Positions 1 through 64,000 of a stretch of DNA of 64,000 nt are shown piece after piece. This DNA is from Filimonas lacunae (lineage in GTDB: Bacteria; Bacteroidota; Bacteroidia; Chitinophagales; Chitinophagaceae). The translations under genes and the position numbers were made by a program. The stretch is from positions 2,852,001 to 2,916,000 of the forward strand of contig NZ_AP017422.1 of assembly GCF_002355595.1 (NCBI RefSeq), in the 5' to 3' direction. Below the pieces are notes generated by a model, which saw nothing but the letters and a program-made list of their open reading frames with translations, was not told the origin of the DNA and made no database searches. Each line of letters starts with the position of its first letter. Within the stretch, counting starts at the first letter, position 1.

Positions 1-1
1 C

Positions 2-1144
2 CCGCCAGCCGGTAGCTGGCAAATACGTGTAAAAGGCCGTACGGTAAAAGGTATACAGCCTTTTTATATCGCTTACCAATTTGACACGGCAGAGACATTT
101 ACCTGGCTGGCTCCCAGGCATACAGATAACTGCATACCTGCCAGCACCAATATATTAAAATGGGAATATCATGGCGCACAAACCACCGGGCAACTGGATA
201 TCAGCTACGATAAAGGTGTGCACTGGCAGGTGCTGGAAGCACAGGTGCCGTTACAGGCACCTTACTATAAATGGTATGCTCCGGATACTTTTACAACGGC
301 ACTGGCCCGGTTAACGATTGCAGGTACCCGGTATCTTTCCGATACGTTCTCCATTTCCTATCAACAATATCCGGCCGTAGGTTTTAACTGCACAGATTCA
401 CTTATGTTGTACTGGCCTTCTTTGCCTGGTGCAGTAAGTTATCAACTTTACCAGTTAAAGGATAAATACCTGGAGCTGTTACAGGGGCATATCACAGATA
501 CCAGCCTGGTAGTATATCTTCCCGATGCTGCTTATGCCTATTACGCGGTAGCCCCGGTAAATGGGGACGGGCAACCAGGGGGCATTAGTTACTCTATTAA
601 TTACCAGCAGCAGGGGGTGGCCTGTTATTTTTATGGCTTACTGGCCGATTACCAGGGCGATAATACAGGCCTTATCACTGCACAATTAGGCAGCTTATAT
701 AATGTAAAAGCAATTAGTATAGAAAAGCAGGTGGGAAACGGCTGGAAGGTATTAAAGAGTTATACCGTTAGCGATGATAAAATATATACCATAACGGACA
801 GTAGCCTGGTAAGTGGCCCTAATAATTACCGAGCTACACTTACCACCACATCTGGTAGCTATATTACCAGTGAGGTGGCCAGTTTGTATTATTGGAAGGA
901 GGACGAATACATTGTGTATCCTAACCCGGTTCGCACCGGCCAATTATTACAATTACTGTCGCAGGACCCTTTTAATAAAGTAGCAAGTCTCTATAGCATC
1001 AATGGCGCAAAAGTGTGGCAGCAAACAATTGCCAATACGCTGGAACAGCTTCCGGTGGCACATTTGCCTGCGGGCGTGTATGTGCTGGTTATTTACAACA
1101 GCGAGGGCAAAATGCTTACCACCAAAAAGATCGTTATTCAATAA
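2..1144 (+). CDS. Secreted protein with T9SS C-terminal sorting domain (5' end outside window)
   Basis: The reading frame is open from the first bases of the window, so the gene begins upstream; the GTG at 218 is an internal codon, not the start. About 380 residues are visible. The last ~75 residues have the features of a type A T9SS sorting domain: a YPNPV motif near the domain start, a SINGAKVW-type strand, then LPAGVYVLVI and a basic KKIVIQ end. Family knowledge: such proteins cross the outer membrane through the type IX system and are attached to the surface or released. The upstream part looks like beta-sandwich (fibronectin III-like) repeats, judged by alternating Tyr/Thr/Val-rich strands only. 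No catalytic domain is visible, so the function is unknown. Confidence 0.8.
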   Translation, partial: PPAGSWQIRVKGRTVKGIQPFYIAYQFDTAETFTWLAPRHTDNCIPASTNILKWEYHGAQTTGQLDISYDKGVHWQVLEAQVPLQAPYYKWYAPDTFTTALARLTIAGTRYLSDTFSISYQQYPAVGFNCTDSLMLYWPSLPGAVSYQLYQLKDKYLELLQGHITDTSLVVYLPDAAYAYYAVAPVNGDGQPGGISYSINYQQQGVACYFYGLLADYQGDNTGLITAQLGSLYNVKAISIEKQVGNGWKVLKSYTVSDDKIYTITDSSLVSGPNNYRATLTTTSGSYITSEVASLYYWKEDEYIVYPNPVRTGQLLQLLSQDPFNKVASLYSINGAKVWQQTIANTLEQLPVAHLPAGVYVLVIYNSEGKMLTTKKIVIQ

Positions 1145-1170
1145 TAAAGGGGGAAGGGGATACCACTGCG

Positions 1171-3423
1171 CTAAAAAGGTATCCCAAGGTTTACGTACGG
1201 TATTACTTTTTTCGACTGTTCTGAATACATAGCACTTATTTCCAGTGGCCCTAACAGGAAGTTATAGCCGAAAGTAAGGGCATACCCACTTAAATAGCTG
1301 GCTTTTCCTATGCGGGAGTTGGAGGTGATAACATCGCGATAAAGCAGGTTGGCCCTGCCGGTAATAAAGATATTGGTGTACATCTGGTAGCGTAGTGCCA
1401 GTTGAAAATTGGCCACACTGCTGCTGTAGGTGGTGCCTTCATTTAAGCCGGCGAATAATATCTGGTTTCGGAATTCGGTGCTAAGGCCGCCTACATAATA
1501 AGCATTTAACGGGCCTTGTTTATCGTTAAAGTTTACACCGGCCTGCAGATACTCAATAAGGGTAACGCGTTTGGTAACCGGTACATAATGTACAAAGGTA
1601 AATGTAGCGCGGGTAAACGCGCCATAATTAAAACCCAGGGAGTCTGCTGTTACGGCTTTACCGGTGCGATAAAAGTCAACCTCTGGCGATGTACCATACA
1701 CTCCACCTACTTCCAGGTTAATTTTTACGCCTTTATGCGGGTATACACCGTTGCTTAAGGAGTTGTATTTATAGAAGGCATAGGTATTGTGTTGCTGGTT
1801 GCTGCCTTTTACTTCCAGGTTATTGGTAGATATGCCCGGTGTGTAATGGAAGGCTTCAAAACGATGTCCTACACCCAGCGACATGTTACGGGTAAAAGAA
1901 GCAGAGAAATTGGCCTCTGCCTTAAAGTACAATTGCTGGTATACACCATCTCTTTCGCTGGTGTTATTGTAGGTATTAAAACCTACCTGTTCCAGTTGCA
2001 ACAGGCTGTTGATGGATATACGGTCAAGACGGTCTAAATACTGCAAATGCTCTGCACGCAGGCGCATGTTTTCACCAATGTTCACCGTAACCAGGCTGCG
2101 TGAACGGGAATAAGGAACAAAGAAGTCGCGCGAGGTAAGGTTGCCTATTAAGCTGATACCGCTAAAGGTATTATAGTGAATGCCCAGTTTGGCAAAGGTG
2201 AGGGGGTGCTCCTCGGCTGTAAAAATGATTTTGGCAGTGGAATCGGTCAATGGCTCCAGGCGGTAAATGATCTTCTTATAATATCGGGTGCCAAAAGCGA
2301 CCCGGATATGATCGTTCAGGCTTTGAGCGGAGTACCATTTATTGCGCGCAAACTGCATCAGGCTTAAGAAAAAGTAACGATTGGTGCGGTGTAAGCCCTC
2401 AATGGCATAGTCCGTAATCTTTACTTCATTCACCTGTGGCAGCGGAGTAGGCGGTACTGTGTCTTTGCCATAAAGACGATCCAGCGAATCGGCCAGTTTT
2501 TTAAACGTGGGATACATTTTGCGGCCTGCTTCAATACCTTCATTGATAATTTCATCGCTGGAGCTAAAGCTGCCCATAGTGTAGTTTTCCAGTTGATGAT
2601 TCACCAGCACCTGGCAAAGTTGTTTTTCTTTGTTGGTGTTTTCATCTTCTCTGAAAAAGGCAATCTGTAGTAATATCTGGAATACGTTATTGATCTTTTC
2701 TGCCGGTAATAAGCCACCGGATACGTTGCTGCCAATAACAAAATCTGCTCCCATGTCAATAGCGTCATGTACCGGGAAGTTGCGTACAATGCCACCATCT
2801 ACCAGTTTACGGCCCTGGTATTCTACGGCAGTGAACACTGAAGGGATGGCCATGCTGCTGCGCACGGCGCTTACTATTTCGCCGCGGTCCAGCACCACTG
2901 CCTGCCCGCTGGATACGTCAGTGGCAATACAGCGGAACTTTTTAGGAAACTTCATAAAGTCCTTCATCTTATACACGGGGAAAAAGAACTCACTGAATTT
3001 GAGCCATAGCTCTTCCGATTCCAGCATACCGCTGGGCAGGCGGAAGCCGCTGTTTACCCAGGGTAGTTCTATGGCATATTTATCGTACTCTTCTTTTTCT
3101 TCCATGCCCATGGAATGCAGGGATGCTGCGTTGGACATCATTAAATCCCAGTTGGTGGTGCGGGCAATTTTTTCCAGGCTGTCGGCTGTATAACCAGAGG
3201 CATATAAAGCGCCGATAATACTGCCCATGCTGGTGCCTGTAACATAATCGATTTTTAAACCGGCTGAGTCGATGGCTTTCAAAATGCCGATATGAGCAAG
3301 CCCTTTGGCGCCTCCGCCGCTAAGGGTTACGCCTATGTGAGGTCTTGTGTGACGTGCGGGCTGGGCAACAGCAAAAAAAGGTACACATAGGATAATAAAA
3401 AGTATCAGTCGGTTGTCGTGCAT
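1171..3423 (-). CDS. Patatin-like phospholipase with POTRA and outer-membrane beta-barrel (type Vd-like)
   Basis: A signal peptide (residues 1-20, ending AVAQ) is followed by a patatin domain. It has the oxyanion loop GGGAKG (36-41), nucleophile elbow GTSMGS with Ser65, and catalytic Asp209 in VDGG, so the Ser-Asp dyad is intact. Around residues 335-420 is a POTRA-like segment, and the remaining ~330 residues are amphipathic beta strands typical of a BamA/Omp85-type barrel ending in aromatic-rich strands. This order (patatin, POTRA, barrel) is that of type Vd autotransporters such as Pseudomonas PlpD. Expected activity is lipid acyl hydrolysis at the cell surface or after release. It is transcribed away from hutI, with a 74-bp divergent gap. 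The substrate cannot be read from the sequence. Confidence 0.88.
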   Translation of the reverse strand: MHDNRLILFIILCVPFFAVAQPARHTRPHIGVTLSGGGAKGLAHIGILKAIDSAGLKIDYVTGTSMGSIIGALYASGYTADSLEKIARTTNWDLMMSNAASLHSMGMEEKEEYDKYAIELPWVNSGFRLPSGMLESEELWLKFSEFFFPVYKMKDFMKFPKKFRCIATDVSSGQAVVLDRGEIVSAVRSSMAIPSVFTAVEYQGRKLVDGGIVRNFPVHDAIDMGADFVIGSNVSGGLLPAEKINNVFQILLQIAFFREDENTNKEKQLCQVLVNHQLENYTMGSFSSSDEIINEGIEAGRKMYPTFKKLADSLDRLYGKDTVPPTPLPQVNEVKITDYAIEGLHRTNRYFFLSLMQFARNKWYSAQSLNDHIRVAFGTRYYKKIIYRLEPLTDSTAKIIFTAEEHPLTFAKLGIHYNTFSGISLIGNLTSRDFFVPYSRSRSLVTVNIGENMRLRAEHLQYLDRLDRISINSLLQLEQVGFNTYNNTSERDGVYQQLYFKAEANFSASFTRNMSLGVGHRFEAFHYTPGISTNNLEVKGSNQQHNTYAFYKYNSLSNGVYPHKGVKINLEVGGVYGTSPEVDFYRTGKAVTADSLGFNYGAFTRATFTFVHYVPVTKRVTLIEYLQAGVNFNDKQGPLNAYYVGGLSTEFRNQILFAGLNEGTTYSSSVANFQLALRYQMYTNIFITGRANLLYRDVITSNSRIGKASYLSGYALTFGYNFLLGPLEISAMYSEQSKKVIPYVNLGIPF

Positions 3424-3497
3424 AAAGGAATCCTAAGCTACTGAATTTTAATGTAAAAATTGATCCGGGGCAGTAAATGCTTTTGTAATATTGTCGC

Positions 3498-4736
3498 ATG
3501 AGTAATGCCGTGATAATTAACATTGATAAGCTGATAAATGTTCGGGAAGAATACCCCCTGTTACAAGGGGGGGCGCTGGCGCAGTTGCCTGTGAGGCAAA
3601 ACGCCTTTTTGCGCATCAGGGACGGGCGGATAGTGGCTACAGGCAGCATGCCGCAATGGGAAGCGGCGGATAACGAAACGGTTATTGATGCGAAGGGGGG
3701 CAGTGTTTTACCGGGCTGGTGCGATAGCCACACACATATTGTGTTTGCCGCTACCCGGGAAGATGAATTTGTGGATAAGATAAAAGGACTGAGCTATGCA
3801 GAAATAGCAGCTAAAGGCGGTGGGATACTCAACTCGGCCCGCAGGCTGCGCACTACCAGCGAAGATGATTTGTTGGAGATGGCATGGCAACGGTTGCACA
3901 AACTGGTGCACCAGGGAACAACCGCTATTGAAATAAAAAGCGGTTACGGATTAACGTTGAACGATGAATTAAAAATGTTGCGGGTAATTCAACGGTTAAA
4001 GCAAAAAGCGCCTATTCCGGTAAAAGCCACTTTCCTGGGGGCGCATGCGATTCCGGAGGAATATAAAAACAATACCGAAGGCTATATTAACCTGGTGATT
4101 GATGAAATGTTACCGGCTATTGAAAAAGAAAAGCTGGCAGATTATGTAGATGTGTTTTGTGAAAACGGCTTTTTTTCGGCGGAGCAAACCTGGCGTATTG
4201 GGCAGGCTGGTTTGAAACATGGGTTATTACCTAAAATACATGCCAACCAGTTAAGCCTGTCGGGGGGGGTGCAAACCGGCGTGAAACTGGGTGCTGTTAG
4301 CGTAGACCACCTGGAAACAATGGATGAAGAAGCGATACAGGTGCTGGCCAATAGTAATACGATTGGTACTTTATTGCCTACCGCCGCCTTTTTTCTACGT
4401 ATGGCCTTTCAACCGGCGCGGCAGCTGATTAATGCAGGATGCGCCATTGCGCTGGCCAGTGATTATAATCCCGGCTCCAGCCCCAGCGGAAACATGAACC
4501 TGGTGGTAGCAATGAGTTGTATTCAAATGAAAATGCTACCCGAGGAAGCTATTAATGCCGCCACCATCAACGGTGCTTATGCCATGCAGGTGCAGCAGGA
4601 GGTGGGCAGTATCACTACCGGTAAACTGGCCAACCTTATTATTACCAAACCTATTCCCTCTATTGCTTACCTTCCTTACTCTTTCGGAGATAACCTGGTT
4701 GAAAAAGTAATAGTGAGAGGAAGTGTATGGGAATAA
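3498..4736 (+). CDS. hutI: Imidazolonepropionase
   Basis: This is the third step of histidine degradation, hydrolysing 4-imidazolone-5-propionate to N-formimino-L-glutamate. The 412-residue length is normal for the family. It is an amidohydrolase-fold protein: the metal-binding HxH is His78/His80 in CDSHTH, further family blocks are FLGAHA, KIHANQLS and VDHLE, and a late ASDYNPG carries the metal-ligand Asp. The ATG at 3498 is the first in frame and gives the usual N-terminus. The next gene overlaps the 3' end by 10 bp, and a formimidoylglutamase-like gene follows, so the three are probably one transcript. hutH and hutU are not in the window. Confidence 0.96.
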   Translation: MSNAVIINIDKLINVREEYPLLQGGALAQLPVRQNAFLRIRDGRIVATGSMPQWEAADNETVIDAKGGSVLPGWCDSHTHIVFAATREDEFVDKIKGLSYAEIAAKGGGILNSARRLRTTSEDDLLEMAWQRLHKLVHQGTTAIEIKSGYGLTLNDELKMLRVIQRLKQKAPIPVKATFLGAHAIPEEYKNNTEGYINLVIDEMLPAIEKEKLADYVDVFCENGFFSAEQTWRIGQAGLKHGLLPKIHANQLSLSGGVQTGVKLGAVSVDHLETMDEEAIQVLANSNTIGTLLPTAAFFLRMAFQPARQLINAGCAIALASDYNPGSSPSGNMNLVVAMSCIQMKMLPEEAINAATINGAYAMQVQQEVGSITTGKLANLIITKPIPSIAYLPYSFGDNLVEKVIVRGSVWE

Positions 4737-6745
4737 ACAAAAAACAGCAAAGAAGGGATTTGTACATAGAGTCGGTTGAAAACGACTTTCACCTGCACAT
4801 ACTTGCCCGCGAGCAGGGATTGGACTTTTTAATAGACCTGTTTAATAAGGTACGCCCCCGCAAGGGTAAGGATAATGCCGAAACCCGACTGCAACTGGTG
4901 ATAAAGCAATTACAGGAAAAGCCGCACCTGTTGCAAAATTTACGGGTAGCAGTGATGGCACAATTGGGGCATACCAACTTTGTTCCGGCGCTTACAGAAA
5001 GCGGGATGTTGTTGTCGCGCGGCTTTGTGCAGGAGCTGGGTTCGCGCCTGAGCCATAAACTGTTGCCCTCTCTGCAGCAGGAAGATGAGTTGATCTATAT
5101 CCTTAACCGCATCTTTTATAAAAAGAATGATTACATATGGGTAGAAGCGATTGACCGCAATACCTGGAAAGCTTTTTTTGATCAGCTGAATATTTCTTTG
5201 CATCAACAACATACCAGTTTACCGCAACAGTTACGGCAGGCTTTACTGGTGCTTTCGTACCGGGTGGCTAATTTTTCGCTGGACCCGGAAGTGGTAAGAT
5301 TTTTACCGGAAGAAATGCAGGCCAATAATGTATTTATCCGGCAAAATCATATCATTAACCAGCTGCAAACCAAGGAGGAGTTTCACATACCTGATACCTA
5401 TGCTTTTCCGGGTATAGACACTTTGAATGGCCTGGTGGATGAGTGTATGGATACGGTGCAGCGTATACAGGAATTACAGGCCATTAAAGGGGCCAGCCTT
5501 TCATTAAGCTATCTAACGCTTTCTATGCGTTACAATCTTGCCCGGATGAAAATTCTGGCAGATGTGCTGGAAAACAATAAAAACTTTACTACTGATAAAC
5601 TGGTTGATTTTTTCAGGCTGGAAGTGCATTACGAGAAAAGAAAGAACAGTATTCGTGAATTGTTCTCGCGCACTTTTGGACATATCGCGTACCAGATAGC
5701 AGAGCATAAGGGCACCAAAGGGGATAAGTACATTACTACCACCCGGCTGGAATATGCTAAAATGATGGTAAGTGCTATGTGGGGTGGATTGATCGTGTGC
5801 TTAATGGTGCTGTTTAAAACCCTGTTGGGCAAAGTGCATATGTTGCCTTTATGGTTGGGGGCTGCTTATAGTGTAAACTATAGCCTGGGTTTTGTAGCTA
5901 TTGAAGAAACCAAAGCTACGCTGGCCACGAAGCAGCCTGCTTTTACTGCCAGTGCTGTTGCCGGCTCGCTGGACGTGCGCAAGAACGAACAACCCAACCT
6001 GTATAGTTTAGCTATTACTGTGGCGCGGGTAACCCGCAGCCAGTTTGCTTCTTTCTTTGGTAACCTGGTAGTGGTGTTTCCGGTTACTTATTTAATAGCC
6101 TGGTTGTATGATCTCTGCTTTGCCCATAAGCTGGTGGAAGGACCACAGGCCATGAAACTACTGATAGACCAGCATCCCTGGAAAAGTCTTTCTTTATTAT
6201 ATGCCTGCAACACGGGTGTGTTTTTGTTTGTGAGCGGGTTGATTGCCGGTTTTATACAAAACAAGATACAATACAGCCGTGTGGCCGAACGTATGCAAAT
6301 GCACCCGGTAATGCGCCTGACCATTCCGGGCGACCGCTTGCGGCGGCTGGCACATTATATAGAGCATCATGCGGGTAGTTTAACGGGGAATATTGTACTG
6401 GGCTTTTTTCTGGGTATGAGCAGTGTGGTGGTGAAGTTGTTTGGTATTCCTTTCGATATCCGGCATATCACCATTTCAGCAGGTAATGTGGCGATGGGGG
6501 CTTACGGCCTGGGGTTGCAAAATATACCGTGGCAGTTGCTTACCCAGGTAATAGCGGGAGTGCTGGCGATAGGGTTTTTTAACTTCCTGGTAAGTTTTGC
6601 GCTGGCGTTTATTGTAGCCGTAAAATCGCGCGGAATACGATTGAGGGATTATCCGGAATTTATCAGGATATTGTGGCGCTATTTTAAGAAATATCCATTC
6701 GATTTTATCCGGCCCCGGAAAAACGGTGGCATAACGGAGGCTTGA
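4727..6745 (+). CDS. Gcr-family ('site-specific recombinase') polytopic membrane protein
   Basis: The 672-residue protein resembles the family named after the gonococcal Gcr 'recombinase'. The N-terminal ~340 residues are soluble and helical. The C-terminal half has about six hydrophobic segments (for example residues near 347-369, 375-395, 445-470, 490-512, 550-575 and 605-630). I see no serine- or tyrosine-recombinase active-site motif, so the recombinase name is probably misleading and a membrane role is more likely. Its start lies inside the end of hutI (10-bp overlap) and a ureohydrolase gene follows after 20 bp, which implies co-transcription with histidine catabolism. The molecular function is unknown. 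Confidence 0.75.
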   Translation: MGINKKQQRRDLYIESVENDFHLHILAREQGLDFLIDLFNKVRPRKGKDNAETRLQLVIKQLQEKPHLLQNLRVAVMAQLGHTNFVPALTESGMLLSRGFVQELGSRLSHKLLPSLQQEDELIYILNRIFYKKNDYIWVEAIDRNTWKAFFDQLNISLHQQHTSLPQQLRQALLVLSYRVANFSLDPEVVRFLPEEMQANNVFIRQNHIINQLQTKEEFHIPDTYAFPGIDTLNGLVDECMDTVQRIQELQAIKGASLSLSYLTLSMRYNLARMKILADVLENNKNFTTDKLVDFFRLEVHYEKRKNSIRELFSRTFGHIAYQIAEHKGTKGDKYITTTRLEYAKMMVSAMWGGLIVCLMVLFKTLLGKVHMLPLWLGAAYSVNYSLGFVAIEETKATLATKQPAFTASAVAGSLDVRKNEQPNLYSLAITVARVTRSQFASFFGNLVVVFPVTYLIAWLYDLCFAHKLVEGPQAMKLLIDQHPWKSLSLLYACNTGVFLFVSGLIAGFIQNKIQYSRVAERMQMHPVMRLTIPGDRLRRLAHYIEHHAGSLTGNIVLGFFLGMSSVVVKLFGIPFDIRHITISAGNVAMGAYGLGLQNIPWQLLTQVIAGVLAIGFFNFLVSFALAFIVAVKSRGIRLRDYPEFIRILWRYFKKYPFDFIRPRKNGGITEA

Positions 6746-6765
6746 TCCATACCTAAAATAATGTT

Positions 6766-7833
6766 ATGAAACACTTGAAGCTATACACAAAAGAAGACAT
6801 TTTAGCTGTTACACGAATCCGGAAATTCGAAACCAAGCTGGGCGAATGCGTTCAGGTGTTAAACGATTTTTCCAATATAGAAGCTTCTTTACTGCAAACC
6901 GATGCCGACTATATTATTGTGGGCATTCCGGAAGACATAGGAGTGAAAGCCAATATGGGAGCGGGTGGGGCCGACACTGCCTGGTTACCTTTTTTAAGAG
7001 CATTTTTGAATGTACAAAGCAACGATTTTTTGCAAGGGCTGGAAGTGCTGGTGCTGGGGCATTTTGATTTTTCGGACATGAGCGAAGTAATAGAAACCAA
7101 CGCGCTTACGCCGGATGAAAAGATTGAAGCATACCGGCATGCGGTAAGAACCATAGATGATGAGGTAGAAAATATTGTAAAGCTGATTACGCAATGTGGT
7201 AAAATTCCTATTGTAATAGGTGGTGGCCATAACAATGCTTATCCATGTATCAAAGGCGCTGCCAAAGGTTTGTATAAAGCCGGTATGATACCTATTGCGC
7301 AAATCAACGCTATTAACCTGGATGCACATGCCGATTACCGCCCTAGCGAAGGACGCCACAGCGGCAATGCCTTCCGCTATGCAGAAGAAGACAACTTCCT
7401 GGAAAAATATTGCATCATTGGTTTACACGAAAACTATCTTACCCAGAACACATGGATGGATATGGTCAACAACCCATTCATGGATGTGATTACGTTTGAA
7501 GATATTTTCCTGCACGAAAAGCATAACTTTTTGCAGGCTATAGCACATGCCGCCGCCTTTACAGAAGGTACTTTCTGCGGCATTGAGCTGGACATGGACA
7601 GCATTGAACAAGTACTGAGCAGCGCTATTACTCCCACAGGTATAAAACCCCTGCAGGCAAGACAATATGTACACTATACAGCTATGGATACCAAAGTGGC
7701 CTACCTGCACATTTGTGAAGGTGCTACCCAACTGGCCGATGGCAGAAGAGATGATAGCACCGGCAAGCTGATCAGTTACCTGGTTACCGACTTTGTAAAA
7801 AGCCACCAGGCGGTATTGAACGGTAAAGATTAA
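6766..7833 (+). CDS. hutG: Formimidoylglutamase-like ureohydrolase (arginase superfamily)
   Basis: The arginase-fold metal ligands are all present: His155 in GGGHNN, Asp186/His188/Asp190 in DAHAD, and Asp276/Asp278 in ELDMD. Length is 355 residues. In a cluster with hutI the likely reaction is N-formimino-L-glutamate to L-glutamate plus formamide, completing histidine degradation. Arginase or agmatinase activity cannot be excluded from motifs alone, but the context favours HutG. GGHNN replaces the usual GGDH-type wording, as in other Bacteroidota members of this subgroup (recalled, not searched). A strong bidirectional terminator follows. Confidence 0.82.
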   Translation: MKHLKLYTKEDILAVTRIRKFETKLGECVQVLNDFSNIEASLLQTDADYIIVGIPEDIGVKANMGAGGADTAWLPFLRAFLNVQSNDFLQGLEVLVLGHFDFSDMSEVIETNALTPDEKIEAYRHAVRTIDDEVENIVKLITQCGKIPIVIGGGHNNAYPCIKGAAKGLYKAGMIPIAQINAINLDAHADYRPSEGRHSGNAFRYAEEDNFLEKYCIIGLHENYLTQNTWMDMVNNPFMDVITFEDIFLHEKHNFLQAIAHAAAFTEGTFCGIELDMDSIEQVLSSAITPTGIKPLQARQYVHYTAMDTKVAYLHICEGATQLADGRRDDSTGKLISYLVTDFVKSHQAVLNGKD

Positions 7834-7920
7834 AATACTTTTATGCTGGCTGGCTTATGTGGTGGAAATAAAATTGTAGCCTGTTGTAAATAAGCTGGTG
7901 CGATAAAAAGCAATAAAAAA

Positions 7921-7953
7921 CCGGGTATACTGTAATGCGTATACCCGGTTTTT
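7921..7953. terminator. Bidirectional terminator between hutG and the ABC-F gene
   Basis: A perfect 10-bp stem (7921-7930 with 7939-7948) with an 8-nt loop is flanked by a run of A on the left and T on the right. It can therefore end transcripts from both convergent genes. Confidence 0.85.
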
Positions 7954-7975
7954 ATTGTATGCAGTATCTGTCAAA

Positions 7976-9922
7976 CTAGCTTTCCATGCTCATTACCTTT
8001 TCAAACAAGGTTTCATATTCCTTATTTGCGGTAGCCAGCTTTTGCTGTACGGCTTTGTATTGTTGTTCCAGTGCAGTGAATTTGGTTTTGTCGGAGTAAT
8101 TATCCGGGTTACCCATTTCAGCTTCCAGCTTTTTGGCTTCTTCCTGAACGCGTGCCAGGTCTTGCTCGGCTTTGCTGAATTGCTTTTGCAGGCGTTGCAG
8201 TTCTTTTTTCTGGTCCTGGTCTAAAGCAGCCTTTGGTTGTGGGGCAGCTTTTGCCGGTTGCGCTTCCTGTTTAGGAGCTTCTTTGGCGGGCGCTTCTTTG
8301 TCTTTGTTGTTGCGCTGCTGTTTGGCCATTCTTTCCTTCCACTCCATGTACTCGGTGTAGGTGCCTTTGAACTCTTTGATCTCGTGATCAATGATTTCCC
8401 ATATTTTATTGGCAGTGCGGGAAATAAAGAAACGGTCGTGGCTTACAAATATCAGGCTGCCCTCGTATTTGTTTAAGGCATCGGCCAGCAGTTCCACACT
8501 GTGCATATCCAGGTGGTTGGTAGGTTCATCCAACATCAGGAAGTTGGCTTTACTTACAATTACCTTAGCCAGTGCCACGCGGGCTTTTTCGCCACCGCTC
8601 AGTACTTTAATACGTTTGTCTATATCATCGCCGCCAAACAGGAAACAACCCAATAAGGAACGTAGTTCCAGGTCGGTTTTGCCACTGCGGGCGGTTTGCA
8701 TTTCTTCTAAAATGGTATTGTTTAAATCCAGCGCTTCCAGCTGGTGCTGGGCGTAAAAGCTTTCTTCTACGTTGTGGCCCCATACTCTTTCGCCGGAATA
8801 AGATTCTGTGCCGGCAATAATGCGCAACACGGTAGATTTACCTTTACCGTTGGCACCGATCAGGGCAATTTTATCGCCACGTTCAATTTCTGCAACTGCG
8901 CCGCTGATAATGGTATTTTCGCCAAACTGCTTGCTTACTCCTTTTAAATCTACCAGCACTTTACCCGGCTGTTTGTCTATCTGGAAGTTAATGCGCAGGT
9001 TAGGCCTTTCAATCTCTACCTGTTCAATGCGGTCAATTTTATCCAGGCGTTTCATGGCGCTTTGAGCAGCGGCAGCCTTGCTGGCTTTAGCCTTAAAGCG
9101 TTCGATAAAGCGCTCTTGCTGGCGTATGTAATCCTGCTGGTTTTCATAAGCCCGCTGTTGCATTTCAACGCGTATCTCTTTCTCTTTCTCGTAATATTCG
9201 TAGTTGCCGCTGTAAATATGCAGTTCCTGCTGGTACAGGTCTACAATTTTGTTTACCATGCGGTTGAGGAAAAACTTATCGTGGCTCACAATTACCACAC
9301 TGCCCTGGTAGTGGGTGAGGTATTTTTCCAGCCATTCGATAGAAGGTAAGTCCAGGTGGTTGGTAGGTTCATCCAACAACAGTACGTCCGGTGCCTGTAA
9401 TATCATTTTCGCCAGCAGCACGCGCATACGCCAGCCACCGCTGAACTCTTTATACGGGCGGTTTACATCAGCATTGCTGAAGCCTAAGCCTTGCAGTACT
9501 TCTTCGGTGCGGTGGTGAATGGTGTAACCACCCAGCACTTCGAGCTCGTGCAGTTTATCGGTGTATTTTTCCAGTAACTTTTCATCGCTGGTTCTTTCCA
9601 GCTCAATGCCCAGTTCTTCAATTTCTTTTTCCAGTTGCTTTACGCGCTCGAATGCGCCCATGGCCACTTCCAATATAGAATCGTTGGTGTCGAAGCTCAG
9701 CAGATCCTGGTGCAGGTAGCCAATAGTAACACCGCGTCCTTTTTCTACTGTACCAACAGAAGGCAGGTATTGCCCTACAATCAGTTTCAACATAGTGGAC
9801 TTGCCGGTTCCGTTATAGCCGATTAAACCAATTCTTTCTCCCGGATGAATGTGCCAGGTGGCTTCTGATACTATTACGCGGGCACCAAACTCGAACGTGA
9901 CGTTATTAAAACCTATTAACAT
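7976..9922 (-). CDS. ABC-F family ATPase (ribosome-associated type)
   Basis: The 648-residue protein has two ABC nucleotide-binding domains in one chain and no membrane segment. Domain 1 has Walker A GYNGTGKST, signature FSGGW and Walker B followed by DEPTNHLD. A charged linker follows (about residues 235-310). Domain 2 has GANGKGKST, LSGGEKARV and LMLDEPTNHLD. The C-terminal ~110 residues are Lys/Glu/Gln/Ala-rich with a predicted coiled coil, as in Uup/YheS-like proteins. Family knowledge: ABC-F proteins act on the ribosome in translation control or antibiotic protection. The domain order shows no specific resistance subtype, so a housekeeping member is most likely. Confidence 0.92.
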   Translation of the reverse strand: MLIGFNNVTFEFGARVIVSEATWHIHPGERIGLIGYNGTGKSTMLKLIVGQYLPSVGTVEKGRGVTIGYLHQDLLSFDTNDSILEVAMGAFERVKQLEKEIEELGIELERTSDEKLLEKYTDKLHELEVLGGYTIHHRTEEVLQGLGFSNADVNRPYKEFSGGWRMRVLLAKMILQAPDVLLLDEPTNHLDLPSIEWLEKYLTHYQGSVVIVSHDKFFLNRMVNKIVDLYQQELHIYSGNYEYYEKEKEIRVEMQQRAYENQQDYIRQQERFIERFKAKASKAAAAQSAMKRLDKIDRIEQVEIERPNLRINFQIDKQPGKVLVDLKGVSKQFGENTIISGAVAEIERGDKIALIGANGKGKSTVLRIIAGTESYSGERVWGHNVEESFYAQHQLEALDLNNTILEEMQTARSGKTDLELRSLLGCFLFGGDDIDKRIKVLSGGEKARVALAKVIVSKANFLMLDEPTNHLDMHSVELLADALNKYEGSLIFVSHDRFFISRTANKIWEIIDHEIKEFKGTYTEYMEWKERMAKQQRNNKDKEAPAKEAPKQEAQPAKAAPQPKAALDQDQKKELQRLQKQFSKAEQDLARVQEEAKKLEAEMGNPDNYSDKTKFTALEQQYKAVQQKLATANKEYETLFEKVMSMES

Positions 9923-9947
9923 ACCTTATTAAAATAAAAAATTCCGG

Positions 9948-9955
9948 CAAATCTA
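9948..9955 (-). promoter_or_regulatory. Candidate -7 element for the ABC-F gene
   Basis: On the minus strand the sequence reads TAGATTTG, a match to the Bacteroidota TAnnTTTG element, about 26 bp before the start codon. No clear -33 TTG lies at the expected spacing, so this is a partial match. Confidence 0.45.
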
Positions 9956-10016
9956 ATTCTTCTTTATTTAATTTACCTTTCGGACCTATAAAGACAGGCC
10001 AAATTCAGAGAGAATC

Positions 10017-10964
10017 ATGCAGCATTTGATACAGGATATTTTAGATCATCCCTTGCCGTCCCTGGCAATTATTGGAAATCTGATAATTATAGAAAGTCTG
10101 CTTTCGGTAGATAATGCGGCCGTTCTGGCCACGATGGTGATGGATTTACCCGAAAAAGACAGGAGTAAAGCGCTGAAATATGGTATTTGGGGCGCGTATA
10201 TTTTCCGGGGTATTGCCATGCTGTTTGCCGCCATATTGATACGTATCTGGTGGTTGAAGCCATTGGGAGGCTTGTACCTGCTGTGGCTGGCGGTAGACCA
10301 TTATAAAGACAGTTGGAAAATAGGAGATAAGGGCTCGGCGCTGTTTAAAGTGCTTACCCTGGCCGGCCTGGTGGTAGCTATCCGTTTTGATGAAACCCTG
10401 AATGCTACCTTATTCGGTGTTATTTGTGCCGTATCGGGCATTTATATAATATACCTGTTGTATACTATTTTTTCCCGCCCGAAAGAAAACCATGATGAGG
10501 CGTTGAAAAAGGCGGAGGGCAGGTTTTTGAAATATTTTTCCGGAAAAATAGGTCCATTCTGGAGTACGATTATCCTGGTGGAGATTATGGACCTGGCCTT
10601 TTCGATAGACAATGTATTTGCTGCTGTGGCCTTTACGCCTAATATATTATTGGTGTGCATTGGCGTGTTTATAGGCATATTAGCCATGCGTTTTGTGGCC
10701 CAGTCGTTTGTGAAACTGATGGAAAAGTTTCATTTCCTGGAAACTGCTGCATTTATTGTTATAGCCATTCTGGGAGTAAAGCTGGCGCTTTCTTTGTACG
10801 AGCATTTTCACGAAAGCACGCCTTTGAGCGTGTTTTTGGCGAGCCATAAAGCAGACGTGGTGACTTCCCTGTTAACAGTTGGTATATTTTTTATACCTAT
10901 GATAACATCTATTCTGTTTAACTTTCCCAAAAAGCATAAGGTAACAGAAGACGAAAGCAACTAA
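10017..10964 (+). CDS. TerC/DUF475-family integral membrane protein
   Basis: The 315-residue protein has roughly seven to nine hydrophobic segments. Two repeat-like acidic motifs sit in the membrane: ESLLSVDNA near residue 27 and EIMDLAFSIDNVFAA near residue 188. This ExxxSxDN pattern is diagnostic of the TerC superfamily, whose members are associated with metal (Mn) efflux during protein secretion or with tellurite resistance. No ter operon is nearby, so a metal-homeostasis role is an inference. A DUF3347 gene follows after 23 bp on the same strand and may be co-transcribed. Confidence 0.85.
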   Translation: MQHLIQDILDHPLPSLAIIGNLIIIESLLSVDNAAVLATMVMDLPEKDRSKALKYGIWGAYIFRGIAMLFAAILIRIWWLKPLGGLYLLWLAVDHYKDSWKIGDKGSALFKVLTLAGLVVAIRFDETLNATLFGVICAVSGIYIIYLLYTIFSRPKENHDEALKKAEGRFLKYFSGKIGPFWSTIILVEIMDLAFSIDNVFAAVAFTPNILLVCIGVFIGILAMRFVAQSFVKLMEKFHFLETAAFIVIAILGVKLALSLYEHFHESTPLSVFLASHKADVVTSLLTVGIFFIPMITSILFNFPKKHKVTEDESN

Positions 10965-10987
10965 TCTTTTATTTAAAACATGATCGG

Positions 10988-11599
10988 ATGAAAAAGGTAT
11001 CGATTGTAATAGTAGTGGTGGTAGTAGCTATAGCAGCGTGGCTGGTGCTGCGTAAAAAAGATAGCACACCCGAAGCGCCTAAGCAACAGGCATTGGCCAT
11101 TAGCAAAAACAGTGATGCATTTAACCATGGTTTTAACACCATGCTGGAAAACTACTACAGCCTGAAAAATGCGTTTGTGGAGTGGGATACTGCCAGTGTA
11201 ATGAAAGCGGCAGCTGTATTAGCCGCCAGTACAGAAAAAGTGCCTTTTAGTGAGTTGAAAGGGGATACTACCATTAAGGAAACCGCTAAAACTTTTGCGG
11301 AAAGTATCGCTGCAGAAAGCAATACTATAATAGGTGCACCTGGGATTGAAGAAAAAAGACGTGCGTTTTATACTTTATCGGAAAGCCTGTATAACCTGGT
11401 AAGAACGGTACATTATGATCAGACCGTTATTTACCATGTGAGCTGCCCGATGGCTTTTAACGATAGTGAAGAAGCCAGCTGGATAAGTGGCACTAACCAG
11501 GTGGAAAATCCTTACCTGGGTAAAAAGCATCCCAAGTATAAGGGTACTATGGTGGAGTGTGGCGCTGTTCAGGATTCTATTGACTTCCGGCAGAAATAG
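10988..11599 (+). CDS. DUF3347 domain-containing envelope protein
   Basis: An N-terminal hydrophobic anchor or signal (residues 4-21) precedes a helical region and a conserved C-terminal block: VSCPMAF, then a Trp-containing stretch, NPYLGKKHP and a final VECG. These are hallmarks of DUF3347, a domain also found appended to CusB-like metal-efflux adaptors. The conserved Cys, Met and His suggest metal or redox chemistry in the periplasm, which is inference. The gene directly follows the TerC-family gene, supporting a metal-related pair. Confidence 0.75.
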   Translation: MKKVSIVIVVVVVAIAAWLVLRKKDSTPEAPKQQALAISKNSDAFNHGFNTMLENYYSLKNAFVEWDTASVMKAAAVLAASTEKVPFSELKGDTTIKETAKTFAESIAAESNTIIGAPGIEEKRRAFYTLSESLYNLVRTVHYDQTVIYHVSCPMAFNDSEEASWISGTNQVENPYLGKKHPKYKGTMVECGAVQDSIDFRQK

Positions 11600-11623
11600 T
11601 TCGCTCTAATATCATTATATACG

Positions 11624-11653
11624 GCGTCTCTGATAATATTAGAGACGCTTTTC
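11624..11653 (+). terminator. Terminator after the TerC-DUF3347 pair
   Basis: An 8-bp perfect stem (11624-11631 with 11641-11648) is followed by TTTTCTT. An overlapping alternative 9-bp pairing (11604-11612 with 11636-11644) could compete with it. Confidence 0.7.
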
Positions 11654-11683
11654 TTATCCCTTTACCTTACAACCCTACAACGT

Positions 11684-12538
11684 ATGAGAAGATTACTGCT
11701 TCCGGTTTTAATTCTGCTGACTATTGTATTATTGAGTAGCTGCACGTTTACCACTACAACGTTGAGTTATCGCACAACTTCCAAAGAGTTTATGCAAAGC
11801 CTGATGGATCAGGACTATGACAAATGTGTGAGTTTGATGGCTTTAGAACATCCTGCAATGAAGGAGATGAACTTAGATGCAGGCAAACTAAAGGAAGGCA
11901 TACAAAATATGCGTGCTGTTATCACCGGTGAATATGGCAGCCAATTGGACTTTACTTTTATGTCGGCTGAGAAAAGATGGACTTCAAGCGGGGAGGGAAG
12001 CACCCTGCCAAATACGACTAAAGTATTGCTGCAAATTGCTAATAAAAAAGAATTTGGAGTGATAGATTTAGTATTTGACGATAGCTCTAAAAAAATACTG
12101 AGCGTACGGCAGCTGGATGTGAAATCAGCTATTCCTTCTATGAATTCCTTCTGGCTCTTTGGCCTGATTGCACTTTGTGTTCCTCTTTTTAATATTTACA
12201 TGATTATAAGAGTGAAGAGAAGCGGATTCCGGAAAAAGTGGTTAAAATATCTTGCTATTGTTTGTTTAAACGTTCCTGCTGTATTATATACTGCGTTTGG
12301 GGGAGTTCATATTGAGTTGTTAGATTTTCAAATTTTATTAGGATTTGGCTTTAATTATGGAGGTTATCTGAACTCAGAATGGGCGTTTGGTATTCCTCTC
12401 GGTGGGCTTTACATACTATGGCAGCTATATAAGGGCAAAGACAAACTTGTGCAAATGACTATGGAGGAAAAGCCAGCAGATGAAATTGTTGCTGATAAAA
12501 CAGGTGAAGAGGATAGGGGAACTCAGGCAGAATTATAA
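11684..12538 (+). CDS. Lipoprotein-like membrane protein of unknown function
   Basis: The N-terminus is a lipoprotein signal with lipobox LLSSC (Cys20). Residues ~30-150 look like a small NTF2-like or DUF3887/DUF4878-type domain, with an early stretch resembling 'sxeFmqsLmdqdydkcv'; this is only a fold guess. Four hydrophobic segments follow, and the tail is acidic and probably disordered. I do not recognise a named family for the whole protein. The gene stands alone between two terminators, so neighbours do not help. Confidence 0.6.
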   Translation: MRRLLLPVLILLTIVLLSSCTFTTTTLSYRTTSKEFMQSLMDQDYDKCVSLMALEHPAMKEMNLDAGKLKEGIQNMRAVITGEYGSQLDFTFMSAEKRWTSSGEGSTLPNTTKVLLQIANKKEFGVIDLVFDDSSKKILSVRQLDVKSAIPSMNSFWLFGLIALCVPLFNIYMIIRVKRSGFRKKWLKYLAIVCLNVPAVLYTAFGGVHIELLDFQILLGFGFNYGGYLNSEWAFGIPLGGLYILWQLYKGKDKLVQMTMEEKPADEIVADKTGEEDRGTQAEL

Positions 12539-12563
12539 AACAGCTACAGTTTAATTAGAAAAT

Positions 12564-12616
12564 TGACATATAAAAAAACGGTTGCATTGCCAATGCAACC
12601 GTTTTTTTATATGTCA
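12564..12616. terminator. Long perfect inverted repeat, bidirectional terminator
   Basis: Arms 12564-12589 and 12591-12616 are perfect complements (26 bp) with a one-base spacer. The core is a GC-containing stem flanked by A7 and T7 tracts. It lies between convergent genes ending at 12538 and 12637 and can stop transcription from either side. Confidence 0.88.
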
Positions 12617-12636
12617 CTCTCCCGGCCAGGAAGAGA

Positions 12637-13683
12637 CTATGGTTCGTATTCTATAATGATCTTAGCGCTTTTCTTAAAATCGGAGGAGAGGGAGAGTTCG
12701 TAACGCTTATCGCCGCAGGTGATCACCATTAACGCGGTGTTAGGCGGTACAGAACCTAAATTGTCTGCTACCATTACCAGCTCGTGAAGTTTATCCTGCC
12801 TGGTAGCGTGTATATTTATTTCCAGCGCGTTTTTGTCTAAACGGCGCTTGAATAATACGGGGCGATTATTATGGTATACGGTAACCGTATCATTGTCGAT
12901 ATCCCCGTTGTCATATAGTTTAACAGTAATGTCAGGTAAATTTACCTTGATAGTTCTTTCCAGTTTGCTTTCCCGCTCTTTTAAAATGCTTGGTACGGGC
13001 ACTTGTTCCGGAACTGCTACAGGGGCAGAAACCGTATCCATTAAGGTCAGTTTGTCTTTGTCGGCAGGTAGGATAACATGTGCACTGTCACGTATAATTT
13101 TAGGAGCGGTGGTGGGCTTTTTGCCGGTTCGTGCATTGTCTGAAGGTAGCAGGTTGGCTTCGGCTCCGGGTTTTATGCGCATGCCGGGCTTTTTATTCTT
13201 GCTGCCATCCAGTAAAAAGTCTTCTTTATAAAAATCAGATTCGGTTACTTTTTTTAAATACACCTTGCCGGCGCCGCAGGGCTTTTTGTCAATCACGTTT
13301 TCTGATGTGTAGGTGCCCTCCATTATTTCTTCGTTACCTTCTTTGCGCCAGGTGAGGTAACAGGTCATAGCGCAAGCCGTAGCCATGCCACCCATTGACT
13401 TTACCTCCAGCATTTTGTTTTCCTTGATCAATACATTGTGTGCTTTATCCATGTAAATGCCCTGTAAGCTGGCTTTGCCATAGAACACTACGTTCAGGTA
13501 GGAATAGGTTACTCCTGATAATGCTTTGTTAGGCTGCTGTTTTATCTGAACCTCATATTTATATTGCTGTTTAAGTGCTCCAATGCCTTCTACAAAGGTT
13601 CCCTTCCATATGCCAGTGAGGTCTTGAGAAGTGACAAAAGCGGGCAAAGCAAGCACAAATAGCAGTAAAACCATGTACCTCAT
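12637..13683 (-). CDS. Secreted protein of unknown function
   Basis: The start is set at 13683 (MRYMVLLLF), because a signal peptide then begins at once and ends near TSQDL. The frame extends to 13722, but those 13 extra residues would precede the signal. After the signal, a DLTGIWKGTF opening and beta-rich region (to about residue 150) resemble a small beta-barrel domain. A Lys/Pro-rich linker and a C-terminal beta domain (about residues 240-348) with INIHATRQDKLHELV follow. Four cysteines lie in the first domain. I do not recognise the family. It is divergent from thrS. Confidence 0.65.
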   Translation of the reverse strand: MRYMVLLLFVLALPAFVTSQDLTGIWKGTFVEGIGALKQQYKYEVQIKQQPNKALSGVTYSYLNVVFYGKASLQGIYMDKAHNVLIKENKMLEVKSMGGMATACAMTCYLTWRKEGNEEIMEGTYTSENVIDKKPCGAGKVYLKKVTESDFYKEDFLLDGSKNKKPGMRIKPGAEANLLPSDNARTGKKPTTAPKIIRDSAHVILPADKDKLTLMDTVSAPVAVPEQVPVPSILKERESKLERTIKVNLPDITVKLYDNGDIDNDTVTVYHNNRPVLFKRRLDKNALEINIHATRQDKLHELVMVADNLGSVPPNTALMVITCGDKRYELSLSSDFKKSAKIIIEYEP

Positions 13684-13747
13684 AAGACAAAAGTAATAAT
13701 GCAATATAGCACACAACAGCAAAGAAGCGTTAAAACAATAAAAACTC

Positions 13748-13755
13748 TATTTTTG
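13748..13755 (+). promoter_or_regulatory. Candidate -7 element for thrS
   Basis: TATTTTTG fits the TAnnTTTG consensus and ends 11 bp before the ATG at 13767. It supports that ATG, since an upstream in-frame GTG at 13755 would lie inside the promoter. The resulting leader would be very short. No good -33 TTG is visible. Confidence 0.5.
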
Positions 13756-13766
13756 TGTCCCATTTT

Positions 13767-15698
13767 ATGATAAATATTACTTTCCCGGACGGAGCAGTAC
13801 GCCAATATGAAAGTGGCAGTAGTGCATTAGACATCGCCAGGTCCATCAGCGAAGGCCTGGCCAGAAAAGTTTTGGCCGCGAATGTCAATGGCCAGGTATG
13901 GGACGCCACAAGGCCCCTTACCGAAGACGCAAGCGTGAAGTTTCTGACGTGGGACGACACGGATGGCAAGTCTACGTTCTGGCATTCCTCTGCTCACCTG
14001 ATGGCCGAAGCGGTGGAAAGTTTGTTCCCTGGCGCTAAATTCTGGGTAGGACCTGCTTTGGATAAAGGCTTCTACTATGATATAGACCTGGGCGATCGTA
14101 AGATGAGCGAAGACGATCTGGCGGTACTGGAAAAGAAAATGACAGAGCTGGCGAAGCAAAACAACGCCTACATCCGTAAAGAAATGCCTAAAGCAGAAGC
14201 GGTGGCTTACTTTACAGAGAAAGGGGATGAGTACAAGCTGGACCTGTTAAAGAACCTGGAAGACGGGAAGATCAGTTTCTATACCCAGGGACAGTTTACC
14301 GATTTATGTCGCGGACCACACATTCCTGCTACCGGTACTATCAAAGCGATTAAGTTAACCAGTATAGCCGGTGCTTACTGGAAGGGGGATGAAAAGAATA
14401 AGCAACTTACCCGTATATATGGTGTAACCTTCCCTACACAGAAAGAGTTGGATGAGTACATTCTGATGCTGGAGGAAGCTAAAAAACGCGACCACCGCAA
14501 ACTGGGTAAAGAACTGGGTATTTATACCATGGACGATGATGTGGGTCCGGGTTTGCCTTTATGGATGCCTAATGGTACTATTATTATAGAAGAGCTGGAG
14601 AAGCTGGCGAAAGAAACAGAAGAAGATGCGGAGTATAAGCGTGTGGTTACGCCGCACCTGGCTAAAGAAAGCATGTACTTAACCAGCGGTCACCTGCCTT
14701 ATTATGCAGATAGTATGTATCCTGCCATGGAAATGGACGGTACCAAATACTACCTGAAGGCCATGAACTGTCCGCACCACCACAAAATATTTGCGGCAGA
14801 GCCAAGAAGTTATAAAGACCTTCCGTTGCGTTTGGCTGAATACGGCACCTGCTATCGTTATGAGCAGAGTGGTGAGCTGTTTGGCCTGATGCGTGTACGT
14901 TGCCTGCATATGAACGATGCGCATATTTACTGTACCAAAGAGCAGTTTGCGCAGGAGTTTAAGGCCGTGAACGCGATGTACCTGAAATATTTTGCCCTGT
15001 TTGGTATTGATAAATATGTAATGCGTTTATCGCTGCACGAGCCATCCAAACTGGGTCAGAAATACATTAACGAGCCTGAGCTGTGGTTAGAAACAGAGCA
15101 GATGGTGCGTGAGGTGCTGACAGAAATGGGAACTCCTTTTGTGGAAGTTCCGGACGAGGGCGCGTTCTATGGTCCGAAAATTGATGTTCAAATCTGGAGT
15201 GCAATTGGCCGTGAATTTACCCTGGCTACCAACCAGGTGGATTTTGCCCAGGGTCGCCGTTTTAAACTGGAATATGCCACTAAGGATAATACCGCAGAAG
15301 CGCCATTGATCATTCACAGGGCGCCGCTGGGTACCCATGAAAGGTTTATCGGCTTCCTGCTGGAACATTATGCTGGCAAATTCCCGGTTTGGTTAGCACC
15401 ACAACAGGTAAAAATTCTACCTATCAGCGACAAATTTCTGCCTTATGCAGAGGAAGTAAAAAAACAATTACGCAAAGCGCGTGTTAGAGTAGATATTGAC
15501 GACCGTAGCGAAAAGATTGGTAAAAAGATCCGTGACACCGAATTAAGCCGTGTTCCGTACATGCTGATTATAGGCGAAAAAGAGGTGGAAGAAGGACGTT
15601 TATCTGTTCGCAGACAGGGTGTTGGAGATACCGGCAGCGTAACCGTGCAGGAGTTTATTAACACTATTGTAGAGGAAATTGCTGAAAGAAAAGCATAA
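13767..15698 (+). CDS. thrS: Threonyl-tRNA synthetase
   Basis: It charges tRNA-Thr in the cytoplasm and, by family, edits mischarged Ser-tRNA. The protein is 643 residues from the ATG at 13767 (MINITFPDG). The frame's GTG at 13755 is rejected because it overlaps the promoter element. Order: TGS domain (1-~60), editing domain with the HxxxH of HSSAH, then the class II catalytic core. That core has the zinc Cys in MNCPHHH and a late zinc His in APLGTHERF. The C-terminal anticodon-binding domain starts near FPVWLAPQQ. infC follows after 47 bp on the same strand, the conserved thrS-infC order. Confidence 0.97.
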   Translation: MINITFPDGAVRQYESGSSALDIARSISEGLARKVLAANVNGQVWDATRPLTEDASVKFLTWDDTDGKSTFWHSSAHLMAEAVESLFPGAKFWVGPALDKGFYYDIDLGDRKMSEDDLAVLEKKMTELAKQNNAYIRKEMPKAEAVAYFTEKGDEYKLDLLKNLEDGKISFYTQGQFTDLCRGPHIPATGTIKAIKLTSIAGAYWKGDEKNKQLTRIYGVTFPTQKELDEYILMLEEAKKRDHRKLGKELGIYTMDDDVGPGLPLWMPNGTIIIEELEKLAKETEEDAEYKRVVTPHLAKESMYLTSGHLPYYADSMYPAMEMDGTKYYLKAMNCPHHHKIFAAEPRSYKDLPLRLAEYGTCYRYEQSGELFGLMRVRCLHMNDAHIYCTKEQFAQEFKAVNAMYLKYFALFGIDKYVMRLSLHEPSKLGQKYINEPELWLETEQMVREVLTEMGTPFVEVPDEGAFYGPKIDVQIWSAIGREFTLATNQVDFAQGRRFKLEYATKDNTAEAPLIIHRAPLGTHERFIGFLLEHYAGKFPVWLAPQQVKILPISDKFLPYAEEVKKQLRKARVRVDIDDRSEKIGKKIRDTELSRVPYMLIIGEKEVEEGRLSVRRQGVGDTGSVTVQEFINTIVEEIAERKA

Positions 15699-15745
15699 AA
15701 GGATTATTTTTAGGTTGAAAATCATTTTTTACTAAACAACAATGA

Positions 15746-16339
15746 ATGGCTTTACCAAATAGAGGGGGAGGGGGCAGAATGAATCCCCGGTTTAACAGGC
15801 AACCAGAGCCTGAACATCGCATTAACGAAAGAATCAGGGTACCTCAGGTGCGCCTGGTAGGTGACAATGTTACTGTAGGTGTGTATCCGCTGGAAGAAGC
15901 GCGTAAAATTGCGCAACAGCAGGAGCTTGACCTGGTAGAAATTTCACCAAATGCCGATCCTCCCGTATGTAAAGTGATCGATTATAAAAAATTCCTGTAC
16001 GAGAAAAAGCGTAAGGAAAAGGAAATGAAGGCGAATGCCAAGCAGAGCGAAGTAAAAGAAATTCGCTTTACGCCTGGTACGGATGATCACGATTTCGATT
16101 TCAAAGCGAAACACGCCGAAAAGTTCCTGAAGGATGGCAACAAGGTAAAGGCTTATGTACAGTTTAAAGGCCGCGCTATTATGTTTAAAGACAGGGGCGA
16201 GCTGTTACTGCTGAAATTTGCAGAAAGACTTACAGAAGCCGGCGTACTGGAAGGTATGCCCAAGATGGAAGGGAAAAGGATGCTGGTAATGTTTGCGCCT
16301 AAGAGCCAAAAGAAGCCGGTTACACCTGCCAAAGCATAA
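15746..16339 (+). CDS. infC: Translation initiation factor IF-3
   Basis: It binds the 30S subunit and enforces correct start-codon and initiator selection. The 197-residue protein starts with a Gly/Arg/Asn-rich extension (residues 1-25), then the IF-3 N-domain (RINERIRVPQVRLVG) and a linker rich in Lys (EKKRKEKEMK). The C-domain has KEIRFTPGTDDHD and a VQFKGRA motif. The start is an ordinary ATG, unlike the AUU used for autoregulation in enterobacteria. It is co-oriented with thrS, but a terminator and a new promoter separate it from rpmI. Confidence 0.95.
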   Translation: MALPNRGGGGRMNPRFNRQPEPEHRINERIRVPQVRLVGDNVTVGVYPLEEARKIAQQQELDLVEISPNADPPVCKVIDYKKFLYEKKRKEKEMKANAKQSEVKEIRFTPGTDDHDFDFKAKHAEKFLKDGNKVKAYVQFKGRAIMFKDRGELLLLKFAERLTEAGVLEGMPKMEGKRMLVMFAPKSQKKPVTPAKA

Positions 16340-16360
16340 TTTTAGCTATCTTATATATAG

Positions 16361-16390
16361 AAAAAGCGCCCGTTTTCAGGCGCTTTTTCT
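16361..16390 (+). terminator. Terminator after infC
   Basis: Perfect 10-bp arms (16361-16370 and 16379-16388) start with AAAAAGCGCC and end in a T run, with an 8-nt loop. It ends the thrS-infC transcript. Confidence 0.85.
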
Positions 16391-16417
16391 ATTCTATTTA
16401 CTTCTCTTTGCTGAAAA

Positions 16418-16450
16418 TTTGGAAATCTCAGGTGTTTTTTGCTACCTTTG
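16418..16450 (+). promoter_or_regulatory. Promoter of rpmI-rplT
   Basis: A -33 TTTG (16418-16421) and a -7 TACCTTTG (16443-16450) are separated by 21 bp, a textbook match to the Bacteroidota consensus TTG-N17-23-TAnnTTTG. Transcription would start near 16457. Confidence 0.8.
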
Positions 16451-16456
16451 CAACCC

Positions 16457-16546
16457 CAAATAGGGAAACATTACCCATATGGCTCTACAAGAGTCCCGTC
16501 TGTTCGGGAACGCCAGCAGGGTGTAATCTTACCAGATTATTATTTT
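16457..16546 (+). promoter_or_regulatory. Possible structured 5' leader of rpmI-rplT
   Basis: About 90 untranslated bases lie between the promoter and the rpmI ATG. They can form at least one small hairpin (TCCCG at 16494-16498 with CGGGA at 16505-16509). In Firmicutes and Proteobacteria the L35/L20 operon is autoregulated by L20 binding to leader RNA. A similar role here is an inference from position. Confidence 0.4.
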
Positions 16547-16744
16547 ATGCCAAAGGTAAAAACCAATTCAAGCGCTAAAAAGCGTTTTAAGGTTACAGCA
16601 ACAGGAGAAATCTCTTACCAAAAGCCCTTCAAACGTCACATCTTAACTAAGAAGTCTACTAAACGTAAAAGAGCAATGCGCGTTAAAGGCGTAGTAGGCG
16701 CTCCTAACAAAGATTTCGTAATGCGTTTATTACGTCTGAAATAA
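16547..16744 (+). CDS. rpmI: 50S ribosomal protein L35
   Basis: The 65-residue, strongly basic protein begins [14 protein letters not shown], the canonical L35 start. The frame extends upstream to 16439, but that part spans the promoter and leader, so the ATG at 16547 is the true start. The rest has the usual Lys/Arg-rich blocks ([14 protein letters not shown]). It is followed 69 bp later by rplT. Confidence 0.95.
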
Positions 16745-16813
16745 GCAGTAAACAGATTATCTGTTTTACCTGACTTAACATTATCCATTTAATACTTCAA
16801 ACTGATTTAATAT

Positions 16814-17158
16814 ATGCCACGTTCAGTAAATGCGGTAGCATCAAGGGCAAGAAGGAAGAGAATTCTTAAGCAAGCTAAAGGCTTCTATGGCAAACGTAAA
16901 AACGTTTACACCGTTGCCAAAAACATTGTAGAAAAGGGTATGACCTACAGCTATGTAGGCCGTAAACTGAAAAAACGCGAATACCGTCAGCTGTGGATCG
17001 CCCGTATCAACGCTGCAGTAAGAGCAGAAGGTTTAACCTACAGCAAGTTCATTGACAAGCTGAACAAAAAAGGTATTGAACTGAACCGTAAAGTGCTTGC
17101 TGACCTGGCTATGAATGAGCCAACCAGCTTCAAAGCGCTGATCGATTCTGTAAAATAA
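16814..17158 (+). CDS. rplT: 50S ribosomal protein L20
   Basis: The 114-residue protein begins [16 protein letters not shown] and has the conserved [17 protein letters not shown] and WIARINAA blocks. It binds 23S rRNA early in 50S assembly. It is the distal gene of the rpmI-rplT transcript and may autoregulate the leader at 16457-16546. A terminator follows 23 bp after the stop. Confidence 0.97.
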
Positions 17159-17181
17159 TTGCTTCATAGCAGTAAAAAAAG

Positions 17182-17210
17182 ACCGGAGGTGTATGCTTCC
17201 GGTTTTTTTT
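17182..17210 (+). terminator. Terminator after rplT
   Basis: An 8-bp stem with one G-U pair (17182-17189 with 17196-17203) is followed by eight T. Confidence 0.85.
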
Positions 17211-17241
17211 GTATGGATATATTGTCAAAAAACTATTTTTG
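17209..17241 (+). promoter_or_regulatory. Promoter of the PLP decarboxylase gene
   Basis: TTG at 17209-17211 and TATTTTTG at 17234-17241 are 22 bp apart, matching the Bacteroidota promoter consensus. The -7 element ends 49 bp before the ATG. Confidence 0.6.
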
Positions 17242-17290
17242 CACCGTTACAGGAAATCCTTTTACTTAAAAAGTACAACGAAGCAGCAGG

Positions 17291-18718
17291 ATGAACAATA
17301 CGTACACCGACCTGGTGAAACAAACCTTTCATTTCCCTCAGGAGGGTTTTAATGCAAACAGTGATGGCTATCTTGAATTCAATGGTCTGAACCTGAAAGC
17401 GCTGATAGAAAAGTATGGCACGCCCATGAAGCTTACCTATCTGCCTAAAATAGGGATGCAGATTAACAAGGCCAAAGACATGTTTGCCAATGCGATGAAA
17501 AAGCATAAGTATGAAGGGAAGTATTTTTACTGTTACTGTACCAAAAGCTCCCACTTTTCATTTGTGGTAGAAGAGGCATTAAAACATGAGATACACCTGG
17601 AAACATCCTTTGCGTATGATATTGAAATCATTAACAGGCTATATGCCCGCAGAAAAATAACCAAGGATACCTTTATTATCTGCAATGGTTTTAAGCAAAA
17701 GCAGTATACCAGCCGTATTGCTAAGCTGATTAATACCGGATTCAAAAATGTGATTCCCGTACTGGATAATAAAGAAGAGCTGGATGCCTATAAAAGAAGC
17801 GTAAAGCACCCCTTTAAACTGGGTATACGTGTAGCTGCAGAGGAAGAACCTAACTTCCCCTTCTATACATCCCGTTTGGGCATTCGTGCACGTGATATCC
17901 TGGAATTTTATGTAGATAATATTGAAGGTTATGAAAATAAGTTTCAACTGAAAATGCTGCATATCTTTTTGAATAAGGGTATTAAAGACGATATATATTA
18001 CTGGAGTGAGCTGAACAAGATCATCAACCTTTACTGCCAGTTAAAGAAAATATGTCCGGAACTGGATTCCATCAACATTGGAGGTGGTTTTCCAATTAAG
18101 CATTCGCTGGGCTTTGAATATGACTATCAGTTCATGATCAATGAAATTGTAGGAAATATTAAGAAGACCTGTAAAAAGGCGGGTGTGCCTATGCCTAATA
18201 TCTACACCGAATTCGGTTCTTTTACCGTAGGGGAGAGTATGGCGCATATTTACAGTGTAATTGCCCAGAAGCAACAGAATGATCGTGAGATCTGGTATAT
18301 GATCGACTCTTCTTTCATTACTACTTTACCGGATACCTGGGGTATTGGTGAGAAGTTTCTGATGTTGCCTGTGAATAAATGGGATAACGACTACCAAAGG
18401 GTGGTATTAGGAGGTATTACCTGCGATAGCCATGATTACTATGATTCGGAAGAGCATATTAATGAGGTGTTCCTGCCTAAGCTGGAGCATGCCAATAATA
18501 AAGGGGACTCGCCCAATAAAGAACCGTTGTATGTAGGCTTCTTCCATACGGGTGCTTACCAGGATCAGATCAGTGGTTATGGTGGTATCAAGCACTGTTT
18601 AATTCCTTCGCCTAAACACATTATCGTTGGTCATGATAAAAACGGTAAGCTGGTAGATTGGGTGTATGCAAAAGAACAAAGTGCTCAAAGCATGTTAAAG
18701 ATCCTGGGCTACATGTAG
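17291..18718 (+). CDS. speA: PLP fold-III decarboxylase, probable arginine decarboxylase
   Basis: The 475-residue protein has the alanine-racemase-fold barrel of Orn/Lys/Arg/DAP decarboxylases. The PLP lysine is probably in YCYCTKSSH near residue 82, followed by LETSFAYDIE, then a Gly-rich phosphate-binding SINIGGGFP and a TEFGSFTVGES block. It is shorter than the ~630-residue biosynthetic SpeA. Bacteroidota carry such a short form commonly labelled arginine decarboxylase, supplying agmatine for polyamine synthesis. No agmatinase or spermidine gene lies next to it, so the substrate is inferred from family resemblance. It has its own promoter and terminator. Confidence 0.75.
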   Translation: MNNTYTDLVKQTFHFPQEGFNANSDGYLEFNGLNLKALIEKYGTPMKLTYLPKIGMQINKAKDMFANAMKKHKYEGKYFYCYCTKSSHFSFVVEEALKHEIHLETSFAYDIEIINRLYARRKITKDTFIICNGFKQKQYTSRIAKLINTGFKNVIPVLDNKEELDAYKRSVKHPFKLGIRVAAEEEPNFPFYTSRLGIRARDILEFYVDNIEGYENKFQLKMLHIFLNKGIKDDIYYWSELNKIINLYCQLKKICPELDSINIGGGFPIKHSLGFEYDYQFMINEIVGNIKKTCKKAGVPMPNIYTEFGSFTVGESMAHIYSVIAQKQQNDREIWYMIDSSFITTLPDTWGIGEKFLMLPVNKWDNDYQRVVLGGITCDSHDYYDSEEHINEVFLPKLEHANNKGDSPNKEPLYVGFFHTGAYQDQISGYGGIKHCLIPSPKHIIVGHDKNGKLVDWVYAKEQSAQSMLKILGYM

Positions 18719-18744
18719 TAGTTACAGGGATAAGTTTATAAGTG

Positions 18745-18780
18745 AAAGAGGGAGTATGGTAATACATGCTCCCTCTTTTT
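18745..18780. terminator. Terminator between the decarboxylase and TPR genes
   Basis: AGAGGGAG near 18746 pairs with CTCCCTCT near 18769, extended by ATG/CAT across one mismatch, and is followed by T5. A-rich bases on the left make it usable from the minus strand too. Confidence 0.75.
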
Positions 18781-18800
18781 ATTGTTACCTGTGACAGCTA

Positions 18801-19553
18801 TTACTTGAGTGATCGCAGCTCTATTCGTGAAAAGCGAATCCACTTATAGTTCATTCGGCGCACGTATTTGGGATGTAAATCTTTCTCCTTTTGCACGGCC
18901 TGAAACTGGGTGCGGGCTTCTGTTGTGCGGCCTTGTTTCTTGAGCAGCATACCATAGTAATACATAGCTTCCATAGAGTGATGCACCCTGATCACTCTTT
19001 TATATTCTTCTTCTGCCCGGCTGTTTTCGCCGGTGCCATCCAGTGTGCGGGCGTACATGATTTCATCTTCCGGCCTGTTAAAACGGTTGTTTTGCAGGGG
19101 TAAAGCTTTAGTAAAGTAAGCCAGCCCTTCGGTGTACTGACTATTTAAAGTGTACAACCTTGCCATGCGAAGTAACAGGTCGGGGTCGTTGGCATACAGG
19201 CCTGTCAGGCAGGATAGTGTAAGGGCTATAGCTTTATCGTATTGCTGTTGCAGTGTATATTCATCGGCCAGGGCCAATCTGTTGGCGTCGGTATTGGCTA
19301 ACTTCAGGCGCTTTTCCAGTTCCTTGATGCGAAAGTTGGGAAATAGAGACCTGCGTGCATTACCATTGGATACGCCGGATGAATAGGCGGGTAATATTTC
19401 CTGCACCAGGTAAATGATACAGCCGATTACAGGTAAGAAAAACAGCGCGAAGATCCAGTTTTTACGGTCGGTTCGCAGGGCGTGAATAATGCAAATGATT
19501 TGAAGGATAGGGATGAGGTAATAATAACTACCAAACAGTTCACCAAAGAACAT
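18801..19553 (-). CDS. PLDc_N-type membrane anchor with TPR repeats
   Basis: The first ~55 residues hold two hydrophobic segments around RTDRKNWIFALFFLPVIG, the short two-helix PLDc_N domain also found at the N-terminus of cardiolipin synthases. The phospholipase D HKD motifs are absent, so it is not an enzyme of that class. Residues ~75-240 are TPR-like helices (ANTDANRLALADEY, YYYGMLLKKQGRTTEA). It is the last gene of the sigma-factor operon, 41 bp after the membrane protein. A scaffold role at the inner membrane is plausible. Confidence 0.7.
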   Translation of the reverse strand: MFFGELFGSYYYLIPILQIICIIHALRTDRKNWIFALFFLPVIGCIIYLVQEILPAYSSGVSNGNARRSLFPNFRIKELEKRLKLANTDANRLALADEYTLQQQYDKAIALTLSCLTGLYANDPDLLLRMARLYTLNSQYTEGLAYFTKALPLQNNRFNRPEDEIMYARTLDGTGENSRAEEEYKRVIRVHHSMEAMYYYGMLLKKQGRTTEARTQFQAVQKEKDLHPKYVRRMNYKWIRFSRIELRSLK

Positions 19554-19594
19554 ATATTTTTTATGTAAATAAAATGATTTTTGACTATTTGTGA

Positions 19595-20245
19595 TCAGGC
19601 CAGCGCTGCTTTTTCTTCAGGTGATTGTAATTCGTCGATGTATGTTAGTAATTCTTTGAGATAGTTGCCGTACAATTTACGGAAGTACCATTTGGTAAGA
19701 TAGTGTGCAGCTATGCTTAATACAATGAGTGAGGACAGCATTTTTATCCAGGGGCGCCAGGTCAGGTAAATAGGAGGAGCAGCGCCTTCGTGCAACTGTG
19801 CATAGGCTATATAATGGAGACATAGCGAGAAGAAAAGGCACAGGGGAAGCAACGCCATAGAAATCCAATAACAACGTGTTTCGTAGTTTTTGACAATAGT
19901 ATAAATAACGTTGAGATTGTTTTTTACAGGCAAGGGCGTATTGCCATACCGTTTGATTTTGGCTACCAGATAATATTGAACCATGCATAGTGCAGCGGCA
20001 AAGGCGATTACAGAGCCAAAGTAAACGCGTAATACAAATTGCTTACTGGTGAGGGCGACAATGCTAAATGCTATTAAACAAAGCAGGGAGCAAATAATCT
20101 CTATCCACAAGCTACGGGTAAGCTTATCCAGTACGGATTTTGTTTGACGTTTCATCAGTCCTGCAATGTCCTGGGCCGAAACATCGGCTGTTGCCGGCTG
20201 CTCCAGCTTCTCTTTTAAACGATATTTTAAATCATCCAGTTCCAT
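19595..20245 (-). CDS. Four-helix membrane protein, possible anti-sigma partner
   Basis: The 216-residue protein has a soluble ~40-residue N-terminus (MELDDLKYRLKEKLEQ...), then four hydrophobic helices (about 45-65, 72-95, 118-142 and 158-178) and a short C-terminal helix. It starts 6 bp after the ECF sigma-factor gene, the position in which anti-sigma factors usually lie. The zinc HxxxCxxC motif of ZAS anti-sigma factors is absent, so this role rests on context. No named family recognised. Confidence 0.6.
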   Translation of the reverse strand: MELDDLKYRLKEKLEQPATADVSAQDIAGLMKRQTKSVLDKLTRSLWIEIICSLLCLIAFSIVALTSKQFVLRVYFGSVIAFAAALCMVQYYLVAKIKRYGNTPLPVKNNLNVIYTIVKNYETRCYWISMALLPLCLFFSLCLHYIAYAQLHEGAAPPIYLTWRPWIKMLSSLIVLSIAAHYLTKWYFRKLYGNYLKELLTYIDELQSPEEKAALA

Positions 20246-20251
20246 AAAAGC

Positions 20252-20749
20252 TTATTGAGCAGGTTCATAATGTTTTTTACTTTCTTCCTTTAAACGGATT
20301 TTGACGCGGTTCATTTTTACTGCTACGTTGTTGGCGGTAATGCCCAACATTTCGCCGATTTCCTGGTAGCTATAATCTTCCAGGTAAAGCATAATGAGTG
20401 CTTTGTCTATTTTAGAGAGTGTAGCAATGGCTTTGTACATGGCCATTAATTGTTCATCGGCCGGATCGTGGCTATCTGCTATATCAGGAAAATTGTCTGC
20501 CAGCATTACCGGGGCCCGGCGTTGCTCTTTTTTAAAGTAAGTGATAGCTGTGTTCAGGGCTACACGATACAACCAGGTGCCAAATTTTGCATCGCCGCGA
20601 AAATGGGAAAAGCTTTTCCAGGCTTGCAGGGTAATTTCCTGGAACAAATCTTCCCGCTGTTCTTTATCATCCATATACAGGTTACATACCTTATATATAA
20701 TGTTGCGATGTTCGGTTAATAATGCAATAAACGATGCGGAGGCTTGCAT
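20252..20749 (-). CDS. ECF RNA polymerase sigma factor
   Basis: The 165-residue protein has sigma-70 region 2 (about 15-80, with QREDLFQEITLQAWKSF and FGTWLYRVALNTAI) and region 4 (about 105-155, with LIMLYLEDYSYQEIGEMLGI as the helix-turn-helix). No extra C-terminal domain is present. It lies second in a minus-strand operon: the TraB/GumN gene ends 9 bp upstream and the four-helix membrane protein begins 6 bp downstream. By family it redirects RNA polymerase to a small regulon in response to an envelope signal. Confidence 0.92.
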   Translation of the reverse strand: MQASASFIALLTEHRNIIYKVCNLYMDDKEQREDLFQEITLQAWKSFSHFRGDAKFGTWLYRVALNTAITYFKKEQRRAPVMLADNFPDIADSHDPADEQLMAMYKAIATLSKIDKALIMLYLEDYSYQEIGEMLGITANNVAVKMNRVKIRLKEESKKHYEPAQ

Positions 20750-20758
20750 AAGTAGTAG

Positions 20759-21616
20759 TTAGTAAAAAACAGGAGTAACGGTATAGCCCTTTTGTCGTAA
20801 CAGGGCAATAACACCGCTGTTGCCTCCTAAGTGTCCTGCGCCTACTGCAAAAAAGGTGGGTTGTTGTCGTGCCTGTTCCTCTATAATGGGAACCCAATTT
20901 TGGTTACGTTGATATAGTAAGAGGGATGCGTACTTGCCGAGGTCGGGATCTTCTGTAATTTCTGATTGCATTTTATCCAGGTCTTTCGATTGATACATCT
21001 CTACCAGTTTACTACTGGCTTTTTGTACACTATCGAAATGATACAGGGATTGCATAAAGCTGATGGCCTGATCTTTATAAGGAATAGAATCGAAGATGCT
21101 CATTTGAAACGCTACAGTTTCCAGACCTTTTACGGGTACGTTCCGTTCTTTAGCCATTTTCAGGAATATCTGCTCCCAGCCTTCGGGTGTGCATTTCATG
21201 AGGGCGGGGTATAACAGGGAAGACAGTATTATAGGTTTGGTATTTTGCATAGGGCGTAAGGCATACCCTGTTTTTTGTTTGAACAGCACGCAAACCGAAT
21301 CAAAGTCAGCAGGGGATAGCAGATCCTGCAGGCGTTGTTTGTTAGCCATACCCATCCACTTGAGTGATTGTAACTGAAGGGTGGGATCGCTCAGGTCCAG
21401 CTCTAAATACAATTGTTGAGTTGCGGCAAAGGCATGTGTTATGGCGGAATCTACTTTCAGTTCATCTGCACAGGCCATATGATAGGTGCCATATAACCAG
21501 GAGGAGCTGGTGAGTCCGTTTCCTTTTATTTCCCACAGCAAAGTTTTTTCTACGGGTTTCTGTGCCAGGCACATGGTAGATAAAAAGAAAACGAATACTG
21601 GAATAAGGTATTTCAT
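20759..21616 (-). CDS. TraB/GumN family protein
   Basis: The signal peptide (1-18, MCLAQ) is followed by the hallmark YGTYHM near residue 43, a central GLETVAFQM and the C-terminal FFAVGAGHLGG. The conserved His and Glu residues belong to the Tiki/TraB metal-dependent fold. The 285-residue length is normal. Bacterial members are poorly characterised, although the animal Tiki relatives are metalloproteases. It is the first gene of the sigma-factor operon, and an IS481 element ends about 94 bp before its start. Confidence 0.85.
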   Translation of the reverse strand: MKYLIPVFVFFLSTMCLAQKPVEKTLLWEIKGNGLTSSSWLYGTYHMACADELKVDSAITHAFAATQQLYLELDLSDPTLQLQSLKWMGMANKQRLQDLLSPADFDSVCVLFKQKTGYALRPMQNTKPIILSSLLYPALMKCTPEGWEQIFLKMAKERNVPVKGLETVAFQMSIFDSIPYKDQAISFMQSLYHFDSVQKASSKLVEMYQSKDLDKMQSEITEDPDLGKYASLLLYQRNQNWVPIIEEQARQQPTFFAVGAGHLGGNSGVIALLRQKGYTVTPVFY

Positions 21617-21709
21617 AAATTGATGCTTAGAATAAATTACCCGGATTATTAGTACCGGGATGCGTGCAAATATTACACCTGGTGGTAAAAATAAAATGTA
21701 TTAGATAGT

Positions 21710-21734
21710 ATTTGATCTGACAAACGAGGATTAA
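21710..21734 (+). repeat. IS481 left terminal inverted repeat
   Basis: The core ATTTGATCTGACAAA (21710-21724) is identical to the reverse complement of the right end. The following GGATTAA is also shared, after a one-base length difference. Confidence 0.8.
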
Positions 21735-21744
21735 AACAAAGATA

Positions 21745-22794
21745 TTAAGCTGCTGAATATAGGTCATTCAGCAGCTTTTGTTTTGCTAAAGGTAGTGATT
21801 CGATAAATGTCTGCATAGGAGTTTTACCAAAGCAATATCTGCCACTATGTGGTCTTTCGTTGTTGTAGTACTCCATCCAAGCATCCAGATCATTTTGCAG
21901 ATCGTCGATGCTGTCGTACAGTTTTTTCCGGAATGTGACCGCGTAAAATTCTTCTTGCATAGTCCTGTGAAGCCTTTCACAGATACCGTTCGTCTGTGGA
22001 TGCCGCACCTGGGTTTTGGTGTGATCAATACCCTCGATTTGCAGGTATAGTTCATATTCGTGGTGCTCTGGTTTGCCTTTGTACTCAGTGCCACGGTCTG
22101 TAAGAATTCGAAGAAGTGGGATCTGATGTGATTCAAAGAAAGGCAATACCCGATCATTCAGCGTATCTGCTGCTGTAAGGGCTGTTTTGCCGTCATAGAG
22201 CTTGGCAAAGGCCACACGACTATAGGTATCAATGAAGGTTTGCTGATAGATCCTGCCCACGCCCTTAATTGTGCCCACGTAGTAAGTATCCTGGGAACCG
22301 AGGTAACCTGGATGCATAGTTTCTATTTCACCCTGGGATTCCCGCTTTTCTTTTTTGCGCTCCATTGCTATCATCTGAGCTTCGGTAAGTATCAGACCAT
22401 CCTGAGCCACACGGGCTTCTAATGCTTTCAGGCGCTTATCAAATACTTCCAGATCATGGCGTTGCCAAACACTACGAACACCACCGCCTGAAATAAAAAT
22501 ACCCTTCTTGCGCAGTTCATTACTGGTCCGCTGCTGCCCCCAGGCAGGATTCTCGAAGGCCATAGTAACCACTGCTTCTTCGATGGCTGGCTCAACGCGA
22601 TTCTTGATAATAGGTTTCTTTCGGCTGATTTCGTGAAGGGCATTTTCTCCTCCGGTATCGTACAGCTCTTTAATTCTGTAGAAGCTGTCGCGACTGTAGC
22701 CCATTACCTTGCAAGCTTGAGATACATTGCCTAAATGAGCCGCTAAATTGAGGAGTCCTAACTTGGTTTTGATTAACTTAGTTTCAGATTTCAT
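21745..22794 (-). CDS. IS481-family transposase
   Basis: The 349-residue protein has an N-terminal helix-turn-helix (AAHLGNVSQACKVMGYSRDS), a second HTH-like region, then an RNase H-fold integrase core. Likely catalytic residues are Asp169 (in GSQDTYYVG), Asp233 (LTDRGTEY) and Glu273 (NGICERLH), with YNNERPH near the end as in IS481/IS3 relatives. No frameshift or stop interrupts it, so the element may still be active. It is transcribed toward the TraB-sigma operon. Confidence 0.93.
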   Translation of the reverse strand: MKSETKLIKTKLGLLNLAAHLGNVSQACKVMGYSRDSFYRIKELYDTGGENALHEISRKKPIIKNRVEPAIEEAVVTMAFENPAWGQQRTSNELRKKGIFISGGGVRSVWQRHDLEVFDKRLKALEARVAQDGLILTEAQMIAMERKKEKRESQGEIETMHPGYLGSQDTYYVGTIKGVGRIYQQTFIDTYSRVAFAKLYDGKTALTAADTLNDRVLPFFESHQIPLLRILTDRGTEYKGKPEHHEYELYLQIEGIDHTKTQVRHPQTNGICERLHRTMQEEFYAVTFRKKLYDSIDDLQNDLDAWMEYYNNERPHSGRYCFGKTPMQTFIESLPLAKQKLLNDLYSAA

Positions 22795-22837
22795 GGTCTG
22801 ACATTTTGGGATTGGTTAAAAGTGTGGTTACTTAAAA

Positions 22838-22861
22838 TTAATCCCATTTGTCAGATCAAAT
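22838..22861 (-). repeat. IS481 right terminal inverted repeat
   Basis: Its reverse complement begins with the same 15-bp core as the left end (22861 down to 22847) and continues with GGGATTAA. Confidence 0.8.
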
Positions 22862-22880
22862 CTTAACTTCTACACATAAA

Positions 22881-22906
22881 AAACCCTGTGTAAACACACA
22901 GGGTTT
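22881..22906 (-). terminator. Terminator of hsp20
   Basis: A perfect 11-bp stem (22881-22891 with 22896-22906) has a 4-nt loop. On the minus strand it is followed by a T run, about 50 bp after the hsp20 stop and just outside the IS right end. Confidence 0.8.
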
Positions 22907-22957
22907 CTAACCAAAACCAACTCTTATGAAACTATCCTTATCTAACCAAAAACTCTA

Positions 22958-23380
22958 TTAGTTAATTGCAATTTCTTTTGGAGTTACTTTCACTACTTCT
23001 TTTTTAGGAAGCTGCAGTTCCAGTATTCCATTTTCGTATCTGGCCTGAATGCCATCTACATTAATCAATTCATCTACAGTGAAGCTTCTTTTGAAGCTGG
23101 ACACGTTAAATTCACGGCGGTGTGTTTTTTGTTCTTTCTGCTCCTGCTCGGTTTTCTTTTCATAGCTGATAGTTAATAAACCTTTCTCTACGTTCACTTT
23201 AAAGTCGCTCTTCTGTAAACCAGGCGCTACCAGTTGTAAAGTGTAAGCATCTGTGCTTTCATGAATGTTAACCGGAGGTACATTGTTGTTGAAAGCATTG
23301 TTGTTGTTAGCAGGGAAAGAAGTAAAGAACTCATCAAATAGATTTCCCAGGTTTCTGTAGTTGTGTTTTACCAGTGTCAT
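22958..23380 (-). CDS. Small heat shock protein (Hsp20/alpha-crystallin)
   Basis: An ATP-independent holdase chaperone of 140 residues. The start is placed at 23380 (MTLVKHNYRNLGNLFDEFF), because the extra upstream 37 codons are Lys-rich and unlike the family. The alpha-crystallin domain runs from PPVNIHESTDAY to the end, with VAPGLQKSDFKV, the conserved ENGILELQLPKKE (A-x-x-n-GvL motif) and a C-terminal IxI-type tail (PKEIAIN). The poly-Asn stretch near residue 22 is a flexible N-arm. The gene is monocistronic with its own terminator. Confidence 0.92.
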   Translation of the reverse strand: MTLVKHNYRNLGNLFDEFFTSFPANNNNAFNNNVPPVNIHESTDAYTLQLVAPGLQKSDFKVNVEKGLLTISYEKKTEQEQKEQKTHRREFNVSSFKRSFTVDELINVDGIQARYENGILELQLPKKEVVKVTPKEIAIN

Positions 23381-23475
23381 AATTATTCCTTTTTTTGTTT
23401 TTTTAATTTTGTGATCTGAAGGGTATAGTTCAAATGTTGTTCCATGCCGTTTTTCAGGTGTTTTTTTGACCAAAA

Positions 23476-23490
23476 TGGCAATTTTTGCCA
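23476..23490. promoter_or_regulatory. Palindrome upstream of hsp20
   Basis: TGGCAA (23476-23481) and TTGCCA (23485-23490) form a perfect inverted repeat with a 3-bp spacer, 96 bp upstream of the hsp20 start. It could be an operator but does not match the CIRCE element. No regulator is known from the window. Confidence 0.3.
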
Positions 23491-23575
23491 CGTGTATATG
23501 ACTAATTGTCTGTTAAAGATGTGTTTAAGGGTCAAAATGTCATAAAAAAGGTTTTCACGGATTGATGTTTTCACG

Positions 23576-23606
23576 TAATTTTGTTATCCTAACAAGGAAA
23601 AGGAGG
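23576..23606 (+). promoter_or_regulatory. Candidate -7 element and strong Shine-Dalgarno for the bacilliredoxin gene
   Basis: TAATTTTG (23576-23583) fits the TAnnTTTG -7 consensus. AGGAGG (23601-23606) sits 10 bp before the ATG at 23617. Such a strong Shine-Dalgarno is uncommon in Bacteroidota and supports this start. Confidence 0.5.
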
Positions 23607-23616
23607 AATAAGCGAG

Positions 23617-24030
23617 ATGTATCCAGCAGAAATAGTACTGCCAATGAAGGCAGAGTTAACAGATAATGGCTTCAATGAATTAGTAACTCCCGAAGAAGTG
23701 GAGAAAACACTAACTGGAGCAGGTACCACATTGGTAATGATCAATTCTGTTTGCGGTTGTAGCGCAGGCAGTGCAAGACCAGGTGTATTGATGGCAGTAA
23801 ACAATACAGAAAAGCGTCCTGATAACCTGACTACCAGTTTTGCAGGATTTGATGTTGATGCCATCAAGAAGATCAGAGAACATTTATTGCCCTACCCACC
23901 ATCTTCACCCGCTATTGCGTTGTTTAAAGATGGTCAACTGGTACACTTTATCGAGCGTCACCAGATTGAAGGAAGACCAGCACAGGCAATTGCACATAAT
24001 TTAATAGCTGCTTTCAACACCTATTGTTAG
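23617..24030 (+). CDS. brxA: Bacilliredoxin BrxA/BrxB family (YphP/YqiW)
   Basis: A 137-residue thioredoxin-fold protein with the CGC active site at Cys46-Gly-Cys48 (MINSVCGCSAG) and the family opening MYPAEIV. In bacilli such proteins remove bacillithiol from S-bacillithiolated proteins. Several Bacteroidota make or use bacillithiol, but no bsh genes lie in this window, so the thiol partner is inferred. Codon use and orientation are ordinary. A strong terminator follows. Confidence 0.9.
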   Translation: MYPAEIVLPMKAELTDNGFNELVTPEEVEKTLTGAGTTLVMINSVCGCSAGSARPGVLMAVNNTEKRPDNLTTSFAGFDVDAIKKIREHLLPYPPSSPAIALFKDGQLVHFIERHQIEGRPAQAIAHNLIAAFNTYC

Positions 24031-24091
24031 CAGCTGAAAGAGCCTTCATGTAAGCTTTTAGCTTTCATCATGGATGGGTTAGTAAATATTT

Positions 24092-24121
24092 CCCCCTGAT
24101 TCCTCAGGGGGATTTTTATTT
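24092..24121 (+). terminator. Terminator after the bacilliredoxin gene
   Basis: A perfect 8-bp stem (24092-24099 with 24104-24111), CCCCCTGA/TCAGGGGG, with a 4-nt loop and a T-rich tail. Confidence 0.88.
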
Positions 24122-24179
24122 TCAATGCGATATGTAAAACATTTTTTCTAACATTGCAACGCACTGAAATCAGTTACGG

Positions 24180-25367
24180 ATGTATCCTAATCTATATTAC
24201 CTGTTTAAAGAGCTTTTTGGAATAAGTATACCCGCCCTCAAAATTGTCAACTCCTTTGGTTTTTTTGTGGCGATCGCATTCTTTATTTCTGCCTGGGTTT
24301 TAATGAAAGAATTAAAGCGTAAGGAGAAGGAAGGGCTATTGAGTTATGAAGACACTAAAGTGATAGTGGGCAAGCCTGCTTCTGCCGGTGAGTTGCTGGT
24401 TAACTTTTTGCTGGGTTTTGTTTTCGGCTACAAGATATTAGGAGTATTGTTTGATGCTAACGGGTTAAAAGATCCGCAAGCTTATATTTTCTCCGGCCAG
24501 GGTAGTATACTGGCAGGTTTGGGGTTAGGTTTGTTTTTTGCCGGCCTGAAATGGTACGATAAAAACAAGGCTAAACTACCTCAGCCACAGGAAACCAATA
24601 TACGCATATGGCCAAGCGACAGGGTGGGTGATATTACTATCATTGCTTTTGTGGCAGGTTTTATAGGCGCTAAGTTGTTTGATAACTTTGAAAACTGGGA
24701 CAGGTTTGTTCAGGATGTGTGGGGTAACCTGTTTTCACCCAGCGGACTTACCTTTTACGGAGGTTTAATCTTTGCCACTATTGCTATTGTATGGTATTTA
24801 CGAAAGCACCAGGTGAACATTATTCATGCTGCAGATGCATTTGGTCCTGTTTTGATGTTATCCTATGGCTTAGGTCGCGTAGGTTGCCAGGTGTCTGGTG
24901 ATGGCGATTGGGGTATTGTAAACCTGAAACCCAAACCTTTTTCCTGGATACCTGATTGGGCATGGGCTTATGATTATGCGCATAACGTGAATAAAGAGGG
25001 CGTGCCTTTACTGAATTGTACCTGGGATGATTATTGCACCCATCTGCCACAGCCGGTATATCCTACGCCATTATATGAGATTATTATGAGTCTGGCGCTG
25101 TTTGGTTTGTTATGGTATTTCCGTAAGAAACTAAAGGTTGCGGGCAGGGTATTCGCTTTATACCTGTTTGTGAATGGCCTGGAGCGTTTTATGATTGAGA
25201 AGATAAGGGTAAATACCAAGCAACATGTTCTTGGCTTTAATCCTACACAGGCAGAGATTATTTCCAGCTTATTAATGATTGCCGGAATTGCCCTGTTTTT
25301 ACTGGCTCCTAAATTGCAAAACAGTAAATTTTTCAATGCTCCGCCTAAGAAACAGGCTGCAGCATAA
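24180..25367 (+). CDS. lgt: Prolipoprotein diacylglyceryl transferase
   Basis: It transfers diacylglycerol from phosphatidylglycerol to the lipobox Cys of prolipoproteins in the inner membrane, the first lipoprotein maturation step. At 395 residues it is longer than the ~290-residue enterobacterial enzyme, as usual in Bacteroidota. There are about seven hydrophobic segments. The signature region GLGRVGCQVSGDGDWG contains the essential Arg, and PTPLYEIIMS follows, then a GLERFMIEKIR block near the end. Extra length lies in the N-terminal third and the loop before PTPLYE. The gene has its own terminator. Confidence 0.92.
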   Translation: MYPNLYYLFKELFGISIPALKIVNSFGFFVAIAFFISAWVLMKELKRKEKEGLLSYEDTKVIVGKPASAGELLVNFLLGFVFGYKILGVLFDANGLKDPQAYIFSGQGSILAGLGLGLFFAGLKWYDKNKAKLPQPQETNIRIWPSDRVGDITIIAFVAGFIGAKLFDNFENWDRFVQDVWGNLFSPSGLTFYGGLIFATIAIVWYLRKHQVNIIHAADAFGPVLMLSYGLGRVGCQVSGDGDWGIVNLKPKPFSWIPDWAWAYDYAHNVNKEGVPLLNCTWDDYCTHLPQPVYPTPLYEIIMSLALFGLLWYFRKKLKVAGRVFALYLFVNGLERFMIEKIRVNTKQHVLGFNPTQAEIISSLLMIAGIALFLLAPKLQNSKFFNAPPKKQAAA

Positions 25368-25391
25368 CGGTTTACTATTTAAATATACAGG

Positions 25392-25422
25392 AAGGCTGTA
25401 CCGGAAGGTGCGGCCTTTTTTT
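25392..25422 (+). terminator. Terminator after lgt
   Basis: An 11-bp stem with G-U pairs and a GGAA loop (25392-25402 with 25407-25417) is followed by a T run. Confidence 0.75.
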
Positions 25423-25560
25423 ATGTATTGCACTCATCCCTTCTGCTTGCCGTTTATCCCTAAAAGCAAGACGTAGTGTAACGGATTTTAGACTGAAACG
25501 TACTACTACGGAAATACGATTCGCCATTTATCAGTAAATATGGCCGTTCGAAGTAAAGTA

Positions 25561-25592
25561 TTGTACTGTGTTTTGCATAGTACCTACTTTTG
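25561..25592 (+). promoter_or_regulatory. Promoter of the TonB-dependent receptor gene
   Basis: TTG (25561-25563), a 21-bp spacer and TACTTTTG (25585-25592) match the Bacteroidota consensus. The ATG follows 38 bp later. Confidence 0.7.
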
Positions 25593-25630
25593 AAATGTAA
25601 TAATCATGAGCAAGTACTAAACGTGAGAAA

Positions 25631-28087
25631 ATGAAAACCAAAATCCAAATATTCCTGATTGCACTAACAGTAAATACTTTTTTAGCAGGTGCCTACGCGC
25701 AATCACCCACAATTGTTTCAGGAAGCGTTATCAGCAACCAGGCGCCGGTAGAAGCTGCTTCGGTATACTTATTAAAAGCCAAAGATTCGAGCATTGTAAA
25801 AGCGGCTGTATCGGCTAAAAACGGGGCCTTCACTTTACCTGTGCTTGTTAATGGCCATTATTTGCTGGCAATAGAAGCGCTGGGGTTTCAGAAGCAATAT
25901 TCCGCTGCTTTTGAAATGAAAGGGGCTGCTTTTCATATGCCGGTAATTGAGTTAGTTGCTGCCGGGGCGGCGCTTAATGGGGTTACCGTAACCAGTAAAA
26001 AACCATTTGTAGAACAGCACCTGGATAAAACCATTATCAATGTAGAGGCGTCTGCTTCGAATGCAGGTTTAAGTGCTTTGGATGTGCTGGAAAAATCGCC
26101 GGGCATTTCTGTGGATAAAGATGGCAATGTGAGTTTGAAAGGGAAGGGTGGGGTGTTGATTCTGGTGGATGGTAAACCTACTTATTTAAGTGCTGCGGAA
26201 CTAGCTAATATTTTAAAGAACATGCCTTCTACTAACCTGGAACAAATTGAAATTATGCCTAACCCTCCGGCGAAGTATGATGCTGCGGGCAACTCGGGTG
26301 TGATTAATATACGAACTAAGAAGTCTCGAATAGTAGGTTTGAATGGTTCGGTTACTATTGGTGGTGGCATGGGTTTATATCCTAAAACAAGTAATAGTGC
26401 GAGCGTGAACTATCGCACAGGCAAGGTGAATGTGTTTGCTAACTATAGTCATTATTGGAACAAGAATATGCAGGACCTGCGTCTTACCCGCAAGTTTCGT
26501 GATCAGGATACGAAAGAGCTGGTATCAAACTTTGACCAGCAAACGAAGATGATTAAAAACGGGCAGAACCATAACTTTAAGGTAGGTGCGGATTATGCGG
26601 TTACGAATAAAACTACGATTGGTGTAGTGGTGAATGGCATGTTTAATCCCCGGGTGAATACGAACCATAATACTACACAAATATCCAGACCTGATGGTAC
26701 TATCGACAGCATTACGGTAGCGGATAATACTTATAAGAATAATTTTAACAGCCTTGGTGGTAATTTGAATCTGAGACATGTATTTGATTCTACCGGAAGG
26801 GAGCTGACTGCTGACATTGATTATATTCAATATCAATCGGAAGACAAGCAAACCTTTCGTAATACATTTTACAATAACAGTTGGGGTAAGACAAGGGCGG
26901 ATGAATATATGAAGGGCAGGCTTCCTTCTGATATAAAAATATATAGTGTGAAGGTGGATTATACGCATCCTTTGCCTGGCAACGCTAAACTGGAAGCGGG
27001 CGCTAAGAGCAGCTATGTGAAAACAGATAATAATGCATTGTATGATATTTTAAACAATGGTACAGGTAAGTGGGATGCTGATATGGGCAGAAGCAATCAC
27101 TTTCTGTACAAAGAGAATATTAATGCGGCTTATGTAAATCTGTCGAAGAAGTGGAGCGACAAATGGAGCAGCCAGTTGGGCGTACGGGCTGAGAATACGA
27201 ATGCCAACGGTAACCAGGTTACTACAGGCGAAACCTTTGACAGGCACTATACGCAACTGTTTCCTACGGTGTTTGTGGGCTTTAATCCGAATGCTAAAAA
27301 TCAGCTGGGATTAAGCTATGGCAGGAGGATTGAAAGGCCGGATTATGAGAACATGAACCCTTTCTATTACTTCCTGGATAAATATACTTACCAGGTAGGT
27401 AACCCCAATCTGCGTCCGCAGTTTAGCCATAACATTGAACTGAACCATACCTGGAATGGTTTTTTAACCAGCAGCGTAGGTTATAGCAGAACAAATGATA
27501 TTATACTGGATGTGCTGGAGCAGGTAGATAGCATTACTACTTCTTACCAGACCAAGCGTAACATTGCCAGCTCATATACGTTTACTGCCAGTGTGAGTGC
27601 GGGTTTTCCGGTAACCAAATGGTGGAAGACCAACCTGTATGTACAGGGGAATTACAGAAGGTTTAGCGGTTTGCTGAATAACGAATATATAGCAGTGGGT
27701 GGCCCTTCGATGACGGCGAATATGAGTAACCAGTTTCAATTGAGTGGTACCTGGAGCATGGAGCTGAGTGGCTGGATTGAGAGCCGCCATATAGAAGGAG
27801 TGCTGGACATGCGTGCGATGGGAGCGGCCAATTTTGCTATCAGCAAACAGATTTTAAAGAAAAAAGGTACGCTTCGCTTAAACGTTCGTGACTTTTTAAA
27901 CGTACAGGCATTCAGGGGTAGTAGTAAATATCAGAATGTGGATATCACTATCTATAATCAGTGGGATAACAGGGTTGTGAACCTGAGCTTTACTTACCGT
28001 TTTAGTAAGGGGCAGGGTGCTACTGCGCAGCAACGTAAGAGAGGGGGCGCAGGGGATGAGCAAAACAGGGTGAAAGAGGAGAATTAA
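25631..28087 (+). CDS. TonB-dependent receptor, outer membrane beta-barrel family
   Basis: The 818-residue protein has a signal peptide (1-24, AYAQ) and a carboxypeptidase-regulatory-like beta domain (about 28-110). Next comes a plug (about 125-235, with DVLEKSPGISVDKDGNVSL and IEIMPNPPAKYDA), then a long 'outer membrane beta-barrel' C-terminal domain with alternating aromatic strands (YGRRIERPDYENMNPF). This subgroup is widespread in Bacteroidota and is not of the SusC type. No SusD gene or substrate-specific enzyme lies next to it, so the ligand is unknown. The protein ends in a basic, glycine-rich tail. Confidence 0.85.
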   Translation: MKTKIQIFLIALTVNTFLAGAYAQSPTIVSGSVISNQAPVEAASVYLLKAKDSSIVKAAVSAKNGAFTLPVLVNGHYLLAIEALGFQKQYSAAFEMKGAAFHMPVIELVAAGAALNGVTVTSKKPFVEQHLDKTIINVEASASNAGLSALDVLEKSPGISVDKDGNVSLKGKGGVLILVDGKPTYLSAAELANILKNMPSTNLEQIEIMPNPPAKYDAAGNSGVINIRTKKSRIVGLNGSVTIGGGMGLYPKTSNSASVNYRTGKVNVFANYSHYWNKNMQDLRLTRKFRDQDTKELVSNFDQQTKMIKNGQNHNFKVGADYAVTNKTTIGVVVNGMFNPRVNTNHNTTQISRPDGTIDSITVADNTYKNNFNSLGGNLNLRHVFDSTGRELTADIDYIQYQSEDKQTFRNTFYNNSWGKTRADEYMKGRLPSDIKIYSVKVDYTHPLPGNAKLEAGAKSSYVKTDNNALYDILNNGTGKWDADMGRSNHFLYKENINAAYVNLSKKWSDKWSSQLGVRAENTNANGNQVTTGETFDRHYTQLFPTVFVGFNPNAKNQLGLSYGRRIERPDYENMNPFYYFLDKYTYQVGNPNLRPQFSHNIELNHTWNGFLTSSVGYSRTNDIILDVLEQVDSITTSYQTKRNIASSYTFTASVSAGFPVTKWWKTNLYVQGNYRRFSGLLNNEYIAVGGPSMTANMSNQFQLSGTWSMELSGWIESRHIEGVLDMRAMGAANFAISKQILKKKGTLRLNVRDFLNVQAFRGSSKYQNVDITIYNQWDNRVVNLSFTYRFSKGQGATAQQRKRGGAGDEQNRVKEEN

Positions 28088-28215
28088 CATTTTTTTTGTT
28101 ACCATTCATCCATATTTCCTATTTATATGTAAGGCAAGATGTGCAACTTAGGCACTCAATAACATAGATAACAAAATTCGACATAAGTGTTTCTCATGTG
28201 CATTATATAGTAACG

Positions 28216-28246
28216 GCCCCAATGTCTATTGGGGCTTCTTTTTTTT
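28216..28246 (+). terminator. Terminator after the TonB receptor gene
   Basis: A perfect 8-bp stem (28216-28223 with 28228-28235), GCCCCAAT/ATTGGGGC, is followed by a long T run. Confidence 0.85.
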
Positions 28247-28263
28247 CACTATATTGCTGCCCT

Positions 28264-29356
28264 ATGACAATTGAACAAATTAAGGATATGAGGGACCGTG
28301 TTAGTGTCCTGAGGAGGTTTCTTTGACGTTGATAATCGTATTGGTAAAATAGATAACGACAGACAGCTTTCACTTTCGCCGGGCTTTTGGGACGATAATC
28401 AGCGTGCCACGGCCATTATGAAGGAAATTAAGGTTAATGAATATTGGTTAAAGCTATTCCGGCAGGTAGAAACTGCCGTGGAAGACTTTGCTGTATTGTT
28501 TGATTTCTGGAAGGGCGGTGATGCTACAGAAGAAGAAACACGTGTTGCTTACGAGCAGGCTTTAAAGGACATTGAAGACACTGAGTTTAAAAGTACGCTT
28601 AACCAGCCTGAGGATGAACTGCCAGCTGTGCTGCAGATTAACCCGGGGGCGGGTGGTACCGAAAGCCAGGACTGGGCAGAAATGCTGTTGCGTATGTACC
28701 GTATGTATGGCGACAAGCAAGGCTGGAAGGTTACCGAACTGGATTACCAGGAAGGGGATGGCGCTGGTATTAAGGCTGCTACCTTGCAGTTTGACGGTCC
28801 GTTTGCCTATGGCTTTTTAAAAGCGGAAAGTGGTGTGCACCGCCTGGTGCGTATTTCGCCGTTTGACAGCAATGCACGCAGACATACTTCTTTTGCTTCG
28901 GTGTTTGTGTACCCGTTGATTGACGACAGTATTGAAATTGAGGTGAACCCAGCCGATCTGGAATGGGAATTTTACCGAAGTGGTGGTAAAGGTGGTCAGA
29001 ACGTAAACAAGGTAGAAACTGCGGTGCGCTTAAAACACTTGCCCAGCGGGATTATAGTGGAATGTCAGCAGGCACGTACACAGGGTGAAAACCGTGAACT
29101 GGCGCTGAAAATGCTGAAGAGCCGGTTGTACGAGGAAGAGCTGCGCAGAAGGGAAGAAGCGAAAAATGTTACCAATGCCAGTAAAAAGAAGATTGAATGG
29201 GGCAGTCAGATACGCAGTTATGTTTTCCATCCATATAAAATGATCAAAGATCACCGTACAGATTATGAGGTAGGTAACGTGCAGCCTGTAATGGATGGTG
29301 AGTTGGATGGTTTTATTAAAGCTTACCTGATGTCGGCCAAAGAAGAGGAAGCGTAA
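28264..29356 (+). CDS. prfB: Peptide chain release factor 2 (programmed +1 frameshift)
   Basis: RF2 terminates translation at UGA and UAA. Translation starts at ATG 28264, reads 20 codons to CTT (28321-28323) and meets an in-frame TGA (28324-28326). A +1 shift onto GAC at 28325 continues in the frame ending at 29356, for about 363 residues, the normal RF2 length. The shifted product reads [11 protein letters not shown], typical RF2. The GGQ peptidyl-hydrolysis motif (SGGKGGQN) and the SPF codon-recognition motif (RISPFDSN) are present. The frameshift is autoregulation by RF2 level. A conventional single-frame start at 28418 would lose the N-terminus. Confidence 0.95.
28311..28327 (+). other. 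prfB: Programmed +1 frameshift site of prfB
   Basis: An internal Shine-Dalgarno-like GAGGAGG lies at 28311-28317, followed three bases later by the slippery CTT TGA C (28321-28327). The layout is that of the E. coli prfB site. Confidence 0.93.
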
Positions 29357-29364
29357 ACAGATTT

Positions 29365-30354
29365 TTATAATCTTCCATATTTGTAGGTAAACCTGAACCA
29401 TTGGTTCAGGTTTTTCTTTTTCTCCATATCTACAATCAGTGCTTTGCGGGGAATTGTTTGTAAATCGGGTAGCTGTAACAGGTTTCCTTGTATGTTTTTT
29501 AGCTGCTGAATGGCAATAAAACCAAAGGCGTAGATGCCAGCCATGGATAATGCAAATTGTTGTTTGAGGCCTTTTGAATAGGGGAGTTGTTGGATATATG
29601 CCTTCATTTGTGTTACCTGTTGCATAAAAAACTGTTCAAAGGCATATGCGTTGGTCATGCTGTTGGGCAGGGTGGTAATCTGGTCCTGCAGGTCTTTATA
29701 AATGTCGAACAGGTCGTTGGTGAGTTGAATAATAGTTCCTATGCGATACCAGCATTCTTCTTCCACTTTGGTAGCGTTTATATCCAGGTAGTGACGGCAT
29801 AGCAGCACGGAATAGCCACCTTTGGTAAAGGTGATCTGTTGAATGTCCTCCTGCGGTAGCTGGCTCTGGTACTGTTTTTTAGAAGCCAGCTGTGCTTTAT
29901 ACAATGCTTTGTTAATATCCAGGTAAGTGGTTTTGTCCTTTACGTAGTTGCGGAGCAACAGATGTGATTGCAGAAAGGCTTTTTCGTCGAAAGTGGTGGG
30001 CTGATATTCACCAGGGTGAAAGGAAATAGCGTTTAACTGTTCAAGGGTGATAGTGTCGTAATCGGTAAAATCATCGAACAGGGAACTGCATATAAAGTAG
30101 TGAATGAGCTTTTCTTTTTCGGCATTATTGGTGAGTCGTCCGTGTAAGCGGGTAAACACATCGCAGATCATGGGATTGTAGATGCCATAGCTGACTGCTA
30201 TTTTTTTACGGGTGGCGGGTGCAAAGGTGCCGCCCAGCTTTTCTTCTACCTGGGCCAACAATTTGTTTGCCCGGGCTGTTTCTTTTCTGCGGCTGTTGAT
30301 GATAGAAACAGCCAACCGCAATACCGTTAACCAGAACCTGCAGAAATAACGCAT
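29365..30354 (-). CDS. Class I isoprenoid-synthase-like protein
   Basis: The 329-residue, almost all-helical protein has two acidic motifs at the spacing of class I terpenoid synthases: DDFTD at 94-98 (a DDxxD motif) and QLTNDLFDIYKD at 210-221. The second resembles both the second Asp-rich motif of prenyl synthases and the QLTNxxRD motif of squalene/phytoene synthases. A prenyl-diphosphate substrate and Mg-dependent ionisation are the family expectation, but product and substrate are unknown. The N-terminus (RFWLTVLRLAVSI) could be a short membrane-association helix. It is convergent with prfB (8-bp gap) and divergent from pruA. No other terpenoid gene is adjacent. Confidence 0.65.
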   Translation of the reverse strand: MRYFCRFWLTVLRLAVSIINSRRKETARANKLLAQVEEKLGGTFAPATRKKIAVSYGIYNPMICDVFTRLHGRLTNNAEKEKLIHYFICSSLFDDFTDYDTITLEQLNAISFHPGEYQPTTFDEKAFLQSHLLLRNYVKDKTTYLDINKALYKAQLASKKQYQSQLPQEDIQQITFTKGGYSVLLCRHYLDINATKVEEECWYRIGTIIQLTNDLFDIYKDLQDQITTLPNSMTNAYAFEQFFMQQVTQMKAYIQQLPYSKGLKQQFALSMAGIYAFGFIAIQQLKNIQGNLLQLPDLQTIPRKALIVDMEKKKNLNQWFRFTYKYGRL

Positions 30355-30375
30355 AGTGCAAGAAACTTTATTTCT

Positions 30376-30383
30376 TAGGTTTG
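30376..30383 (+). promoter_or_regulatory. Candidate -7 element for pruA
   Basis: TAGGTTTG fits the TAnnTTTG consensus and ends 16 bp before the ATG. No clear -33 TTG is present at 17-23 bp. Confidence 0.45.
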
Positions 30384-30399
30384 TGCAAAATTTTTAGCT

Positions 30400-32034
30400 A
30401 TGAATCTGGGATATTTTAATTACCCGCTGCCTGCTAATGAGCCGGTGCAAAGTTATGCACCAGGTTCTCCGGAACGTGCTTCGTTAAAAAAAGCATTGGT
30501 GGAATTGAAGAAAAAGCCTTTGGACATTCCTATGTACATTGGTGGCAGAGCGGTGAAAACCGGCAAAAAAATAGCGATTCGTCCCCCGCACGAAACCAGT
30601 CATGTACTGGGGCATTTTCATATGGGCGATGACAAAAACGTGCAACAGGCTATTGATGCTGCATTGAAGGCAAAGGAAGCATGGGCCAACATGCCCTGGG
30701 AAGAAAGAGCGCACATCTTTTTAAAAGCAGCCGATTTGCTGGCTACCAAGTACCGTGCTTATATCAATGGTACTACCATGCTGGGACAAAGCAAGAATGC
30801 TTACCAGGCTGAAATTGACAGCGCCTGTGAACTGATAGATTTTCTCCGTTTTAATGTTCACTATTTAAGTGAGATATACCGTCAACAACCAGCTTCTTCT
30901 CCGGGCATCCACAACCGTATGGAATGGCGCCCGCTGGAGGGTTTTGTGCTGGCTATTACCCCGTTCAATTTTACGGCTATAGGTGGAAACCTGCCTACCA
31001 GTGCTGCTATGTGTGGTAACGTAGTGGTATGGAAGCCGGCAGATACACAAGTGTATTCTGCGCAAATGTTTATGCGCATTTTAAAAGAAGCTGGGTTGCC
31101 GGATGGGGTTATTAACCTGGTATATGTAAATGGTCCGGCTTTGGGTAAAGCCTGTTTTACGCACCCGGATTTTGCAGGGGTGCATTTTACTGGTTCTACC
31201 GGCGTGTTTAATACTATCTGGGAAACTATTGGTAAAAACATCTCTAAATACAGAACCTATCCGCGCATTGTAGGTGAAACCGGTGGAAAGGATTTTGTGC
31301 TGGTGCATAAAAGTGCTGATGTAGATGTGGTGGTTACTGCATTGGCCAGAGGAGCTTTTGAGTTTCAGGGACAAAAATGTTCAGCAGCTTCCAGGGCTTA
31401 TATTCCTTCTAACCTGGCGGCGGCTGTTAAGAGCAAGCTGATTGCTACTGTTAATTCCATGAAAATGGGGACAGTGGAAAACTTTGGCAACTTTATTAAT
31501 GCGGTGATCGATGAAAAGAGTTTTCATAAAATCACCGGTTATATAGACAGGGCTAAGGATGATAAAAAGGCCAGCATACTGGTAGGTGGTACTTATGATA
31601 AATCGGAAGGGTATTTTATCAGCCCAACCGTTATTGAAGTGAAAGATCCGCGTTATCCGAGTATGGTGGAAGAGATTTTTGGGCCGGTGCTAAGTTTGTA
31701 TGTGTACGAAGCGGACGATTTTGATAAAGTGTTGTCACTGGTAGACTCTACTTCGCCTTATGCGCTTACAGGTTCTATACTGGCGCAGGATAGGGAAGCG
31801 GTGGCTAAAGCTACAGCAGGTTTGCGTAATGCTGCGGGTAACTTCTACATTAATGATAAACCTACCGGTGCGGTAGTAGGTCAGCAGCCATTTGGTGGAG
31901 CCCGGGCCAGCGGCACCAATGATAAGGCGGGTAGTATGCTGAATTTATACCGTTGGTTGAGTGCACGTACGGTGAAAGAGACGTTTAATCCCCCGGTGGA
32001 TTATAAATATCCATTCCTGTCTGAAGAAGAATAA
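30400..32034 (+). CDS. pruA: L-glutamate gamma-semialdehyde dehydrogenase
   Basis: It oxidises glutamate semialdehyde (from proline or ornithine) to glutamate with NAD. The 544-residue length fits the monofunctional form, with no proline-dehydrogenase domain. Visible signatures are the aldehyde-dehydrogenase Asn-containing ITPFNFTAIGGNLP, the Glu motif VGETGGKDF and the catalytic Cys in GQKCSAASRAY. The C-terminal PFGGARASGTNDKAG block follows. Both the hut genes upstream in the window and this enzyme feed glutamate, but they are not linked in one operon. A long bidirectional terminator follows. Confidence 0.95.
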   Translation: MNLGYFNYPLPANEPVQSYAPGSPERASLKKALVELKKKPLDIPMYIGGRAVKTGKKIAIRPPHETSHVLGHFHMGDDKNVQQAIDAALKAKEAWANMPWEERAHIFLKAADLLATKYRAYINGTTMLGQSKNAYQAEIDSACELIDFLRFNVHYLSEIYRQQPASSPGIHNRMEWRPLEGFVLAITPFNFTAIGGNLPTSAAMCGNVVVWKPADTQVYSAQMFMRILKEAGLPDGVINLVYVNGPALGKACFTHPDFAGVHFTGSTGVFNTIWETIGKNISKYRTYPRIVGETGGKDFVLVHKSADVDVVVTALARGAFEFQGQKCSAASRAYIPSNLAAAVKSKLIATVNSMKMGTVENFGNFINAVIDEKSFHKITGYIDRAKDDKKASILVGGTYDKSEGYFISPTVIEVKDPRYPSMVEEIFGPVLSLYVYEADDFDKVLSLVDSTSPYALTGSILAQDREAVAKATAGLRNAAGNFYINDKPTGAVVGQQPFGGARASGTNDKAGSMLNLYRWLSARTVKETFNPPVDYKYPFLSEEE

Positions 32035-32055
32035 TTACCGGGTTTAACTAAACCG

Positions 32056-32111
32056 GTTGCCAATAAAAAAGGCGGTGGAGCATTTGCTCCACCGCCTTTT
32101 TTATTGGCAAC
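32056..32111. terminator. Long perfect inverted repeat, bidirectional terminator
   Basis: Arms 32056-32082 and 32085-32111 (27 bp) are perfect complements with a 2-base loop. A6 and T6 tracts flank the GC-rich core. It separates convergent pruA and the FKBP gene. Confidence 0.88.
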
Positions 32112-32117
32112 AGTTGA

Positions 32118-32867
32118 TTACTGATTTGCGCCTGTTTCAGGAGCGTCGATAGCCAACAGTTCTACATCGAAAATAAGAGCAGAGCCACCTTTGATGGTTG
32201 GGCCTGCATCTCTGTCGCCATACGCCAGTTCAGATGGAATAAACAATTTCCATTTGCTGCCAACGGGCATCATTTGTAAAGCTTCGGTCCAACCGGCAAT
32301 AACGCCGTTTACATTCAGATCGATAGGGGTGCCGCGGTCAACAGAGCTGTCGAATACAGTGCCATCGGTTAAAGTACCATGGTAATGCACCTTCACTTTA
32401 TCGGTAAGCTTAGGTTTCGGGCCTGTACCTTCTTTTATAATGGTATATTGTAAGCCGCTGGCGGTAGTAACCACACCAGGCTTGGTTTTATTGGCTGCTA
32501 AAAACGCCTGACCTTGTTTGTGAGCTACTGCAGTTTTATCCTTTTGCAGGGATTGCATGCGGTTCATAATGCTCTGGTTCATTTGTTCCTGGGTAAGTGC
32601 AGGCTGGTTTTTCTTCATCACATCTTCAAATGCTTTCTGCACCATAGCCATGTTTACCTGGTTAACGCCCTTATCTTTAAAAAAGCTGGCGGTACTCATA
32701 GCTATTGCGTAGCTAAATGTATCGGTAATGTTTTGTGTGCCGCTTGCTGTAGCTGGTTTAGTGGTTGTTTTCTTCACTCCGCCGGTAGCAGGCTTGGTTG
32801 TTTTGGTCTGGGCAAATGCACCAGATAAGGCGGCCAAAGCGCCAAAGGTTACAATTATCTTTTTCAT
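32118..32867 (-). CDS. FKBP-type peptidyl-prolyl cis-trans isomerase
   Basis: The signal peptide (1-19, SGAFAQ) is followed by a Thr/Lys-rich linker and an FKBP-N helical dimerisation domain (about 45-140, with YAIAMSTASFFKDKGV). The FKBP catalytic domain (about 150-245) has VKVHYHGTLTDGTVFDSS, a Trp in VIAGWTEAL, and IPSELAYGDR. This is the Mip/FkpA layout, acting on proline isomerisation during periplasmic or outer-membrane protein folding. The gene is monocistronic and the length of 249 residues is normal. Confidence 0.93.
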   Translation of the reverse strand: MKKIIVTFGALAALSGAFAQTKTTKPATGGVKKTTTKPATASGTQNITDTFSYAIAMSTASFFKDKGVNQVNMAMVQKAFEDVMKKNQPALTQEQMNQSIMNRMQSLQKDKTAVAHKQGQAFLAANKTKPGVVTTASGLQYTIIKEGTGPKPKLTDKVKVHYHGTLTDGTVFDSSVDRGTPIDLNVNGVIAGWTEALQMMPVGSKWKLFIPSELAYGDRDAGPTIKGGSALIFDVELLAIDAPETGANQ

Positions 32868-32959
32868 CTATTACAATAGCATTAATTAAACCCGCCTAAG
32901 ATACAGCATTCAGGATTCATTGGAATGCTTTATTTTAGTGGCAAAATAAGAGAGATATT

Positions 32960-33481
32960 TTGAAACCTATTCTAACGGCACAGCAGGTAGCCTTGATAGT
33001 GAAGAGACTGGCGCGTCAGATATTAGAAAACCATTTACAGCTGGAAAATACAGTAATAATAGGTTTACAACCCCGTGGGATATTCCTGAGCGATAGAATT
33101 GTAGCTGCTTTGCAGGAGTTACTGCCTGGAAAGCCAGTGCCCTATGGCAAGCTGGACATTACTTTTTACAGGGATGATGTGAGAACCAATATACATGTGG
33201 CCAATGCTACAGATATCCCTTTTAGTATTGAGGGGAAAAATGTAATTCTGGTAGACGATGTTTTGTGGACTGGCAGAACTATACGTGCATCGCTGGATGC
33301 TTTGCTGGACTTTGGGCGTCCTGCCAAGGTAGAATTGTGTGTATTAATTGACAGGCGCTTTAGCAGGGAGTTTCCTATTTATGCAGATTATGTAGGACGT
33401 GCTATTGATACATTCGCGCAAAACAAAGTGAAAGTGTACTGGAGCGAAAAAGATCCACAGGATGAAGTAGTGTTATTGTAA
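32960..33481 (+). CDS. pyrR: PyrR-type uracil phosphoribosyltransferase/regulator, TTG start
   Basis: The 173-residue PRTase-fold protein has the PRPP-binding loop VILVDDVLWTGRT (95-107) and the N-terminal LQPRGIFLSDRI typical of PyrR. In other bacteria PyrR binds pyr mRNA to attenuate pyrimidine genes and has weak UPRTase activity. The only suitable start is TTG at 32960, since an in-frame TAG lies seven codons upstream and no ATG intervenes. No pyrB or other pyr gene follows, so it is an orphan here. The downstream terminator isolates it from the DoxX gene. Confidence 0.85.
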   Translation: MKPILTAQQVALIVKRLARQILENHLQLENTVIIGLQPRGIFLSDRIVAALQELLPGKPVPYGKLDITFYRDDVRTNIHVANATDIPFSIEGKNVILVDDVLWTGRTIRASLDALLDFGRPAKVELCVLIDRRFSREFPIYADYVGRAIDTFAQNKVKVYWSEKDPQDEVVLL

Positions 33482-33510
33482 TGAGCACCCTTTCGGGGAG
33501 CGCATAAAAA

Positions 33511-33559
33511 AAAAGTCATTCAGATCATTGGAGTAATTCCGCTGTTCTGAATGACTTTT
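33511..33559. terminator. Bidirectional terminator between pyrR and the DoxX gene
   Basis: Perfect 14-bp arms (33511-33524 and 33546-33559) enclose a 21-nt loop, with A-rich and T-rich outer ends. Confidence 0.75.
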
Positions 33560-33578
33560 CTGTTTAAAGGCGTTACCG

Positions 33579-34046
33579 TTAAATATCCACTTTTACTTTA
33601 TGGTAACCAGCGCGGTAATAAGTCCTGAAATATTCGTCTGCCGAAATTTTACCGCTGCCTTCTATTACAAACACCAGTAATAATACCAGCATCAGGATAG
33701 AAAGGATTAGCTCGGAGGCATTATCCAGGGTAAAAGTGGGCAGGTTTACGAATAATACCGCTCCTAACAGGATAGGTATTTGTATCAGGCTCATGTAACG
33801 GGTAGCCAGGCCGGTTAAAATAAATAAACCACCAAATAAGTGGGTCCAGGATATGATAGTGGCCAATAAAGGTGAATACTGTCCCCTTAATTGACTGTTT
33901 GCAATTAAATTTTCCAGCTGACTACTGTCGCCCATAAACGTAATTCCCTTGATAAAGAGCATTGCTCCAAGGGCCATTCTCAACAGAACCAACCACTTAG
34001 GCTGATTGAGCGAGTTTTCGTGTTTTAATCGATGTAGAATGCTCAT
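33579..34046 (-). CDS. DoxX-family membrane protein
   Basis: The 155-residue protein has four hydrophobic helices: about 20-40 (LVLLRMALGAMLFIKG), 60-85, 90-110 and 118-135. The arrangement and the LRxxLGxxFxxxG-type first helix fit the DoxX/DoxD superfamily. Members are small quinone- or redox-linked membrane proteins with mostly unknown function. The 200-bp region upstream (34047-34246), which also serves the divergent DUF4382 gene, shows no recognisable operator. Confidence 0.75.
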   Translation of the reverse strand: MSILHRLKHENSLNQPKWLVLLRMALGAMLFIKGITFMGDSSQLENLIANSQLRGQYSPLLATIISWTHLFGGLFILTGLATRYMSLIQIPILLGAVLFVNLPTFTLDNASELILSILMLVLLLVFVIEGSGKISADEYFRTYYRAGYHKVKVDI

Positions 34047-34246
34047 AGTATTGCATTTTATTTATGGCTACAACGTTCGTGCCGGTAATGCCTAAAATGT
34101 TCCCATAGTGTCGTTGGTGGTTGGACATTGATATTTTAATCTCTGAAACCCTTACCCGGCATGCTTATTGGTTAAAGCATTCTTAAAAAAATAATTTACA
34201 TAAACCACGCTTCATCGATAACACGTCTACGCTAAATATTCCTCTT

Positions 34247-35113
34247 ATGAACATGAAGCATCTAATGATGGGCGCCATAGCTACCGCCGCATCCGCCACA
34301 ATGTTATTCGTGGCCTGTAACAAAGAAAATTCGTCTTCCGATGGTGTAGTGCCCCAGGGTAAACAATCTGTATCGTTATTTTTGACGGATGCCCCGGGCT
34401 ATTTTGACAACGTGTACATTGATATTCAATCGGTTCAGGTATTGGTGGATACCTGTGACAAGAGTGACGATGATCGTCCGGGATGGGGTAATGGAGACAA
34501 GGACAGTTGTAAGGTATGGGAAGACCTGCAGATACGTGCAGGCGTATATGATTTGTTACAGCTGCGTAATGGTATAGACACGCTGCTGGCTTCGGGTGTT
34601 ATCAGTGAAGGAAAGGTAAGGCAGATTAAAATTGAAATAGGCAACCGTAACAGCCTGGTGAAGGATAGCATCACTTATCCTTTAAACCTGCCGGGTGATA
34701 AAACCAGTTTGACTATTGTGCTGAAACTGAAAGGTAACGAGTGTGAGCGTTATGCTAAGGGAAAGTCAAGATTATGGCTTGACTTTGATGTACAGAAATC
34801 AATATTCCAGCTTCGTAATAATGCCTTCTATCTTAACCCGGTTATTCGCTGGTTCATAGAAAACACTACTGCATCACTACAAGGATCGGTAAAACCACAG
34901 GAGGCCTATGCCGTGATAAGTGTATACAATGGTACTGATACGGCTTATGCTTTACCAGGCCGTAATGGTGAGTTTAAGGTGCGTGGTTTAACAGCGGGTA
35001 CTTATAGTGTGTTTGTAAATGCTTCTAATGGTTACCAGGATACGACTATTAATAGCGTAGTGCTGGGTGCGGGAGATAATAAAAAACTGAATGCGATTCA
35101 ACTTCATAAATAA
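34247..35113 (+). CDS. DUF4382 lipoprotein with carboxypeptidase-like C-terminal domain
   Basis: The signal ends in a lipobox (FVAC, Cys24), so this is a lipoprotein. Residues ~40-205 form the DUF4382 domain, recognisable by VSLFLTDAPGYFDNVYIDIQ and the later LLQLRNGIDTLL. The last ~75 residues (LQGSVKPQEAYAVISVYNG ... VRGLTAGTYSVFV) are a Greek-key carboxypeptidase-regulatory-like domain. The role is unknown, but such proteins are common envelope components in Bacteroidota. A second ATG at 34253 could serve as start with no effect on the domains. Confidence 0.82.
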   Translation: MNMKHLMMGAIATAASATMLFVACNKENSSSDGVVPQGKQSVSLFLTDAPGYFDNVYIDIQSVQVLVDTCDKSDDDRPGWGNGDKDSCKVWEDLQIRAGVYDLLQLRNGIDTLLASGVISEGKVRQIKIEIGNRNSLVKDSITYPLNLPGDKTSLTIVLKLKGNECERYAKGKSRLWLDFDVQKSIFQLRNNAFYLNPVIRWFIENTTASLQGSVKPQEAYAVISVYNGTDTAYALPGRNGEFKVRGLTAGTYSVFVNASNGYQDTTINSVVLGAGDNKKLNAIQLHK

Positions 35114-35145
35114 GCAGTAAGCCCCCCGGTGTTACGCTTTTACCT

Positions 35146-35196
35146 GCCCGGTTATTGCCGGCACCACCAGGTGCCCGGCGGTAACCGGGCTTTTTT
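35146..35196 (+). terminator. Terminator after the DUF4382 gene
   Basis: GCCCGGTTA (35146-35154) pairs with TAACCGGGC (35182-35190), and an inner GC-rich stem (GCCGGCAC with GTGCCCGGC, one bulge) closes the hairpin. T6 follows. Confidence 0.85.
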
Positions 35197-35242
35197 ATGC
35201 ATTATTTCCCTTATTTTTATTCTCAACCCAATTAATGTTCCC

Positions 35243-36379
35243 ATGCTGCTTTTTAAAGAAGTGTTTAAAGACAACGATGTTACCAGTATTTCTATCTACA
35301 ATAGGGATGGCAAACTTATTTCTGAAAAGTACAAGACGGAGGAATATTCTCATACGCGGGAACTCACTTATAACGATCAGAAGAAACCAGTGAGCAACCT
35401 GTTTGTTGCGATGCATAAAACCGCTGTAGATACTGACAGGAGTGTGTTACAGGTATATGAACATACCGGCGACAGTTATCGCATCCTGTATTTTACTGCT
35501 ACCTCAAAAGCATATGCCCAGTTTACTACTGCTGGTTTTAAGGCAGCACCGGGCAGTAAATGGTACCAGGAACAGGAAAGTGCTTATATAGATGAATTCA
35601 TTACTGAAAATGGTGTACTGGTAGCGGAACATAAACATAACTGTACAGAGGGAACAAAATCTTCTATTATATACCGCTATGCTAATGGCTTGAAAACAGA
35701 GGAAACCAGTACTACGGAGGATGGTACGGTTACCGTGGTGAAATATCAATACGAAAAGGGGTTATTGCAATCTAAGATGACTTTGACCAACCAACAGTTT
35801 ACCAGTTTGTTTACCTATGTATATAAAGATGAGTTATTGATTAACGAAGAGCAAATGGGTAAGTATAATGAGGCAAACTACCCGGCTTTTACCAAAAAGT
35901 ATTTTTATAATACTCAGAAAAAAATAGAGAAAACGGAGTATTACGGATTATACGATGGTAAAATGCAGTTATATAAAATAGAGGAAACAGTTTATAAAGG
36001 TAATGTAACCACTACACAGCTTTCGCAGGTGGAGAACCTGGATTGGGTAATGGGGTATTATAACCTGGCAGCCTTGCACAACTGGTTGAGAAGCCAGGGG
36101 ATGGATGAGCTGGTGGCAATGTATAACAGCCAGTTTATAGCAAAAACAGGGATGAGTAAATTGGGCTGTACCATTAAAAAGGTGGATGCGCAAGGAAATT
36201 TGATAGAACAGGTGATGAAATTTCCTGATGAACATGCTAAACTGATGAGTAAGGTGGTTTACAGGAATGAATATAACGAAGCAAACCAACTGGATTTTAT
36301 TATCAGCTACCGGGTAAATGAGGGTGGCAAACCGGAAGAGATGGACATTAAGAAGTATTATTACTACTACGATAATTAG
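35243..36379 (+). CDS. Uncharacterised protein rich in beta-hairpin-like repeats
   Basis: The start is placed at 35243 (MLLFKEVFKDND), because the upstream extension to 35129 crosses the terminator hairpin. The 378-residue product has no signal peptide or membrane segment. The sequence is rich in Tyr, Thr, Lys and Glu with repeated motifs of the type 'YRYANGLKTEETST' and 'YKYEKGLLQSKMT', which loosely resemble YD/RHS-type or MORN-like strands. I do not recognise the family. The gene stands alone between terminators. Confidence 0.6.
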   Translation: MLLFKEVFKDNDVTSISIYNRDGKLISEKYKTEEYSHTRELTYNDQKKPVSNLFVAMHKTAVDTDRSVLQVYEHTGDSYRILYFTATSKAYAQFTTAGFKAAPGSKWYQEQESAYIDEFITENGVLVAEHKHNCTEGTKSSIIYRYANGLKTEETSTTEDGTVTVVKYQYEKGLLQSKMTLTNQQFTSLFTYVYKDELLINEEQMGKYNEANYPAFTKKYFYNTQKKIEKTEYYGLYDGKMQLYKIEETVYKGNVTTTQLSQVENLDWVMGYYNLAALHNWLRSQGMDELVAMYNSQFIAKTGMSKLGCTIKKVDAQGNLIEQVMKFPDEHAKLMSKVVYRNEYNEANQLDFIISYRVNEGGKPEEMDIKKYYYYYDN

Positions 36380-36403
36380 CCGGATATAACCGGTGTATAA
36401 TAG

Positions 36404-36438
36404 AAGAAGCTGCTTCATAAGTGAAGGCAGCTTCTTTT
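36404..36438. terminator. Terminator after the 35243-36379 gene
   Basis: A 10-bp stem (36404-36413 with 36427-36436) is extended inward by TTCA/TGAA across a bulge, with TTTT after it. Confidence 0.7.
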
Positions 36439-36460
36439 GTTTATATGAAGGGATTGTTGT

Positions 36461-36790
36461 TTACAGAATAAGAATCAGAATTAAAATAATGATTAAGATA
36501 CCTGCCAGGGAGATGTAAATGCCGCCGCCGCCCATAGCTTTTGCCTCTTTGCGCATCATCTTCATTTCCTCTTTCATGGCTTTGCGCTCTGCGGTGGTGA
36601 GTTCGCTTTTATCTGTTTTGTTTATTTCCTCCACACGCATTTTTATTTCCTCGGAACGTTGCTGCTTCTGGTCTTCCGTCATTGCGGATATGCGTTCTTT
36701 TATTTCCCTGTTACTGGGTGTAGCTGCCTGGGTTGAAAATGTGATAGAGGTGAACAGGGCCAGCGCGGGTAAGATGTGTTTGGTTTTCAT
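36461..36790 (-). CDS. Small secreted/membrane-tailed protein, paralogue A
   Basis: The 109-residue protein has a signal peptide (1-22, STQAA), a charged Lys/Glu helix with coiled-coil character (about 28-86), and a glycine hinge GGGGIYIS. It ends in a C-terminal hydrophobic run of Ile/Leu that stops at the stop codon. By hand alignment it is about 65% identical to the gene at 36932-37261, with no gaps. The hydrophobic C-terminus would anchor it in a membrane with the helix in the periplasm. Function and family are unknown. Confidence 0.7.
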   Translation of the reverse strand: MKTKHILPALALFTSITFSTQAATPSNREIKERISAMTEDQKQQRSEEIKMRVEEINKTDKSELTTAERKAMKEEMKMMRKEAKAMGGGGIYISLAGILIIILILILIL

Positions 36791-36878
36791 AGTGTATCAG
36801 ATTATATAGGTTAAGAATTACTTTACTAAAAACAAAAAGCTTTCCAAAACATGCCAAAACGTAATTTTCATGCATAAA

Positions 36879-36913
36879 AAAAGCCGGTTTACTTTCTCAG
36901 TAAACCGGCTTTT
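36879..36913. terminator. Terminator between the two paralogues
   Basis: Perfect arms 36879-36893 and 36899-36913 (15 bp) with a 5-nt loop. A and T tracts are present on both sides, so either strand can use it. Confidence 0.82.
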
Positions 36914-36931
36914 ATCTATAAAGAGGAAGGA

Positions 36932-37261
36932 TTACAATATCAATATTAAAACCAATATGATAATGATTACGCCAGCCAATGATATGTAAATGCCGCCACC
37001 ACCAATGGCTTTGGCTTCTTTGCGCATCATCTTCATTTCGGCTTTGATTTCTTTTTTTTCTGCAGTGGTAAGTTGCGACATATCCATGTTTTTAATCTCT
37101 TCCACACGCAATCTGATGGCTTCAGAACGTTGCTGTTTTTCCTCAGTATTCATGGCGCTTACACGCATTTTAATATCATGGTTACTGATGTTGGCTGCCT
37201 GGGCAGTAAAGGATAGGAGACACGCTACCAGCAGGGTAGACAGGAAATGTTTAGTTTTCAT
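36932..37261 (-). CDS. Small secreted/membrane-tailed protein, paralogue B
   Basis: It has the same architecture and exact length (109 residues) as its neighbour at 36461-36790: signal peptide, charged helix, GGGGIYIS hinge, Ile/Leu tail. The best conserved segments are [25 protein letters not shown] and the hinge, while the signal peptides differ. The gene is on the same strand and separated from its sister by a terminator, so each is its own unit. It arose by tandem duplication. Function unknown. Confidence 0.7.
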
Positions 37262-37334
37262 GGTTTGTACAATTTTGTTAGTACCTGTACTTAATCAAAA
37301 AGCCGTCCAAAAAACTGCTGTACCTTGTGTTTAT

Positions 37335-37859
37335 ATGACAACACGGAATCTTAAATTGCTGAAAGGAGATATTACTAAAGTGAAGGTGGACGCTATTGTT
37401 AATGCGGCTAATTCGTCTTTATTAGGCGGTGGAGGCGTGGATGGGGCCATTCATCGTGCAGGTGGCTCAGCAATATTAGAGGAATGCAAAATGATACGGG
37501 CAAAGCAAGGGGGCTGTAAAACGGGCGAAGCAGTGATGACTACTGGTGGCAATTTGCCGGCTACATATGTGATACATACGGTTGGGCCGGTTTGGAATAA
37601 AGGGGATGTGAAGGAGGAGCAGTTGTTGGCTAATGCTTACCGGAACAGCCTGGCGTTGGCGGTAAGGAACCAGGTACACACGATTGCATTCCCTAATATC
37701 TCAACGGGTATTTATCATTTCCCCAAACAAAAAGCGGCAGAAATAGCTATTGCCACGGTGCGGGCTTTCCTGGAGCAGCAGGATGCAGTAGAGGTGACTT
37801 TTGTGTGCTTTGATGAAGAGAATTATAATATATATCAGCAGTTATTAATGCGAGAATAA
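37335..37859 (+). CDS. Macro-domain O-acetyl-ADP-ribose deacetylase-like protein
   Basis: The true start is ATG 37335 ([14 protein letters not shown]); the frame continues upstream over paralogue B and is spurious there. The 174-residue protein is a single macro domain with [27 protein letters not shown] and a late [12 protein letters not shown]. This is the MacroD/YmdB pattern, whose members remove ADP-ribose or the acetyl group from O-acetyl-ADP-ribose. The ethanolamine permease gene follows after 31 bp on the same strand, so it may be the first gene of that operon. A sirtuin, which makes O-acetyl-ADP-ribose, lies elsewhere in the window (61057-61746). Confidence 0.9.
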
Positions 37860-37890
37860 AATATTATATTCACCTGAACACAAACATTTT

Positions 37891-39198
37891 ATGCCAACTA
37901 ACGCTTCTGAACTTCAAAAAGTGCTCAGGCCTATCCATATTTGGGCTATTGCTGTGGGGCTGGTGATATCAGGTGAATATTTCGGCTGGAACTATGGGTG
38001 GGGCACTTCTGGTACCGTAGGCTTTTTAATAGCTACCCTTATCATCACCGTACTGTATGTATGTTTCATTTTCAGTTTCACGGAGTTAACTACAGCTGTT
38101 CCGCATGCGGGTGGGCCGTTTGCCTATGCTTACCGGGCTATGGGGCCGCTGGGGGGATTGATTGCAGGGTATGCTTCGTTAATTGAGTTTTTATTTGCAG
38201 CGCCGGCTATTGCCTATGCGTTGGGTAGCTATGTACATTTTTTGTATCCTTCTGTGCCTGTTTTATATACAGCAATTGGTTGTTACATCCTGTTTACTTT
38301 CATAAACCTGCTGGGTATAAAAGAGTCGGCAGTATTTTCTGTAATAGTTACCCTGCTTGCTGTGGTGGAGCTTTTAATATACCTGGGTATTGTGGCCCCT
38401 GCTTTTAAATGGGTAAATTTTATGGCGCATGCTTTACCGGTGCAATGGAGCGGACTGTTTGCGGCTTTGCCGTTTGCCATATGGCTGTATGTGTGTATTG
38501 AAGGAGTGGCTATGGTGGCGGAAGAAGTGCGTGACATTAAAAAGGATATTCCGCGGGGATATATTTCTGGTATTTTAACGTTGACTGTGCTGGCGCTTGC
38601 AGTGATGATTTTTACCGGGGGAATTACAGACTGGAGGTTATTGTCGAATATAGATTATCCTTTACCTGAATCGATAGGTATTGTGTTGGGGAAGAATAGC
38701 AGCATTACCCGGTTGTTTGCGGGTATAGGGTTGTTTGGACTGATTGCTTCGTTTCATAGTATTATTATCAGTTATTCGCGGCAGCTGTTTGCGCTGGGCA
38801 GAAGTAATTTTTTGCCGGCTATACTGGCACGAGTACACAGTCGTTTTAAAACGCCGCACCTCGCTTTGTTTGTGGGTGGCGTATTGGGCCTGCTGGCAAT
38901 ACGATACCTGGATACTCAAAAGCTGGTGATCATTTCTACTCTGGGGGCTGTGGTAATGTATATTACCAGTATGATCAGCCTTTTTGTGCTTCGGGTAAAG
39001 GAGCCGGAATTGCACCGGCCTTTTACAGCGCCGTTGTATCCGTTTATGCCAGCTGTTGCTTTAGTGTTGTCGCTGGTATGCTGTGTAACCATTTGCTGGT
39101 TTTATCCTATGTTAAGTGCTTTGTTTTTTATAGGGCTGGTAATTGTAACAGCCTTGTTTTATCTTACAGGTCGTCATCGTATTCCTTCTATTGTATGA
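37891..39198 (+). CDS. eat: Ethanolamine permease (APC superfamily)
   Basis: The 435-residue protein has about twelve hydrophobic segments. The early WAIAVGLVISGEYFGWNYGW and the PHAGGPFAYAYRAMGPLGG block are typical of the Eat subgroup of amino-acid/polyamine/organocation transporters. Its stop codon overlaps the eutB start (ATGA), which ties it to ethanolamine ammonia-lyase and supports the substrate. It is expected to import ethanolamine across the inner membrane. Confidence 0.92.
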   Translation: MPTNASELQKVLRPIHIWAIAVGLVISGEYFGWNYGWGTSGTVGFLIATLIITVLYVCFIFSFTELTTAVPHAGGPFAYAYRAMGPLGGLIAGYASLIEFLFAAPAIAYALGSYVHFLYPSVPVLYTAIGCYILFTFINLLGIKESAVFSVIVTLLAVVELLIYLGIVAPAFKWVNFMAHALPVQWSGLFAALPFAIWLYVCIEGVAMVAEEVRDIKKDIPRGYISGILTLTVLALAVMIFTGGITDWRLLSNIDYPLPESIGIVLGKNSSITRLFAGIGLFGLIASFHSIIISYSRQLFALGRSNFLPAILARVHSRFKTPHLALFVGGVLGLLAIRYLDTQKLVIISTLGAVVMYITSMISLFVLRVKEPELHRPFTAPLYPFMPAVALVLSLVCCVTICWFYPMLSALFFIGLVIVTALFYLTGRHRIPSIV

Positions 39199-40571
39199 GT
39201 TATAGTTGTACCATAAAACAGCATACTTACCGGTTTCCCAGTCTTACTGTTTTACTGGCTAAAGCCACGCCTTACCGTTCGGGCGATGCACTGGCAGGTG
39301 TTGCAGCAGAGAGTTATGAGGAGCGGGTAGCGGCCCAGATGGCATTGGCAGATGTGCCTTTGAAAGTGTTTTTGCAGGAAGTGCTGGTGCCTTATGAGAA
39401 AGATGAAATTACGCGGTTGATTATAGATACGCACCATGTGGCTGCTTTTGCTATGGTTAGTCACCTTACTGTAGGTGAATTGCGAGATTGGTTGTTGAGT
39501 GACCAGGCTTCTACTGTTGTTTTGCAGCAGCTGGCTCCGGGGCTTACTCCTGAAATGGTGGCTGCTGTAAGTAAACTGATGCGCAATCAGGATTTGATCA
39601 GTGTGGCTAAAAAGTGTGAAGTGGTAACACGTTTTCGTAATACCATTGGTTTGAAGGGGCATCTGGCAGTGCGGTTACAGCCTAATGATCCCTCGGATAG
39701 CCTGACTGGTATTGCTGCCGGTATAATTGACGGTTTACTATATGGCAGTGGAGATGCGGTGATTGGAATTAACCCGGCTACCGACAGTCCGGATATTACC
39801 GCTGCCTTGCTTAACATGCTGGATCAGCTGCGTTTGCGCTTTGATATACCTACACAGAGTTGTGTATTATGCCATATTACTACCACTATAGAAATGGTGA
39901 AACGGAATATGCCGGTTGACCTGGCTTTTCAATCTATTGGTGGAACGGAAAAAACAAATGCCAGCTTTGGGGTAAACCTGGGGGTATTGCAAGAAGGGTA
40001 TGAAGCTACGCTCTCGCTGCAAAGAGGAACCATCGGTAATCAAGTGATGTATTTTGAAACGGGCCAGGGGAGTGCGTTGTCGGCCAATGCTCATGAAGGC
40101 ATGGATCAGCAAACATGTGAAGCAAGGGCCTATGCTGTAGCCAGACATTTCAATCCCTTTTTGGTGAATACGGTGGTAGGATTTATTGGTCCGGAGTATT
40201 TGTTTGATGGCAAACAGATTATCCGCGCAGCTCTGGAAGATCATTTTTGTGGCAAGCTGCTGGGGTTGCCCATGGGGGTAGATGTTTGTTATACGAATCA
40301 TGCCGAGGCTGATCAGGATGATATGGATAATTTACTTACCCTGTTAGGGGTAGCGGGTTGTAATTATATTATGGGCATACCGGGTGCAGATGATGTGATG
40401 TTGAATTATCAGTCGACCTCCTTTCATGATGCATTATATATCAGGAGGGTGCTGGGGCTGCAGCCAGCTCCGGAATTTGCGCAGTGGTTGCTGCAGCAGG
40501 GTATTATGGATGAAAGAGGGAATATGTTACCTGTGCCTGCAGGGCATCGTTTGCTCCAGGGAATAAAATAA
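39195..40571 (+). CDS. eutB: Ethanolamine ammonia-lyase large subunit
   Basis: Adenosylcobalamin-dependent conversion of ethanolamine to acetaldehyde and ammonia; this subunit holds the active-site barrel. The start is ATG 39195 (MSYSCTIKQHTYRFPSL), overlapping the permease stop by 4 bp; the longer frame from 39078 runs inside eat. The 458-residue length is normal. Family blocks include YRSGDALAGVAA, RLQPNDPSDS, GINPATDS, FQSIGGTEKTNASFG and YFETGQGSALSANAH. eutC follows after 8 bp. Confidence 0.95.
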   Translation: MSYSCTIKQHTYRFPSLTVLLAKATPYRSGDALAGVAAESYEERVAAQMALADVPLKVFLQEVLVPYEKDEITRLIIDTHHVAAFAMVSHLTVGELRDWLLSDQASTVVLQQLAPGLTPEMVAAVSKLMRNQDLISVAKKCEVVTRFRNTIGLKGHLAVRLQPNDPSDSLTGIAAGIIDGLLYGSGDAVIGINPATDSPDITAALLNMLDQLRLRFDIPTQSCVLCHITTTIEMVKRNMPVDLAFQSIGGTEKTNASFGVNLGVLQEGYEATLSLQRGTIGNQVMYFETGQGSALSANAHEGMDQQTCEARAYAVARHFNPFLVNTVVGFIGPEYLFDGKQIIRAALEDHFCGKLLGLPMGVDVCYTNHAEADQDDMDNLLTLLGVAGCNYIMGIPGADDVMLNYQSTSFHDALYIRRVLGLQPAPEFAQWLLQQGIMDERGNMLPVPAGHRLLQGIK

Positions 40572-40579
40572 AGCACGGA

Positions 40580-41347
40580 ATGGAAAAGTATACTCAGCCT
40601 ATATGGGAAGATGCCTGGACGGCTTTACGTGCTTACACGAATGCACGTATTGCATTGGGCAGAACGGGAACGGCAATACCGTTGAAAGAAAACCTGTCTT
40701 TCCGGTTGGCGCATGCACATGCCCGTGATGCGGTATATGCCGCTTTGGATATAGAAAACCTGAAGGAAGCATTAGATGTTTTGTCTTTACCGGTGGTGGA
40801 GTTGCAAAGCCAGGCTATGCAACGGCAGCAGTATCTCCAAAGACCCGATTTAGGGCGCAAGTTATCAGCAGACTCTGTTGGTAGTTTACAACAACAGGCG
40901 AATAGCCCTGCACATATTGCTATTATACTGGCAGATGGATTGTCGGCATTGGCTGTGCAGGCGCATGCCAGTAAATTACTACAGCAGTTGGTGCCTTTGT
41001 TGCAAGCCAGTGGATTTAGTTTTACTTCTATAGCCATTGTGCAGCAGGCCCGGGTGGCCATTGGGGATGAAACGGCTGCACTATTGCAGGCGCAGCTGTC
41101 TTTGATGTTAATTGGTGAAAGGCCGGGATTAAGTTCGGCGGATAGCCTGGGAGCCTATATTACTTTTGCCCCCAGGCCAGGCCTTACAGATGAAAGTCGT
41201 AATTGTGTATCTAATATCCGGCCTGAAGGTTTACCTTACCAGCAGGCTGCTTTCAGGATACATTATCTTATTCAGCAAGCTTTTGCATTACAGTTGTCGG
41301 GCGTGCAGCTGAAAGATGACTCTTTATCGCAATTACCCGGTACGTAG
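40580..41347 (+). CDS. eutC: Ethanolamine ammonia-lyase small subunit
   Basis: The 255-residue subunit helps bind cobalamin. It starts with WEDAWTALRAYTNARIALGR, and has RLAHAHARDAVYAAL, SADGLSALAV-type block ILADGLSALAVQAHA and GERPGLSSADSLGAYITFAP. No EutA reactivase, aldehyde dehydrogenase or shell protein follows. The gene ends 9 bp from the convergent end of egtD with no terminator between them, so the two operons' transcripts may overlap. Confidence 0.95.
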   Translation: MEKYTQPIWEDAWTALRAYTNARIALGRTGTAIPLKENLSFRLAHAHARDAVYAALDIENLKEALDVLSLPVVELQSQAMQRQQYLQRPDLGRKLSADSVGSLQQQANSPAHIAIILADGLSALAVQAHASKLLQQLVPLLQASGFSFTSIAIVQQARVAIGDETAALLQAQLSLMLIGERPGLSSADSLGAYITFAPRPGLTDESRNCVSNIRPEGLPYQQAAFRIHYLIQQAFALQLSGVQLKDDSLSQLPGT

Positions 41348-41356
41348 CAGGAGTCT

Positions 41357-42355
41357 TTACACCTGCCATAGATGATCAGCAAACCAGCCTTTACTGTCAG
41401 TGAATTCACACATGTTGGTAAAACCGGATTCGCTGGCCAGGAAATGGATTTCGCTGGTGCTATACTTTTGTGCTATTTCCATATATATAGGCTCGTCTTT
41501 GTTCAGCAGAAAACTTACCTCATTATTAATGCTTACTTCCTGTGCAACCTTACTTATCAGGTAGCTTTTACAAGCGCCTGTGGAGGGATCGTAACAGGGG
41601 TAATGTTCAAACTGGTTGATGGCAAAGTTGCCTTTCAGTTCGCGGTTGATGCGGTGTAATAAATTGAGGTTAAAGGCACGGGTAAAACCTTGTTTGTCGT
41701 TATAGGCATCCAAAATGATCATCGGATGCTTCTTTAAATCAAAACCTATTAATATCAGGTCGCCGGGATTTAACTGGCTGTTGAGCTCGGTACAGAATTG
41801 TGTCGCGGCTTCCGGCTCAAAGTTGCCTATGTTACCTCCTAAAAACAGTACAACCTTCGGCTTTTTAGATAAGGCGGTGGCTTGTTTCAGCATGTTCATA
41901 TAATCGCCATGCAGTCCGTGCATGGAAAGTCCGGGAATACTTTTGGGCAGCTGTTGTTCCAGTTCCAGGAGTATGTTACCGGAAATGTCTACCGGGTAGT
42001 AAGTGAACGATACGTTTTGGTTCACCATTTCCTGTAATAAGTATTTGGATTTGCTGGCGTCTCCTGCTCCTAATTCTATTACGTCATACTCAGGCGGCAG
42101 TAATTCGCTGATAGCATGCACAATGTGGCTGCGTTTGTTCATGAAAATGTCCATTTCGCAGTTGGTAGGATAATATTCGGAACATTGCATAATCTGTTGA
42201 AACAGTGCATCGCCCGCAGCATCATAAAAATACTTTGAGTCCAGATGTTTGTGATAACAACTAAGTCCTGTAACCACATCATCAAAAAATTGCTCACGAA
42301 AAGTAAGCGTACGCTCCAGTCCTTGTGGCGCATTCCCTGAGGTGTTGATTTGCAT
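41357..42355 (-). CDS. egtD: L-histidine N-alpha-methyltransferase
   Basis: SAM-dependent trimethylation of histidine to hercynine, the first step of ergothioneine synthesis. The 332-residue length is close to the mycobacterial enzyme. The N-terminal family block is KYFYDAAGDALFQQI followed by SEYYPTNCE, and the SAM site is IELGAGDASKSK (93-104). It is the last gene of a four-gene minus-strand operon, 21 bp after egtB. An EgtB partner next door makes ergothioneine rather than free hercynine the likely end product, although a C-S lyase (EgtE) is not in the window. Confidence 0.93.
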   Translation of the reverse strand: MQINTSGNAPQGLERTLTFREQFFDDVVTGLSCYHKHLDSKYFYDAAGDALFQQIMQCSEYYPTNCEMDIFMNKRSHIVHAISELLPPEYDVIELGAGDASKSKYLLQEMVNQNVSFTYYPVDISGNILLELEQQLPKSIPGLSMHGLHGDYMNMLKQATALSKKPKVVLFLGGNIGNFEPEAATQFCTELNSQLNPGDLILIGFDLKKHPMIILDAYNDKQGFTRAFNLNLLHRINRELKGNFAINQFEHYPCYDPSTGACKSYLISKVAQEVSINNEVSFLLNKDEPIYMEIAQKYSTSEIHFLASESGFTNMCEFTDSKGWFADHLWQV

Positions 42356-42376
42356 AGCGTCGGTTTTTAAAGTGTA

Positions 42377-43522
42377 TTATTGGGCAAGCCTTACGCCGGT
42401 AAACTGCCAGCGCAGGTGTGGATGAAAAAAGTTTCTGTAGGTGATACGGCTGTGTCCGGGTGGAGTTACATCAGAACTTCCACGCAGTACCATCTGATTT
42501 ACCATAAATTTTCCGTTATACTCTCCGATGGCTCCCGGCGCTTTTACAAAACCCGGATAGGGCAGGTAAGCGCTTTCGGTCCATTCCCATCGACGGCCCC
42601 AATTAAATTGAGTGGCAGCTATTTCCCATTCAAACTCGGTAGGTAATCGCATACCTTTCCAGGCTGCATAGGCAGCTGCTTCGTAGTAACTGATATGTAC
42701 TACCGGCTCGTGTGCATGTAAAGGTTGCAAACCTTGCCAGGTATAGTATTGCCATTCGCCATCCAGCCAATGCCAGTACATGGGGGCTTTTACCTGGTTT
42801 TTCTGTACCCAATCCCAGCCTTCTGAATGCCAGTACCGAAAATCCTGGTAACCTCCACTCTCAATAAAAGCGAGAAAGTCGGCATTGGTTTCAGGCCCTG
42901 ATAAAATAGTAAAGTCCTGTAGGTATACTTTATGGCGGCCTAGTTCATTGTCAAAAGAGAAGCCTTCTCCTGTGTGGCCGATTTCGTAAATACCGGCTTT
43001 GATGGAGATGGGCTCTTTGGTATTATTTATACTGGCTAATTGTGGGCCTTCGCCGTAGGCAGGCATTAATGGATTATGGCCCAGTATGTATTTAATATCA
43101 GTATATAAGAGTTCCTGATGTTGTTCTTCATGGTTCAGACCCAGCAGCACCAGTTGGGTTAATTCGGGCGATAGCTCATAGGTAAGCCACTGCTCCATGG
43201 CGGCATCTACGTATTCGCGGTAGCTATAAATATCAGATACGGAAGGACGGCTTAAATTGCCCCGGTCTGTTCGGATGACTCTTTTGCCTACCGATTCGTA
43301 ATAGCTGTTGAACACGAAGTTGTAGTCTGCATCAAATACCTGGTAGCCTTCGCAATGGGGCATCAGCAGAAATGTTTCAAAAAACCAGGTGGTATGGCCC
43401 AGGTGCCATTTGGGGGGACTTACATCTACCACGGGTTGCACCACATAATCTTCTGTTTTGAGGGGCCTGCAAATAAAGGCAGACCGATCCCTCACCTTTT
43501 TGTACTCGTTTAGCAATTGCAT
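42377..43522 (-). CDS. egtB: Sulfoxide synthase of ergothioneine biosynthesis
   Basis: This non-haem iron enzyme joins hercynine to a cysteine-containing thiol with oxygen. The 381-residue protein has a DinB-like N-terminal bundle with the iron ligands His43 (LGHTTW) and His131/His135 (HEEQHQE), and an FGE-sulfatase C-terminal domain (GMRLPTEFEWEIAA ... WEWTESAYLPYPGF ... RITYRNFFHP). No egtA (gamma-glutamylcysteine) or egtC gene is present nearby, which fits but does not prove the cysteine-using EgtB type. It lies 7 bp after the transporter fusion gene. Confidence 0.93.
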   Translation of the reverse strand: MQLLNEYKKVRDRSAFICRPLKTEDYVVQPVVDVSPPKWHLGHTTWFFETFLLMPHCEGYQVFDADYNFVFNSYYESVGKRVIRTDRGNLSRPSVSDIYSYREYVDAAMEQWLTYELSPELTQLVLLGLNHEEQHQELLYTDIKYILGHNPLMPAYGEGPQLASINNTKEPISIKAGIYEIGHTGEGFSFDNELGRHKVYLQDFTILSGPETNADFLAFIESGGYQDFRYWHSEGWDWVQKNQVKAPMYWHWLDGEWQYYTWQGLQPLHAHEPVVHISYYEAAAYAAWKGMRLPTEFEWEIAATQFNWGRRWEWTESAYLPYPGFVKAPGAIGEYNGKFMVNQMVLRGSSDVTPPGHSRITYRNFFHPHLRWQFTGVRLAQ

Positions 43523-43529
43523 AGGTCTA

Positions 43530-45107
43530 TTATAACATTCTTTGTTTGTCGAGATAATTCTTCAGATCGCTTATTGTACGAACACCTAAAAAGTAACTTT
43601 GTTGTCTTCGCATCATTAAAGCATAGGTATTATTAAACCCAACCGGCTGCATCCATTGTAACCCAAAACGTGCCGAAAATTCACGGGCTACGTAATTATA
43701 TACTTTATCAGGATAAGGCATCAGGCTGTCGGAAATAGCGGGAGGTGTTTTTAGTAATACCAGCAGGCCGGTTCCTGTGTATTCGGGATACAGATCTATC
43801 TGGTGATTGACTAAAGCATCAAAACAAATCTGGGTTCCTCCCAGTCCTGTTTTGGTAACAGCTTCGAGCTGCGTGTAGCCTTCAATCAACATTTTGTACA
43901 TGGGAGCCAATACATAACCATCCCCAAACATTTTAGCTCCTATGATCACCTGGCCATTCCTTTGGCCGGCGGCTGGGCGGTATAATCCGGAAGTGATTAA
44001 AAAGTCTTTGGCTACTTTTTCCGGGTCTTCTTTTTTGTAGTCTACCCGGTAATTCATGGCAGTCATCAATGAGTCGTTGATTTTGCCAGCCAGTTTATTG
44101 AGTACCGGTTCCAGCGTCGGATAACGCTCTAACGTGGTTTTGTTGACCAGCGGGGCGGCATAATATGGAGGAAAGATGTGTTTGTCGTCTGCCAAAGCAA
44201 CCAGGTCGTAGGCTTGCACTCTGCCATCAGTGGTGCTGCCGCTGATAACGTCCAGCTGTTTTTCGCCTGCCGCTTTGTACATGATCATGTCGTTGATAAC
44301 CACGGTGCGTACATCCATACCGTACACTTTGCGCAGTCCTAAATAGCCATCATAGCGACCCATGAATTCGGGAGTAAACCCTACCAGCAGTTTGCCGGAT
44401 GCGGTTGCCGGAGCCAGGTAAAGCAGGGATAACAGTATGATGACCAGGGGCATAGAGAATGTCACATAGCGCATTTTTTTCATGTTAAGTCGCTGCACAC
44501 GGGAAAGCAACCAATCCAATAACAGGGCTAACAAGGCGGCTGGAATAGCCCCTGCGAGTATCATGTTTTTATTGTTGAGTGCAATGCCCCCAAATATAAA
44601 CTCGCCCAGGCCACCGGCGGCTATATATGCTGCAAGGGTGGCTACGCCTACGGTAATTACAGTGGCTGTTCTTATGCCTGCCAGTATTACGGGCATGGCC
44701 AGTGGAAGTTGTACTTTCCATAATACCTGGCGATTGGTCATGCCAACTGCATAGGCTGATTCCAGCACAGCAGCATTTATAGAAGTAAGGCCGGTATAGG
44801 TGTTACGGATGATGGGCAACAGTGCATAAAGGAACAAGGCGGCAATGGCTGGTTTGGCTCCTATGCCCAGTAAAGGAATCATAAAACCGAGCAGGGCAAT
44901 GCTGGGTACGGTTTGTAGTACGCCGGCAATGCCCAGTGTGGCGCCGGCGAGTTTGGGTTTTCTGCTTATCAGTATACCTAAAACAACACCAGCAATAATG
45001 GCTAGCAGTAATGCTACGGCTGTAAGGCCTATATGCATTACGGTTTGCTCCAGGATTTTAGTTTTCTGCTGTTGCACAAAAGCCCATAAGGAAAGTTGTT
45101 CATCCAT
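43530..45107 (-). CDS. egtU: ABC permease fused to a (circularly permuted) OpuC/EgtU-type binding domain
   Basis: Start at 45107 (MDEQLSLWAF), overlapping the ATPase stop by 8 bp; 525 residues. Residues 20-200 form the permease with the EAA-type loop ESAYAVGMTNRQVLWKV. A further hydrophobic helix (about 217-235) leads into the binding domain. Within it the block normally at the C-terminal half (TPEF, RYDGY, STTDGR, FPPYYAAPLV, ERYP, KVAKDFL; residues ~238-376) comes first. The normally N-terminal half (VIIGAKMFGDGYVLAPMY, GLGGTQ, DLYPEYTGTG, GFNNTYA; ~386-525) comes last. In the operon with egtB/egtD it likely transports ergothioneine or a relative; choline/betaine-type substrates are the alternative. 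The symbol is an inference. Confidence 0.8.
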   Translation of the reverse strand: MDEQLSLWAFVQQQKTKILEQTVMHIGLTAVALLLAIIAGVVLGILISRKPKLAGATLGIAGVLQTVPSIALLGFMIPLLGIGAKPAIAALFLYALLPIIRNTYTGLTSINAAVLESAYAVGMTNRQVLWKVQLPLAMPVILAGIRTATVITVGVATLAAYIAAGGLGEFIFGGIALNNKNMILAGAIPAALLALLLDWLLSRVQRLNMKKMRYVTFSMPLVIILLSLLYLAPATASGKLLVGFTPEFMGRYDGYLGLRKVYGMDVRTVVINDMIMYKAAGEKQLDVISGSTTDGRVQAYDLVALADDKHIFPPYYAAPLVNKTTLERYPTLEPVLNKLAGKINDSLMTAMNYRVDYKKEDPEKVAKDFLITSGLYRPAAGQRNGQVIIGAKMFGDGYVLAPMYKMLIEGYTQLEAVTKTGLGGTQICFDALVNHQIDLYPEYTGTGLLVLLKTPPAISDSLMPYPDKVYNYVAREFSARFGLQWMQPVGFNNTYALMMRRQQSYFLGVRTISDLKNYLDKQRML

Positions 45108-46074
45108 GTGTTGTTTTGTACTCCGTTTTAAAATGATGAATGGCGTCAATGATGTGTGTTTTATCAACGACGCAACAGTTGTTTCCTGTTTTTATGAGCA
45201 ACTTTTCCTGGCCTTGTGTTAGCCATTCCAATGCTTTCCAGCAACTGTCGCTGCTGGAAATAACAGGGATGTTATCTTGTTCATTATCAGTTTGTAATGG
45301 CAGCCACTTCTCAATGTTTTTCAGTGGAATTACCTGCCACTCCAATAGTGTACGGTGGCTATCGAAAAAGCTTCGGACAAAATCGTTTGCCGGAGCAAAC
45401 AGCAATTCGGCGGGCGTGCCTAGCTGCACTATTTTGCCTTCGTGCATCAGGCATATGCGGTTGCCCATGCAAAAGGCTTCTTCCATATCATGGGTTACCA
45501 TTATTATCGTTTTTTTTGTGGATGCTTCCAATTCCATAAAATCATTACGAACATGTAGCCGGGTAGCTGGATCAAGTGCGCCAAAGGGTTCGTCCATTAA
45601 TAATATGGATGGATTGCCAGCCATAGCCCTGGCCAGTCCCACACGTTGTTGCTGTCCACCGCTGAGTTCATGGGCATATTTATGTGCATAGTTGGCAACA
45701 GGTAAGTGAAGTTGGTTCATCAGTGTGTGTACCCTTTGTTGTATATCTTTGGATTTCCAGCCGAGCAATGTAGGCACGATGCCTATATTTTGCTCAATGG
45801 TGTAATGCGGAAACAAACCTGGTTGTTGCATTACATAACCAATGCCTTTACGTAGTTCTGCAGGTGGAATGGCTGATATGGGCTTGTTGTGAATGTGAAT
45901 TTCACCGGCATCGGGTTGGATAAGACGATTGATCATGCGCAGTGTAGTGGTTTTGCCACATCCGCTGGTGCCTAATAGAACCATTGTTTCCCCTTCTTTA
46001 ACAGTCAGGGAAAGCGAATCCACTGCAAGATGGTCGTTTTCAAAACGTTTTGTTACCTGGGAAAGAGAAACCAT
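45100..46074 (-). CDS. egtV: ABC transporter ATP-binding protein (OpuCA/EgtV type)
   Basis: The 324-residue ATPase has Walker A GTSGCGKTT (about 34-42), Q-loop YVMQQPGLFP, signature LSGGQQQRVGLA and Walker B ILLMDEPFGALDP, then an H-loop in THDMEEAF. The C-terminal ~75 residues form a short accessory domain resembling a single CBS-like repeat, as in quaternary-amine transporters. It is the first gene of the operon that continues with the permease/binding fusion, egtB and egtD. It powers that importer. The substrate assignment rests on this context. Confidence 0.85.
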   Translation of the reverse strand: MVSLSQVTKRFENDHLAVDSLSLTVKEGETMVLLGTSGCGKTTTLRMINRLIQPDAGEIHIHNKPISAIPPAELRKGIGYVMQQPGLFPHYTIEQNIGIVPTLLGWKSKDIQQRVHTLMNQLHLPVANYAHKYAHELSGGQQQRVGLARAMAGNPSILLMDEPFGALDPATRLHVRNDFMELEASTKKTIIMVTHDMEEAFCMGNRICLMHEGKIVQLGTPAELLFAPANDFVRSFFDSHRTLLEWQVIPLKNIEKWLPLQTDNEQDNIPVISSSDSCWKALEWLTQGQEKLLIKTGNNCCVVDKTHIIDAIHHFKTEYKTTHG

Positions 46075-46085
46075 AGACTTTTACA

Positions 46086-46101
46086 GGTCAAATATGTGAC
46101 C
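46086..46101. promoter_or_regulatory. Inverted repeat upstream of the egt operon
   Basis: GGTCA (46086-46090) and TGACC (46097-46101) are spaced by 6 bp and lie 12 bp before the ATPase start. The arrangement would suit an operator near the translation start, but no regulator is known from the window. Confidence 0.35.
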
Positions 46102-46189
46102 GGATTCATAATAATAGCAAACTTTTGTCAATGCGGGCAATGTGTAGAAACAAATACCCGCTAAACATATAGCATAAAGCCGGTTTTGT

Positions 46190-47575
46190 CTATTGCGGCT
46201 CCTGCATAAAGAGGTTGTTGACAGATTCTGCATACAGCGGATGTGCAAACATCTGGTAACGCAGATCTTCACAGGTCATGCCGGCCAACATGGCCATTTG
46301 CAATACGGTAATGGTTTCACCTCCTTGTTCCCCGATAATAGTGGCTCCTAAAATCTTACCTGTTTCTTTATGAACTACCGCTTTCATTATTCCCTGGGTT
46401 TGACCTGATTCTATAGCTCGGGCTACTTTGGTCATAGGGAGGGTATAAACATTTATGGGCAGATTTTGGGTGCGGGCTTCCTTTTCTGTAATGCCTACCC
46501 GGCCTAATTGCGGATCGGTAAACATACAATAAGGTATTATCCGGTTATTTGTATTTAATCCTTTATTTTCCAGTAAGTTGCGAAGTATAATTACATAATC
46601 ATTGTAGGAGACATGTGTAAAGGCCGGACCTCCTTTAATATCTCCCAATGCATAAATGCCGGAAATGTTGGTTTGTAAATTGGAATTGATCTTTATAAAT
46701 CCTTCATTATCAATATCTAGTCTGGTCATTTGTGTACACAGTGTGTCTGTGTTGGGTGTACGACCTAATGCCAGTAACAAATGGCTGCCTAATATTATTT
46801 CGGGATGATGTTTTTTATCCAGGAACACGGCTACTCCACCTGTAATATGTTTTTCAACATTGTGTACGTTGGCGTGGGTATATACTGCAATTCCTTCATC
46901 ACGAAGTATATCTTTAATACAAGCTGAAATGTCTGCGTCCTCTTTGGGTAATAAGTAAGGAGAACGTTCTATGATACTTACCCGGCTGCCTAAACGGCTA
47001 AACAGCTGCGCCATTTCCAGGGCGATATAGCTTCCACCCAGTATAACAAGGTGTGCCGGAATCTGTGGCAATTCTAGCAGGGTAGTAGAGGTGAGGTAAG
47101 GGGTAACGGATAAGCCGGTTATCTCGGGAATCGCTGGCCTGGCTCCTGCATTGATGTAGATACTTTCTGCCTGGTAGGTTTCTGTTTGTCCATCCGGTGT
47201 TTTTACCTGTATGGCTTTATGTCCGATAAAGGATGCTTCCCCTATAAGAAGTTCCAGGCCTTCAGTAGCTTCTACTCCCCGTACAGATGAATCGCGGAAT
47301 TGATTGACAATCTTATTTTTATGCTGCCATATGGTTTCGAAGTCAATGCTCATGCCGGGTGTATGTATACCCCATTGCTCGCTTTTTCTTACCCGTTGGG
47401 CTATAGCTGCATGTGCAATCATATTTTTAGTGGGCGTGCAACCATCGTTGATGCAAGTACCACCCACCCATCTTTTTTCTACCAATAAAGTTTTATAACC
47501 TGCTTTTGCCAGCTTTTTTGCCAGCGGAGTGCCACCCTGGCCAGCGCCAATTACAATAGCATCCAGTGTTTTCAT
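46190..47575 (-). CDS. FAD/NAD(P)-dependent thiol-disulfide oxidoreductase
   Basis: Start at 47575 (MKTLDAIVIGAGQGG) because the FAD-binding Rossmann motif follows at once. The 461-residue protein belongs to the glutathione reductase/mercuric reductase/lipoamide dehydrogenase superfamily. It has the redox-active GGTCINDGC (Cys-x4-Cys), NAD motif LGGSYIALEMA, FAD site YALGDIKGG, and the C-terminal HPLYAE bearing the His-Glu dyad. It lacks an N-terminal heavy-metal domain, so mercury reduction is unlikely. It lies 115 bp upstream of the egt transporter ATPase on the same strand, which hints at reduction of a small-molecule disulfide such as oxidised ergothioneine. This is inference. Confidence 0.8.
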   Translation of the reverse strand: MKTLDAIVIGAGQGGTPLAKKLAKAGYKTLLVEKRWVGGTCINDGCTPTKNMIAHAAIAQRVRKSEQWGIHTPGMSIDFETIWQHKNKIVNQFRDSSVRGVEATEGLELLIGEASFIGHKAIQVKTPDGQTETYQAESIYINAGARPAIPEITGLSVTPYLTSTTLLELPQIPAHLVILGGSYIALEMAQLFSRLGSRVSIIERSPYLLPKEDADISACIKDILRDEGIAVYTHANVHNVEKHITGGVAVFLDKKHHPEIILGSHLLLALGRTPNTDTLCTQMTRLDIDNEGFIKINSNLQTNISGIYALGDIKGGPAFTHVSYNDYVIILRNLLENKGLNTNNRIIPYCMFTDPQLGRVGITEKEARTQNLPINVYTLPMTKVARAIESGQTQGIMKAVVHKETGKILGATIIGEQGGETITVLQMAMLAGMTCEDLRYQMFAHPLYAESVNNLFMQEPQ

Positions 47576-47693
47576 ATGGGAGTCATTTGAATTAAAAAGC
47601 AATCATGGTCAAAATACATACCATTCGCTTTGTGAGCAGATTATACTTCATGGCATCATTTTATTTACATCTTATTACATAAAAGTATAACTT

Positions 47694-48191
47694 ATGAAGA
47701 CGATTCATCATCCAACCCCGGTTCAGCAAACAATTGTACATAATCTTAAACAGCTATTGAATGGAGGTAATGCACATATAAGTCTGGAAAAGGCGCTGGA
47801 TAATTTACCACCTAAACTAAGAGGGGAGAAGCCTGTCAATCTCCCCTATAGCATCTGGCAATTGACAGAACACATTCGTATTACCCAATGGGATATACTG
47901 GAATTTAGCCGTAACCCGCATCATGTATCACCCCAATGGCCTGATGAATATTGGCCCCAAGAAGCTGCTCCTGACGTAAAAAAATGGGAAAAAACATTAC
48001 AGTCTATCCAAAGTGACAGAAATGCTTTTGTCGCTTTACTGGAAGTGAAAGATGCAGATTTGTTTTCTCCTTTTGAGCATGCGGATAACGGGCAGAATCT
48101 TTTCCGGGAGGCCATGCTGATTGCTGATCATACCTCGTACCATATAGGGCAGATTATTGTGTTGAGACGGCTGCTGAATAATTGGGAATAA
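47694..48191 (+). CDS. DinB-family putative metal-dependent protein
   Basis: The 165-residue four-helix bundle has three likely metal-binding His positions: LTEHIRITQWDI, IADHTSYHIGQI (two His spaced by three) and supporting acidic residues. This is the DinB/YfiT fold used by bacillithiol S-transferases and mycothiol enzymes as well as the N-domain of EgtB. It is divergent from the oxidoreductase gene (118 bp), and a thiol-related role is possible but unproven. A cytochrome gene follows after 54 bp. Confidence 0.8.
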   Translation: MKTIHHPTPVQQTIVHNLKQLLNGGNAHISLEKALDNLPPKLRGEKPVNLPYSIWQLTEHIRITQWDILEFSRNPHHVSPQWPDEYWPQEAAPDVKKWEKTLQSIQSDRNAFVALLEVKDADLFSPFEHADNGQNLFREAMLIADHTSYHIGQIIVLRRLLNNWE

Positions 48192-48245
48192 GTATATGTT
48201 TTTGAATGTAGAATGTTTATGAAATCATATTTAAAATAGAACCTT

Positions 48246-48692
48246 ATGAAAAAGTACTCATGCTATATACTGGCTTTACTGCTGTTTTTTGTGGCTTGTA
48301 ATTCGGGAAACTCCGGAGCTACCGGTAGCCATAATGCCACTGAAAGCCTTATTAACACTGCTGCTAACATAGTGCCTGAGGAGTTTAGGAATGGCGCGCG
48401 ACTGATTACGGCTAATGACTGCTTTACCTGTCATGCGGTAGACAGTGTGGTAAAGGGGCCAGCCTTTAAAATTATTGCTCAGAAATATCAACATCTGGAT
48501 GGTGTGGTGAGTAATCTAAGCCGCAGCATTATCAGTGGCAGTAAAGGTATCTGGGGTGATGAACAAATGACAGCACATCCCAATTTGTCCAATGCAGATG
48601 CACGGGAAATGATCCTTTATATTTTCTCGTTGGATTCTACTCATACGTATGATACTACGGGCACCCGCGGCAGTTTGAAAAAGCAGCCTTAG
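48246..48692 (+). CDS. Cytochrome c-type lipoprotein
   Basis: A lipoprotein signal with lipobox FVAC (Cys18) precedes a Ser/Gly/Asn-rich linker and a single class I cytochrome c domain (about 48-140). The haem-binding motif is CFTCH (Cys59, Cys62, His63), and a likely axial Met is in DEQMTAHPNL. The 148-residue length suits a monohaem c-type cytochrome anchored in the membrane. The electron partner is unknown. Confidence 0.9.
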   Translation: MKKYSCYILALLLFFVACNSGNSGATGSHNATESLINTAANIVPEEFRNGARLITANDCFTCHAVDSVVKGPAFKIIAQKYQHLDGVVSNLSRSIISGSKGIWGDEQMTAHPNLSNADAREMILYIFSLDSTHTYDTTGTRGSLKKQP

Positions 48693-48872
48693 TAGTAATA
48701 AACTCATATATTTGTTAGCACAGTTTACTTTCTGATTATTCTACCGAAAAACCACGTATAACGGACAAACTGTTATACGTTTAATAAAGCAACCATTTCA
48801 GTTGCCGCATGTTTTATCGCTATCTCAGCAATAGTCTTAAATCATGGCAGCGTATAACTATTTTGTAGAATA

Positions 48873-50450
48873 ATGACTTCATTATTAAAGCGTTTCGCGG
48901 ATATTTCCATTGCCAAGAAACTTTATTTCACTGTAGGTATTATGGCCATGCTCATTGGCCTGGAACTGTTTGCTCTTTTCTTTTCCATAAGTACACTTTC
49001 TGCGCTTCGTGGTTATGTGGGTGGCGAAGGTTTATGGTCGAAAGGTCAGAAAGATGCCGTGTATCACTTGTTACAATATGGTGTTAGCCGTAACGAAGTA
49101 GATTATCAAAAATTTAAATCGCATTTACAGATTCCGCTAAGTGATGGCATTGCCCGGCGGGAAATGATGAAAGTTGAACCTGATATGGAGGTGATCCGGA
49201 AGGCTTTTATGGCTGGTGGCGTGCATGAGGATGATATTGATGGTATGGTAAAGCTGATGCGCCGTTTTCACAGTAACTCTTATATTAGTAAAGCGGTAAA
49301 TGCCTGGACGGAAGCAGAAGCAGCTTTAACAGAGTTGATTCATATCAGTGAGCAAATACACAAAGAAATTAATGAATCCCTGCCGGCGGAAGATACCATT
49401 CGTATGCTGCTGGAACGCATAGAGCCGATCAATATGAGTATTACCGAAAAAGAGAATGGGTTTTCCTATGCGCTGGGTGCCGGATCGAGATGGCTGGAGC
49501 ATTTTGTGCTGAAGATGCTATTTGGTATAGCGCTTACTGTAGAAATTTCGGGTTTACTGATTGCGATTTATGTGAACAGAGGGCTTCAAAAGGGATTGGC
49601 GGGCATTATTGAAGCGTCTAAAGCTTTTGCCAAGGGGCATTGGAACAGGCGTGCAAAGGTGTATTCGAAAGATGAAATTGGCCTGGTGGCCACTGCCTAT
49701 AATAACATGGCAGAAAAACTAGCAGGACATATTCGTGATACCGAACTGAAAAACAAAGAATTACAGCAGTTAGCTTATGTGGCCAGTCATGACTTGCAGG
49801 AACCTTTACGGACAATGACCAGCCTGGTGGAAATGTATGAGAATGAATACGGATTGACCATCAACGATGAGCAAAAGCAGTATCTGGATTTTATCAGTGA
49901 AGCTGCTACGAGGATGCAAAATTTAACCAAAGCCTTGCTGGATTATAGTCGTATTGGCCGGGACAGAACTATTGAATTGGTAGACACCAATATGGTAGTG
50001 TTTGAAATTATGAGTGACATCGGCAGGCTTATTGAAGAAAAACAGGTAAAAATAGACACACACGATTTACCAGTTTTGTTAGCTTATCCGTTAGAACTGA
50101 AATTGTTATTTCAGAACCTGATTGTAAATGCCATAAAATTCCAGCAGCCAGGTAATATTCCACGCATAGATATTAGCGCCGAAAAAATAGCTACGGGCTG
50201 GAAATTTTGCGTGAGGGATAACGGAATTGGCATTCCTATGGAGTATCAGGATAAGATATTTATCATTTTCCAACGTCTGCATAACCGTTCTAAATATGAC
50301 GGAACCGGAATTGGTCTGGCGCATTGTGCTAAAATTGCAGGGTTGCACAATGGCAGTATCTGGGTAGAAGATTCTACTGAGGGCTTGGGAAGTTGTTTTT
50401 GCTTTACGATTCAGCTATCCAAAACTGAAAATGTTGTTCCGGTAGCCTAA
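48873..50450 (+). CDS. Sensor histidine kinase
   Basis: The 525-residue protein has a transmembrane helix at about 16-40, a periplasmic sensor region of ~165 residues, and a second helix at about 210-234. A HAMP domain (235-287) and a HisKA domain with His306 in YVASHDLQEPLRTM follow, then a HATPase domain (N-box FQNLIVNAIKF, G1 DNGIGIP, G2 GTGIGLAHC). No receiver domain is attached. It converges with a response-regulator gene whose 3' end overlaps it by 4 bp, so the two are neighbours but not one operon. The signal is unknown. Confidence 0.93.
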   Translation: MTSLLKRFADISIAKKLYFTVGIMAMLIGLELFALFFSISTLSALRGYVGGEGLWSKGQKDAVYHLLQYGVSRNEVDYQKFKSHLQIPLSDGIARREMMKVEPDMEVIRKAFMAGGVHEDDIDGMVKLMRRFHSNSYISKAVNAWTEAEAALTELIHISEQIHKEINESLPAEDTIRMLLERIEPINMSITEKENGFSYALGAGSRWLEHFVLKMLFGIALTVEISGLLIAIYVNRGLQKGLAGIIEASKAFAKGHWNRRAKVYSKDEIGLVATAYNNMAEKLAGHIRDTELKNKELQQLAYVASHDLQEPLRTMTSLVEMYENEYGLTINDEQKQYLDFISEAATRMQNLTKALLDYSRIGRDRTIELVDTNMVVFEIMSDIGRLIEEKQVKIDTHDLPVLLAYPLELKLLFQNLIVNAIKFQQPGNIPRIDISAEKIATGWKFCVRDNGIGIPMEYQDKIFIIFQRLHNRSKYDGTGIGLAHCAKIAGLHNGSIWVEDSTEGLGSCFCFTIQLSKTENVVPVA

Positions 50451-50881
50451 ACGGCTTCGCGGAACAGTTGAGGAAAATGCAGACGTAGAATTTCACTTAT
50501 TTTAGTTTTGTCCAGCGGTTTGGTTTTAAAGGCAGCAATTTCCGGATAAGTGGCAGCTTTTTCTGCATCATCAGGATTGGCGGATGTTGTGAGCATTACG
50601 ATGACTGTATGCAGTTTTCTTGTAGAAAATCTGGCCTGAAATTGCTCCAGGAATTCCCAGCCGTTCATACCAGGCATATTAATATCCAGAAAAATTAAGT
50701 CCGGTATTTGCATTTCCTGTATACCGGTTTGTAAAAAATCCAGTGCGGCAGCAGCGTTGTCTTTAATAGTAATTTGCTCGGTAATATCCAGCTGCTTAAG
50801 AAGGAAGGAGTTTATAAAGTTGGTAGCATCATCATCATCAATCAGTAGTATAGAGTGTAATTTTTGCTTCATGGGCAACAA
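50447..50881 (-). CDS. Single-domain response regulator
   Basis: The 144-residue receiver domain has the acidic pocket IDDDD, phospho-acceptor Asp66 in LIFLDINMPGMNG, a Thr in MLTTS and the Lys of FKTKPLD. There is no output domain, so it probably relays signals by protein contact (Rcp1/CheY-like). This subfamily commonly pairs with phytochrome-style kinases, like the convergent gene at 48873-50450. The start could also be the ATG at 50872. Confidence 0.92.
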   Translation of the reverse strand: MLPMKQKLHSILLIDDDDATNFINSFLLKQLDITEQITIKDNAAAALDFLQTGIQEMQIPDLIFLDINMPGMNGWEFLEQFQARFSTRKLHTVIVMLTTSANPDDAEKAATYPEIAAFKTKPLDKTKISEILRLHFPQLFREAV

Positions 50882-51202
50882 TTGTTGTACAAGAAATGTT
50901 GTTTAACAGCAAGTTATAAATCATCTGTAAGCTTTGGCTGTTCATTTTGTTCAGCGTACTCCTCTCCTTATTATTTCCTGTTTCTTTTCATAATTAATAT
51001 TATGTTAAGTTTTGCTTCCTTCTATTTTATCAAATCTCTATCTAACACTTTATAGTTATCCTTTTTCTGTTACTATACATCCCTGTCGGGTTCTTGCAAA
51101 TTATCCTGAAACTACCCTTACTCCACACAAGTACCAGCTGGAGAATCAGAATAAAAAAAGAGCATCATTTCTGATGCTCTTTTTTCTCTTTATAGAGGAA
51201 AT
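50882..51202. other. Intergenic region without a gene
   Basis: About 320 bp separate the response-regulator start from the end of the TPR gene. It contains the latter's terminator (51153-51185). The remaining ~270 bp are AT-rich and hold no convincing reading frame, repeat or RNA, and I cannot place a promoter confidently. Confidence 0.6.
51153..51185 (-). terminator. Terminator after the TPR protein gene
   Basis: AGAGCATCA (51159-51167) pairs with TGATGCTCT (51172-51180) with a 4-nt loop. A7 and T6 tracts lie on the two sides, so the minus-strand transcript ends in T. Confidence 0.82.
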
Positions 51203-52528
51203 CTATTGTTGTTTTGGCGTGGTGTACATGCCATGCTCTGAATCGTATTGCTTGTATTTAGCGTCGAATTTGTCATAGTCCTGTACGTTTTTACCGCGGG
51301 CTTTGTCTCTTTTCCACTGGTACAGGTTAGCCAGGAAATCCACGCTTTTGCTTAAACATGAAGTTTCTACTCTTTCCCTGTCAGTTTTAGCTTTTAAGAT
51401 GTTGTAAGCTTTTTCCATCCATTCAATGGATTTGTCAGCTAAAGCTGTTTGTTGCTTTTGCACAGTGTCGCGTTTTGCTTTTAAAGCAGCGCCTTCACCT
51501 CTTAAAGCTAAAAACGCGTCTTCCATGGTGTTGAACTGTTGGTACAACAGTACACCAGAGTTAAACGCGTATACACCGTTTTGTTCGCCGTTAAACGCTT
51601 TTCCAAAAGCTTCAGAAGCTAATGATTTTACGTTAAACTGCTCAGCACTATCCAGTTTGCTTAATTCTTCTTTTGGAACGTTTGCAAAGTATTCTGCATA
51701 AGTAACGTAGTCTTTAGAAGTTAATTTGCCGCTAGGATCTGCTTCTTTGTACTTAGCCAGCATTTGGCTAAGGCCAGCATTTTTGGTCATGAATTCCATT
51801 TCGTAAGCATTCCACAGAGTGCTTTCGTTTGGATATAATTGCTTGGCTAAAGCCAGGTATTTACCAAATTCAGTAGCATTTTTAGTGTCCAGCTCTACGT
51901 TCAGGATATAACGGTAGATTTCTACAAAATCTTTACCACCTATTTTTTCAGCAGCAAATTTTGTGTAGTAATGCATTGCCTTTTCTGTGTTTTTAGCGTT
52001 TTGCGCTGCATAACCAGCGTATACCACAGTAAAGGTGTCGATGTTTTGTTTATTATTACCCAAGCCATTTTTAGAAATAAAATCGCCCATGTCTTCCGCA
52101 ATAACGAAGCTGTTTAAAGCATCTTCCCATTTGCTTTCAGTAAAATATTTACGGCCTTCGTTAAACTTGGTAGAGTAAATGATACTTACTGCACGCATAC
52201 CATTGTTTTCTTTCAACGACTTTAAAGTGGCATCCTTAGCGATATATTTCTTCAAAGCGTCGTAAGTCTGATCGCCTGCGTCGGGATATTTGGCTCTTAA
52301 AGCGCTATCCAGGTATAACTCTGCATAAATCTTCGACTTTAACAACAAAGCTTCCGGGTTTTCGGATGCTTTAGGATCAGTGAAGGTTTTGTCTATTTCT
52401 TTCTTTGCATCTTCATATTTGCTTAACAACAACAGCTTGTTGGGCTCATCCAGTTTTTGTGCCACAACTGCCTTGCCAGCGATCATCATACTTACTGCTA
52501 ACAGTAGGTTTTTCATGTTCATAAACAC
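51203..52528 (-). CDS. Secreted tetratricopeptide-repeat protein
   Basis: The signal peptide (about 1-23, AVVAQ) is followed by a long helical protein of 441 residues. It has repeated TPR-like pairs such as KYEDAKKEID, FNEGRKYFTESKWEDALNSF and AQNAKNTEKAMHYY. It is encoded 22 bp downstream of gyrA on the same strand and is likely co-transcribed with it. Periplasmic TPR proteins usually act as assembly or binding scaffolds; a specific role is not visible. Confidence 0.75.
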   Translation of the reverse strand: MFMNMKNLLLAVSMMIAGKAVVAQKLDEPNKLLLLSKYEDAKKEIDKTFTDPKASENPEALLLKSKIYAELYLDSALRAKYPDAGDQTYDALKKYIAKDATLKSLKENNGMRAVSIIYSTKFNEGRKYFTESKWEDALNSFVIAEDMGDFISKNGLGNNKQNIDTFTVVYAGYAAQNAKNTEKAMHYYTKFAAEKIGGKDFVEIYRYILNVELDTKNATEFGKYLALAKQLYPNESTLWNAYEMEFMTKNAGLSQMLAKYKEADPSGKLTSKDYVTYAEYFANVPKEELSKLDSAEQFNVKSLASEAFGKAFNGEQNGVYAFNSGVLLYQQFNTMEDAFLALRGEGAALKAKRDTVQKQQTALADKSIEWMEKAYNILKAKTDRERVETSCLSKSVDFLANLYQWKRDKARGKNVQDYDKFDAKYKQYDSEHGMYTTPKQQ

Positions 52529-52550
52529 ATCATTTTTTTAATGTTGGGTA

Positions 52551-55163
52551 TTAATCTGTTGACTCTTCCGTTTCTGCCGGATTGCTATTTTCTTCTGCAC
52601 CACCATTTTCGATTTCGCCACTTGCAGCTTCTCCATTTTCGGATACGCCGTTTTCGCCGTTTTCTTCAGTGGCAGCTACTACTTCTTCCTCTTCAATTTT
52701 AGATATAGCAGCAATCTCATCTGTTTCATCCAGTTTAATCAGTTTCACGCCTTGTGTTGCCCTGCCAGCTTCTTTGATGCTGTTTATGGCAGTACGAAGG
52801 GTGATGCCTGATTTACAGGTAATGATAAGATCTTCTTTTTCTTCCACATCTACAATTCCTACGAGGTGACCGGTTTTTTCGGTAATGCTGATGGTTTTTA
52901 CCCCTTTACCACCGCGGTTGGTGATACGGTATTCATCCACTGGCGTTCTTTTACCATAGCCTTTCTCGCTTACTACTAATACGGTTTTAGCGGTCTCTTT
53001 TGAGACACATATCATGCCAATAACCTCATCATTCTCGTCGTCAACCTCAATTCCGGTAACGCCTATTGCTCCACGGCCTGTAGTACGAACTTTATCTTCC
53101 GGGAAACGGATAGCACGGCCGCTTTTAATAGCCATCAGAATGTCGTTGTTACCATCAGTCATTCTGGCTTCCAGTAACTGGTCACCTTCTACAATATTAA
53201 TAGCATTCACGCCATTAGCCCGTGGCCTGCTGAATTCTTCCAGTAAGGTCTTTTTAATAATACCTTTCTTGGTACACAGGATAATGTAATGACTGTTTAC
53301 AAACTCTTTATCAGCCAGATTTTTAACATTAATAATGGTTCTTACCTTATCATCTGTTGGGATCTGAATCAGGTTTTGAATAGCACGACCTTTGCCTTGC
53401 TTTTCTCCCTCTGGAATTTCATACACTTTCAACCAATAACAACGGCCTTTTTCGGTAAAGAACATCATGTTATCATGGGTAGATGCCACAAACAGGTGTT
53501 CTACATAATCTTCCTGCCTTGTTTTGCTACCTACTGCGCCTCTGCCGCCTCTGCGTTGCTGACGGTATTCTGTTGCTGAAGTGCGTTTAATATAACCCAG
53601 ATGAGAAATAGTAATTACCACGTTTTCTTCTTCAATCAGGTCTTCAATACGCATTTCATCTGCCATGTATTGAATCTCTGTCTTACGCTTATCGCCAAAT
53701 TTCTCTTTAACCTCTAATAATTCTGTTTTGATCAGGTCATAACGTAAAGCTTCGTTGCCTAACAATTCTTCCAAACGGTTAATCAACGCCATCAGTTCGT
53801 CATATTCTGCCTTAATCTTATCTCTTTCCATGCCTGTTAAACGCTGTAAACGTAATTCCAGGATGGCTTTGGCTTGAATTTCATCAATGCCCCAGCCTGC
53901 TGTTACTAACGCGTCTTTGGCTATATCAGGTGTAGAAGAATTGCGAATTAATGCAATCACTTCATCCAGATGATCAAGCGCAATCAGGTAACCTTGTAAA
54001 ATATGGGCGCGTTCACGGGCCTTCCTTAATTCATATTTGGCACGGCGAATAACCACTTCCATTCTAAACTCAACAAACTCACTGATCAGGTCTCTGAGAT
54101 GCAGAATTCTAGGACGGCCTCTTACAATTGCTACGTTATTAATACCGTAACTGGTTTGTAATTCTGTGTATTTAAAAAGCTGATTTATAACAACTTGTGC
54201 AACTGCGTCTCTTTTTAAAGTTACTACCACACGGGTACCTTCACGCATGTTGCTTTCATTGTTCACATGGGCTATACCCTCTACAATTTTCTCAGTAACT
54301 AATTGACCAATGCGATCTGTTAATGCATCACGGTTTACCTGGTAAGGCACATCGGTAATGATGATTTGTTCACGACCACTGTCTTTGGTTTCAACCGTGC
54401 ACTTACCTCTTAGTACTACGCGGCCACGGCCTGTTAAAAAGCCTTGTTTTACGCCTTCCATACCAAATATGATACCTCCGGTAGGAAAATCGGGCGCTTT
54501 TACATATTGTGTAAGCTCTTCAGCGGTAATTTCTTTGTTTTCTATATAAGCCACACAGCCATCAACTACTTCGCCCAGGTTGTGGGGCAGCATGTTAGTA
54601 GCCATACCTACGGCAATACCACTACTGCCGTTTACCAGCAAATTGGGTATCCGGGTTGGTAATACGGTTGGTTCTTCGAGTGAATCATCGAAGTTAGGTT
54701 GGAAGTCAACAGTTTCCTTTTCAATATCCAGCAGCATGCTTTCTGCTACTTTTTCCAGACGGGCCTCTGTATAACGCATAGCCGCCGCATCATCACCATC
54801 CTGGTTGCCAAAGTTACCCTGACCATCAATCAGTGTATATCTCAGGCTCCATTCCTGGGCCATACGTACCAGGGTGTCGTAAATGGCGCTATCACCGTGC
54901 GGGTGATATTTACCCATTACCTCCCCTACAATACGGGCAGATTTTTTATAAGGCTTGTTACTATGGTTTCCCAACTCATTCATGGCAAATAACACCCGGC
55001 GGTGTACCGGCTTAAAGCCATCTCTTACATCGGGTAACGCACGGCCCACAATAACCGACATAGAATAATCTATGTAGGCCGTTTTCATCTGTTCTTCAAT
55101 ATTCACCAGGATAATGCGGTCATTATCGCTTGTTTCTTGTGGCAATAAATTCTCGTCCATCAT
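52551..55163 (-). CDS. gyrA: DNA gyrase subunit A
   Basis: The breakage-reunion subunit of gyrase, 870 residues. The catalytic tyrosine is Tyr131 ([11 protein letters not shown]). The quinolone-determining region reads [11 protein letters not shown] with Ser92 and Asp96, the susceptible residues at the positions of E. coli Ser83 and Asp87. The GyrA box QRRGGRG is present in the C-terminal beta-pinwheel, which distinguishes it from ParC. The last ~40 residues are a Glu/Asn-rich acidic tail. The TPR gene follows after 22 bp. Confidence 0.97.
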
Positions 55164-55288
55164 TGAATGTGCTTCTGTAGATTTTATGTTATAGAAACCG
55201 ATCGGCGAAGATAGCTATTTTTTATGTTAACTGATTGTTCACAATAAAAGGCACGACAAGTGCATTATATATACAAACAGGCTTATTT

Positions 55289-56656
55289 ATGAGTACTTAT
55301 CGTCTATTACGGAACAATAAGGAAACAGGACCCTATAATGTGGAACAATTAAGAGTGATGGGGCTAAAAGCATACGACCTTATTTGGGTAGAGGGCAAAA
55401 GTGCTGCCTGGCGATATCCTGGAGAATTGCCGGAAATGGCAGATTTTGCTCCTGCTGTGGAGGAACAGCCTTACGACCGTTTTTACCGGAAAACGGCCAA
55501 ACCCGGCAAACCTCGGTTTAGAATTAAGGCTGATTGGCGGAAAATTGATGAAAATATAACACCGGCGATAGAGAAAGCTGTTACGCCGACTGCAATCCTG
55601 TTGCAGGAAATGCCTGTTATACCCCAGGAAAAAACGGCTATTCCTTCTATGGCACCAATAACACCTCATCAGCCGACTGTTCCTCTTGTTGTTTCCCAAA
55701 TTGTAGGCAATAGCGAACTGCAGGATGAAAAGATGGTTCCTCAAACAAAATACAGCGAATCGCTGGATATCATAAAAGAACGGTATAGCCAAACTGTATT
55801 GGGTAGAAAACATTCTGGTTTAAAAGCCAGTTTTGCTCGTTATGCCCTGCTGGTTGGATTGTTTCCGGTACTGGCTGCCGGCATCTGGATTGGTAGCAGC
55901 TGGAACAACCAGCATAAGCTGGAAACGATTAATACCACTGAGCCGGTAAAAGAACGTGTTTCTACTCCTGCAGCTGAACCGGCTGTTTTGCAGCCTTCTG
56001 TTAACGAGCCGGCCCCGACCCAACCGGAAGCAGTTCCGGAAATGCGAACTGTTGCTAATACAATACCGGCTACTCAAAACCGGGTTACTACTGTTACACC
56101 TCCTTTTACTGTTAATACTGGTAAGCGGGTGGCTACCACTGTGGCCGCTGTCACTAAAAAAACAGTGCTTACTGCTGCTGTTGCCACACTGCCTGCTAAT
56201 AAAGGTAAATGGACTAAGCCTGTTCAGAATGTTACTGGTGCACCTGTAACACAGGCGGTTTATCATAATAGTACGCCTGTTACTAAAACGACCGATGGGC
56301 CTGCTACCGTTTCTGTTTCCCAAAACTACGCTCCTGTTACTGTTGCCAGTAAAAACAAGATCACCGATTATGTTTCGGTAAGGGATGAGGTAGAGCAAAT
56401 GGATAACAATAATAAGCAGGTGCGTTTGCATGTAAACAATAAAAGTAATATCCCGGTAGACCTGGTGGTGCTGGACCTGCAATATTATGATAGCAATGGC
56501 AAGTTTAAAAAAGGCGAAACTTTATATGTAAACAATCTTTCTGCACAGGACGAAGTGGTGCTGAACGCCCCTATGGCTAAAAACGGGCAACGTGTAGATT
56601 ATAAAGTGGCTCTTTTAAGTATTGAAAAGAAAGGTGTTTACCTGATTGCTGAATAA
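55289..56656 (+). CDS. GYF_2/DUF4339-domain membrane protein
   Basis: Start at 55289 (MSTYRLLRNNKETGPYNVEQL); the frame extends upstream but this ATG begins the domain. Residues 1-50 form a GYF_2-like domain (ETGPYNVEQLRVMGL ... IWVEGKSAAW). A linker and a single membrane helix (about 181-200) are followed by a long Thr/Val/Pro-rich low-complexity stretch (205-355) and a C-terminal beta domain. The domain order suggests a cytoplasmic reader domain with an extracytoplasmic tail. The gene is divergent from gyrA. Function unknown. Confidence 0.72.
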   Translation: MSTYRLLRNNKETGPYNVEQLRVMGLKAYDLIWVEGKSAAWRYPGELPEMADFAPAVEEQPYDRFYRKTAKPGKPRFRIKADWRKIDENITPAIEKAVTPTAILLQEMPVIPQEKTAIPSMAPITPHQPTVPLVVSQIVGNSELQDEKMVPQTKYSESLDIIKERYSQTVLGRKHSGLKASFARYALLVGLFPVLAAGIWIGSSWNNQHKLETINTTEPVKERVSTPAAEPAVLQPSVNEPAPTQPEAVPEMRTVANTIPATQNRVTTVTPPFTVNTGKRVATTVAAVTKKTVLTAAVATLPANKGKWTKPVQNVTGAPVTQAVYHNSTPVTKTTDGPATVSVSQNYAPVTVASKNKITDYVSVRDEVEQMDNNNKQVRLHVNNKSNIPVDLVVLDLQYYDSNGKFKKGETLYVNNLSAQDEVVLNAPMAKNGQRVDYKVALLSIEKKGVYLIAE

Positions 56657-56710
56657 TAAATAGCCTGCCTGTTATGTGTTTGTTTCAGGATAACAGGTGT
56701 ATCTTAAAGT

Positions 56711-58030
56711 ATGAAACACATTTTACTTTTTGGTGCGGGCAAATCGGCAACTGTACTTATTCAATATTTATTACGGTTATCTCAGCAATTGCAGTGGCGG
56801 GTAACTATTGTAGATGGCAACGCCGGTAGCATACAGGAAAAGATCATGGGCAATTACCCGCTGGTAAAAGGTGCAATTATTAACCTGGAAAATGAGACGG
56901 AAAGAGTAGCTTACATCCAGGAAAGCGACCTGGTTATTTCTTTAATGCCACCTGCTTTGCATATTATTATCGCCCGCGATTGTGTTTCGTTCAAAAAACA
57001 TTTGCTTACAGCTTCTTATATAGATGATAGTATGCGGGCTTTGCAGCCGGCTATTGAGCAAAACGACTTGTTGTTTTTATGTGAAATGGGTTTAGATCCT
57101 GGTATCGATCACATGAGTGCAGGGCGGCTTATCCATTCTATTCACACGCAACAGGGCATTATCAGCTCTTTTCAATCACATTGTGGAGGGCTGGTTGCCC
57201 CTGAAAATGACACCAACCCCTGGCATTATAAAATAAGCTGGAATCCACGTAATGTGGTAATGGCAGGTAAATCCGGTGCGGTCTACAAACAAAATAATGA
57301 AATAGTAAGTGTACCCTATTCTTCGCTTTTTGCAAAGAACGAAACGGTATCTATCCCACATTTTCAATCTTATGTATGTTACCCTAACCGGGATTCTCTT
57401 TCTTATATCGGGCTATATGATTTGCAAAAGGCGCATACGTTTGTAAGAACCACTTTGCGGCATCCTCATTTTTGCATAGGCTGGCGTTTTATAGTGGACT
57501 GGCAGCTTACAAATGAAGAAAAAGTGTATGCTACAGATGGGCTTAGCATTCAGGGATTCTTTCTCCAACATTTCAGCAGCCTGCACATTGATTCAGCTTA
57601 TGAATTGAAGCCGGATACCATAATATATAATCAGCTGGTGTATCTGGGACTGAACGACAATAATACACTTATTAACAAGGGACTTTGCAGCGCTGCAGAT
57701 GTGTTGCAATGGCTGCTGGAAACAAGGCTGCCCTTATTACCTGATGATAAAGATCTGGTGGTAATGATGCATGAGCTGAAATATACAATACAGAACCAGT
57801 CATTCCGCGCAAAAAGCTATTTAGTAGTTGAAGGTAAAGATGACAGTTATACAGCCATGGCCCAAACGGTAGGTTTACCGCTGGGTATTGCTGCTAAATT
57901 GATATTGGAAGGAGTTATTCGCTTAACCGGTTTACATATTCCCTTATCTCCTGTTATATACCATCCTGTTTTGAGCGAACTGGAAACAGAAGGGATACGT
58001 TTTACTGAGGAGGTTGAATTATTATCGTAG
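56711..58030 (+). CDS. Saccharopine dehydrogenase family protein
   Basis: The 439-residue protein has an N-terminal NAD(P)-binding motif LFGAGKSATVLIQYLL and LVISLMPPALH, followed by the saccharopine dehydrogenase C-terminal domain with CEMGLDPGIDHMSA and SHCGGLVAPE. By family it splits or makes saccharopine in lysine catabolism (glutamate-forming type). The partner lysine-ketoglutarate reductase is not next to it, so the direction of the reaction is inferred. It ends 5 bp from the convergent DUF1501 gene. Confidence 0.88.
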   Translation: MKHILLFGAGKSATVLIQYLLRLSQQLQWRVTIVDGNAGSIQEKIMGNYPLVKGAIINLENETERVAYIQESDLVISLMPPALHIIIARDCVSFKKHLLTASYIDDSMRALQPAIEQNDLLFLCEMGLDPGIDHMSAGRLIHSIHTQQGIISSFQSHCGGLVAPENDTNPWHYKISWNPRNVVMAGKSGAVYKQNNEIVSVPYSSLFAKNETVSIPHFQSYVCYPNRDSLSYIGLYDLQKAHTFVRTTLRHPHFCIGWRFIVDWQLTNEEKVYATDGLSIQGFFLQHFSSLHIDSAYELKPDTIIYNQLVYLGLNDNNTLINKGLCSAADVLQWLLETRLPLLPDDKDLVVMMHELKYTIQNQSFRAKSYLVVEGKDDSYTAMAQTVGLPLGIAAKLILEGVIRLTGLHIPLSPVIYHPVLSELETEGIRFTEEVELLS

Positions 58031-58035
58031 CTGTT

Positions 58036-59319
58036 TTATACTATGGGTAATAACGGAAATTTACCATAAAGTACCTGTTCTGATTGTGCAGGTGACAGTT
58101 TGAGCCATTGTTGTAGTAAAGTGGCATACAAGCTTCTGAAATCGTGCTGCATGGCTATGTTATCATTTTCAGTAGCATGTTCCGGCAAGGTTGGATTTTT
58201 ACCAACAATAGTGCCTTTTACCTTGTTGCCAAAATAAAATACCGGGGCTGCAGCTCCATGGTCTGTTCCGCCACTGGCATTAGAGCGAATCCTGCGTCCG
58301 AATTCGGAAAAGGTTACGCCCATTACTTTATCCCCTACTTTTAAATAGTCAAGGTCTTTCATAAAAGCATACACTGCATCAGACAATTTTTTTAATACCA
58401 CAGCATGTGTACCAGTGGTGGTGTCTTTGCTGATCACCTGGCTTGAATGTATGTCAAACCCGCCCAGGCTTACCAGGTAGATTTTAGTTTGTAAGCCACC
58501 TGCAATAAGGCGGGCTACAATTTTTAACTGGTCGGCCAGTGCATTGGTTCCTTGCGCAGGATATTGGCTGTATTGTTTGGGAACTTTAGTGGCTGCTGTT
58601 TTAATAACAGTGGAATATTGGTCTGTTTTAACGCTTACGTTTTGCAGATAATCCAATTGTTCGCCCAGGCGGGTCGATTTATCTATTTCGCTTTTACCTT
58701 CCACCAGGTTATAGAAAGAGGTTGGATTACTAATTGCCAAGCCCATATTATAAGCTGGCCCCATAAATGTTTCTGAAACAATAGAACCTACTTGTATGGC
58801 CAAGGGATCAGGCATAACTGTACTGGGGTATTTTTCCGGAAATTCGGGATATACCTGGTCCAGATAACGACCTGCCCAGCCAGTGGTAATTATTTTAGCG
58901 GAATCAGAGCCTGTCATCCATATGTCTGACGATCTGAAATGTGAAAAATTGGGTTGAGGGTATCCTACTGCCTGTATAATACCGGCTTTGCCTTCTTTCA
59001 TTAATTGATGCATAGAGGCCATAGCAGGATGAAGGCCGGTTTGTTCTGTTCCGGAAAGAGAGAGCAGCTTGTTTTCGGGAAGTGCAATATTGCTTCTGGC
59101 TGCCTGGTAAGCACTGTATTGACTGATGGGGATCACCGTGTTTAAGCCATCGTTGCCACCACTTAGTTGTACCAATACTAATATATGATCGTTATCAGCA
59201 CCATAACTGGCAGCATGCATCAGTGAGGTGCCAGCGAATGCTTTTAATGAAAAGCCATTTAAAAGATAAGGTAACAGTACACCAGCGGCTGTATTTTTTA
59301 AAAAGTCTCTTCTTTTCAT
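58036..59319 (-). CDS. DUF1501 domain-containing secreted protein
   Basis: The Tat-like signal MKRRDFLKNTAAGVLLPYLL suggests export in folded form. The 427-residue body shows LVQLSGGNDGLNTVIP, HPAM and SHFRSSDIWMTGS, then a TFSEFGRRIRSNASGGTDHG block, all typical of DUF1501 (alkaline-phosphatase-like fold, sulfatase relatives). It lies 18 bp after the DUF1800 gene in one transcript, a pairing conserved in many Bacteroidota and Planctomycetota. Enzymatic function is unproven. Confidence 0.9.
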   Translation of the reverse strand: MKRRDFLKNTAAGVLLPYLLNGFSLKAFAGTSLMHAASYGADNDHILVLVQLSGGNDGLNTVIPISQYSAYQAARSNIALPENKLLSLSGTEQTGLHPAMASMHQLMKEGKAGIIQAVGYPQPNFSHFRSSDIWMTGSDSAKIITTGWAGRYLDQVYPEFPEKYPSTVMPDPLAIQVGSIVSETFMGPAYNMGLAISNPTSFYNLVEGKSEIDKSTRLGEQLDYLQNVSVKTDQYSTVIKTAATKVPKQYSQYPAQGTNALADQLKIVARLIAGGLQTKIYLVSLGGFDIHSSQVISKDTTTGTHAVVLKKLSDAVYAFMKDLDYLKVGDKVMGVTFSEFGRRIRSNASGGTDHGAAAPVFYFGNKVKGTIVGKNPTLPEHATENDNIAMQHDFRSLYATLLQQWLKLSPAQSEQVLYGKFPLLPIV

Positions 59320-59337
59320 TTGTTCACGGTTATAAAA

Positions 59338-60975
59338 TTAGCATAATTGATACTGTGGCAAGCTTACCAGGTATTTATATAAATTGTTTAACCTGTTCAA
59401 TACATTATTGCGAATGGTTTTGTCGTCCGGCTTTTGCAACATTTGCAGCCAGGCCTGTGTCCAGTAATGATCGCCCATATTGCCCTGCATGTTAGTCAAT
59501 AAAATAGAATTCTTTATCTGGGTTCTTTCCGTTTCTGAAAGGTTACAGGGATATAGCAATTGAATTGAATCATTAATAAGTACATCTGGCTGCGACGGAT
59601 CAGATGTCTTTTTGGCAAACTCAATAATGTCTACCCGGGCAATACAATTTTCCTGGAAATTAATGCCCTGTTGTATCACAGATATGGCAAACCTGCTTCT
59701 TTTGGGATAGGTGTCTGAATTGATCCAAAGCTTATCGTACAAGGGCTCCTGGTACCAGGAAGGCCAACCTGCTACATTGGGAGGGTCGCCGATATTCTGC
59801 TGGGTGGTGGCCGCAAATTGATAGATGCGTTGCACTATCCGGGATTTGCTGACTATATCTATGTCTTTAGATAATTGGATGTCAAATTCTCTGTACATGC
59901 CAGCAGCAAAATCCAGCGGACTTTTTATAATACCTCCCCTGTTGGCCATATCATAAAAATGAGTGCTTTGTAACAGTTGTTGTAACACCGGTTTTATTTC
60001 ATAATTGCTTTTTCGGAAGGTTTGGGCCAGTGGAACAATGATGTTCTTTTCTGTATGTTCGTCTATATGATGATATACAAAAAAGCGGTACAGCTTGCGG
60101 CATATGAAGCAGGATACTTCTTCCTTCGCAAAAATCATATCAAGGAGTTCGTCCAGTTCCTGCTCACCTTCTTTACCTTTACGCCCATGGATCACATGAT
60201 TATTATAAAAGGCAGAAAAGGATTTATCTCCTTCATCATGTTTATCAGGAACAAACTGATAAGTGCCGGTTGTGTTATTAATGGTATATCCTGTTAATAC
60301 TTTTGCGGCTGCTTTTACATCTGCTTCTGTGTAATGCGACCCGGGGCCTTTGCCCACTGTAAATAGTTCCTGTAACTCCCGTGCATAGTTTTCGTCTGGC
60401 GCTTTTTTTGTGTTTTGGGCACCATTCAGATAGCGAAGCATGGCTGCATTAATGCTTATCTGTTTCACCAGGGTTTTAAAATTACCCAATGCATGATCCC
60501 GTAACAGGGCATTGTATTGGTAGGCCATATAACTGCCTACTATCCGTGTTTCTGTAACAAAATGGTTATGCAAGAAAACTACCATTTTTTCCCGGATGGT
60601 TCTGGACTGGAACAGCATCTGCCCTGTCCACCATATCTTTAAGGAATTCTGTCTTTTGAAGTTTTGTGTGCCAACAGATTTCACCACATTTACCCATGTT
60701 TCGCCTGCGGGCACGTCCGGATCAGTAAAGTTGATATCGTTGTAATCATTTACCGGTGGTAATGGTGCTGGTTCCGCAGTGTTGATGAGTATTGATACAC
60801 ATTGTGCTACTGACAGCCGGGCAAAGTCTTTTACATCAGCTGGTTTTGCTCCAAACTGGGTTCGTTTTAACAGATGCCGGGCTTCTGCTTCTGTCCATTT
60901 TCCTTTAAATGGTTTCAAACCACTATTCACTGGTGGTGTTTTTGATTGAGCATACTTTGCATGAGTATATGCCAT
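59338..60975 (-). CDS. DUF1800 domain-containing protein
   Basis: The 545-residue protein contains the DUF1800 signatures LLKRTQFGAKPADV near the N-terminus, NYARELQELFTVG in the middle, and PPNVAGWPSWYQ later. No signal peptide is evident at this start, although the partner DUF1501 protein has one. The two genes are adjacent and co-directional (18-bp gap), and the DUF1800-DUF1501 pair probably works as a unit in the envelope. Function unknown. Confidence 0.9.
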   Translation of the reverse strand: MAYTHAKYAQSKTPPVNSGLKPFKGKWTEAEARHLLKRTQFGAKPADVKDFARLSVAQCVSILINTAEPAPLPPVNDYNDINFTDPDVPAGETWVNVVKSVGTQNFKRQNSLKIWWTGQMLFQSRTIREKMVVFLHNHFVTETRIVGSYMAYQYNALLRDHALGNFKTLVKQISINAAMLRYLNGAQNTKKAPDENYARELQELFTVGKGPGSHYTEADVKAAAKVLTGYTINNTTGTYQFVPDKHDEGDKSFSAFYNNHVIHGRKGKEGEQELDELLDMIFAKEEVSCFICRKLYRFFVYHHIDEHTEKNIIVPLAQTFRKSNYEIKPVLQQLLQSTHFYDMANRGGIIKSPLDFAAGMYREFDIQLSKDIDIVSKSRIVQRIYQFAATTQQNIGDPPNVAGWPSWYQEPLYDKLWINSDTYPKRSRFAISVIQQGINFQENCIARVDIIEFAKKTSDPSQPDVLINDSIQLLYPCNLSETERTQIKNSILLTNMQGNMGDHYWTQAWLQMLQKPDDKTIRNNVLNRLNNLYKYLVSLPQYQLC

Positions 60976-61056
60976 ACTATATTCTTTCCTTTAAGTGAGC
61001 CTTGTCTTGTCAAGGGGTTTGACAGGGAGACATGCAACAGGTTTAATGGGAGATTA

Positions 61057-61746
61057 TTATAAAGCTGCCAATAAAGTTTTTAATTGTTCTATGCCTTCCG
61101 TGGCCGGGGCTTCTATTGTGGTAATTCTGATACCAGAACGATGTTCTGGTATTGATTTATCTAATATGAATACGGGAATACCGGGTTGTGTGTAGTCTAA
61201 TAAGCCTGCGGCAGGATACACTACTAATGAAGTGCCTATTACTACGAAAATGTCGGCTTCGCTGGTTATTTCTGCTGCTTTGGTTATCAATGGCACGGGT
61301 TCCTCAAACCAAACGATATGTGGTCTTAGCTGGCCGCCATCTTCCGCTTTATCTCCCAAGTTTATATCGCCGGTGATATCGTAAATTTTGTTTTCGTTGC
61401 GTACGCTGCGCATTTTAAATATCTCGCCGTGCAGGTGCAATACGTTTCTGCTGCCGGCTCTTTCATGCAGGTCATCTACGTTTTGGGTGATGATCTGCAT
61501 GTCATATTGGTCCTGCAATTCAGCAAGACCAATATGAGCCGCGTTGGGTTGTACTTTTAATACTTCGCTTCTACGGAAATTATAAAAATCAAGTACCATT
61601 TTGGGGTTGCGTTGCCAGGCGCGTGGGTTGGCTACTTCCTGTGGTTTGTGACCTTCCCATAAGCCACCGTTATCTCTAAAAGTTTTTAAACCGCTTTCTG
61701 CACTGATGCCTGCCCCTGTTAATATTACCAGTTTCTTCTTCGTCAT
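61057..61746 (-). CDS. cobB: Sirtuin (NAD-dependent protein deacylase) lacking the zinc cysteines
   Basis: The 229-residue protein has GAGISAESGLKTFR (11-24), TQNVDDLHERAG (87-98), and catalytic His106 in HLHGE. It has Tyr55 and Arg58 in FYNFRR, matching the YxxR pair that selects succinyl/malonyl groups in class III sirtuins. The segment where four zinc cysteines normally lie (about 111-140) has none, and the whole protein contains no cysteine. It is followed by DUF1800 81 bp downstream and preceded by a DUF4349 gene 27 bp upstream. Confidence 0.9.
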   Translation of the reverse strand: MTKKKLVILTGAGISAESGLKTFRDNGGLWEGHKPQEVANPRAWQRNPKMVLDFYNFRRSEVLKVQPNAAHIGLAELQDQYDMQIITQNVDDLHERAGSRNVLHLHGEIFKMRSVRNENKIYDITGDINLGDKAEDGGQLRPHIVWFEEPVPLITKAAEITSEADIFVVIGTSLVVYPAAGLLDYTQPGIPVFILDKSIPEHRSGIRITTIEAPATEGIEQLKTLLAAL

Positions 61747-61773
61747 ATTCTGTAATTGTTCCTGAGCTTAAAT

Positions 61774-62667
61774 CTACGCATCTTGTATTGATTTTTGCGT
61801 TTTCAAATGGTTTCTTCTTTTGCTAAAATATAGCCATGCAACTATGCCTATGATGGCGAATGGCCATATGGCAACTATAAAAAGGAGTACATTACCTATA
61901 ATGGATAAACCGTTGGTAAAGGACGTGAACAACTGCCATCCATAACCAGGCTGGTCAGGTTGTACGTCGGTGATAACGTTGGGCTGATAGTAGCTCAGGT
62001 TAATGGTGCTGTAAGCTGCCTGCTGCTCCAGCTGGTTTACATGGCCGGTATTGTTTTCTATGGTTTGCTGTACGTTGTTGAGTTGATCCTGTATGGTAAG
62101 TACATCATCCATTTTTCTACTTTCTTTCATCAGTTCCAGGTAGCGTGCACGTACTATTTTTTTAGCTTCTGTGCGGGCTTTGGTGTCGATAATACTGGTG
62201 GTTACATCTTCGGCTGTGATCTCCTTTTCCTTCACAAGAATGCCACGTCCGTTTAAACTACCCAGCAGGCTTTCAAACTGCGCCACAGGAACTTTTATCG
62301 TGAGCGTGTTTTGTACAGTACTTTCTGTTCTTTCCTGTTTTTCGGAAGCTATATAAGCGCCAAAGCTTTTCAGCTGATGATGTAACGCATAGTCAAAGCT
62401 GTCGTAGTTATGTAATTCCAGATTTAAGTGGGCAGTTTTAACCAGTTTCTTATCCCAGTCGGCAGCTATTATGGGCGCGCCGCCTGACTGTAACACGGTA
62501 ACAGAATCGTTGTATGGCAGGGTGTCACTGGCAGATAATTCCTGTATGTTGCCTATGTTGATGCCAGTGCCTGTTGAATCGGACGCTGCTTCTTTTTGTA
62601 ACTCTCCCTGTCCGCATGACATTGCCAGCAAGGCTATTATAGCCATGAAATAGATATACTGTTTCAT
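61774..62667 (-). CDS. DUF4349 lipoprotein
   Basis: The lipobox is LLAMSC (Cys18). The DUF4349 region (about 75-285) begins LVKTAHLNLELHNYDSFD. It includes SEKQERTESTVQNTLTIKVP and a coiled coil (about 160-215, MDDVLTIQDQLNNVQQTIENN), and ends in a membrane helix (about 245-280) followed by a basic tail. The product is a 297-residue, membrane-spanning lipoprotein. It is the first gene of the run that includes the sirtuin. Family function is unknown. Confidence 0.82.
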   Translation of the reverse strand: MKQYIYFMAIIALLAMSCGQGELQKEAASDSTGTGINIGNIQELSASDTLPYNDSVTVLQSGGAPIIAADWDKKLVKTAHLNLELHNYDSFDYALHHQLKSFGAYIASEKQERTESTVQNTLTIKVPVAQFESLLGSLNGRGILVKEKEITAEDVTTSIIDTKARTEAKKIVRARYLELMKESRKMDDVLTIQDQLNNVQQTIENNTGHVNQLEQQAAYSTINLSYYQPNVITDVQPDQPGYGWQLFTSFTNGLSIIGNVLLFIVAIWPFAIIGIVAWLYFSKRRNHLKTQKSIQDA

Positions 62668-62827
62668 AAATGATTGTAGGTTTGGTGTGTGTTTAAGTAG
62701 ATGTTTTGTTGTTAGCAGGCCTGCATCTATTTATTACCAAACAGGGTGTTAAGTAACCAAGTGGTATTGTTAAAGAAAATAGAATTAAAAGAAAGTATTT
62801 ATCTTCCCGCTTTATAAGTGTGCAGTT

Positions 62828-64000
62828 ATGATTAAGGAATACAGGCAATGGTTTAACAGGAATTATTCAGAAAGTTTATACCAACAATACCTCCAGGCAT
62901 TAGACAGCCAGTACCCGGGTGCTATAGAATTTCGGGTGGCAGAAACGCCGGTGTTTGTGGGACGCGATTTTAAACATAAAATGCTGGATGCCTGTGAAGC
63001 CATTATTGATGTGATAACGCAGGACAACTTTACTGCCATTACTGATGCGGCTATTCCTGCTGAATGGAACATTCCGGGTAGCCAGCCTTACTCGCATTTT
63101 ATGGTGTTTGACTTTGGTGTTTGCCTGGGCGCAGATGGTTTGCCAGAGCCGCAATTGATAGAGATGCAAGGCTTTCCCAGCTTATTTGGTTTTCAAAGTT
63201 ATATGGCGGCAGCTGCACAAAAGGTATATGCTATTCCTGGTACTTTAACTACTTACCTGAACGGGCACACAGAAGAAAGTTATTTGCAACTTCTGCGTAA
63301 TATTATATTAGGTAGCTGCCAACCGGAAGAAGTGATTTTGCTGGACCTGTTTCCGCATCGTCAGAAAACCCGTATTGATTTTTATTGTACGCAGCATTAT
63401 ACGGGTATAAAGCCTGTATGCCTTACAGCATTGTATTCGGAAGGAAACCGGTTGTATTATACGAATGAGAACGGCCAGCCTGTTCGGGTAAAGCGCATTT
63501 ATAACCGCCTTATCTTCGACGAGCTGGAGCAACAGCTACCGGAAGTAAAGGCTAAAGGCGCTCTTTTGCATGAGCAGCTGGAAGTAGAATGGATACCACA
63601 TCCTGACTGGTTTTACCGGGTGAGTAAATTCACGCTCCCCTATTTACAGCATCCTTATATCCCGGCTACCTCTTTTTTAAGTGATTTACTAGCTATCCCT
63701 GATAACCTTGATCAATATGTATTAAAGCCCTTATTTTCCTTTTCGGGAAGAGGTGTGGAAATAGATGTAACGGCGGAGATGATCAAGCGTATTACAGACC
63801 GGCATAACTGGATACTGCAAAGAAAGGTGGAGTATGCTCCTGTTATTGAAACGCCGGACGGACCAGCTAAAACAGAGATTCGTGTGTTTTATTTCTGGGA
63901 AGAAGGAAAAGCGCGACCTGTTGCCACGCATAACCTGGCACGCCTTAGTAAAGGTAAAATGATTGGGGTAAGCTATAACAAACGGGAAACCTGGGTGGGT
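62828..64000 (+). CDS. ATP-grasp-like protein, 3' end beyond the window
   Basis: An open frame starts at ATG 62828 (MIKEYRQWFNRNYSES) and runs without a stop to the right edge, giving at least 391 residues. The C-terminal part shows features of an ATP-grasp nucleotide-binding fold: a Lys before LFSFSGRGVEIDV, a Gly-rich loop, NWILQRKVEYAP, and an acidic TEIRVFYFW. The N-terminal region (LIEMQGFPSLFGF, LDLFPHRQKTRIDF, YNRLIFDEL) is similar to a substrate-binding half in ligase-type enzymes. I do not know the substrate. A region of 160 bp upstream, divergent from the DUF4349 gene, holds its promoter. Confidence 0.6.
   Translation, partial: MIKEYRQWFNRNYSESLYQQYLQALDSQYPGAIEFRVAETPVFVGRDFKHKMLDACEAIIDVITQDNFTAITDAAIPAEWNIPGSQPYSHFMVFDFGVCLGADGLPEPQLIEMQGFPSLFGFQSYMAAAAQKVYAIPGTLTTYLNGHTEESYLQLLRNIILGSCQPEEVILLDLFPHRQKTRIDFYCTQHYTGIKPVCLTALYSEGNRLYYTNENGQPVRVKRIYNRLIFDELEQQLPEVKAKGALLHEQLEVEWIPHPDWFYRVSKFTLPYLQHPYIPATSFLSDLLAIPDNLDQYVLKPLFSFSGRGVEIDVTAEMIKRITDRHNWILQRKVEYAPVIETPDGPAKTEIRVFYFWEEGKARPVATHNLARLSKGKMIGVSYNKRETWVG

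Follow-up and report, generated by a model that had tools for sequence, protein, structure and literature searches.

Predicted circular permutation of a permease-fused substrate-binding domain encoded beside egtB and egtD in Filimonas lacunae

A stretch of 64,000 nucleotides of the Filimonas lacunae genome (contig NZ_AP017422.1, positions 2,852,001 to 2,916,000; here called the window) carries a gene in which a transmembrane permease domain (TMD) is fused to a substrate-binding domain (SBD) whose two halves are encoded in reversed order. On the evidence of profile matches and of a predicted structure, this SBD is almost certainly circularly permuted at the boundary between its halves. Taken together, the results probably describe an importer of the OpuA/EgtU type with a tethered SBD permuted at the half boundary, the permutation having a single, separate origin, and with ergothioneine or hercynine as the most likely substrate.

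Order of the halves in the fusion protein

The gene and the parts of its product are the following.

43530..45107, minus strand: permease-SBD fusion gene, order TMD, half 2, half 1; 525 amino acids from the ATG at 45107
44484..45107, minus strand: permease core, residues 1-208 (BPD_transp_1; PF00528 match at 38-213; helices in the AlphaFold2 model)
44403..44483, minus strand: extra C-terminal transmembrane helix carrying the SBD, residues 209-235 (helix 209-235 in the AlphaFold2 model)
Residues 236-241, minus strand: tether of about six residues after the extra helix, the first strand starting at 242
43977..44399, minus strand: second half of the SBD (the canonical C-terminal half), residues 237-377, from phmmer and profile matches
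43953..43976, minus strand: linker joining the halves, residues 378-385
43542..43952, minus strand: first half of the SBD (the canonical N-terminal half), residues 386-522, from phmmer and profile matches

The listing of open reading frames contains an alternative upstream start, a TTG at 45167. A hydrophobic stretch covers residues 212-242, and the pLDDT of the full-length AlphaFold2 model falls below 50 at residues 235-238. The protein has the layout of an OpuA-type fusion importer, with TMD, anchoring helix and C-terminal SBD in one chain and the ATPase encoded by a separate gene, and is very probably the membrane-spanning component of an ABC importer resembling OpuA and EgtU. A search of the F. 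lacunae genome for another OpuAC-family protein returned the fusion protein as the sole match.

The original prediction had placed the second half (about residues 238-376) directly after the transmembrane helix and the first half (about 386-525) at the end of the protein. Both the order and the boundaries were borne out by phmmer, profile and swap analyses. In the comparison with solved structures by phmmer, residues 237-376 of the fusion protein aligned with residues 136-275 of the EgtUC chain (9egi; i-E 3.1e-29) and residues 386-517 with residues 7-134 of the same chain (i-E 4.3e-19). The half order was reversed in all four alignments listed, and in the one with 6uru the first half was further broken into two pieces. 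The Pfam OpuAC profile (PF04069) matched with 172.1 bits, above its gathering threshold of 21.2, and not collinearly: residues 239-370 corresponded to profile positions 114-255, and the next stretch downstream to positions 2-113.

A control profile built from 18 canonical-order binding domains of several phyla was matched in two stretches and in reversed order by all of the 104 window-type loci, which encode 101 distinct proteins and 80 of which were chosen by similarity to the window. The gap separating the two half profiles was 9-16 residues (median 10) in these loci. After the halves had been swapped in silico, a single full-length match was obtained in 104 of 104 loci, the score of the window SBD rising from 275.0 to 283.8 bits; the shuffled window domain matched this profile in 0 of 100 trials. 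The permuted order lies within one open frame in all 104 loci. An assembly error, a frameshift or a local rearrangement misordering the halves in one genome has a negligible probability, since the same order is found in one frame in 101 distinct proteins from many genomes, and since the F. lacunae genome is a single contig, 99.97% complete. This artefact was rejected on the strength of the independent genomes.

AlphaFold2 models were built as monomers on 24-25 sequences. The full-length protein gave a pLDDT of 86.4 and a pTM of 0.73, and the SBD alone (pLDDT 92.8, pTM 0.89) was modelled as one confident domain; the two halves are thus predicted to refold as one ordinary binding domain. The SBD model was compared with known structures by Foldseek, whose alignments are order-dependent, and the best 50 of 1534 matches were listed. 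Ranks 1-5 were occupied by chains of Bacillus subtilis OpuAC, aligned over 298-302 columns at 14% identity with TM-scores of 0.61-0.64 by query and 0.66-0.70 by target, and among these best 50 only B. subtilis OpuAC combined a full-length alignment with a TM-score above 0.6. The pneumococcal EgtUC chains, 39-40% identical, were aligned over 135-143 columns, that is, over one half, with TM-scores of 0.43-0.48. AfProX (3mam), Helicobacter pylori EgtU (8dp6) and OpuBC (6eyl) were aligned over more than 300 columns with an rmsd of 8-9 and TM-scores of 0.40-0.43, as was 5nxy (more than 300 columns, rmsd 8-9, TM-scores 0.42-0.44), an entry whose title reads OpuAC in the Foldseek listing and OpuCC in the phmmer listing. 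Such a pattern is expected if the SBD model and OpuAC share an order that is absent from the others. The full-length model had canonical OpuA (7AHD) as its top match, over 544 columns but with an rmsd of 9.0. The reading of the SBD as a circular permutant is therefore supported by sequence profiles, by single-frame conservation in 104 loci and by comparison of predicted and known structures.

An arrangement in which the halves pair between the two protomers of a dimer, as in a domain swap, instead of within one chain, would be favored by the short loop that joins the halves and by the closeness of the two SBDs in OpuA (PMC11065425). This arrangement is improbable: the monomer model, while compatible with a swap as any monomer prediction would be, is confident (pTM 0.89), and the same-order OpuAC of B. 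subtilis crystallizes as a ligand-binding protein according to the titles of its structures.

Distribution and origin of the permuted order

The original prediction had asked whether the permuted order is clade-wide. The homologue search found it in 104 of 104 homologous loci, kept in a lineage of Bacteroidota. Full-length collinear matches occurred in 22 of 395 sampled Bacteroidota genomes, F. lacunae included, belonging to seven families. A sample of 40 Chitinophagaceae genomes contained five in which a single frame encodes both halves and a sixth with a first-half match at a contig end. Named hosts of the permuted form include Filimonas, Chitinophaga, Mucilaginibacter, Pedobacter and Dyadobacter; identity to the window protein was 48-67% in alignment A1 and 61-73%, for the best segment, in the 80 named loci. 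One permuted homologue (L009, genome G080) has an in-frame TAA near codon 50 and may be a pseudogene or contain a sequence error; it is counted among the 22 genomes and stands outside the alignments, the trees and the 104 loci.

Three other architectures were met in the survey. The canonical SBD lies at the N-terminus (half 1, half 2, permease) in 29 Bacteroidota loci (L142-L170), a count that leaves out the two further candidates G195 and G199, and in a Gemmatirosa plasmid locus (L126). The order permease, half 1, half 2 was found in seven plasmid loci, and separate permease and SBD genes in seven loci. Phyla other than Bacteroidota were covered through plasmid records alone; a junction query against these records gave 288 matches, and the 25 listed all needed two pieces and included no permuted case. 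Duplicates, fragments and weak matches (L001, L012-L030, L033 and L036-L045) were left out of the survey, L012-L030 being replaced by longer stretches of the identical places. At positions 2794-3510 of L130, PLSDB predicts an AAC(3) resistance gene at the exact coordinates of an annotated ABC permease, which is probably a mislabel.

Circular permutation as such is already known among binding proteins; what is new is an instance that is fused to a permease and apparently independent. The glycine-betaine binding proteins 2B4L, 1R9L and 1SW1 were related by circular permutation with CPSARST in 2008 (PMC2395249), and the glucose-binding lipoprotein TpMglB-2 (Tp0684) was described in 2016 as circularly permuted and proposed as Type Ic / Cluster Bc (PMC4990184). 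The latter is likewise a natural permutant and a tethered binding protein. It differs from the window protein in having a Type I / cluster B sugar-binding fold and in being a lipoprotein, a permease fusion not being mentioned in the parts of the source that concern it (PMC4990184). A literature search in CC-licensed papers found no permuted EgtU-like domain.

B. subtilis OpuAC (2B4L), a precedent left unmentioned in the original prediction, shows the same permutation at the same boundary. Relative to OpuAC of Lactococcus lactis, its residues 1-148 correspond to chain residues 107-255 and its residues 156-256 to chain residues 3-102, the B. subtilis numbers following the query sequence as typed. 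The cut point is common to both permuted domains, after the TISDL segment in the window SBD and after NSIEDL in OpuAC. The two proteins differ in that OpuAC is a separate, lipid-anchored protein (PMC2861598), belongs to a group binding glycine betaine through Trp side chains (PMC9732360) and is only 17.3% identical to the window SBD.

A permutation event shared with B. subtilis OpuAC by common descent would account for the identical cut point and for the rank of OpuAC as best structural match of the SBD model, a rank that follows from the order-dependence of the alignment. Such a shared event is nevertheless very improbable. The five canonical-order relatives compared are 34.4-41.3% identical to the window SBD, against the 17.3% of OpuAC, and between OpuAC and its unpermuted L. 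lactis counterpart the identity is 46.8%. These two OpuAC proteins were split from all others in the SBD tree with a support of 1.0 and a branch length of 2.87, so that the fusion SBD showed no close kinship to OpuAC. Moreover, 2B4L is not among the matches given by the permuted-family profile at E values up to 1. With high probability, then, the permutation in the window arose separately from that of B. subtilis OpuAC, an estimate that derives mainly from sequence identity.

The trees were calculated with FastTree and the supports taken from unrooted trees; 15 of the 80 named loci entered the larger-set trees and one (L046) the smaller SBD tree. The permuted Bacteroidota SBDs formed a clade with supports of 0.984 (14 members) and 0.949 (39 members, larger set). 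A split of the larger set, supported at 0.826, united them with the canonical C-terminal fusions and two separate-gene proteins. The smaller SBD tree resolved the canonical domains poorly. The permease tree does not back one permuted clade: the 39 permuted permeases form no split, the 38 remaining without L138 have a support of 0.0, and the L138 permease groups with the N-terminal fusions at 0.857. The L138 protein (genome G128), with its SBD inside the permuted clade and its permease among the N-terminal fusions, may reflect domain shuffling or weak signal.

A single origin within the Bacteroidota lineage would probably have proceeded by tandem duplication of the SBD followed by loss of the outer halves. 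The spacing between TMD and SBD has a median of 31 in the permuted proteins (n=104) and of 34 in the canonical C-terminal fusions (n=7), and this similarity suggests derivation from the permease-half 1-half 2 form. Intermediates with two tandem SBDs or an extra half were absent from the surveyed open reading frames, and a search for a further copy of a half at a distance of over 600 bases from the principal one gave none in the loci covered. Direct repeats sought inside the fusion gene were limited to one 15-nt pair within the permease part, which is uninformative.

Neighbouring genes, ligand site and putative substrate

The genes flanking the fusion gene are the following.

46190..47602, minus strand: FAD disulfide oxidoreductase (Pyr_redox_2 and Pyr_redox_dim; best NCBIfam PRK06370.1-4, below cut-off)
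45100..46074, minus strand: ATPase subunit (ABC_tran; best NCBIfam model proV, 291.3 bits, below the cut-off of 326.6)
42377..43522, minus strand: EgtB, ergothioneine synthesis (TIGR03440, 534.1 bits, cut-off 360)
41357..42355, minus strand: EgtD-like histidine methyltransferase (PF10017, 5e-97; TIGR03438, 284.2 bits, just below the cut-off of 290.9)

The ATPase gene overlaps the fusion gene by 8 bases, the EgtB gene lies 7 bases downstream of the fusion gene and the EgtD-like gene 21 bases past EgtB. The oxidoreductase gene, 115 bases upstream of the ATPase gene, possibly belongs to the same operon as the ATPase and fusion genes, and the five together form an operon-like run. The ethanolamine ammonia-lyase genes eutB and eutC lie at 39078-41347 on the plus strand, convergent with the operon.

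The order ATPase, permease, half 2, half 1, EgtB, EgtD is kept in 75 of the 80 named relatives, which were chosen by similarity, and in 63 of the 80 the oxidoreductase gene precedes these genes on their strand. Three of the exceptions (L082, L085, L087) lie on short contigs, 3.4-3.9 kb, with one end of the gene run truncated. In L063 (5.3 kb) the genes egtD and egtB are found on the opposite strand, and the 13.5 kb of L109 contain neither of them. In the phylum sample, 16 of 22 permuted genes have egtB or egtD nearby, some of the EgtD matches being 36-37% identical and up to about 4 kb away, and the flanks read around the other 6 contain no match to either. L007 and L011 have EgtB ahead of the ATPase, and in L131 EgtD lies upstream and EgtB downstream. 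The Bacteroidota fusions with an N-terminal SBD comprise the same domain families and have egtB and egtD nearby in 6 of 29 cases; they differ from the window protein in the position of the SBD and in its canonical order. The canonical permease-SBD fusions L171, L172 and L173 of Lactobacillaceae likewise have an annotated NAD(P)/FAD oxidoreductase in their neighbourhood, which recalls the oxidoreductase of the window.

The cage residues and carboxylate contacts of EgtUC are known (PMC9732360). Residues K392, T425, Y443, T446, N493, Y495, E247, R251, D253 and Y315 of the fusion protein are identical in 104 of 104 loci, which indicates that most of the site survived the swap; the EgtU residues K242, T275, T296, N339, Y341, E375, R379 and Y443 are matched in the window and in all 104 loci. 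Three EgtU markers are replaced in the window, G244 by F394, F293 by Y443 and Y337 by F491, and the corresponding positions hold F or Q, Y and F throughout the 104 loci. F, Y and F are also found at these positions in the glycine-betaine binder AfProX (PMC9732360). Of the 104 loci, 80 keep the EgtU cage tyrosine Y419 and 24 have Ser in its place, as does the window. This position varies together with two others, the codons being the following.

44235-44237, minus strand: residue 291
43917-43922, minus strand: residues 396-397

S291 occurs with D396-G397 in 24 of the 104 loci, which form the subclade of the window, and Y291 with E396-Q397 in 80, with no mixed case, and this coupled change of the pocket may represent one ancestral event.

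A close known counterpart is the ergothioneine importer EgtU of Streptococcus pneumoniae (EgtUBC), which likewise has TMD and SBD in one chain and a Tyr-cage cluster F-III fold, and most of whose ligand residues are kept in the fusion protein. The two differ in the half order, canonical in EgtU, and at G244, F293 and Y337; an egtB/egtD operon is not described in the available text on EgtU. With the three markers absent, the substrate is inferred from the neighbouring genes. As the fusion gene adjoins those of EgtB and EgtD, ergothioneine or its precursor hercynine is the most likely main substrate, with about an even chance of being correct. Import of glycine betaine, choline or another osmolyte, the link with egtB and egtD then reflecting stress physiology, has a smaller though appreciable probability. 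It would agree with the AfProX-like residues at the three marker positions and with the permuted loci devoid of egtB and egtD, but fits less well with the egtB-egtD gene order of 75 of 80 named loci and with the presence of egtB or egtD beside 16 of the 22 permuted genes from that sample of the phylum. It is also weakened by work on H. pylori, according to which some EgtU homologues outside the SpEgtU group aid ergothioneine uptake, with lower affinity (PMC9732360).

Tethering, docking and significance of the permutation

The original prediction expected the swap to shift the ligand cleft against the permease; the change that can be read from the sequence concerns the tethered lobe. The permease pair of such an importer is two-fold symmetric, and therefore the cleft of the permuted SBD could still face the pore. 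Since the other lobe is anchored, the permutation may alter the pairing of lobes with permease copies during docking (cis or trans), without necessarily altering the cleft. EgtUC has a lobe D1, formed by residues 233-331 and 445-506, and a lobe D2, formed by residues 341-432 (PMC9732360), and from these limits canonical C-terminal fusions tether D1. The tethered lobe of the fusion protein, as read from the amino acid sequence, is D2 instead, the chain entering the D2 half about six residues past the anchoring helix in the AlphaFold2 model. OpuA has a tether of eleven residues, and the two lobes of its docked SBD contact different permease copies (PMC11065425). L. lactis OpuA (7AHC/7AHD) resembles the fusion protein in combining permease, anchoring helix and SBD within a single chain, and differs from it in its canonical order and in its distant SBD (18.7% identity).

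A mechanism may be proposed on this basis. A loop of some ten residues would connect what were once the N- and C-terminal parts of lobe D1, the tether now being on D2. The SBD would bind a trimethylammonium compound in a largely kept cage, dock so that its two lobes rest on different permease copies, and hand over the substrate, most likely ergothioneine (by recapture or uptake) or hercynine. It is tempting to speculate, although we consider it rather doubtful, that an independent permutation in a permease-fused receptor shifts the lobe-permease pairing (cis/trans) and that the coupled pocket switch marks a change of ligand within an operon for synthesis plus recapture.

Natural circular permutants let one ask whether the order of the chain matters for folding and function, and here canonical EgtU and OpuA offer a comparison by which the part played by the tethered lobe in docking can be tested, along with the published link between permutation and anchoring. 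If the interpretation is true, the fusion protein would be a third membrane-tethered permuted binding protein, beside the lipid-anchored OpuAC and the tethered TpMglB-2, and would fit the suggestion of the authors of the TpMglB-2 study that such a topology may represent an adaptation to being anchored (PMC4990184). The permuted order let a distant permutant outrank much closer relatives in an order-dependent search, an effect that may mislead annotation. Finally, the arrangement of the genes suggests that bacteria which make ergothioneine retain an importer for it or for a related compound.
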